Shown here one piece after another: positions 1-33,123 of a stretch of 33,123 nucleotides of DNA. Made by a program: the position numbers and the translations under genes. This DNA comes from Actinomycetota bacterium (GTDB taxonomy: Bacteria > Actinomycetota > Actinomycetes > Actinomycetales > Kineosporiaceae), in NCBI GenBank assembly GCA_016213575.1, contig JACRAB010000324.1, positions 1 through 33,123 of the forward strand, in the 5' to 3' direction. The first letter of the stretch is position 1; every line of letters begins with the position of its first letter. Below the pieces are notes generated by a model, which saw only the letters and a list, made by a program, of their open reading frames with translations, had not been told where the DNA came from and made no database searches.

Positions 1-2
1 AG

Positions 3-476
3 CCGTGGCGGTTGTGGACGACGACCGTCGCCGCCGAGGCCGCGCCCGGCGCCGTGCCCGCGCCGGCCGGGGCGACGACCGCCGCGGAACCGGCGCCCGC
101 CCCCGCGGCCCCGGGGTCGCCGTCCGCGGCCGGGCCGCAGGTCGTCGCGGCCGGCGACCTCGTCTCCCTCGCCCACGAGACGTCCGGCCGGGTGACGCTC
201 GTCGCGCTGCCGGACGGCGGGCACGCCGTCCGGATCGAGGACCTCGCGACCTCCGACGGCCCCGACCTGCGGGTGTGGCTCTCCGCGAAGGCCCTCGCGG
301 ACGTCGAGGACGCCGGCGAGGGCCGCTGGCTCGAGCTCGGGCCGCTGCGCGGCACCCGCGGGGCGCTCACCTACCCGGTGCCCGCCGGCACCGACGTCTC
401 GCAGTTCGCGAGCCTCGTCATCTGGTGCAAGCGGTTCTCGGTCGGTTTCGGGGCGGCGCCGCTCACCGCGGCCTGA
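3..476 (+). CDS. DM13 domain protein, 5' end outside the window
   Basis: The reading frame is open from the first complete codon at position 3, so the true start lies upstream and only the C-terminal 157 or so residues are visible. A Pro/Ala-rich linker comes first. It is followed by a DM13 domain: a Gly-rich strand ending in GGHAVRIEDL, then SDGPDLRVWLS, LGPLRGTRGALTYPVP and the diagnostic VIWCKRFSVGFG with its conserved Cys. DM13 domains occur in extracellular or membrane-anchored proteins and have been proposed to act in redox or electron-transfer chemistry around that Cys. The Trp/Leu/Val-containing residues at the very start could be the tail of a membrane anchor, which would put the domain outside the cell, but this is inference. 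The gene converges on the histidine kinase gene with a 15-nt gap. Confidence 0.85.
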   Translation, partial: PWRLWTTTVAAEAAPGAVPAPAGATTAAEPAPAPAAPGSPSAAGPQVVAAGDLVSLAHETSGRVTLVALPDGGHAVRIEDLATSDGPDLRVWLSAKALADVEDAGEGRWLELGPLRGTRGALTYPVPAGTDVSQFASLVIWCKRFSVGFGAAPLTAA

Positions 477-491
477 GCCGGCACGGCGTCG

Positions 492-1697
492 TCACCGGGG
501 CGGGTGCTCCCCGGCGGGGCGCCGGGCGTCGCCGGGCCCCGCGAGCGGCACCCGCAGCTCGAACCGGCAGCCGCCCGGCGCGTCACCGACCGTCACGTCG
601 CCGCCGTGCGCCCGGGCGACCCCGCGGGCGATCGCCAGGCCGAGCCCGCCACCGCCGTCCGCGCCCGGCGTCCGGGCGGTGCTCGCCCGCCAGCCCGGCT
701 CGAAGAGGCGCTCGACGTCGGCGGCCGCGATCCCGCCGCAGCCGTCCTCGACGCCGACGACCGCGACCGGGGCGTCGTCGTCCGCCCGACCGGCGCCGGC
801 GTCGACCCGGACCGTCGAGCCCGGCGCCGAGTAGCGGACGGCGTTCGCGACGAGGTTGCCGACGACGCGGGCGAGCGCCCGGCCGTCACCCCGGACCGGG
901 ACGGCTCCCGGGTGCACGACCGGCTCCACGGTGACGCCGCGGGCCGCCGCACCGGCCGCCGCGGCGGCGGTGACGTCGCGGGCCAGGGCGTCGAGGTCGA
1001 GCGGGGCGAGGTCGAGCAGGACGGTGCCGGACTGCAGACGGGACAGCTCGAAGAGGTCGTCGACGAGACCGCCGAGCCGGTCGACCTCCTGGAGGATCTG
1101 CCGGTGGTAGCGGGCCGGGTCCGGGGCGAGCCCGTCCTCGAGGGCCTCCGCCATCGCCCGGACGCCCGCGAGCGGGGTCCGCAGGTCGTGGCTGACCCAG
1201 GCGACGAGCTCGCGGCGGGACGCCTCGAGGGACCGCTCCCGGGCCCGGGCGGCGGCGAGCCGGTCACCGGCGCCGACGAGCTCGTCGTGGATCTCCGCGA
1301 GCTCGAGCAGGTGCGGGCTCTGCACGTCGCCGCGGTGACCGGGCTCCTCGGACCCGTCGGACCCGTCCCCCGCGGTGAGCCGGGCGAGCCGCCGCAGCGA
1401 CATGACGTCCCGGACGACGACCCGGCCCGCGGCGACCGCGACGGCGAGCGCGACGGCACCGGCGACGAGGCTCACCCGGACGACGACCCCGAGGTCGTGC
1501 TCCGAGATGAACATGGCCCGGGCGGCGCCCCAGACCCCCGCGACGAGCGAGGCGACCCCGACGACGGCGGTCGCGACGAGCGTGGACCGCACCGAGCGGC
1601 GCGGGGCGAGCCGGACGACGAACAGCCCCACGAACCCGACGGCGCCCGACCAGGCCAGCGCCAGCAGCACGACCTGTACCCCGGCCGGGACCGTCAT
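492..1697 (-). CDS. Two-component sensor histidine kinase
   Basis: This is a 401-residue membrane histidine kinase. Three hydrophobic stretches (about residues 7-30, 38-62 and 70-95) are followed by a short linker. The dimerisation/phosphoacceptor domain carries WVSHDLRTPLAG with His170. The ATPase domain shows an N box (GNLVANAVRYS), a G1-like DGCGGI and a G2 GGGGLGLAIARG. There is almost no extracellular loop, so it probably senses something in or near the membrane. The ATG overlaps the stop of the response-regulator gene (shared ATGA at 1694-1697), which shows translational coupling and places the kinase second in the operon. The open frame continues upstream inside the regulator gene, but that part is out of frame with the regulator and is not coding. 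The ligand is unknown. Confidence 0.93.
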   Translation of the reverse strand: MTVPAGVQVVLLALAWSGAVGFVGLFVVRLAPRRSVRSTLVATAVVGVASLVAGVWGAARAMFISEHDLGVVVRVSLVAGAVALAVAVAAGRVVVRDVMSLRRLARLTAGDGSDGSEEPGHRGDVQSPHLLELAEIHDELVGAGDRLAAARARERSLEASRRELVAWVSHDLRTPLAGVRAMAEALEDGLAPDPARYHRQILQEVDRLGGLVDDLFELSRLQSGTVLLDLAPLDLDALARDVTAAAAAGAAARGVTVEPVVHPGAVPVRGDGRALARVVGNLVANAVRYSAPGSTVRVDAGAGRADDDAPVAVVGVEDGCGGIAAADVERLFEPGWRASTARTPGADGGGGLGLAIARGVARAHGGDVTVGDAPGGCRFELRVPLAGPGDARRPAGEHPPR

Positions 1698-2422
1698 GCC
1701 TGCTCCCAGCGGTAGCCGACGCCCCACACGGTCGCGAGGAGCACGGGGGCCGACGGGTCCGCCTCGATCTTCTCCCGCAGCCGGCGGACGTGGACGGTCA
1801 CGGTCGAGGTGTCCCCGAAGTCCCAGCCCCACACGTCGCGCATGAGCTGCTCGCGGCTGAACGCCGTCCCCGGGTGGGCCATGAGGTGGGCGAGCAGGTC
1901 GAGCTCGCGGGCGGTGAGCGTGAGCGGCGCGCCGTCCCGGGTGACGGTGCGGGCCGCGAGGTCGACGACGAGCCCGCCCGCGACGAGGCGGCGCCGGCCG
2001 GCGGCGGCGAGGGCGGCCGCCGGTCCCGGCGTGCCGCCGCCCCCCGACGGCGCGGCCCGCCGGAGCACGGCCTGCACCCGCAGCACGAGCTCGCGCGGGC
2101 TGAACGGCTTGACGACGTAGTCGTCCGCGCCGCTCTCGAGGCCCGCGAGCCGGTCGGCCTCGTCGCCGAGCGCGGTGAGCATGACGACGGGCAGGTCGGC
2201 GCGGGCCTCGCGCAGCCGGCGGCACACCGCGAGGCCGTCGATGCCCGGCAGCATGAGGTCGAGGACGACGAGGTCGGGCCGCTCGCGGGCCGCGACGGCG
2301 AGCGCCGTGACCCCGTCGGCGGCCCGGACGACGGTCAGGCCGGCGTCCTGGAGGTAGGCCGCGACGACGTCGGCGACCGTCTCGTCGTCCTCGACGACGA
2401 GCACGGTCAACGAGGCCGTCAT
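1694..2422 (-). CDS. OmpR/PhoB-family response regulator
   Basis: This 242-residue protein has a receiver domain (about residues 6-120) with the acidic pocket EDD at 11-13, phosphoacceptor Asp55 in VVLDLMLPG, and the Lys of VVKPFSPREL. A Gly/Ala-rich linker follows (about 125-150). The C-terminal winged-helix domain is OmpR-type, with LTARELDLLAHLMAHPG, FSREQLMRDVWG and the HVRRLREKIE recognition helix. Phosphorylated by the kinase encoded directly downstream, it should bind DNA as a dimer. Its gene is first in the operon and is divergent from the macro-domain-like gene (93 nt between starts). That neighbour, the DM13 gene or both could be targets, but I see no direct repeat in the gap that proves it. 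Confidence 0.95.
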   Translation of the reverse strand: MTASLTVLVVEDDETVADVVAAYLQDAGLTVVRAADGVTALAVAARERPDLVVLDLMLPGIDGLAVCRRLREARADLPVVMLTALGDEADRLAGLESGADDYVVKPFSPRELVLRVQAVLRRAAPSGGGGTPGPAAALAAAGRRRLVAGGLVVDLAARTVTRDGAPLTLTARELDLLAHLMAHPGTAFSREQLMRDVWGWDFGDTSTVTVHVRRLREKIEADPSAPVLLATVWGVGYRWEQA

Positions 2423-2515
2423 GACCGCAGCCTAGGCGGCCGGGCCGGGCCCGGAGCCGCAGCCGGGCGCACCGGCCCCTTACGGCCCCGGCCCCTGCGT
2501 CGTCATGCTGGGAGG

Positions 2516-3028
2516 GTGAAGCTGCGCACCGTCGTCGGGGATCTCGCCGGGCAGCCGGCGGACGCCGTCGTGCGCGTCGTCCCGCCGCCCCGGCGCCGGC
2601 GCACCCCGGACGACGAGCTGGGGCTGCTGCGTGCCGCCGGCCCGCAGGCGCTGGCCGCCTTCACCGAGCTCCTCGCGCTGAGCCACCCCGCAGGCCTGCC
2701 CGCGGGCCAGGCGGTCTCGACGACGGCCGGCACCCTGCCCGCGCGCTGGCTCCTGCACGTGGCCGCCCCGCAGTACGACGTCCGGGTCGACCGGGAGCAC
2801 CTGCTCTCCGCGGCGTACCGGTCGGTGCTCGCGGTCGCCGACGCGCTCGGCGCCCGCACCCTCGCACTCACTCCGATCGGGATGACCCAGCCCTACTGGC
2901 CGCTCGACGTCGCGACCCGGGTGGCCCTGACGACCCTGCCGAACACCCCGACCCGGGTCCGCGAGGCGACCCTCGTCGTCCGCACCCCGGCCGCGCTCGA
3001 CGTCGTCGCCGCGGCGCTGGCGCGGTAG
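2516..3028 (+). CDS. Degenerate macro-domain-like protein
   Basis: A 170-residue protein whose layout resembles an ADP-ribose-binding macro domain. It begins with a strand and GDLAGQPADAVV (compare GDI...DAIV). It continues with GQAVSTTAGTLPARWLLHVAAP (compare the G.a..T.g..L...ylIH..gP block), then LLSAAYRSVLAVADALGARTLAL, and ends on a V.EATLVVRT strand. The canonical NAAN after DAIV and the GGGV loop are missing: here DAVV runs into a Pro/Arg-rich stretch. Binding or hydrolysis of ADP-ribose is therefore doubtful. The GTG start has GGGAGG directly against it with no spacer, so translation may be leaderless (CATGCT at 2504-2509 is a possible -10) or the start may be wrong. It is divergent from the response regulator. 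Confidence 0.65.
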   Translation: MKLRTVVGDLAGQPADAVVRVVPPPRRRRTPDDELGLLRAAGPQALAAFTELLALSHPAGLPAGQAVSTTAGTLPARWLLHVAAPQYDVRVDREHLLSAAYRSVLAVADALGARTLALTPIGMTQPYWPLDVATRVALTTLPNTPTRVREATLVVRTPAALDVVAAALAR

Positions 3029-3098
3029 CACCGCGGCGCCCCGGTCGCACCGGCGCCGGCACGCTCGCTCGGAGCCAGTCGTCGCCGTCGATGCAGGG

Positions 3099-3158
3099 AT
3101 CGATGTGGCGATGCCGGCGCGATGACCCCGCTGACCGCACATCGATCTGTACATCGAT
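3099..3158. repeat. Three copies of ACATCGAT in a 200-bp intergenic region
   Basis: The gap 3029-3228 holds no gene. It contains the 8-mer ACATCGAT at 3139-3146 and 3151-3158 (direct, 12 nt apart) and inverted, as ATCGATGT, at 3099-3106. The two direct copies sit 71-90 nt before the start codon at 3229 and could be a regulator binding site. ATCGAT is itself palindromic, which inflates apparent symmetry, so the functional reading is weak. Confidence 0.35.
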
Positions 3159-3228
3159 ACGCCTGAGGTCTGGCTCGGTGCTGATCGCAGAGCAAAGCGC
3201 GCCGCGCCCGGGGTGCCAGACTCGCGAC

Positions 3229-3615
3229 ATGGACGAGCATCCGGATCCCGAGGGCGACCTCGTCACCGGAGACGCCGCGACGGTGGGCCGGCGGGTCGTC
3301 GCGCCGGTGCTCGAGGCACTCTTCCGGCCGGGCGAGGTCGAGCACGTCGACGTCCGGGTCGGGCCCGACCGGACCGCGGTGCCCGAGCACCTGCGGCGCG
3401 GGCACCTCGGACCGGAACCGGGCCTGTTCGTCTGGCTCAGTGTCGTCGCGGTCGGCGAGACGTACGAGCGCCGGATCTGCGAGGTCGTCGAGGAGCCCGA
3501 GAACGCGGAGTGGCTCGCCGCCGACCTGCACTCCGACCTCCAGGACTTCATCGCCGAGAGCCGGTTCGGCTGGGGCGAGCAGCGTGAAGGGGACTGGAGC
3601 GTCCCGCCCGTGTGA
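3229..3615 (+). CDS. Small conserved-looking protein of unknown function
   Basis: A 128-residue acidic, soluble protein with no signal peptide or membrane span. The C-terminal block (about residues 95-120) reads EWLAADLHSDLQDFIAES and then RFGWGEQR. I associate this ending with a small uncharacterised bacterial family (possibly DUF7668), but that is memory, not a search. The ATG at 3229 is chosen because the protein becomes compositionally normal from there. No Shine-Dalgarno is present, while CAGACT sits 6 nt upstream and fits a leaderless start. It is followed after 63 nt by the VOC gene in the same direction. Confidence 0.75.
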   Translation: MDEHPDPEGDLVTGDAATVGRRVVAPVLEALFRPGEVEHVDVRVGPDRTAVPEHLRRGHLGPEPGLFVWLSVVAVGETYERRICEVVEEPENAEWLAADLHSDLQDFIAESRFGWGEQREGDWSVPPV

Positions 3616-3666
3616 GCCACGCGGCGCCCGGGACGTCGGCCCGGCCGCACTGTCGGTGGGCGGTCG

Positions 3667-3672
3667 TAGGTT
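3667..3672 (+). promoter_or_regulatory. Putative -10 box of a leaderless transcript
   Basis: TAGGTT lies 6 nt before the GTG at 3679, so transcription would begin at the start codon. No Shine-Dalgarno precedes that GTG. No good -35 is visible, which is common in actinobacteria. Confidence 0.45.
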
Positions 3673-3678
3673 CGTCCC

Positions 3679-4056
3679 GTGATCGACCACGTGGGCATCC
3701 AGGTCGGGGACGTCGAGGCGTCCGTGCGGTTCTACACCGGCGTCTTCGCCGCGATCGGGCTCAAGGAGGTGATGCGCTTCCCCGTCGCGAAGTCCTACGC
3801 GGTCGGGTTCTCCGGCCCGGACGGCAACCCGGACTTCTGGCTCAGCCCCGCGTTCGGCGACGAGCGGCGCGAGGCGCATCTCGCGCTGCAGGCGCCTGAC
3901 CGGGCCGCGGTGGACGCCGTCCACGCCGCCGCGGTGGCGGCCGGCGTCGAGGTGCTGCACACGCCCCGGGATTGGCCGGAGTACCACCCGGGCTACTACG
4001 CCGTGTTCCTGCGCGACCCGGACGGGCACAACGTCGAGGCCGTCACCCACGCCTGA
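3679..4056 (+). CDS. VOC-family (glyoxalase/extradiol dioxygenase-like) protein
   Basis: A 125-residue single-unit VOC protein with paired beta-alpha-beta-beta-beta modules. It starts MIDHVGIQVGDVEASVRFYTGVF, the classic first strand and helix, and ends with YYAVFLRDPDGHNVEAV, the second-module metal-binding strand. Candidate metal ligands are His4, His67 and Glu120. VOC proteins of this size act as glyoxalase-like lyases, isomerases, dioxygenases or drug-binding proteins, and the substrate cannot be read from sequence. The GTG at 3679 begins the domain exactly and appears leaderless. It converges on the first pirin gene across a 13-bp tandem repeat. Confidence 0.9.
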   Translation: MIDHVGIQVGDVEASVRFYTGVFAAIGLKEVMRFPVAKSYAVGFSGPDGNPDFWLSPAFGDERREAHLALQAPDRAAVDAVHAAAVAAGVEVLHTPRDWPEYHPGYYAVFLRDPDGHNVEAVTHA

Positions 4057-4061
4057 CGCGA

Positions 4062-4152
4062 CGGCCGGACCACGACGCCGGACCACGAGCCCGGACGACG
4101 AGCCCGGACGACGAGCCCGGACGACGAGCCCGGACGACGAGCCCGGACGCCG
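4062..4152. repeat. 13-bp tandem repeat, 7 units
   Basis: Unit AGCCCGGACGACG. Four exact copies run 4088-4139, a 12/13 copy lies at 4140-4152, and two more diverged copies (ending GGACCACG) lie at 4062-4074 and 4075-4087. The seven units fill 91 bp exactly, occupying essentially all the space between the convergent VOC stop (4056) and pirin stop (4154). It is non-coding, and 13 is not a multiple of 3. It is likely copy-number variable between strains. It does not form an obvious terminator hairpin. Confidence 0.9.
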
Positions 4153-4153
4153 G

Positions 4154-5245
<1,092 letters not shown>

Positions 5246-5307
5246 GGGGTCCTCCGGCGGATCGGTCCTGGCGGCGGCTGCAGCGGCTGACAGTGGCTGA
5301 CGACGGC

Positions 5308-6099
5308 TCACGAGAGCCGTGCGTGCATCTCCCAGACGAGGATCTCGGCGTCGGTCGACGCCGTGACCTTCTGGCCGCCGCCGAGGATCCGGGCGGCGTC
5401 GCCGTCCGTCAGCTCGCCCGCGCCCTCGAGCCGCACGGTGCCGCGCGGCACGAAGAGGTGGACGAACGGCGCCTCCGGCAGCGTCACGGTGTCGCCCGCG
5501 GACATCCGCGAGGCGAGCAGCGCGGCGTACTTGTTCTTGATCCGGATGGCGGCGTGGTCGGCGTGCCCGGGCATCCCGGACGCCACCGGCACGAGCCCGC
5601 CGCGCATGAGGTCGTCGGCGATCTCGAGCTGCTCGTAGCCGGGCGCGATCGAACCCTCGTCGGGCACGACCCACATCTGCACGAAGTGCACCGGGTCGAG
5701 GTGCTCCGGGCCGCCCTTCAACCGCCAGGAGTCGTTCTTCTCGCTGTGCAGGATGCCGGTGCCGGCACTCATCCGCTGGGCCAGGCCCGGGTAGATGACG
5801 CCGCTGTGCCCCGTCGAGTCCTGGTGCACGAGCGAGCCCTGCATGACCCAGGTGACGATCTCCATGTCCTGGTGCGGGTGAGTCTCGAAACCGGTGCCGG
5901 GCTTGACGATGTCGTCGTTGTTCACGAGGAGCAGCCCGAAGTGGGTGTTCCGCGGGTCGCGGTGGTGCCCGAAGGAGAACGAGTGCTTGGAGTCGAGCCA
6001 GCCGCCCGCCTGGGTCACGAACCGCTCGCCGGCGCGGCGGACGTCGATGGCCGGGTCCACGACCTCGAGGGTCGACGCGCTCGCGGGGGTGTCGCTCAT
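5308..6099 (-). CDS. Pirin family protein, YhhW/quercetinase-like
   Basis: A 263-residue pirin of the shorter YhhW type. The N-terminal cupin has HFGLLLVNNDDIV, then FETHPHQDMEIVTWVMQGSL (His74, His76) and GTGILHSEKN (His118, Glu120), which are the four metal ligands. The C-terminal cupin ends at EILVWEMHARLS. The family includes E. coli YhhW, which oxidises quercetin in vitro. The ATG at 6099 is chosen over upstream in-frame codons because it has an AGGAG-like site at suitable spacing and begins the family's usual N-terminus. The 20-bp palindrome at 6170-6189 lies 71 nt upstream and may control both pirin genes. Confidence 0.92.
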   Translation of the reverse strand: MSDTPASASTLEVVDPAIDVRRAGERFVTQAGGWLDSKHSFSFGHHRDPRNTHFGLLLVNNDDIVKPGTGFETHPHQDMEIVTWVMQGSLVHQDSTGHSGVIYPGLAQRMSAGTGILHSEKNDSWRLKGGPEHLDPVHFVQMWVVPDEGSIAPGYEQLEIADDLMRGGLVPVASGMPGHADHAAIRIKNKYAALLASRMSAGDTVTLPEAPFVHLFVPRGTVRLEGAGELTDGDAARILGGGQKVTASTDAEILVWEMHARLS

Positions 6100-6169
6100 G
6101 GGGTCCACTCTCCTGTCCGTCCCGACGAGTCTGCCGTGCCGGCTCGTGACCGGCGCGCCGTCCCGACGG

Positions 6170-6189
6170 GTAGTTTCGAATTCAACTAC
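6170..6189 (-). promoter_or_regulatory. Candidate operator upstream of the pirin pair
   Basis: The inverted repeat is GTAGTT-N8-AACTAC with perfect 6-bp arms. The right half extends as TTCAACTAC (GTAGTTGAA on the other strand), and the left half has TCG in place of GAA. Its size and AT-rich symmetry in a GC-rich genome suggest a MarR- or HxlR-type dimer site. No matching regulator gene is adjacent. The MarR gene at 10785 belongs to a related stress-type cluster but has differently spelled sites. Confidence 0.5.
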
Positions 6190-6519
6190 CTGCTGAACGG
6201 TACAGGACGCCGGGGCATTCCGGCGGCGGACGACGGGCACGAGCGGCAGGGAGGACGGCGACATCGGGTCACCCCGGAACACCGGGAGGCGGGGGCCGGT
6301 GACCTCCCCGTGGAGTCACCGACGCCCCGCCCCAGGGACCGCCCCCGGTCCCGCCTCAGAGACGATAGTCATCGCTACGCATGTTTGAAAGCGTTCTCCG
6401 CGCCTGTCCACTCCTTGTCAACTATGGTGTGACCCGCGCATGGAGGCCGTGTCAGGGCGGTCGATCTCGGGGCCATCGCCACATCCGCCGGTACCGGGCG
6501 GACGACTTACGGGGCACGT
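6190..6519. other. Gene-free intergenic region
   Basis: This 330-bp stretch lies between the divergent pirin and unknown genes. It is less GC-rich around 6361-6430. TATGGT at 6423-6428 is a possible -10 for the gene at 6520. TTTGAAAGCGTTCTCC at 6384-6399 resembles half of a LacI-type site with a central CG, but the second half is poor. I see no small gene or stable RNA. Confidence 0.5.
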
Positions 6520-7686
6520 GTGGCAACGATGACCGGGGGAACCTCCGGGCCGACGCCGGACGGGCGGGCCGACGACGGCCCGACCGTCCTCGCGGTCCGT
6601 CACGACGACCTGGACGGGCTCCGGCTCGAGCGGTCCGGCAGCAACGGCAGGCCGGTCCCGCACGCGCCGTCCGACGACGACGGCCCGGACGAGCACGGCG
6701 GCGCCGTCGGCTCCGACGGGCCCGACGGCGCCCCTCAGGTCGACGTCGACACCCTCAACCGGGACCTCATGGCCCTGCGCAAGGGGCGGGCGCTGCAGTC
6801 CCCGGGGCTGGTGCCGCGGCTCGGACCGGCCCTCGTCGCGGCCCTCGACCTCGACCTCACCCTCCCCGAGACCGAGCTGCGCCGACTGGCCCAGAGCGGC
6901 ATCGTCGAGGCGGCCCAGGCACTCGCCGGTGACCTGCGCGAGGCCGTGCTCGTGAGCCTGGCCGTCGACGGCTGGACGAACGTGCCGCTGCTCACCGACC
7001 GGATCGACGCCATCGCGACCGCGATGGACCGTGACGCCCGGACGGCCCGCCGCCGGCTCGACGCCGCGACCCGCCAGCTCGCCGACGCCCTGGCGTCCCG
7101 GCAGACCGGCGAACCGGGCAACCCGTTCGCCCCGACCGGCTGGTACGTCGAGAGCCTCGCGGCCACGATGCGGCTCGACTCGGCGTCCGCCCGGCTCACC
7201 GAGGACCGCGTCATCGTCGCCGACACCGACGGGCTCGACACCGTGACGGCGACGCTGAGCGTGCAGGCGCTCGAGCCCGGGACGCTGCCCGAGCTCGGCA
7301 TCGTCGCCGAGGCGGGCTGCCGGATCCGCGGCGCGCACCGCGTCTCGGAGAGCCACTGGCGGTACGAGCTGGCCCTGCCGCGGCCGCTGCGGGCCGGCGA
7401 GCGCCACCGGTACGTCGTGAGCTTCTCCGCCGACCGGGACAGGATGCGGCCGCACTACGTGCTCATCCCGCTGCGTCGCACGCGCCGGTTCTCCGCCGAG
7501 ATCCGGTTCGCCGACGCCGACGCGGTGGCGCTGGCCTGGCGGCTGGACGGCGTCCCGCCGGCGGTGCTCGAGGACGCGCACCCGACGACCCGCACGCTGA
7601 CCCCCGACGACACCGGGGTGATCCGGGTCCGGTTCGAGCAGGTCGTCCAAGGGCTCTGCTACGGCGTCCAGTGGCGCTGGGCCTGA
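6520..7686 (+). CDS. Conserved actinobacterial protein, function unknown
   Basis: A 388-residue soluble protein. After an acidic, disordered N-terminus (about 1-75) comes a helical domain. It opens LMALRKGRALQSPGLVPRLGP and runs to a helix-turn-helix-like segment with RDARTARRRLDAATRQLADAL (about 165-190). The C-terminal half is beta-rich and contains RMRPHYVLIPLRRTRRFSAEIRF and then GVIRVRFEQVVQGLCYGVQWRW. I recall this architecture, a helical region with a TARRR motif plus a beta domain with a PHYV.IPLRR strand and a YGVQW ending, from many uncharacterised actinobacterial proteins, some with HTH domains. DNA binding is possible but unproven. Either GTG 6520 or ATG 6529 could be the start, and neither has a clear Shine-Dalgarno. 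Confidence 0.8.
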   Translation: MATMTGGTSGPTPDGRADDGPTVLAVRHDDLDGLRLERSGSNGRPVPHAPSDDDGPDEHGGAVGSDGPDGAPQVDVDTLNRDLMALRKGRALQSPGLVPRLGPALVAALDLDLTLPETELRRLAQSGIVEAAQALAGDLREAVLVSLAVDGWTNVPLLTDRIDAIATAMDRDARTARRRLDAATRQLADALASRQTGEPGNPFAPTGWYVESLAATMRLDSASARLTEDRVIVADTDGLDTVTATLSVQALEPGTLPELGIVAEAGCRIRGAHRVSESHWRYELALPRPLRAGERHRYVVSFSADRDRMRPHYVLIPLRRTRRFSAEIRFADADAVALAWRLDGVPPAVLEDAHPTTRTLTPDDTGVIRVRFEQVVQGLCYGVQWRWA

Positions 7687-7891
7687 CCGCCTCCTGACCG
7701 CGGAGCCCGGAGCACGGGCACCGACCGCTGAGCACCGACCCGGTCACCCGTCCGGGGCCGACCCGTCCACACCCGCCACGGCCGGCCGCTTGTCCACAGG
7801 GGCATGCCCCGACAGCCGCGGACCGTCACCCCCGCCCCGAAACCTCGTCGCTCGAACGACCGGCACCGCCGGTCCCGAGCGAGGAGGCCCC

Positions 7892-8998
7892 GTGCGCCTG
7901 GTCGTCCACGAGATCGTCGAGTCCCTTTCCCGCCCGTGGCGGGTCGCCTGCATCTGCGACGCGGACGGCGACCCCGCCGAGGCCTGCGCCGTCACCGTCG
8001 GCCTGCACGACCTCGGGCTGCCCGAGCTCGTCCTGCCCGCACGACCCGACAACCTCGACCCGGGGGTCGGGTGGCGGCTGTCCCACCGTGACCTCACCGG
8101 CGTCCTGGGAGGCCTCGGCGACACCCTCCTGCGGGGCGACCTCTGGCGACGGGAGCTGCGCACCGAGCTCGACACCGGCGTCACCGCGGCCCGGATGCAC
8201 GCGGGCTACCCGGTCAGCCTCGCCACTCTCGTCGAGTTCCGACCCGGATGGATCGTGTCGGACGCGCTGCTGTCCGTGCTCGGCGACCTGCTCCCCTCGC
8301 AGGGGCGCCCCGAGCTGGCGTTCGTCGGGTGGGACCTCGTCGCCGGCCCCCGCGCGGTCGACGCGTTCGCCGGGTCGGTCGCGGGGCACGACCCGCTGCC
8401 GCTGGCCGACGAGCTGGCCCGGGTCCGGGCCCGGACGGCGGCCCTGCGCGGCGAGATCCTCGAGCGCGACGGCCGCCCCGGCCGGGTCCCGGTCCGGTGG
8501 CGCCCGAACCCGCGGCGGGCGCCGCACCCGTCGGGCGAACCGCCGCGGCAGCGGTTCGCGCCGCGCCACGGCCTCGTCGTCGCCCGCGCGGAGCAGGTGC
8601 TGCTCTCCGACGTCCGCCTCCTCACGGCGTTCCTCACCCTCGCCTGGGACCTCGCGGACGACACCGCGGGCGAGGTCATCGGCGCGGTCGGGGCGCTCGC
8701 CGGCACCACCGGGCGCGAGCACGTGCCCGCCGAGCTCGAGCTCGCCGCCGAGGACGTGACGACGCTGCTCACCGGCCGGCACGGGGACGCGATGCGCTGG
8801 CAGCGGGCCTACCTCGCGCAGCAGCACCGGGTCTGCGGGGAGCACCGGGCCGCCCTGGAGCGGATCTGCCGCGAGCGCCTGCTCCGCCACGTCCTCGCAC
8901 TGCTCGCCGCGGAGGCGTTCGCCGACAGCCTCCCGCCGGCGACCACGGCCCGTGGCCGGGCCTCGTGGTCCGGGGCGCTCGAGGCCCGGCCGTGGTGA
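7892..8998 (+). CDS. DUF4262-like N-terminus, unknown function
   Basis: A 368-residue soluble protein. Residues 1-50 contain WRVACICDADGDPAEACAVTVGL followed by GLPELVLPARP. This matches the pattern of DUF4262-type proteins (a Cys-x-Cys near the start, then T-V-G-L and a G-x-P-E-L), although the usual His residues are not obvious. The middle has a basic, Pro/Arg-rich linker (about 190-220). The C-terminus is helical with two further Cys (in HRVCGEHR and LERICRERLL). The GTG at 7892 is favoured because GAGGAGG lies 4 nt upstream, while longer in-frame starts give an atypical N-terminus. It precedes the MarR-regulated operon but is separated from it by that operon's own promoter. Confidence 0.75.
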   Translation: MRLVVHEIVESLSRPWRVACICDADGDPAEACAVTVGLHDLGLPELVLPARPDNLDPGVGWRLSHRDLTGVLGGLGDTLLRGDLWRRELRTELDTGVTAARMHAGYPVSLATLVEFRPGWIVSDALLSVLGDLLPSQGRPELAFVGWDLVAGPRAVDAFAGSVAGHDPLPLADELARVRARTAALRGEILERDGRPGRVPVRWRPNPRRAPHPSGEPPRQRFAPRHGLVVARAEQVLLSDVRLLTAFLTLAWDLADDTAGEVIGAVGALAGTTGREHVPAELELAAEDVTTLLTGRHGDAMRWQRAYLAQQHRVCGEHRAALERICRERLLRHVLALLAAEAFADSLPPATTARGRASWSGALEARPW

Positions 8999-9048
8999 CC
9001 CGCCGGTCGGCGGTTCCCGCGGGTCACCGCGGCAGCGCCGGGACGAAA

Positions 9049-9066
9049 AACTTGAACACTCAAGTT
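9049..9066. promoter_or_regulatory. MarR-type operator O1
   Basis: AACTTGA-ACAC-TCAAGTT is a perfect inverted repeat with 7-bp arms and a 4-nt centre. It overlaps the -35 box (TTGAAC, 9053-9058) of the operon promoter. It shares the core TTGA-N4-TCAA with O2, whose centre is 39 bp away. The third gene of the operon is a MarR repressor, its likely ligand. Confidence 0.75.
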
Positions 9067-9080
9067 ATGGTCGGTACAGT
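9053..9080 (+). promoter_or_regulatory. Promoter of the ribA-like/dioxygenase/marR operon
   Basis: TTGAAC (9053-9058), a 16-bp spacer and TACAGT (9075-9080) give a good sigma-A-like promoter. The predicted transcript start is near 9087, between operators O1 and O2. Confidence 0.6.
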
Positions 9081-9090
9081 CGTGCAGAAG

Positions 9091-9102
9091 TTGAGCGCTC
9101 AA
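9091..9102. promoter_or_regulatory. MarR-type operator O2, overlapping the Shine-Dalgarno
   Basis: TTGAGCGCTCAA is a perfect 12-bp palindrome with the same TTGA-N4-TCAA core as O1. It lies just after the predicted transcript start, and its last two bases are the first two of the AAGGAG ribosome-binding site (9101-9106) for the ATG at 9113. Confidence 0.7.
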
Positions 9103-9112
9103 GGAGTCCATC

Positions 9113-9817
9113 ATGCGACCGATCCGCCCCGACGCACCCGCCCCGGCCGTGACCCCGGCGCCTTCGACGACCGCCCCTGTGACCGCGGCGACCGTCCGCA
9201 CCACCGTGACGGTGCCGTTGCGGTTCGCCGACGGCTGGACGACGACCTCGGACGTGTTCACGTTCGACGGGCTCGCGGACGGCAAGGAGCACCTCGCGAT
9301 CGGCCTCGGGGACTGGCGCGCGGCCCTCGCGGGCCGGACGCCGGCCGGCCGGGCGCTCGTGCGGCCGCACTCGGAGTGCCTCACCGGTGACGTCCTCGGC
9401 TCGCTGCGCTGCGACTGCGGCCCGCAGCTGCGCGAGGCGGCCGAGCGGATCACCGGGGCCGGCGGGTTCCTGCTGTACCTGCGCCAGGAGGGCCGCGGCA
9501 TCGGCCTCTACGCCAAGCTCGACGCCTACGCGCTCCAGGACGACGGCCTCGACACCTACGCCGCCAACCGGGCGCTCGGGCGCGCGGACGACGAGCGCGA
9601 CTACACGGCCGCCGCGCAGATGCTGCAGGCGCTGGGTGCCGGTGAGATCGACCTGCTGAGCAACAACCCGGACAAGGCGGTCCAGCTCGAGGGCCTCGGC
9701 GTCCGGGTCGCGCACCGGGTCCCGACGGCGGTGCACCTGTCGACGGCGAACGCCCGGTACCTGCAGGCGAAGGTCACCCACACGGCGCACACCATCGCGC
9801 TGCCCCTGGCGGTCTGA
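9113..9817 (+). CDS. ribA: GTP cyclohydrolase II (RibA-type, stand-alone)
   Basis: A 234-residue GTP cyclohydrolase II, which opens GTP to 2,5-diamino-6-ribosylamino-pyrimidinone phosphate, the first committed riboflavin intermediate. Zinc ligands are Cys89, Cys100 and Cys102 in SECLTGDVLGSLRCDCG. The substrate/catalytic block is LRQEGRGIGLYAKLDAY (about 123-139), and LLSNNPDK replaces the usual LLTNNP. There is no fused DHBP synthase (RibB) domain. The C-terminus departs from housekeeping RibA: the usual ERVPL appears as HRVPT and the GH(L/M) after the final Lys is absent. This suggests a paralogue with a special role. The AAGGAG site is 6 nt before the ATG. It is first in an operon with a dioxygenase and a MarR regulator, under operators O1 and O2. 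Confidence 0.9.
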   Translation: MRPIRPDAPAPAVTPAPSTTAPVTAATVRTTVTVPLRFADGWTTTSDVFTFDGLADGKEHLAIGLGDWRAALAGRTPAGRALVRPHSECLTGDVLGSLRCDCGPQLREAAERITGAGGFLLYLRQEGRGIGLYAKLDAYALQDDGLDTYAANRALGRADDERDYTAAAQMLQALGAGEIDLLSNNPDKAVQLEGLGVRVAHRVPTAVHLSTANARYLQAKVTHTAHTIALPLAV

Positions 9818-9894
9818 CCGCCCGCGGCCCTGCGGACCTTGACGGACCCGCGCCGCCCACCCACCCTGACGACACCAGAACGAGCGAGGACGAC

Positions 9895-10785
9895 ATGAGC
9901 AGCAGCTTCACCTCCCGACCGGCCGCACCGGCCGAGTACGAGGAGTTCCTCCGGACGGCGCTGCCGGCGACCCGCGCGCAGCGCGCGTGGACGGCTGCCG
10001 ACGGCCCGCTGCCGGCCATGTACTACGGCCACGGCGCGCCGCCGCTGCTCGAGGACGCGCGGTGGATGAGCCAGCTCTTCGCGTGGACGCAGTCGATGCC
10101 CAAGCCCAAGGACGTCCTCGTCATCAGCGCGCACTGGGAGTCGGCCCCGCTCAGCCTGTCCGGCACGGCGCAGGGCACCCCGCTCGTCTACGACTTCGGC
10201 GGCTTCCCGCAGATGTACTACGAGATGACGTACGCCAGCCCCGACTCGAGCGCGCTCGCGAAGCGGGTCGCGGCCGCGATGCCCGACACCGAGCCGGTCT
10301 ACGAGCACACCCGGCGCGGCCTCGACCACGGCGCCTGGGTTCCGCTCAAGGTGATGTACCCGGACGCCGACGTGCCCGTCGTCCAGATGAGCCTGCCGAC
10401 GCACGACCCGGCCCGGCTCCTCGAGATCGGCCGCCGGGTCCACGACCTGCGCGCCGAGGGCACCCTCGTCATCGGCTCCGGCTTCCTCACCCACGGCCTG
10501 CCGTTCCTCACACGCGAGCACTGGACCGACCGCGACGCGGCCCCGCCGGCGTGGTCGTCGGAGTTCGACGCGTGGGCCGGTGAGGCGCTGTCGAAGGGCG
10601 ACGTCGACACGCTCGCCTCGTTCGCGAGCGCGGCCCCCGGCATGCCCTACGCGCACCCCACCGTCGAGCACTTCACGCCGCTGTTCGTGACGCTCGGCGC
10701 CGCGCAGACCCCGGACGCCCCGGTCGAGCCGACCGTCGACGGCTTCTGGATGGGGCTGTCGAAGCGGTCCTTCCAGGTCGCGTGA
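9895..10785 (+). CDS. DODA/LigB-type extradiol ring-cleaving dioxygenase
   Basis: A 296-residue class III extradiol dioxygenase of the DODA/YgiD family. These are metal enzymes that open catechol-type rings between or beside the hydroxyls. Visible family motifs are AMYYGHGAPP (His46), VISAHWES (His80), LDHGAWVPL (His145), SLPTHDP (His170), GSGFLTHGLP (His200) and AHPTVEHFTPL near residue 245. Together these supply the metal and acid/base histidines. Length is slightly above the usual 260-270 because of an N-terminal extension of about 38 residues. GAGGA lies about 5 nt before the ATG. The stop TGA overlaps the ATG of the MarR gene by one base, so the two are coupled. The natural substrate (catechol, quinol or a flavonoid-like compound) is not determinable here. 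Confidence 0.9.
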   Translation: MSSSFTSRPAAPAEYEEFLRTALPATRAQRAWTAADGPLPAMYYGHGAPPLLEDARWMSQLFAWTQSMPKPKDVLVISAHWESAPLSLSGTAQGTPLVYDFGGFPQMYYEMTYASPDSSALAKRVAAAMPDTEPVYEHTRRGLDHGAWVPLKVMYPDADVPVVQMSLPTHDPARLLEIGRRVHDLRAEGTLVIGSGFLTHGLPFLTREHWTDRDAAPPAWSSEFDAWAGEALSKGDVDTLASFASAAPGMPYAHPTVEHFTPLFVTLGAAQTPDAPVEPTVDGFWMGLSKRSFQVA

Positions 10786-11351
10786 TGGCGGACCCGACGT
10801 CGGCGACCCTGGCGGCCGCATCGCCCGGGCAGCCCTCCGGCGCGGCCGCCGGGCGGTCCGGGCCGCGGTGGCTCACGGACGCCGAGCAGCAGGTCTGGCG
10901 CGGTCTCATGCCGGTGCTCCACGAGCTGCCCGCCGCCCTGGACCGCCAGCTCCAGTCCGACGCCGGGATCCCGCACACCTACTACGTGATCATGGCGATG
11001 CTCTCCGAGGCACCCGGCCACGAGCTGCGGATGAGCGAGCTGTCCGAGGTCACCGCCAACTCGCTGAGCCGGCTGTCCCACGCGGTCGCCCGGCTCGAGG
11101 GGTACGGCTGGGTCCGGCGCCGCAAGTGCCCGACCGACCGGCGCGGCCAGATCGCCATGCTCACCGACGCCGGCCTGGCGAAGGTCGTCGAGCTCGCGCC
11201 CGGCCACGTCGCCGCCGTGCGGCGGTTCGTCTTCGACGCGCTCTCCCCCGAGCAGGTCGAGACGCTCGGCCGGATCTCGGAGGCGATCGCCGCGGCGATC
11301 GCCTCCGCGGGGCCCGGCGCACCGGGCGGCGGCCCGGTCGACGACGCCTGA
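10785..11351 (+). CDS. MarR-family transcriptional regulator of the ribA/dioxygenase operon
   Basis: A 188-residue winged-helix regulator. After a Pro/Ala-rich N-terminus comes the MarR core: YYVIMAMLSEAPGHELRMSELSEVTANSLSRLSHAVARLEGYGWVRR is the helix-turn-helix, and RKCPTDRRGQIAMLTDAG is the wing with its conserved D-R. The C-terminal helices form the dimer interface. The ATG at 10785 overlaps the dioxygenase stop. A GTG directly in front (10782) would add one residue. As the last gene of the operon it most likely represses the O1/O2-controlled promoter, and so its own expression, until an aromatic or quinone ligand binds. The Cys in RKCPTD sits in the wing and could be redox-sensitive. That is inference. 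Confidence 0.92.
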   Translation: MADPTSATLAAASPGQPSGAAAGRSGPRWLTDAEQQVWRGLMPVLHELPAALDRQLQSDAGIPHTYYVIMAMLSEAPGHELRMSELSEVTANSLSRLSHAVARLEGYGWVRRRKCPTDRRGQIAMLTDAGLAKVVELAPGHVAAVRRFVFDALSPEQVETLGRISEAIAAAIASAGPGAPGGGPVDDA

Positions 11352-11369
11352 GCCCGTGGCACGGACCGC

Positions 11370-12272
11370 TCAGCGCACGAGGTTCACCGCGGAGAGCACC
11401 GTGACGACAAGGACGATCCGCTCGAAGAGCACCTGGTCGATCCGGCGGATCGCCCAGCGGCCCACGACGGCGCCGGCGACGACGCCCGGCGCGAGCACCA
11501 GGTCCATCCCGAGCGCCTGCCGGTCGAGCAATCCGAGGCCGATGCTGAACGGGACCTTGACGAGGTTGAACAGGGCGAAGAGCCACGCGCCCGTGCCGAG
11601 GAACGCGAGCATCGGCATCCGCATCGAGAGCATGTAGAGCGACATCACCGGGCCGCCCGCGTTGGCGACCATCGTCGTGAAGCCGGTCAGCGAGCCGTAG
11701 AACGCGGCGGCCGCGTGCCGGGCCCTGCGCGTCCCGGCGGCCGACGCCGCGTCTGCCGCCTCCGCCGTGGTCGTCGCGGGGGTCGTGGCCGGGGCCGTCG
11801 CCGTGGCTGTGGTCGTCGCGGCGGCCGGGACCGGGGCCGCCGCCGGCTCCTGGGCCTGCCGGGAACGGGTCCACAGGTTCACGCTGACGAGCAGCAGGAG
11901 CACGACGCCGATCGTTCGGCGCATCACCGTGTCGTCGACCGTCGCGACGAACAGCGCGCCGAGGAGGATCCCGACGAGGACCGTCGGCATGAGCCTCAGC
12001 AGGGTGCGCCAGTGCGCGTGCGACCGGTACGACCACACCGCGAAGACGTCACCGAGGATGAGCAGCGGCAGGAGCACCCCGGTCGACTCCCGGGCCGGCA
12101 TCGTCGCGGCGAAGATCGCCACGCTGATCGAGGCGACCCCGCCGATCGCGGTCTTCGCGAAGCCGACGAGGACCGCCGCCAGGACGAGCAGGACGATCTC
12201 GCCCGGCGACCAGCCGGCGAACCACGCCGCGACGTGGTCGCCCAGGGAGGTCACAGGGCCAGCGTTCGCCAT
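11370..12272 (-). CDS. TauE/SafE-family membrane transporter
   Basis: A 300-residue polytopic protein with two halves of about four spans each. The first half contains VLVGFAKTAIGGVASISVAIFAATMPARESTGVLLPLLILGD, and the second has FYGSLTGFTTMVANAGGPVMSLYML. Both are TauE/SafE repeat signatures. The family exports or imports sulfite, sulfoacetate or other organic anions, and the substrate is unknown here. Between the halves lies an Ala/Thr/Pro-rich insertion (about residues 138-181) that is longer than usual. ATG 12272 is chosen; an in-frame GTG at 12323 is possible, and neither has a strong Shine-Dalgarno. It converges on the MarR gene with an 18-nt gap. Confidence 0.88.
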   Translation of the reverse strand: MANAGPVTSLGDHVAAWFAGWSPGEIVLLVLAAVLVGFAKTAIGGVASISVAIFAATMPARESTGVLLPLLILGDVFAVWSYRSHAHWRTLLRLMPTVLVGILLGALFVATVDDTVMRRTIGVVLLLLVSVNLWTRSRQAQEPAAAPVPAAATTTATATAPATTPATTTAEAADAASAAGTRRARHAAAAFYGSLTGFTTMVANAGGPVMSLYMLSMRMPMLAFLGTGAWLFALFNLVKVPFSIGLGLLDRQALGMDLVLAPGVVAGAVVGRWAIRRIDQVLFERIVLVVTVLSAVNLVR

Positions 12273-12373
12273 GCCGCCCGCAGCGTCCAGTCGGCGGACG
12301 GCCGTCTCGGCATCCGGTCGCACCGTAGGCTGCGGGGAGCCCGAGGCGAACCCTGACCCAGGAGGAGGACACC

Positions 12374-12688
12374 GTGGTCGTCGAGCACGTGCTCATCACC
12401 GTGACACCCGGCCGCGAGGCCGAGTTCGAGGCCGAGTTCCCCAAGGCCCGGGCGGTCCTCGACGAGGCCGAGGGCTTCCTCTGGGGCGAGCTGCACCGCT
12501 TCGTCGAGCGCCCGTCGACGTTCCTCGTGCTCCTCGGCTGGGAGACGCTCGAGGCGCACACCGTGACCTTCCGGAACAGCGACCTCTTCCCGCGGTGGCG
12601 CGCCGTCGTCGGCCCGTTCTTCGCCGAGCCGCCCGTCGTCGAGCACCTGCGCCCCGTCACCGCGGGGATCACCGCCGTCAGCTCGTGA
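12374..12688 (+). CDS. ABM-domain (antibiotic biosynthesis monooxygenase-like) protein
   Basis: A 104-residue single-domain protein of the dimeric alpha/beta-barrel ABM fold. It begins with VVEHVLITVTPGREAEFEAEFPKARAVL and has FLWGELHRFVERPSTFLVLLGWETLEAH and FRNSDLFPRWRAVVGPFF, the typical ABM strand-helix order. Members include cofactor-free quinone-forming monooxygenases and haem-degrading enzymes, and many have no known role. GTG start with AGGAGGAGG (12360-12368) 5 nt upstream. It is divergent from the TauE gene. Its last 11 nt overlap the end of the convergent gene at 12678. Confidence 0.88.
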   Translation: MVVEHVLITVTPGREAEFEAEFPKARAVLDEAEGFLWGELHRFVERPSTFLVLLGWETLEAHTVTFRNSDLFPRWRAVVGPFFAEPPVVEHLRPVTAGITAVSS

Positions 12689-13337
12689 GCTTCCCGAGGG
12701 CCTGCCCGCCGTGCTCGAGCTTGGTCGCGGTGTCCGCGAGGCCCTGACCGGCGTGGTCGACGAGCCCACCGATCTTGCGCAGCACGTCGGCGACCTTCGC
12801 GAGCTCCGTGCCGACCCCGTCGAACCGTTCGGCGCCCTCCCGGACGCGCGCGCTGGCGGCCGCGAGGAGCTTGCCCTCGCCGAGGTCGAGCCCGGTGACG
12901 AGCTTGTGGCCGAGCACCTCGGAGTAGGTCGGCCGCACGCTCGGGATCGGGACGTCGCCGAGCTCGTCACCGAGCTTGTCGAGCAGGTCCCGGGCCGAGG
13001 CCAGCTCGCGCCGGCACGTGTCGAGCGCCTCCCCGGCGAGCGCGGCGAGCGCCTTGACGCCGCTGCCCTCGGCACCGCCGTCCCCGGTGAGGAAGGCCGC
13101 AGCGCCGCGGGCGTCGTCCGCCGCCCCGGTGAGGAACTCCGACACCGAGCCCAGCAGCTCCGGCAGCCGGGCCGCGAGCCGCACGAGGTCGTCGCCGTGG
13201 TCCCGGACGAACTCGACCGCCGACGCGACCTCGTCCTTGTGGTCCCAGACGGCCGAGACGACGTCCTTGACCCGGTCCGGGTCGACCCCGGCGAACCCCT
13301 GCGGGGCCGTGGCGTCCCCGTTGCCCGCTGCGCTCAT
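12678..13337 (-). CDS. Helical protein of unknown function
   Basis: A 219-residue acidic, predicted mostly alpha-helical protein with no signal peptide or membrane span. Amphipathic stretches (DRVKDVVSAVWDHKDEVASAV and, near the C-terminus, AKVADVLRKIGGLVDHAGQGL) suggest bundles or coiled coils. I recognise no family. It lies 64 nt downstream of the sigma/membrane-protein pair in the same direction, but TACAGT 8 nt before its ATG indicates its own leaderless promoter. Confidence 0.7.
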   Translation of the reverse strand: MSAAGNGDATAPQGFAGVDPDRVKDVVSAVWDHKDEVASAVEFVRDHGDDLVRLAARLPELLGSVSEFLTGAADDARGAAAFLTGDGGAEGSGVKALAALAGEALDTCRRELASARDLLDKLGDELGDVPIPSVRPTYSEVLGHKLVTGLDLGEGKLLAAASARVREGAERFDGVGTELAKVADVLRKIGGLVDHAGQGLADTATKLEHGGQALGKLTS

Positions 13338-13345
13338 GAGCGGGG

Positions 13346-13351
13346 ACTGTA
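13346..13351 (-). promoter_or_regulatory. Putative -10 box of a leaderless transcript
   Basis: TACAGT on the minus strand, 8 nt before the ATG at 13337, with no Shine-Dalgarno in between. Confidence 0.45.
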
Positions 13352-13401
13352 GCGATCACCCGCCCCGGCGCGGGGGCAGAACCGGCCCCCGGGCCCTGGG
13401 A

Positions 13402-14094
13402 TCAGGCCGCCGGGTCCGGCGGGGTGCTCGGGCCCGTCGGGACGGCGAGCGGGTCGGGGCGGCCCCAGGTCGTCCAGACCGCGCAGACGGCGTCGGCGAC
13501 GGTTTGCGCCTGGGACGCGTCGAGGAAGACGCCCGCCCCCTCGAGGGTGCACCGGGGCCCGAGCAGCAGCGTCGCCGGACCAGGCTGAGGACCCACCCCC
13601 TCGCGCGCCAGCGGGACGCGCACGGCGGCCACGTACCCGGGTCCGCCGGGCTCCCACGCGACGTCCGGCGGCAGGTCCCCGAGCCGGACGCCGTCCGGCA
13701 GCGCGCCCTGGACCGCGACGAACGCCTCGTTGAGCGGGAAGCCGACCGGCAGGCTGGTGCCGTTGGGGTCGCCGGTCCCCGCGCTCTGGCTCGGAGGGGC
13801 CGTCGGCCCCAGGGCCACGCCCGGCGTCCGCTGCGGCCCCGGCCAGCCCGGTGCACCGGCCGAGAGGAACGCGGCGCCGCTCGCGGCGACGAGCATCCCG
13901 GCCCCGAGGCCGACCCGGGTGCGCCGGCGGCGGCGCTGCAGGAGGCGCCCCCGCCGCTCGACGTCCTCGACGGTGAAGCGCATCGGCGGCTCGTCGCGCA
14001 CGAGCGTCCCGAGGGCCGCGGTGAGCAGCGCCCCGGCAGCCGGCTCGCCGGCCGGGTCGCCGGCCGGATCGGTGGCGTACGGGTCCGTCGTCAT
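13402..14094 (-). CDS. One-span membrane protein coupled to the sigma factor (putative anti-sigma)
   Basis: A 230-residue protein. The N-terminal cytoplasmic part (about 1-58) contains MRFTVEDVERRGRLLQRRRRRTR. One membrane span follows (about 60-80, VGLGAGMLVAASGAAFLSAG), then a Pro/Gly-rich linker and an extracytoplasmic domain. The LLLGPRC and VADAVCAVWTTW of that domain hold two Cys that could pair. Its ATG overlaps the sigma-factor stop (ATGA), a typical arrangement for a sigma factor and its membrane regulator. There is no zinc-binding HxxxCxxC anti-sigma motif, so the anti-sigma role rests on context and topology only. Confidence 0.8.
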   Translation of the reverse strand: MTTDPYATDPAGDPAGEPAAGALLTAALGTLVRDEPPMRFTVEDVERRGRLLQRRRRRTRVGLGAGMLVAASGAAFLSAGAPGWPGPQRTPGVALGPTAPPSQSAGTGDPNGTSLPVGFPLNEAFVAVQGALPDGVRLGDLPPDVAWEPGGPGYVAAVRVPLAREGVGPQPGPATLLLGPRCTLEGAGVFLDASQAQTVADAVCAVWTTWGRPDPLAVPTGPSTPPDPAA

Positions 14095-14765
14095 GGGGTG
14101 ACCTCCTGGTCCGGGCGCGCGCCGAGGGCGTCGCGCAGGTGCGCCAGCCCGCGGGCGGCCTGGCTCTTGACGTTGCCGGTGCTGCAGCCGAGCACCCGGG
14201 CGACCTCGTCGACGGGCAGGTCGTCCCAGTAGCGCAGGACGACGACCGCGCGCTGCGAGGCGCCGAGCCCGGCGAGTGCCCGCAGCAGGACGTCACGGGT
14301 GCCGTCGTCCGCCCCGGCGGGCGCGCCGTCACCGGAGCGCGGGTCGGGGACGTCGGGCAGCGCCGGCGCCACGACCTCGCGCCGCCACGGCCGGCGGCGG
14401 TGCGCGAGCACCCCGTTGACGACGACCTTGCGGGCGTACGCCTCGACCGGCCCGCGCGCAGCGAGCCGGGGCCAGTCCGCGTAGAGCCGGGCCAAGGCGT
14501 CCTGGACGACGTCGTCCGCGAGGTGCCAGTCACCGCACATGAGGTACGCGGTGCGCCGCAGCGCCGCACGCCGGGCCGTCGCGAACTCGCGGAACGACGG
14601 CGCCGCGGACCCGGGCGCGGCCCGCCCCGACGCGTCGTCCCGTGCTGCGCCGTCCGGCGTGACATCGCCCTGCGTGACGTCGCCCGGCGGCGCGCCGTCA
14701 GCCCCGGCGATGCCCGCACCTGCGGCCGCTGCGGCCGTCACTCGTCTCGTGCCCACGCCCCTCAC
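14091..14765 (-). CDS. SigE-family (ECF) RNA polymerase sigma factor
   Basis: An ECF sigma factor of the actinobacterial SigE family. Region 2 reads FREFATARRAALRRTAYLMCGDWHLADDVVQDALARLYADW, with the DDVVQDA core-binding motif. Region 4 reads LAGLGASQRAVVVLRYWDDLPVDEVARVLGCSTGNVKSQAARGLAHLR, a clear helix-turn-helix. These two regions make up about 165 residues. The 56 or so residues in front are low-complexity Ala/Gly/Asp, so the GTG at 14765 is uncertain and translation may start at an internal GTG. It is followed by the coupled membrane protein and preceded, 57 nt away, by another leftward gene. Target promoters cannot be inferred. Confidence 0.9.
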   Translation of the reverse strand: MRGVGTRRVTAAAAAGAGIAGADGAPPGDVTQGDVTPDGAARDDASGRAAPGSAAPSFREFATARRAALRRTAYLMCGDWHLADDVVQDALARLYADWPRLAARGPVEAYARKVVVNGVLAHRRRPWRREVVAPALPDVPDPRSGDGAPAGADDGTRDVLLRALAGLGASQRAVVVLRYWDDLPVDEVARVLGCSTGNVKSQAARGLAHLRDALGARPDQEVTP

Positions 14766-14822
14766 ATGCGCGCGGGGCCCGCGGAGGTTGCACGCCGGTC
14801 GCGCCCGGGCCGCCGGGCCTCG

Positions 14823-15668
14823 TCAGCCGAGCATCCACAGGTCGGCGTCCGACGGGCCGCGCGGGCCCTCCGGGACCGGGTCGGGCGGGGTCCGGCGCCG
14901 GCGCAGCTGCTCGGCGGCCCACCCCCGGACCGTGCCCGGGAACCCCTCGGCCCCGGCGCCCAACCGGGTGAGGTCGCCCGCCCGCGGGCCCGCCGGGACG
15001 TCCCGCGGCAGCGACGACGCCGCGACGAGCCAGCCGGGCAGGCCGAGCAGCCGGAGCACGCCGGCGAGCCGCTCGGACTCGATGACGCTGTCGGGGTCGA
15101 GCTCCTCGGCGAGCAGCTCGGCGAGGTCGTCGGCGTCGTCGGCACGCCCGCAGGCCGCGGCGAACGCCTCGGCGTGCTCGACGCCGAGCGGGTCGGGGAG
15201 CGTGTCGTCGTCCTCGTCCCGCCCCACCGAGGGGTCGCTCACGTAGCGGCCCAGCTCCCGCGCGCCGTCCCAGACGGCGACGAGGAGCTGCCGGTCGGCG
15301 AGCACCCGCAGGACGACGACGGTCGCGCCGAGCGCGGCGGCGACGTCGGCGCCGAGGCCGGCGACACCCCGCCGGCCCGAGGCGACCGTGCCCGCGCCGG
15401 ACCGCGGGACGGCCGCGACCCAGCCGTCCTCGTCGGCGCCGACCCACCCGGAGACCCCCGCCGCCCGCAGCGCCGCGAGCACGCCGTCCCGGGTCGGGGC
15501 CGGGCGCAGCGTCCCGTCGAGGCGGCCGCGGCCGGCGTCGGGAGGCGTCGCGAAGACGTCCTCGGCCACGTGCACGGTCCGGTCCCCGACGCGGACGACG
15601 AGCGCGGCGTAGGTGTAGCCGACCGGGCCGGTGCGGTCCCCGCCTGGCCCGACGAGGGGGTAGCTCAC
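14823..15668 (-). CDS. Unknown soluble protein
   Basis: About 281 residues if the GTG at 15668 is used, where the sequence becomes family-like (SYPLVGPGGDRTGPVGYTYAAL) rather than Arg/Pro-rich. CATCAT on the coding strand, 6 nt before this GTG, would allow leaderless expression. The protein has an N-terminal beta-rich part (AALVVRVGDRTVHVAEDVF), a central alpha/beta part (ATVVVLRVLADRQLLVAVWDG) and an acidic C-terminal half with SERLAGVLRLLGLPGWLVAASSLPRDVP. I do not recognise a family or catalytic motif. It is divergent from lhgO and upstream of the sigma factor. Confidence 0.7.
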   Translation of the reverse strand: MSYPLVGPGGDRTGPVGYTYAALVVRVGDRTVHVAEDVFATPPDAGRGRLDGTLRPAPTRDGVLAALRAAGVSGWVGADEDGWVAAVPRSGAGTVASGRRGVAGLGADVAAALGATVVVLRVLADRQLLVAVWDGARELGRYVSDPSVGRDEDDDTLPDPLGVEHAEAFAAACGRADDADDLAELLAEELDPDSVIESERLAGVLRLLGLPGWLVAASSLPRDVPAGPRAGDLTRLGAGAEGFPGTVRGWAAEQLRRRRTPPDPVPEGPRGPSDADLWMLG

Positions 15669-15678
15669 CCGTGCATGA

Positions 15679-19245
<3,567 letters not shown>

Positions 19246-19255
19246 CCGACCCGCG

Positions 19256-20296
19256 TCAGGTGACGTCGCGGTAGCCGTACCTCGTGCCGAGGGCGAGGCA
19301 GTCGGCGGCGGGGACGACGCCGTCGGACGTCCCGGCGCCCTGCAGGTTCGCCGCGGCGGCGCAGACCCCCAGGCGCAGGCAGTCGTCGACCGGCAGGTCG
19401 TCGTGCAGGCCGAGGACGACGCCCGCGGCGAACGCGTCGCCGGCGCCGGTCGCGTTCCGGATCACCTCCGGCGGCAGCCGGACCGAGCCGTGCCGGTGCA
19501 CCGCGCCGTCCTTCGCCACCGCGACCGCACCTGCCGGGCAGTGGACGACGACGAGCCGGCCGACGCCGAGGTCGAGGCAGCCGCGGGCGGCCGCCTCGAT
19601 CCCGGCCCAGTCGACGACGCCGTCCACGCCGACCGCCTTGACCTCGACCCCGGCGACCGCCGAGGCCTCGACCTCGTTGACGACGAGGTAGTCCAGGTGC
19701 GGCAGGCACGGCCGGGCGAGGTCGCGCAGCCGGTCCGCGTCGAGCCCGACGAGCTCGAGGTTCGTCCGCAGCCCGGCCGCCTGCGCCGCGCGCAGCAGCC
19801 GCACCCAGCCGGTGCCGCCCGCCGCGTCGACGGCGTCCATCGCCGCGTGGATCCCCGGCGAGCCGCAGTGGAAGACGCGCGCGGCCGACGCCCCGAGCGG
19901 GACGTCGTCCGGCACGAGGAGGTCGTTCGCCCCGGCGTGGTGGAAGAACGTCCGCACCCCGGAGCCCTTGAGCACCATGGCGTCGGTGAACGACGTCGCG
20001 GCGTCCGCGGTGACCCGGACGCCGCCCGTCCCGACCCCGACCGCGGCGCACTCGTCGAGCACGAACCGGCCGTGGTCGTCGTCCCCGACGACCCCGGCCA
20101 GCCCGACGGGGAAGGGCGCCCCGAGCCGGGCCAGGTCGACGGCCATGTTGAGGCCCGGCCCGCCGGTGCTGAGGTTCACCGACTCGATCATCGCGAGCCG
20201 CTCGGGCGTGGGCCACACGTCGACCACCTTCGCGGCGTCGACGACGATGCAGCCGGCGCACAGCACGCCCGCGCGCTCCTGCCACGACGGCGCCAT
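19256..20296 (-). CDS. PfkB-family carbohydrate kinase
   Basis: A 346-residue ribokinase-like sugar or nucleoside kinase. Signature 1 is GGPGLNMAVDLARLGA (45-60) with the GVVGDDDHGRFV block after it. Signature 2 is NATGAGDAFAAGVVLG (281-296), with catalytic base Asp287 and the anion hole formed by GAGD. The substrate cannot be read. The gene lies 38 nt downstream of the aldolase-like gene in the same direction, which suggests that it phosphorylates a sugar whose phosphate is then cleaved. Four Cys near the N-terminus and middle are unremarkable. It converges on argG with a 10-nt gap. Confidence 0.93.
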   Translation of the reverse strand: MAPSWQERAGVLCAGCIVVDAAKVVDVWPTPERLAMIESVNLSTGGPGLNMAVDLARLGAPFPVGLAGVVGDDDHGRFVLDECAAVGVGTGGVRVTADAATSFTDAMVLKGSGVRTFFHHAGANDLLVPDDVPLGASAARVFHCGSPGIHAAMDAVDAAGGTGWVRLLRAAQAAGLRTNLELVGLDADRLRDLARPCLPHLDYLVVNEVEASAVAGVEVKAVGVDGVVDWAGIEAAARGCLDLGVGRLVVVHCPAGAVAVAKDGAVHRHGSVRLPPEVIRNATGAGDAFAAGVVLGLHDDLPVDDCLRLGVCAAAANLQGAGTSDGVVPAADCLALGTRYGYRDVT

Positions 20297-20334
20297 CGCC
20301 GTCCGCCCGCCGTCCGCCCGTCCGCCGGCTGCCG

Positions 20335-21330
20335 TCAGGCCCCGGCGCCGGCGGCGAGCACCGGCTCGGTGACGCGCAGGTCGTCCTCGAGGGACCGCAC
20401 CGGCGCGAGGCCGGCCGCCGCGAGCGCCGCGTGGTACTCCTTCACCGCGGCCTCCGGGGTGTGCTCCCCGCGCAGGACGGCGCGCATGAGGCGAACGAGG
20501 TCGAGCTGGGACTCCGCGCGCTGGATCTTGCGGCCGAACAGCGCGACCCGGGCGCCGTGCTGCTCGCCCTGGTGGAGCAGCTCGAAGCAGTCCCGCGTCG
20601 TGCCGGCCGAGCCGCCGAGGATCCCGACGACGAGCGAGGGGTCGTTGTCGACGAGCTCGCGCATCGCGTCCGGGCCGTTGTACGCCATCTTGAGGAAGAG
20701 CGGCCGCTCGGACGACGTCACCCCGGCGAGGGTGCGCAGGATCGAGTCGTTGACGAACGCCCCCACCTCGTCGGCCGCCAGGCCGACGGGCGCGTTGGGG
20801 TTGAAGACCTCGAGGAAGTGCCGCATCCCGACGGCGCGGGCCTCGGAGCGGAACCGGGCGTACTCCTCGACGCTGCGCAGGTCGTGGTCGAGGTCGTTGT
20901 TGAACGTCACCGAGTACAGGACGAGGTCGCAGAAGCCGCGGACGACCTCGAGGTCCGCGCTGCGGAACGGCCGCGACGGGACCGTCGTGTAGGCCGAGCC
21001 GCGCTGGTTCCAGATGTCCGTCGTGTCGTTGCCGCGGACGGCGAGCGTCACCGGGGAGGAGTCGAGGACGCCGTCGGCCGCGATCCGCTCACCGTTCGAC
21101 GCGCTCGTCAGGAGGATGTCGATCGCCTCGGCCTCGACGAGGGCCTTCATGTGGGCGAGGTACTCGGGGCGGCTGCGGAAGCCGGACCCGTCGGGGCGGG
21201 GGCCGGCCGAGGCCGCCCCGAACGCCATGTCGGCGTCCTTCGCGTCCGCGAGGACGAAGTCGTCCCCCGTGTAGCTCCCGTCGCCGATCGCCGCCAGCTT
21301 GCGCTCGAGTGCCTTCATCGCGTGTGCCAC
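20335..21330 (-). CDS. Class I aldolase-like TIM-barrel protein
   Basis: About 331 residues. The sequence runs as a beta/alpha barrel related to DeoC/LacD/DhnA aldolases: AIDILLTSASNGERIA, GFCDLVLYSVTFNNDLD, GMRHFLEVFNPNAP, RPLFLKMAYNGPDAM and LVVGILGGSAGTTRDCFELLHQG each look like one strand plus loop. The last strand is ARVALFGRKIQRAES. Lys214 in FLKMAYNG is in the right place for a Schiff-base lysine. Substrate unknown. GTG 21330 has AGGGG close by; ATG 21318 is an alternative giving 327 residues. It is first in an operon with the PfkB kinase, behind a LacI-like palindrome. Confidence 0.82.
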   Translation of the reverse strand: MAHAMKALERKLAAIGDGSYTGDDFVLADAKDADMAFGAASAGPRPDGSGFRSRPEYLAHMKALVEAEAIDILLTSASNGERIAADGVLDSSPVTLAVRGNDTTDIWNQRGSAYTTVPSRPFRSADLEVVRGFCDLVLYSVTFNNDLDHDLRSVEEYARFRSEARAVGMRHFLEVFNPNAPVGLAADEVGAFVNDSILRTLAGVTSSERPLFLKMAYNGPDAMRELVDNDPSLVVGILGGSAGTTRDCFELLHQGEQHGARVALFGRKIQRAESQLDLVRLMRAVLRGEHTPEAAVKEYHAALAAAGLAPVRSLEDDLRVTEPVLAAGAGA

Positions 21331-21392
21331 TACCCCTTCGGAGTCGGGCGCACCGATCGCCGCGGACGGTCCTCGGCCGGGCGCCGGTCGCC

Positions 21393-21420
21393 ACGCTACG
21401 CCGGTAGACAGCGCTGTCAT
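21393..21420 (-). promoter_or_regulatory. Promoter with LacI-type operator for the aldolase/kinase operon
   Basis: GACAGCGCTGTC at 21407-21418 is a perfect 12-bp palindrome with the central CG typical of LacI-family operators. It overlaps a candidate -35 (ATGACA, 21420-21415 on the minus strand). A -10 (TAGCGT, 21398-21393) follows 16 bp further on. A repressor bound here would block the promoter. No lacI-type gene lies in the window. Confidence 0.6.
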
Positions 21421-21577
21421 AGGGGCTGTCCGGAGCATGGACGCCCCCGCCCCGCCGCCTGGGGAGGCGACGGGGCGAGGGGTGCCGGTGCGCGAGGGGG
21501 GCGGGCGCACCGGCGACGCGGGGGCGGGCCGACCGACGGGGGCGGTGCGGACGGCCCGCGCCGGACCGCGTCGACCC

Positions 21578-21610
21578 GGCCGGGCACCCCGGGGCAGGGA
21601 GTGCCCGGCC
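21578..21610 (-). terminator. Hairpin terminator after the NlpC/P60 gene
   Basis: GGCCGGGCAC and GTGCCCGGCC form a perfect 10-bp stem around a 13-nt loop, beginning 12 nt after the stop. There is no T-tract, as is common for actinobacterial terminators. Confidence 0.6.
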
Positions 21611-21622
21611 AGGACCGTGCCG

Positions 21623-22399
21623 TCAGCCGATGCGGCCGTAGCTGACGCGGGAGGACCAGATCTTGTGCAGGCCGACCCGCTTGCCCGGGCGCGGGGAGTC
21701 GTACATCTTCCCCTTGCCGGCGTAGATGCCGACGTGGAAGACCCGGCCGCTCGACGACTTGAAGAAGATCAGGTCGCCGGGCTTGCGCTGGGACTTGGCG
21801 ATCTTGCGGACGTGCGCGTACTGCTGGCGCGAGGTGCGCGGCAGCGTCTTGCCGGCCTTCTTGACGACGTACTTCGTGTAGCCGGAGCAGTCGAAGCCGG
21901 GGCGCGGCTTCGTCCCGCCCCACACGTAGCGGACGCCGACGTACTGCTTGGCGATCTTGATGATCTTCGCCCGGCGGGCGGCCGCCGTGAGCGTCGCCGT
22001 GGACGCCGCCTTGGGGGCCGCCGCCGTCCTGACGGCAGCGGTCTTCGGGGCGGCCACCGCGGTGAGCGCGGCGCTGTCGAAGGTCACCGCGGAGGCCGGG
22101 GTCGCCGCGAGCGGAGCGCCCGAGGTGAACGCCGCGGGGGCGACGGAGGTCAGGGGCGCCGCCTTGGCAGCGGTGCCCGTGGCCGCCGAGGCGGGCATCT
22201 GGCCGGCCGTCACGAGTGCGGAGCCGAGCACCGCCGCGAGACCGAACCGGGAGAGGGACGAGACGCCGCCGGACAGGGTGGTTCCCAGTCCGGAGGGGAC
22301 GGCCGCCTGGATCAGGGGCCGACGGGGGGCGAGATGGGCCGGCTGACGCTTGCCGGCCGTGGGCGCGCCGAGGCGCCCCGAAGCGGTGCGACGGGTCAC
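21623..22399 (-). CDS. Secreted NlpC/P60 (C40) peptidoglycan endopeptidase
   Basis: A 258-residue secreted hydrolase that should cut peptide stems of peptidoglycan. An unusually long charged N-region (about 1-50) precedes the hydrophobic signal core (about 52-66) and a likely AxA cleavage near residue 72. A low-complexity Ala/Thr/Pro linker follows (75-140). The catalytic domain (142-258) has YVWGGTKPRPGFDCSGYTKYV with Cys171, then GDLIFFKSSSGRVFHVGIYAG with His222, then MYDSPRPGKRVGLHKIW. There is no LysM, SH3 or coiled-coil targeting domain. GTG start with GGAGAGG 8 nt upstream. Expression is expected to be controlled by the c-di-AMP riboswitch directly upstream, which links wall hydrolysis to a wall/osmotic second messenger. 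Confidence 0.94.
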   Translation of the reverse strand: MTRRTASGRLGAPTAGKRQPAHLAPRRPLIQAAVPSGLGTTLSGGVSSLSRFGLAAVLGSALVTAGQMPASAATGTAAKAAPLTSVAPAAFTSGAPLAATPASAVTFDSAALTAVAAPKTAAVRTAAAPKAASTATLTAAARRAKIIKIAKQYVGVRYVWGGTKPRPGFDCSGYTKYVVKKAGKTLPRTSRQQYAHVRKIAKSQRKPGDLIFFKSSSGRVFHVGIYAGKGKMYDSPRPGKRVGLHKIWSSRVSYGRIG

Positions 22400-22414
22400 G
22401 GAAGGAACCTCTCC

Positions 22415-22606
22415 GACGCCTACGAGGTGAGCTGTCGGGTTCGGATGGGAGTTGTCACCCGGCCGCGACGTCGTCCTGCGACGTCGTTCGGCTTCACCCC
22501 GAGGGTCGGCGCCTTGAGCGCTCGCCGACCCGTGGAACCTGGGTCCCCCGCCTCTGTCATGCGAGTGGTGTGGTGAGGCCCGTGAGCGGTGACAGAGCTC
22601 GGCGTC
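22415..22606 (-). promoter_or_regulatory. c-di-AMP riboswitch (ydaO/yuaA class)
   Basis: The leader of the NlpC/P60 gene carries the conserved blocks of the ydaO/yuaA aptamer. These are GGCGGGGGACCCAGG at about 22552-22538, GGGGTGAAGCCG at 22500-22489, and CCGACAGCTCACCTCGTAGG near 22438-22419. Expected helices are present: closing P1 GACGCC (22606-22601) with GGCGTC (22420-22415), CTCTGTCA (22597-22590) with TGACAGAG (22559-22552), GGTCGGCG (22530-22523) with CGCCGACC (22511-22504), and a GACGTCG/CGACGTC hairpin near 22485-22467. The class binds cyclic di-AMP and usually turns expression off. In actinobacteria it is known upstream of wall hydrolases such as rpfA and NlpC/P60 genes. Here the Shine-Dalgarno (22414-22408) begins at the base after P1. 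Confidence 0.9.
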
Positions 22607-22859
22607 CGCGCGGGCACGCCCCAGTCAGGGGTGCGACCAGAACCTAACTCACATGTCACTCAAACACGTAGTTAGCGGTTCAATCATGGCCGAATTGGAC
22701 ACGCTCCGTGACTTCCCACAGGTCACCCCGGGGTCCACCGGCCCTGCCATCGTGCGTCGCAGCACGAGGCCGATCAACCCGACGACCTCGCAAACAAGGA
22801 CTATTCGGGCACAAACATGACTCACATCACTTGCAGATCACGGCCAGATCACAGGAATG
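22607..22859. other. Gene-free promoter region of the riboswitch transcript
   Basis: This 253-bp stretch is noticeably richer in A/T than the genes around it. On the minus strand TTGAGT (near 22662) and TAGGTT (near 22645) are promoter-like but too close together to be a standard -35/-10 pair. Several GTGA/TCAC words occur, yet none forms a clean GTGA-N6-TCAC CRP-type site. I see no gene. Confidence 0.4.
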
Positions 22860-23447
22860 TCACGCTGTGTCGTGAGGTCCCGGGGCCGCGGCCGGCCCCC
22901 GAGAGCGCCCCGCGGGCCGCGGCCAGGCCGCCACGGCGAGGCCGAGGACCACGGTCACGAGGTGGAGGAGGTTGTCCGCCCGGTTGACGTTGAGCACGTC
23001 CCAGGTGCGGCCGGCGGCGACGAGCCCGTAGACGAGGACGGCGGCGTAGAGCACCGCCACGAGCAGGCCGTACCCGCGGACGCCGCCCGGCCGGCGCCAC
23101 AGCACGAGGCCGGCCAGCCCGACGGCAAGGTGGACGGCGTTGTGCAGCGGGTTCACCGCGACGCCGGCGAGGGTGCGCCCGTGGTCGTGCTCGGTCCAGG
23201 CCATCCCCCCGGTGACCGCCCAGCCGGCCGCACCGGCGACGACGAAGCCGACGGCGAGCGCGAGCGCGAGGAGCTGGTTGGGTGCGGGCCGGCGTCCGCG
23301 TGCCGCGTCCGGCGCACGCTCGGCGGGCTGCGGCACCAGGGCGCGGGTCGGTGCATGCGGTGCGGGGGCGACCGGCGTCGGGTCGGCCGCAGGGTCGACC
23401 GCAGGGTCGACCGCTGCGGCGCCGGGCCGGGGCTGCACGTCGGCCAT
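22860..23447 (-). CDS. DUF4383 membrane protein
   Basis: A 195-residue integral membrane protein. A disordered Pro/Ala-rich N-terminus with [11 protein letters not shown] repeats (1-60) is followed by four spans. The DUF4383 hallmarks are NQLLALALAVGFVVAGAAGW, LAGVAVNPLHNAVHLAVGLAGLVL and NRADNLLHLVTVVLGLAVA. The repeated N-x-x-H-x-x-H-L pattern in spans 2 and 4 is typical of the family. Function unknown. The ATG has AGGAGGG about 5 nt upstream. Confidence 0.88.
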   Translation of the reverse strand: MADVQPRPGAAAVDPAVDPAADPTPVAPAPHAPTRALVPQPAERAPDAARGRRPAPNQLLALALAVGFVVAGAAGWAVTGGMAWTEHDHGRTLAGVAVNPLHNAVHLAVGLAGLVLWRRPGGVRGYGLLVAVLYAAVLVYGLVAAGRTWDVLNVNRADNLLHLVTVVLGLAVAAWPRPAGRSRGPAAAPGPHDTA

Positions 23448-23562
23448 GGGTCCCTCCTGGGGTCGTCGTCGACCCCCAGGTACCCGCGGCGCCTGCCGGT
23501 TACGCACGACGGCGGCGACCATCGGCGATCACTCGCCGAACGGTCGCCGCCGCGGTGGACGG

Positions 23563-23595
23563 GCGGCAGGTCAGCCGGGCGGCCGGACCTGCCGC
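23563..23595 (-). terminator. Hairpin terminator after the FKBP gene
   Basis: GCGGCAGGTC and GACCTGCCGC form a perfect 10-bp stem with a 13-nt loop, starting 4 nt after the stop codon. Confidence 0.6.
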
Positions 23596-23599
23596 ACGG

Positions 23600-24607
23600 T
23601 CAGAACTGCCCGATGACGTCGACGACGAGGACCTGCGCCGGCGAGCTGGCCTCCTCGGCCGTGACGACGACCGCGCGGCTGCCGACGGGCTGGCCCTTGA
23701 GGGCCGTGACGAGCGTCAGCACGCTCGTCGCGGCGACGACCTGCGGCTGGCCGGCGTCCCAGGTCTTCTGGGTCTGCTTGCCGGTCTTCGCGTCGGTCTG
23801 GAGGAACTGCAGGACGAGCTGCTTCTTCTCGTCGATCGCCGGGCCGGTGCCCTTGACGAGCAGCGCGGAGGCGGGCGTCGCCGACGTCTTGACCCCCGCC
23901 ACCGAGGTGACGTCGGGGCGCTTGCCGGACTCGGAGGTGATCGCCGGGAAGCCCGCCGGGACCTTCTCGACGGCCCCCTTGGCGACCCCGTCGCCCTTGA
24001 TCGTGTCCTTGAGGTCGACGACGAACACGAGGGTCTCGCCGGCGAGCTCGCTCGTCGACTGCGCGTCCTTGACGCCGTACCCGTCCTGCGGCGTGATCGT
24101 CAGCAGGACGCGGCTGCCCAGCTTCTGCCCGACGAGCGTGCTGTCCCAGCCCTTGACGACGGCGCCGACCCCGATCGGGAAGCCGGCGACGGCCCCGCGG
24201 TCGTAGGAGTTGTCGAACACGTTGACCTTGCAGTCCTTCTCGGCCCACGTCTGCCCGAGGTAGTTCGCCAGGAGGATGTCGCCCTTCTTGACGACGGCCC
24301 CCGTGCCGGCGCTGAGGACCTCGACGGAGGTCGTCGTCGGTGCGGCCGAGCGCGGGATGGTCAGCGTGGGCTTCTTGTCGGCGGCGCCGCTCACGGCGAC
24401 CCCGACCTTCGTCGTCTTCGCGCCGGCCGGCGCGGCCGCCGCGGCCGTCGGCGTGCACGGCGTGGCCGACGCCCCGGCCGACCCGGAGGCGGACGGCGCC
24501 GCCGAGGAGGTGCCCGAGGACGCCGACCCGCCCGACGAGCCGCCGCAGCCGGCCAGGACGAGGCCGGAGGCAAGGGCGAGGGCGGTCACGGCAGTGGTAC
24601 GGCGCAT
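23600..24607 (-). CDS. FKBP-type peptidyl-prolyl isomerase lipoprotein
   Basis: A 335-residue exported lipoprotein. The signal peptide ends in LVLAGC with lipidated Cys21, followed by a Ser/Gly/Ala linker to about residue 75. The first FKBP domain (about 80-200) has GDILLANYLGQTW, FDNSYDRG, IGVGAVVKGWDSTLVGQKLGSRVLLTI and PQDGYG, all standard. The second copy (about 218-333) is degenerate: LVKGTGPAI, LVLQFLQTDAKTGKQTQKTWDAG and TLVTALKGQPVGSRAVVVTA keep the fold but lose several active-site aromatics. It should assist folding of proteins outside the membrane. The ATG has GAGGA 7 nt upstream. Confidence 0.93.
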   Translation of the reverse strand: MRRTTAVTALALASGLVLAGCGGSSGGSASSGTSSAAPSASGSAGASATPCTPTAAAAAPAGAKTTKVGVAVSGAADKKPTLTIPRSAAPTTTSVEVLSAGTGAVVKKGDILLANYLGQTWAEKDCKVNVFDNSYDRGAVAGFPIGVGAVVKGWDSTLVGQKLGSRVLLTITPQDGYGVKDAQSTSELAGETLVFVVDLKDTIKGDGVAKGAVEKVPAGFPAITSESGKRPDVTSVAGVKTSATPASALLVKGTGPAIDEKKQLVLQFLQTDAKTGKQTQKTWDAGQPQVVAATSVLTLVTALKGQPVGSRAVVVTAEEASSPAQVLVVDVIGQF

Positions 24608-24714
24608 TGGAGATCCTCGAGCGGTCGATGTCGACGGAAGCAACGACCGTAGCCCACGGACCTGGGAGGACCCTGGGCGGCCCCGCCCGCTCCGGCGCCA
24701 CCGCGTCGGCCGGC

Positions 24715-25947
24715 TCAGCCGGACGACGCTGCGGCGTCCCCGTCCGTGGCGTCGTCCGGGCCCCGCACCGACGGCGCAGCTGCGGCCGGGCCGCCGCAGG
24801 CCTCGTCCACGACGGACCGGGCGACGTCGCGCAGCGGGCGGTTGTGCGTCTGGCTCTCGACCCGGAGCATCGCGAACGCCGCGTCCTCGTCGGCCCGGTG
24901 CCGGGCCATGAGGATCCCCTTGGCCTGCTCGATGACGGCCCGGGAGGCCATCGCCGTCCGCAGCTGCCGGGACTCGGTCGCCGCGGCGTTGTACCGCACG
25001 CACGCCTCGAGCACCCCGCTCGCGACGGCGGCGACCCAGTCGGCGAGCCAGACGTCCTCGTCGCCGAAGGCACCGGCACCGTCGCAGTAGACGACGAGGG
25101 AGCCGACGACGGCGTCCCCGCGGCGCAGCGGTACCGCGAGCACGCTCGAGACCCCGAGGCGTCGGTGGAGCTCCGCACCGGCGCCGCCGAACCGGGGGTC
25201 GGTCGCGAGGTCGGCGACGACGACCGTCCCGGCGCCGGACGCGGTCACGGGCCCGCCGCCGAGCTCGACCTCGGCCTGGCCGGCGAGGGTCGCGACCGGG
25301 TCGGTGGCCGCGGCGACCGGGACGGGCGTCGAGGCGTCGAGCGAGATCCGCAGCGGCCGGCCGCGGAACGCCTTGCCCGCCAACGCCGCGAGCCGTTCCG
25401 CGACCTCCTCGACGGGTCGGTCCGGCGACGTCCGGATCATCTCCAGGGTGAGGACGTGCGCGTCCGAGGACATGACCTCGTCGATGTCCTCGACGACCGG
25501 CTCCGGGCCGGCCGGCTCGTCGTCCGGCAGCCCGGTGTCCCGCGGTTCGCCGCCGGGCGGCTCCGGGAGCACGTGCGCCGTCGGGGACGACGTCACCTGC
25601 CACACGAGGAAGGCGTCACCACCGCTCGCGGCACCGCGGGCGACGACGACGCGGACGGCGATGCTGCGGCGGCGGCCGAGGCTGAAGCTCACCTCGGTCG
25701 TGATCGGGTGGTTCGCCGACGCCGCGACCGCGGCGAGCCGGCGCAGCCTGCCGTGCGGCGGGCCGGCGAACTCGGCGAGGAAGCGGCCGGCGAGCTGGTC
25801 GGCGGGCACGCCGACGAGCCGCTGCATCGCGCGGTTCGTGAAGAGCACGCGGGCGTCGGTCGTCGTGAGCACGAGCGGGAGGGGGGCGGCGGCGAGGACG
25901 CCGGAGACGTCCGGGGGCCGCGGACGCACTCCCGGCGGCTGCGGCAT
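24715..25947 (-). CDS. PAS-GAF-ANTAR regulator
   Basis: About 410 residues. A PAS domain comes first (about 12-125, LVLTTTDARVLFTNRAMQRLVGVPADQLAGR). A linker with DEVMSSDAHVLTLEMIR precedes a GAF domain (about 190-320, AGTVVVADLATDPRFG, VSSVLAVPLRRGDAVVGSLVVYCD). The C-terminal ANTAR domain (about 338-390) reads LRTAMASRAVIEQAKGILMARHRADEDAAFAMLRVESQTHNRPLRDVA. ANTAR proteins bind paired RNA hexaloop stem-loops to prevent transcription termination, so this probably senses a ligand or redox state and acts on RNA elsewhere. I see no such dual-hairpin target here. The start is uncertain: ATG 25947 fits the domain start, and longer in-frame starts reach 26073. Confidence 0.92.
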   Translation of the reverse strand: MPQPPGVRPRPPDVSGVLAAAPLPLVLTTTDARVLFTNRAMQRLVGVPADQLAGRFLAEFAGPPHGRLRRLAAVAASANHPITTEVSFSLGRRRSIAVRVVVARGAASGGDAFLVWQVTSSPTAHVLPEPPGGEPRDTGLPDDEPAGPEPVVEDIDEVMSSDAHVLTLEMIRTSPDRPVEEVAERLAALAGKAFRGRPLRISLDASTPVPVAAATDPVATLAGQAEVELGGGPVTASGAGTVVVADLATDPRFGGAGAELHRRLGVSSVLAVPLRRGDAVVGSLVVYCDGAGAFGDEDVWLADWVAAVASGVLEACVRYNAAATESRQLRTAMASRAVIEQAKGILMARHRADEDAAFAMLRVESQTHNRPLRDVARSVVDEACGGPAAAAPSVRGPDDATDGDAAASSG

Positions 25948-26221
25948 CACGGCAGGACCCGGACGGCGCGCACGGGCCTGACGCATCGGGCGCCCGGGCC
26001 GCGCGGGGTCACGCGGCGGGTGTGGTGACAGCGCACGGAACTCCAGACTTCCTGGTGACCTGGCACAGGGCACGACCCTGACGTCTGCTCAAGGCCGTCG
26101 GGGTGCTGACTCCCCTTCGGACATGTGGACCCGCGCTGCTTGCTGGGTGCGAACCGATCCGGCGCCGCCCATTATGGGGCCGGACGACAGTACTCGTGAC
26201 GCCAGGGCACAGTGTCGTCGT

Positions 26222-26869
26222 TCATTCTGCGGACGGCCACCGGTCGTCGCCGGTCGCGGCGGCCACGAGGCGGGCGACCTGTGCCGCGAGCGGCTCGGCG
26301 CCGTCCCGGCAGTCGACCTGCGCGTGCGGCACCGACGGCGGCACGTCCGGCGCGACCCGGGCGACGAACTCCTCGAAGGCCGCGAGCTTGCCGGCGTCCC
26401 GGGAGCGTCCGCGGCCGAGGATCCGGGACCGCAGGGTGTCGGCGTCGCTGCGGACCCAGAGCAGCCGGACGGGCTCGCCGCCCACGGCGTCCACGAGGGC
26501 CGCCCAGGCCCGCGCCTGCCGGATCTGCGTCGTGTAGGGGGCGACGAGGACCACCGGGCAGCCGTTCGCCCGCACCTGGGCCGCCGTGGCGGCCATCCCG
26601 CCGTACTCGTGGACCTTGACGTGCGCGTCGTACCAGGCGCCCTCGCGCTCACCGTGGTCGCGACCGTGCGCCGCGAGCACCTCGGCCACGAAGCCGGCGA
26701 AGAGGGTGTCCTTGTCGAGGACGGCCGGCGGCGGGGTCACGAGCCCGGCGAGGACGTCGGCGAGGGTGGACTTCCCGCCGCCCGGCGGCCCCGTGACGAC
26801 CCACACGGTGCCCGGTGCGGGCCCGCCCGTCGTCCCGCCGTCCGAGCCCTGCCCGTCGCCCGTTGCCAT
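26222..26869 (-). CDS. P-loop kinase-like ATPase
   Basis: A 215-residue protein with Walker A GPPGGGKST (27-35), preceded by a Gly-rich tail. LDKDTLFAGFVAEVL, VVLVAPYTTQIRQARAWAALVDAVGGEPVRLLWVRSDADTLRSRILGRGRSRD supply the substrate and LID-like region of a small-molecule kinase or zeta-toxin-like fold. The late RxxxRGRxRD segment looks like the Arg-rich lid of gluconate-kinase or adenylate-kinase relatives. No antitoxin-like neighbour exists, so a toxin role is unlikely. The substrate is unknown. Confidence 0.82.
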   Translation of the reverse strand: MATGDGQGSDGGTTGGPAPGTVWVVTGPPGGGKSTLADVLAGLVTPPPAVLDKDTLFAGFVAEVLAAHGRDHGEREGAWYDAHVKVHEYGGMAATAAQVRANGCPVVLVAPYTTQIRQARAWAALVDAVGGEPVRLLWVRSDADTLRSRILGRGRSRDAGKLAAFEEFVARVAPDVPPSVPHAQVDCRDGAEPLAAQVARLVAAATGDDRWPSAE

Positions 26870-26887
26870 GGGCCCCAGTGTGCCGAA

Positions 26888-26920
26888 CGCCCGCCCCCGC
26901 CGGGTCGGCGGGGACGGGCG
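26888..26920 (-). terminator. Strong hairpin terminator after the transglycosylase gene
   Basis: CGCCCGCCCCCGCC (26888-26901) and GGCGGGGACGGGCG (26907-26920) pair over 14 positions with one mismatch around a 5-nt GGGTC loop, starting 26 nt after the stop at 26947. There is no T-tract. Confidence 0.7.
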
Positions 26921-26946
26921 TCCGTGGGTCTGCGGTGCGATGCGGC

Positions 26947-28311
26947 TCAGTACCAGCCGGTGCGCTCGCTGTGCGCCCAGGCGTTGCACGGGCTGCCGTA
27001 GCGCCCGGCGATGTAGTCCAGCCCCCAGTCGATCTGGGTGACCGGGTTCGTCGCCCAGTCCGAGCCGTTGGCGGCCATCCGGCGGCCCGGCAGCGCCTGC
27101 GGGATGCCGTAGGCGGACGACGACGGGTTGTCGGCGTTCCACTTCCACTGGCTCTCGCGCGTCCAGAGCTTGTTGAGGCAGGTCCACTGCCGACCGGTCC
27201 AGCCGCGCTCGGCCGCCATGATCCGGCCGATCGCGCGCGGGTTGCGCTGCGCGTTGCGCATCGCCTCGGCCTTCGCCGCGGCGCGGGCCTCGGCGGCGGC
27301 CTTCTCGGCGGCCCGCTTCGCAGCGGCCTTCTTCGCCGCGACCTGCTTCGCCTTGACCTCCGACAGCCCGGCCGCGATGGCGGCCTTGGCGTCGGCGCCG
27401 GCCTGCCAGGTCGTCTCCTGGCCCTCGAGGTAGATCTCGTACGCGGGGGCGGCGGCCACCTCGGGGGCGGCCGACGGGAGCGCGAGCTCGGCGGTGGCGT
27501 CCGGCGCGAGCGTGGTGAGCTCGAGGTGCTGGCCGCCGATCGTCACGACCCCGACGGCGACGAGCCCGGTGAGGACGGCACCGCGGGCGACGACCGTGCC
27601 GGCCCGGGCCTTCGTCGCGTCCGCGAGGGCACTCTTGCGGGCCTCGCGCTGCGCCCGGCGGGCGCGGTCACCCTGCTCCGCGCGGCGCACGTCCCGGCGC
27701 TTGGGCAGCGGGTTGACGCTGAGGTCGAGCGTGTAGGGCTCGGCGGCGAGCTGGGTGCCGGGCTGACCGGACGGCACCTCGTTGAAGCGCGGGAGGAACG
27801 TCGTGTCGCGCTCGGCGCCCAGCCCCAGCGCGATCCCGCGGGACGGCGTCGAGATGACGGGCGGCGGCGGTGCGACCCGGCCGTTGCGGACGTCGCGACG
27901 ACGGGGCAGCGGCGCCGCGGAGCGGGCCTGGGCGGGCGACCGGGGTGCTGCCTCGCCGACGGACCAGCCGTTCGGGGGGGTCCGGTGCGGGGTCTGCTGC
28001 GGCAGGGCGCGCGCGACCGGTGCGGCGGACCCGAACGTGTCGTCATGGAGGTGGGCACGGTCGGGCCATGTGAAGCCGTTGACCGGCGTCACCGGCTCGA
28101 AGAGGTGACCGAGCGGGAGACCGTCGGAGTGGGTCTGCGCCCGCGAGGGGTGGTGCGCGGGGCCGCGCCGCGTGTGCTGGCTGCGGGCCGGGGCGTCCAC
28201 CAGCCACCAGCGGTCGGTGTGGGGCGCAGGGCGGTTGGGGCCGGGGCGGCGTGAGGGCCGGTCCTCGAGGAGGAGCCCGCCGTGACTCACGTTGTCGTCA
28301 CTGTGAGCCAT
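26947..28311 (-). CDS. Membrane-anchored lytic transglycosylase-like protein
   Basis: A 454-residue type II membrane protein. Residues 1-237 are predicted cytoplasmic, Pro/Arg-rich and disordered. They contain two RRDVR motifs, APLPRRRDVRN (133-143) and PLPKRRDVRRAEQ (201-213). One span follows (about 240-260), then an Ala/Lys/Glu coiled coil (about 315-353). The C-terminal lysozyme-like domain (362-454) has CLNKLWTRESQWKWNADNPS with Glu386 as likely acid, SSAYGIPQALPGRRM, and Cys378/Cys442. This domain is that of actinobacterial resuscitation or transglycosylase-like proteins. ATG 28311 lacks a Shine-Dalgarno, so a shorter start is possible. It is divergent from icmF. Confidence 0.87.
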   Translation of the reverse strand: MAHSDDNVSHGGLLLEDRPSRRPGPNRPAPHTDRWWLVDAPARSQHTRRGPAHHPSRAQTHSDGLPLGHLFEPVTPVNGFTWPDRAHLHDDTFGSAAPVARALPQQTPHRTPPNGWSVGEAAPRSPAQARSAAPLPRRRDVRNGRVAPPPPVISTPSRGIALGLGAERDTTFLPRFNEVPSGQPGTQLAAEPYTLDLSVNPLPKRRDVRRAEQGDRARRAQREARKSALADATKARAGTVVARGAVLTGLVAVGVVTIGGQHLELTTLAPDATAELALPSAAPEVAAAPAYEIYLEGQETTWQAGADAKAAIAAGLSEVKAKQVAAKKAAAKRAAEKAAAEARAAAKAEAMRNAQRNPRAIGRIMAAERGWTGRQWTCLNKLWTRESQWKWNADNPSSSAYGIPQALPGRRMAANGSDWATNPVTQIDWGLDYIAGRYGSPCNAWAHSERTGWY

Positions 28312-28503
28312 CAGATGAGCCGTCCGGGGACTTCGCTGGAACGCACGGTGAACAACTTGGCCCCTGGGACCGGCCCGGGGCAAGTCCCGGCCGGGTCCTA
28401 ATCAGCCGTTTGACCCCGCGTTGATGTGCGGTTCGTCTCGTTCGTCGCACTTCGGTGACGAATGGGAGTCCGATGTCGACACAGCGTGAGTATCGGCGAT
28501 GCC

Positions 28504-28532
28504 TTGACTCAAATACTTGGATACCCAACTAT
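28504..28532 (+). promoter_or_regulatory. icmF: icmF promoter with embedded palindromic operator
   Basis: TTGACT (28504-28509), 17 bp and AACTAT (28527-28532) make a plausible promoter. ATACTTGGATACCCAACTAT (28513-28532) is an imperfect 20-bp inverted repeat with 8 of 10 pairs matched. It covers the spacer and the -10, so a bound protein would exclude polymerase. The MarR gene downstream of icmF is the obvious candidate regulator. Confidence 0.6.
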
Positions 28533-28561
28533 TGAAGTTCCGAAGAGTCGAGGAGACCCGC

Positions 28562-31500
28562 GTGCCCGCACACCCCGTCCGGTTCGTCACGGCGGCGAGC
28601 CTGTTCGACGGGCACGACGCCTCGATCAACATCATGCGGCGCATCCTCCAGGCGCAGGGCGCCGAGGTGATCCACCTCGGCCACGACCGCTCCGTCGACG
28701 AGATCGTCGAGGCGGCGGTCCAGGAGGACGTCCAGGGCGTCGCGGTCAGCAGCTACCAGGGCGGCCACGTCGAGTACTTCACCTACCTCGTCGACCGGCT
28801 CGCCGAGCGGGGCTGCGGCCACGTCCAGGTGTTCGGCGGGGGCGGCGGCGTCATCGTCGCGCAGGAGATGGCGCTGCTCGCGGAGCGCGGGGTGCGGATC
28901 TTCTCCCCCGAGGACGGCCAGCGGCTCGGCCTCGTCGGCATGATCGAGGAGATGGTCGCCGCGTGCGACGTCGACCTCGCCGCCGCGGCGGACCCGGCCT
29001 CGCTCGACGCGGTGCTCTCCGGCGACGACCGCGCGCTCGCCCGTGCGGTGACGATGATCGAGGCCGGCCGGGCGCCGTCCGCCCTGCTCGACGGGCTGCG
29101 CGCCGCGGCCGCCGGCCGGCGGGCACCGGTCCTGGGGATCACCGGCACCGGGGGGTCGGGCAAGTCCTCGCTCACCGACGAGCTGGTCCGCCGGTTGCGC
29201 CTGGACACCGAGGACAAGCTGCGCGTCGCCGTCCTCGCCGTCGACCCGACCCGGCGTCGCGGCGGCGGCGCCCTGCTCGGCGACCGGATCCGGATGAACG
29301 CGCTCGCCCCGGGGCGCACGTACTTCCGCTCGCTGGCGACCCGGGGGGCCGCCGCCGAGGTGCCCGACCACCTGCCCGACGTCGTCACCGCCTGCCGGGC
29401 CGCCGGTTTCGACCTCGTCGTCGTCGAGACGCCCGGGATCGGTCAGGGCGACTCGGCGGTCGTCGACCTCGTCGACGTCTCGCTCTACGTCATGACGCCG
29501 GAGTACGGCGCCGCCAGCCAGCTCGAGAAGATCGACATGCTCGACCTCGCCGACGTCGTCGCCGTGAACAAGTTCGAGCGCCGCGGTGCCGAGGACGCCC
29601 GCCGCGACGTGGCCCGCCAGCTCGTCCGCAACCGCTCCGCGTTCGGCGTGCCGTGGGAGGACATGCCGGTCTTCGGCACGAGCGCCGCGCGCTTCGCCGA
29701 CGACGGCGTCACCGCGCTCTACCACCACCTGCGCGACCTCCTCGTCGACCTGCCCGACGGGCGGGGCCTGGAGGCCGGGCCGGGGGTGCTCCCCCGGGTG
29801 ACGACGAAGGCGAGCACCCGGCTCGCGACGGTCGTCCCGTCGGCCCGGGTCCGCTACCTCGCCGAGATCGCCGACACCGTCCGGGGCTACCACGCGCGCA
29901 CCCGTGACCTCGCAGGGCTCGTCCGCCGCCGCCAGCACCTGCTCACCACGCTGGAGGCGTTGCAGCAGAACGGCCCCGGCGCCGGCAGCGCGGCCGGCGC
30001 CGAGGCCGTGCAGGCCCTCGTCGAGCGCACCGAGGCCGACCTGACCCGGCTCGACCCGGACGTCCTCGCGCTCGTCGACGGCTGGGCGGCGACCGCCGAG
30101 CGCTACCGCGGCGAGGAGTTCGTCTACACGGTGCGGGGCAACGAGTTCCGCGTCCCGCTGCGCCGGGTGACCCTCTCCGGCACGTCGGTGCCGCGGGTCG
30201 CGCTGCCGCGCACGCACGACCACGGCGACCTCGTCACCTTCCTGCGGGCGGAGAACCTGCCGGGCTCGTTCCCCTTCACCGCGGGGGTGTTCCCGTTCAA
30301 GCGGGACGGCGAGGCACCGGCGCGGATGTTCGCCGGCGAGGGCGACCCGTTCCGGACCAACCGGCGCTTCCACCTGCTCTCCGCCGGCCAGCCGGCGACG
30401 CGGCTCTCGACGGCGTTCGACTCGGTGACCCTCTACGGGCGCGACCCGGCCGAGCGGCCCGACGTCTACGGCAAGGTCGGCACCTCCGGGGTCTCGGTCG
30501 CGACGCTCGAGGACATGAAGGCGCTCTACGCCGGCTTCGACCTGTGCTCGCCGACCACCTCGGTCTCCATGACGATCAACGGTCCGGCGCCGACGATCCT
30601 CGCGATGTTCCTCGTCACGGCGGTCGACCAGCAGGTCGACGCGTTCGCCGCCGAGCACGGCCGGCCGCCGACGGACGACGAGGCCGCGGAGATCCGCGCC
30701 CGCACCCTGCGCACGGTCCGCGGCACGGTCCAGGCCGACATCCTCAAGGAGGACCAGGGCCAGAACACGTGCATCTTCTCGACCGAGTTCGCGCTGCGCT
30801 GCATGGCCGACGTGCAGGAGTGGTTCATCGCGCACGAGGTCCGCAACTTCTACTCGGTCTCCATCAGCGGGTACCACATCGCCGAGGCCGGGGCGAACCC
30901 CATCAGCCAGCTCGCCTTCACGCTCGCGAACGGCTTCACGTACGTCGAGAGCTACCTCGCCCGCGGGATGGCCGTCGACGACTTCGCGCCGAACCTGTCC
31001 TTCTTCTTCAGCAACGGGATGGACGCCGAGTACACCGTCATCGGCCGGGTCGCCCGGCGGATCTGGGCCGTCGCGATGAAGGAGCGCTACGGCGCCTCCG
31101 ACCGCAGCCAGAAGCTCAAGTACCACGTGCAGACCTCGGGCCGGTCCCTGCACGCGCAGGAGATGGACTTCAACGACATCCGGACCACGCTGCAGGCGCT
31201 CTGCGCGATCTACGACAACGCGAACTCGTTGCACACCAACGCCTACGACGAGGCCGTGACGACCCCGAGCCCGCACTCGGTGCGGCGGGCGCTCGCGATC
31301 CAGATGATCATCGACGCCGAGTGGGGGCTGTCCGGCACCGAGAACCCGCTCCAGGGCTCGTTCGTCGTCGACGAGCTCACCGACCTCGTCGAGGAGGCCG
31401 TCGTCACCGAGTTCGAGCGGATCAGCGACCGCGGCGGGGTGCTCGGGGCGATGGAGACCGGGTACCAGCGCGGCCGGATCCAGGACGAGTCGATGGTCTA

Positions 31501-31825
31501 CGAGCAGCGCAAGCACGACGGCACGCTGCCGCTCGTCGGGGTCAACACCTTCCTCGACCCGGACGGCGGGGGCGCGACGTCGTCCGCACCGCTCGTCCTC
31601 GCCCGCGGCACGGACGAGGAGAAGCAGTCCCAGCTCGCCCGGCTCCGGGCCTTCCACGAGGCCCACCGGGACGAGGCGCCGGCGATGCTCGACCGGCTGC
31701 GCGAGGTCGCGGCGTCCCGGCAGAACACCTTCGAGGTGCTCATGGACGCCGTCCGGGTGCTCTCGCTCGGCCAGGTCTCGGCGGCGTTCTTCGAGGCCGG
31801 CGGGCAGTACCGCCGCAACGTCTGA
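28562..31825 (+). CDS. icmF: Fused isobutyryl-CoA mutase (IcmF)
   Basis: A 1087-residue adenosylcobalamin enzyme that interconverts isobutyryl-CoA and n-butyryl-CoA. Its order is B12-binding domain, G-protein chaperone, mutase barrel. The B12 domain (1-140) has FDGHDASINIMRRI with cobalt ligand His18 and VQVFGGGGGVI. The MeaI-like GTPase has Walker A GTGGSGKS (195-202), ETPGIGQ (289-295) and NKFE (336-339). In the mutase part Phe590 (RMFAGEG) and Gln734 (GQNT) replace the Tyr and Arg that bind the carboxylate in methylmalonyl-CoA mutase. This supports butyryl/isobutyryl-CoA as substrate. GTG 28562 has GGAGA 6 nt upstream. It is cotranscribed with a marR gene 48 nt downstream, and would link valine or fatty-acid catabolism. 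Confidence 0.96.
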   Translation: MPAHPVRFVTAASLFDGHDASINIMRRILQAQGAEVIHLGHDRSVDEIVEAAVQEDVQGVAVSSYQGGHVEYFTYLVDRLAERGCGHVQVFGGGGGVIVAQEMALLAERGVRIFSPEDGQRLGLVGMIEEMVAACDVDLAAAADPASLDAVLSGDDRALARAVTMIEAGRAPSALLDGLRAAAAGRRAPVLGITGTGGSGKSSLTDELVRRLRLDTEDKLRVAVLAVDPTRRRGGGALLGDRIRMNALAPGRTYFRSLATRGAAAEVPDHLPDVVTACRAAGFDLVVVETPGIGQGDSAVVDLVDVSLYVMTPEYGAASQLEKIDMLDLADVVAVNKFERRGAEDARRDVARQLVRNRSAFGVPWEDMPVFGTSAARFADDGVTALYHHLRDLLVDLPDGRGLEAGPGVLPRVTTKASTRLATVVPSARVRYLAEIADTVRGYHARTRDLAGLVRRRQHLLTTLEALQQNGPGAGSAAGAEAVQALVERTEADLTRLDPDVLALVDGWAATAERYRGEEFVYTVRGNEFRVPLRRVTLSGTSVPRVALPRTHDHGDLVTFLRAENLPGSFPFTAGVFPFKRDGEAPARMFAGEGDPFRTNRRFHLLSAGQPATRLSTAFDSVTLYGRDPAERPDVYGKVGTSGVSVATLEDMKALYAGFDLCSPTTSVSMTINGPAPTILAMFLVTAVDQQVDAFAAEHGRPPTDDEAAEIRARTLRTVRGTVQADILKEDQGQNTCIFSTEFALRCMADVQEWFIAHEVRNFYSVSISGYHIAEAGANPISQLAFTLANGFTYVESYLARGMAVDDFAPNLSFFFSNGMDAEYTVIGRVARRIWAVAMKERYGASDRSQKLKYHVQTSGRSLHAQEMDFNDIRTTLQALCAIYDNANSLHTNAYDEAVTTPSPHSVRRALAIQMIIDAEWGLSGTENPLQGSFVVDELTDLVEEAVVTEFERISDRGGVLGAMETGYQRGRIQDESMVYEQRKHDGTLPLVGVNTFLDPDGGGATSSAPLVLARGTDEEKQSQLARLRAFHEAHRDEAPAMLDRLREVAASRQNTFEVLMDAVRVLSLGQVSAAFFEAGGQYRRNV

Positions 31826-31873
31826 CCGCCGCGCGGGCGGCGCACGGATCATGCGGCGGACCGGGATGGCACC

Positions 31874-32389
31874 ATGACGTCCATGTCCTCGCGCGCGCCG
31901 CTCCCCTTCGACCCGGTCGAGGAGGCGCGGCGGCACTGGGCCGGTCACGGCTGGGCGGACGCCGCCGAGGGCATGGCCGCCGTCACCTCGCTCATGCGCG
32001 CGCAGGCCATCGTGCTCGCCCGGGTCGAGGCGGTGCTCCGCCCGCTCGGGCTGACGTTCGCCCGCTACGAGGTGCTCATGCTCCTGCTCTTCAGCGGGCG
32101 CGGCAGCCTGCCGCTGAGCCGGATCGGCGAGCGCCTCCAGGTGCACCCCGCGAGCGTGACGAACGCCGTCGACCGGCTCGAGGCGACCGGCCTCGTCGAG
32201 CGGACGCCGCACCCCACCGACCGCCGGACGACGCTCGCCGCGCTGACGCCGGCCGGCCGCGAGCTCGCCACGAAGGCCACCGAGGCGCTCAACGCCGAGG
32301 TCTTCGCCCGGCCGGGACTGCCCGCGGACGACGTCCGCACGCTCGTGGACGTCCTGGCGACGATGCGCCGGGGCGCCGGCGACTTCTGA
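31874..32389 (+). CDS. MarR-family regulator, probable icmF repressor
   Basis: A 171-residue MarR protein. The winged helix reads LGLTFARYEVLMLLLF, then LPLSRIGERLQVHPASVTNAVDRLEATGLVER, then the wing RTPHPTDRRTTLAALTPAG. The N-terminal part (EEARRHWAGHGWADAAEGMAAVTSLMRAQ) and C-terminal helices form the dimer and ligand region. It follows icmF by 48 nt with no promoter or palindrome of its own, so it is likely cotranscribed. It would act on the palindrome at 28513-28532, perhaps with an acyl-CoA ligand (inference). ATG 31874 and 31883 are both possible starts. Confidence 0.92.
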   Translation: MTSMSSRAPLPFDPVEEARRHWAGHGWADAAEGMAAVTSLMRAQAIVLARVEAVLRPLGLTFARYEVLMLLLFSGRGSLPLSRIGERLQVHPASVTNAVDRLEATGLVERTPHPTDRRTTLAALTPAGRELATKATEALNAEVFARPGLPADDVRTLVDVLATMRRGAGDF

Positions 32390-32394
32390 GCCCT

Positions 32395-32423
32395 GTGCCG
32401 GGCCGGGCGCTGCCCCTCGGCAC
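32395..32423 (+). terminator. Possible hairpin after the marR gene
   Basis: GTGCCG (32395-32400) pairs with CGGCAC (32418-32423), 6 nt after the stop, with a GC-rich loop that can add pairs. There is no T-tract. Confidence 0.4.
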
Positions 32424-32440
32424 GCCGTCGCAGGGTCCCG

Positions 32441-32606
32441 GGTCGTACGACCAGGTACTAGGACCACGGAGCGTGGTTGGGCCGACACACCGTTAGGACG
32501 AGGGCTGAAGTCGTCCGTTCGGACGAGCCCCGAGGTCCCATGTCGGGCCCTACCTCGCCGGGGGAAGGGTCAGGGGTGACAGATCGAGCCCCTTGGAGGA
32601 CCCGCG
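32441..32606 (+). promoter_or_regulatory. Hairpin-rich leader of the small secreted protein
   Basis: The gap 32390-32606 has no gene. GGTCGTACGACC (32441-32452) is a perfect 12-bp palindrome. Further on, GGACGA (32496-32501) can pair with TCGTCC (32511-32516), which can instead pair with GGACGA at 32521-32526 as TCGTCCG-TT-CGGACGA. CGAGGT and ACCTCG a little downstream form another stem. The Shine-Dalgarno GGAGG lies about 7 nt before the GTG. I do not recognise a known riboswitch class. Confidence 0.45.
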
Positions 32607-32951
32607 GTGAAGAAGATCCTGATGGTCGTGGTGGCAGCGGCGCTGCTCGTCGTCGGGGCCCCGAGCGTCGCCCAGGCCGGCGGCAAGTCGTCGTCCGGCT
32701 GGCCGACCGCGACCGCGCCCCTGCCGGCCGGCACGATCGTCTCGCAGAGCAGCTCCAAGGCCGTGGTGATGTCCCCCAAGACGGTCTCCGCCACGCTGAC
32801 CTCGCTCGACGCGGCCTACGTCGCGAAGGGCTGGACCGTCGGCGCGGCGACCGGGATCCCGCGCTGGTACAAGAAGTCCGGCCAGGAGGTCGACGTCTTC
32901 TTCGCGGCCCTGGACGGCGGCACGTCCTACTGGACCCTCAACCGGCGCTGA
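32607..32951 (+). CDS. Small secreted protein of unknown function
   Basis: A 114-residue protein with a clear Sec signal peptide (MKK, hydrophobic core 4-17, cleavage after AQA at 24). The mature part is about 90 residues, beta-rich, with GWPTATAPLPAGTIVSQSS, TVSATLTSLDAAYVAKGWTVG and a WYKKSGQEVDVFFAALDGGTSYWTLNRR ending. It has no Cys and no membrane anchor. I recognise no family. GTG start with GGAGG at good spacing, after an unusually structured leader. Confidence 0.85.
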   Translation: MKKILMVVVAAALLVVGAPSVAQAGGKSSSGWPTATAPLPAGTIVSQSSSKAVVMSPKTVSATLTSLDAAYVAKGWTVGAATGIPRWYKKSGQEVDVFFAALDGGTSYWTLNRR

Positions 32952-32984
32952 CCCGACCGGCCCGACCTGCGACCGCCCCGGCGC

Positions 32985-33123
32985 TCAGCCGCCGAGGCGG
33001 TCGAGGTGCGCCCGGGCCCGGTCCAGCGCCCGGGTCGCGACCTCGAGCGCGTGCCGGGCCGCCTCCTGCTCGCGCCGTCGCGGCCGGACGGCGGCCGTCG
33101 CCTCCCCGGCGGCCTCCTGCGCC
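32985..33123 (-). CDS. C-terminal end of a leftward gene, 5' part outside the window
   Basis: A minus-strand frame open from the window edge to a TGA at 32985-32987 encodes about 45 residues. They are Ala/Arg/Glu-rich and heptad-like (EQEAARHALEVATRALDRAR, ending in DRLGG), so probably a helical or coiled-coil tail. It converges on the small secreted protein gene. The family cannot be told from this fragment. Confidence 0.6.
   Translation of the reverse strand, partial: AQEAAGEATAAVRPRRREQEAARHALEVATRALDRARAHLDRLGG

Follow-up and report, generated by a model that had tools for sequence, protein, structure and literature searches.

An extra GTP cyclohydrolase II gene shares a predicted SCO3205-type MarR operon with an extradiol dioxygenase in an actinobacterium

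Why would an enzyme that commits GTP to flavin synthesis be encoded beside a ring-cleaving dioxygenase and a MarR-family regulator? This question is raised by a 33,123-nucleotide stretch of DNA (hereafter, the window) from a soil-type actinobacterium, in which ribA, a DODA/LigB dioxygenase gene and marR lie co-directionally on the + strand with one control region ahead of them (Table 1). A sequence-only reading had placed three linked genes here, the last two overlapping by one base. All three were found, and the dioxygenase stop codon (TGA, 10783-10785) and the marR start codon (ATG, 10785-10787) have a single base in common. The three genes are supported as one operon behind one promoter. 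No gene for a flavin reductase, monooxygenase or quinone reductase was found within the window operon itself; the operon has no flavoenzyme of its own, and the flavin link considered below is drawn from relatives.

Table 1. Features of the operon and its control region (window positions), and RibA fusions in relatives (positions in the respective loci)
Feature	Position	Strand	Basis
Distal putative operator	9049..9066	+	Perfect 18-bp dyad AACTTGA-ACAC-TCAAGTT; similar placement in relatives
Probable -10 element TACAGT	9075..9080	+	17 nt after TTGAAC; TTGAnn-17-yAnnnT in relatives
Proximal putative operator TTGAGCGCTCAA	9091..9102	+	Overlaps AAGGAG ribosome-binding site
ribA, stand-alone GTP cyclohydrolase II (RibA)	9113-9817	+	234 aa, PF00925 E 5e-53
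DODA/LigB class III extradiol dioxygenase	9895-10785	+	PF02900 E 3.5e-27
marR, SCO3205-type MarR, putative repressor	10785-11351	+	MarR_2 E 2e-8
RibA-HsaA-like fusions	L111 6235-8085; L118; L122; L144 4956-6824		Single reading frames

The control region had been read as a promoter flanked by two palindromes built on TTGA-N4-TCAA, and both are present (9052-9063 and 9091-9102), the first being TTGAACACTCAA within the distal 18-bp dyad. They are the only TTGA-N4-TCAA sites in the window, against 0.02 expected, and two such sites arose in 1 of 100 shuffles of the window. Pattern and family searches of the whole 5.9 Mb genome returned only eight single sites, and a pair spaced by 20-45 bp occurs once, in the window. 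The TTGAAC of the distal operator (9052-9057) also serves as the -35 element. Both hexamers of the proposed promoter hold, while its spacer is 17 nt rather than 16 nt (9052-9057 to 9075-9080). A generic sigma-70 scan returned no promoter, TTGAAC..TACAGT being too weak for that scan; the promoter is supported because the overlap of -35 element and operator and the 17-nt distance to a -10-like hexamer recur in relatives. In 15 loci, a TTGA half-operator also serves as a -35 element and is followed by a -10-like hexamer (3.5/50 expected by chance; spacers of 16-18 nt allowed; some loci are close relatives from the window genus and family f15), the spacing being 17 nt in 14 of them and 16 nt in one. 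Among MarR-linked loci, the N4 spacing was counted 21 times, against 0-1 times for TTGA..TCAA spacings of 2, 3, 5 and 6.

The closest solved protein to the window MarR is SCO3205 (3ZPL; phmmer E 1e-45), with 80 of 154 aligned positions identical (52%). The SCO3205 crystal shows the TTGA bases in contact with Ser73 and His77, the latter touching G8 (PMC3737563). Both base-contacting residues are conserved in the window MarR, where His77 corresponds to H99, as are the phosphate-contacting Arg60, Arg74, Ser76 and Arg81. Six of the seven helix-turn-helix DNA-contact residues (Arg60, Arg72, Ser73, Arg74, Ser76, His77 and Arg81) are identical, the exception being a Leu in place of Arg72, which in SCO3205 contacts the flanking base A5 or phosphate and not TTGA (PMC3737563). 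The Trp16/His119 pair of the salicylate pocket is conserved too. The window MarR combines homology to SCO3205 with paired TTGA-N4-TCAA operators, and we predict that it is an operator-binding repressor of the SCO3205 type. Among MarRs encoded beside RibA genes of the same subfamily, those with His at residue 77 were paired with TTGA-N4-TCAA in 12 cases and with TTCA-N4-TGAA in 1, and those with Tyr in 0 and 26 cases, respectively. This covariation between residue 77 and operator base 8 (G or C; Fisher 3e-9, which overstates independence because the rows are phylogenetically related) fits the crystal contact between His77 and G8, as predicted if residue and base are coupled by structure. Operator specificity may be predictable from this one MarR residue.

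How much of this arrangement is new? In Streptomyces coelicolor, the SCO3205 gene is divergent from sco3204, which encodes a class III extradiol dioxygenase, and SCO3205 binds two operators in the sco3204-sco3205 intergenic region, one of which is TTGAACTCTCAA; its further targets encode a YceI-like protein (sco5533) and a protein resembling malonic semialdehyde reductase, and the authors were unable to assign it a function (PMC3737563). Given this pair (3ZPL), the MarR-DODA-operator combination is a known unit and not new. Both systems pair a class III extradiol dioxygenase with a MarR from one subfamily, and both have two operators with a TTGA-N4-TCAA core in a common control region. They differ in that the S. 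coelicolor genes are divergent, whereas those of the window are co-directional behind one promoter, and in that RibA is not mentioned in PMC3737563. The SCO3205 regulon also includes YceI-like and nitroreductase-like targets; a YceI-like site occurs in the window genome and a nitroreductase in a Lentzea operon. Of the other sites in the window genome, one is upstream of the YceI-like gene, one separates a DoxX-like gene from a MarR paralogue (the YceI and DoxX names were given by eye) and one is near another MarR paralogue, a set that agrees with the regulon of S. coelicolor. Three more (G000:C82:4923, C107:116 and C339:13585) have no obvious target gene, about the number that chance predicts. 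A candidate functional analogue of the window MarR, judged by comparison of the two systems, is AcsR of Corynebacterium glutamicum, a MarR repressor of the extradiol dioxygenase C23O that is released by catechol; its operator differs (AATTTA-N9-14-TAAATT), and riboflavin is not mentioned in the report (PMC13118786). The new element here is the link of RibA to the SCO3205-type MarR/DODA unit, and our literature search found no paper in which ribA is connected with both MarR and a dioxygenase. RosR of C. glutamicum, presumably the nearest operator match, was not used in the analysis.

The window genome carries three GTP cyclohydrolase II genes. The housekeeping copy is a fused RibBA followed by ribH (contig C503), and the third is a stand-alone RibA (G000:C15 3737-4426, L005) beside a divergent RibD-type reductase; the window ribA is thus an extra copy. 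The sequence-only reading had doubted that it was the housekeeping gene and had proposed looking for a second ribA or ribBA in a riboflavin context, which RibBA adjoining ribH provides; together with the C15 RibA, this excludes the window gene as the housekeeping, sole or main GTP cyclohydrolase II. The C-terminus that had been called atypical is simply that of the subfamily. The window RibA scores above the NCBIfam RibA subfamily cut-off and is 73% identical to the C15 RibA, with which it clusters weakly on a quick tree in which many forks lack support, and 46% identical to the RibBA domain of the same genome. Its Zn cysteines C89, C100 and C102 and Tyr139 (E. coli Tyr105) are conserved and, with most active-site motifs, invariant across 14 aligned subfamily members, supporting its prediction as a GTP cyclohydrolase II with intact active-site residues. 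It shares the Zn cysteines, catalytic Tyr and stand-alone form with E. coli RibA (2bz0), but unlike E. coli RibA/RibBA it is an extra copy under a MarR operator and belongs to a distinct actinobacterial subfamily. SCO6655, which we take to have GTP cyclohydrolase III-type activity with Met replacing the catalytic Tyr, offers another possible activity, which is unsupported for the window RibA given the invariant Tyr139.

The dioxygenase retains candidate metal-binding or catalytic residues His46, His80, His145 and His259. It shares the LigB family and conserved histidines with YgiD/4,5-DOPA extradiol dioxygenase (2pw6, 8in2) and matches the YgiD model (E 2e-46) with 158 bits, under the equivalog cut-off of 233, so that it is assigned to the LigB/DODA family and not to YgiD. 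We regard it as a class III extradiol dioxygenase and a candidate cleaver of catechol-like rings.

Conserved gene order and sites, proposed earlier as a check on the operon, were found in relatives, other families included. Two genomes of the same genus retain the operon complete, with both operators and its flanking genes. Farther away, Saccharothrix yanglingensis has ribA-DODA-marR with two sites, Actinacidiphila glaucinigra has two sites and a marR divergent from ribA-DODA, and Nocardia miyunensis and Catenulispora have marR together with ribA-DODA; in family f15, marR diverges from DODA-ribA-ribD and the sites lie in between. Altogether, ribA and DODA are linked in six genera. We sampled about 94 loci of the RibA subfamily and sorted them by neighbours; genes were called with a simple script, with tblastn rescue limited to MarR, DODA, domain-swapped RibD and nitroreductase. 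In 28 loci, RibA lies in a cluster with a PTPS-like gene, a glycosyltransferase, a membrane protein and a RibD-type reductase. An SCO3205-type MarR gene lies within 3.2 kb of ribA in 43 of the 66 non-PTPS loci versus 1 of the 28 PTPS-cluster loci, and a strict site lies upstream of ribA in 19/66 versus 0/28 (0.06 expected); relaxed scoring added TTCAAATTTGAA-type sites in streptomycete loci. We reject a chance neighbourhood, since the arrangement is conserved in other families and the PTPS clusters, as a control, do not show it. A cluster of the same kind, common to Micromonospora, Salinispora, Nocardioides and others, is seen in L126, of the window genus, where PTPS-like, glycosyltransferase and lysyl-PG-synthase-type membrane genes lie near the counterpart of the C15 RibA.

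The partners of these operators vary among relatives. DODA is often under a TTGA-N4-TCAA operator without ribA, and ribA without DODA also occurs. A full-length RibD (TIGR00326, above cut-off) follows ribA in the f15 operons. In Streptomyces, a domain-swapped RibD (reductase first, deaminase second) is encoded in divergent orientation to marR-ribA, and the TTCAA sites come in pairs spaced by about 44 bp (L155, L162-L164, L267-L283 and similar streptomycete loci); such loci would put the first steps of flavin synthesis under repressor control. A nitroreductase gene lies inside the ribA operon of Lentzea. In family f10, the gene for a VOC protein overlaps ribA; at L106 (6333-7867), L112 and L127, a ribA under a TTGA-N4-TCAA site overlaps the gene for a two-domain VOC protein that shows weak similarity to catechol 2,3-dioxygenases. 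In four genomes, including that of Arthrobacter sp. Soil762, RibA is fused in frame to an HsaA-like flavin-dependent monooxygenase. The added half matches HsaA, the oxygenase of 3-HSA hydroxylase (PDB 2rfq, E 3e-49), to which the window has no counterpart; it scores below the HsaA equivalog cut-off, so its substrate may differ. We found no paper on a joint RibA-HsaA-like enzyme. On the quick tree of RibA, the partner contexts are scattered (many forks being unsupported), which suggests that partners were switched several times.

On this evidence, we favour the view that ribA-DODA-marR is probably a self-regulated operon of an SCO3205-type MarR, in which an aromatic ligand induces flavin supply and ring cleavage together. 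Regulation by the MarR and its operators is well supported, and we infer that it takes the form of repression. Before induction, a MarR dimer on the two TTGA-N4-TCAA operators would keep the three genes off: occupancy of the distal operator would mask the -35 element and keep RNA polymerase away directly, which is how a repressor should act, and occupancy of the proximal operator would cover the ribosome-binding and start region. A small aromatic ligand, probably phenolic, would release MarR, as the conserved Trp/His salicylate pocket suggests, and RibA and DODA would then be produced together. The extra RibA, as the first committed flavin enzyme, would push GTP into flavin synthesis, more flavin would supply the flavin-using oxidoreductases of the same response, and DODA would open a catechol-like ring and so remove the aromatic. 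That flavin is the output is suggested by the HsaA-like fusions, by the RibD and nitroreductase partners and by work in Mycolicibacterium, where added copies of rib genes, ribA among them, increase both FAD and flavin-limited oxidation, ribB and ribC being the strongest (PMC10251532). RibA catalyses the first step only and may not be limiting for flux. The flavin boost proposed from sequence gains support from the fusion and from the RibD or nitroreductase added in relatives' operons.

The main rival to flavin as the output is coenzyme F420, which the extra RibA would feed so that F420-dependent reductases handle the aromatic or quinone. RibA and RibD make 5-amino-6-ribitylaminouracil, a precursor common to flavin and F420, and in mycobacteria both routes use RibA and RibG (PMC12855090). 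In Saccharothrix, an F420-type luciferase-like oxidoreductase (TIGR03560, above cut-off) lies directly upstream of ribA-DODA-marR, and NpdG-like proteins occur near DODA-MarR in L134, L136 and L154 (the L134 member below cut-off). The in-frame fusions, however, join RibA to an oxygenase of the HsaA type, a kind whose members work with reduced flavin, and the Lentzea partner is a nitroreductase, usually an FMN-binding family; we consider the F420 route unlikely.

It is rather unlikely, in our estimate, that RibA starts a dedicated pathway to a pterin- or pyrimidine-type small molecule that DODA modifies, as had been offered as an alternative. Such a pathway would suit the 73% identical paralogue, which adjoins a RibD-type reductase in the same genome and groups weakly with the window RibA, and the L126 counterpart, whose PTPS, glycosyltransferase and membrane genes point to a non-riboflavin pathway. 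Yet modification of the RibA product by DODA is unlikely because either can occur alone under this operator; the partners vary between RibD, nitroreductase, monooxygenase fusion and VOC protein, with no constant tailoring enzyme, and the PTPS clusters have no such operator and, in 27 of 28 loci, no MarR. We give the least credence to the ribA copy being regulatory baggage, inactive or redundant and adding nothing to flavin flux. A complete ribBA lies elsewhere in the genome, and the second RibA that M. tuberculosis encodes, Rv1940, is reported to be non-functional (PMC12855090); against this, the active-site residues invariant in the 14 subfamily members argue for a working enzyme, and the RibA association is seen again in lineages far apart and in the form of gene fusions.

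Beyond the window, flavin supply induced with demand may be a wider theme, an idea to which we give slightly less than an even chance: Actinobacteria would repeatedly have put the first committed flavin step under the aromatic-sensing repressor of aromatic-oxidising enzymes, up to the RibA-monooxygenase fusion. SCO3205-type MarRs are common in actinomycetes and a DNA complex has been solved; the recurring link to RibA, RibD, flavin-dependent oxygenases, nitroreductases and extradiol dioxygenases, backed by the operators, offers them a testable function, demand-driven flavin supply while aromatics are oxidised. If true, this would be the first physiological theme for these widespread repressors and would explain the second or third ribA in many actinobacteria. 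A possible use lies in raising flavin supply in biocatalysis strains.

Two pirin/quercetinase-type genes (4154-6282, - strand) and a VOC protein gene (3679-4056) lie a few kb from the operon, and on its other side are TauE (11370-12323, - strand) and an ABM monooxygenase (12374-12688). All are without an operator and are possibly part of the same aromatic-handling neighbourhood.
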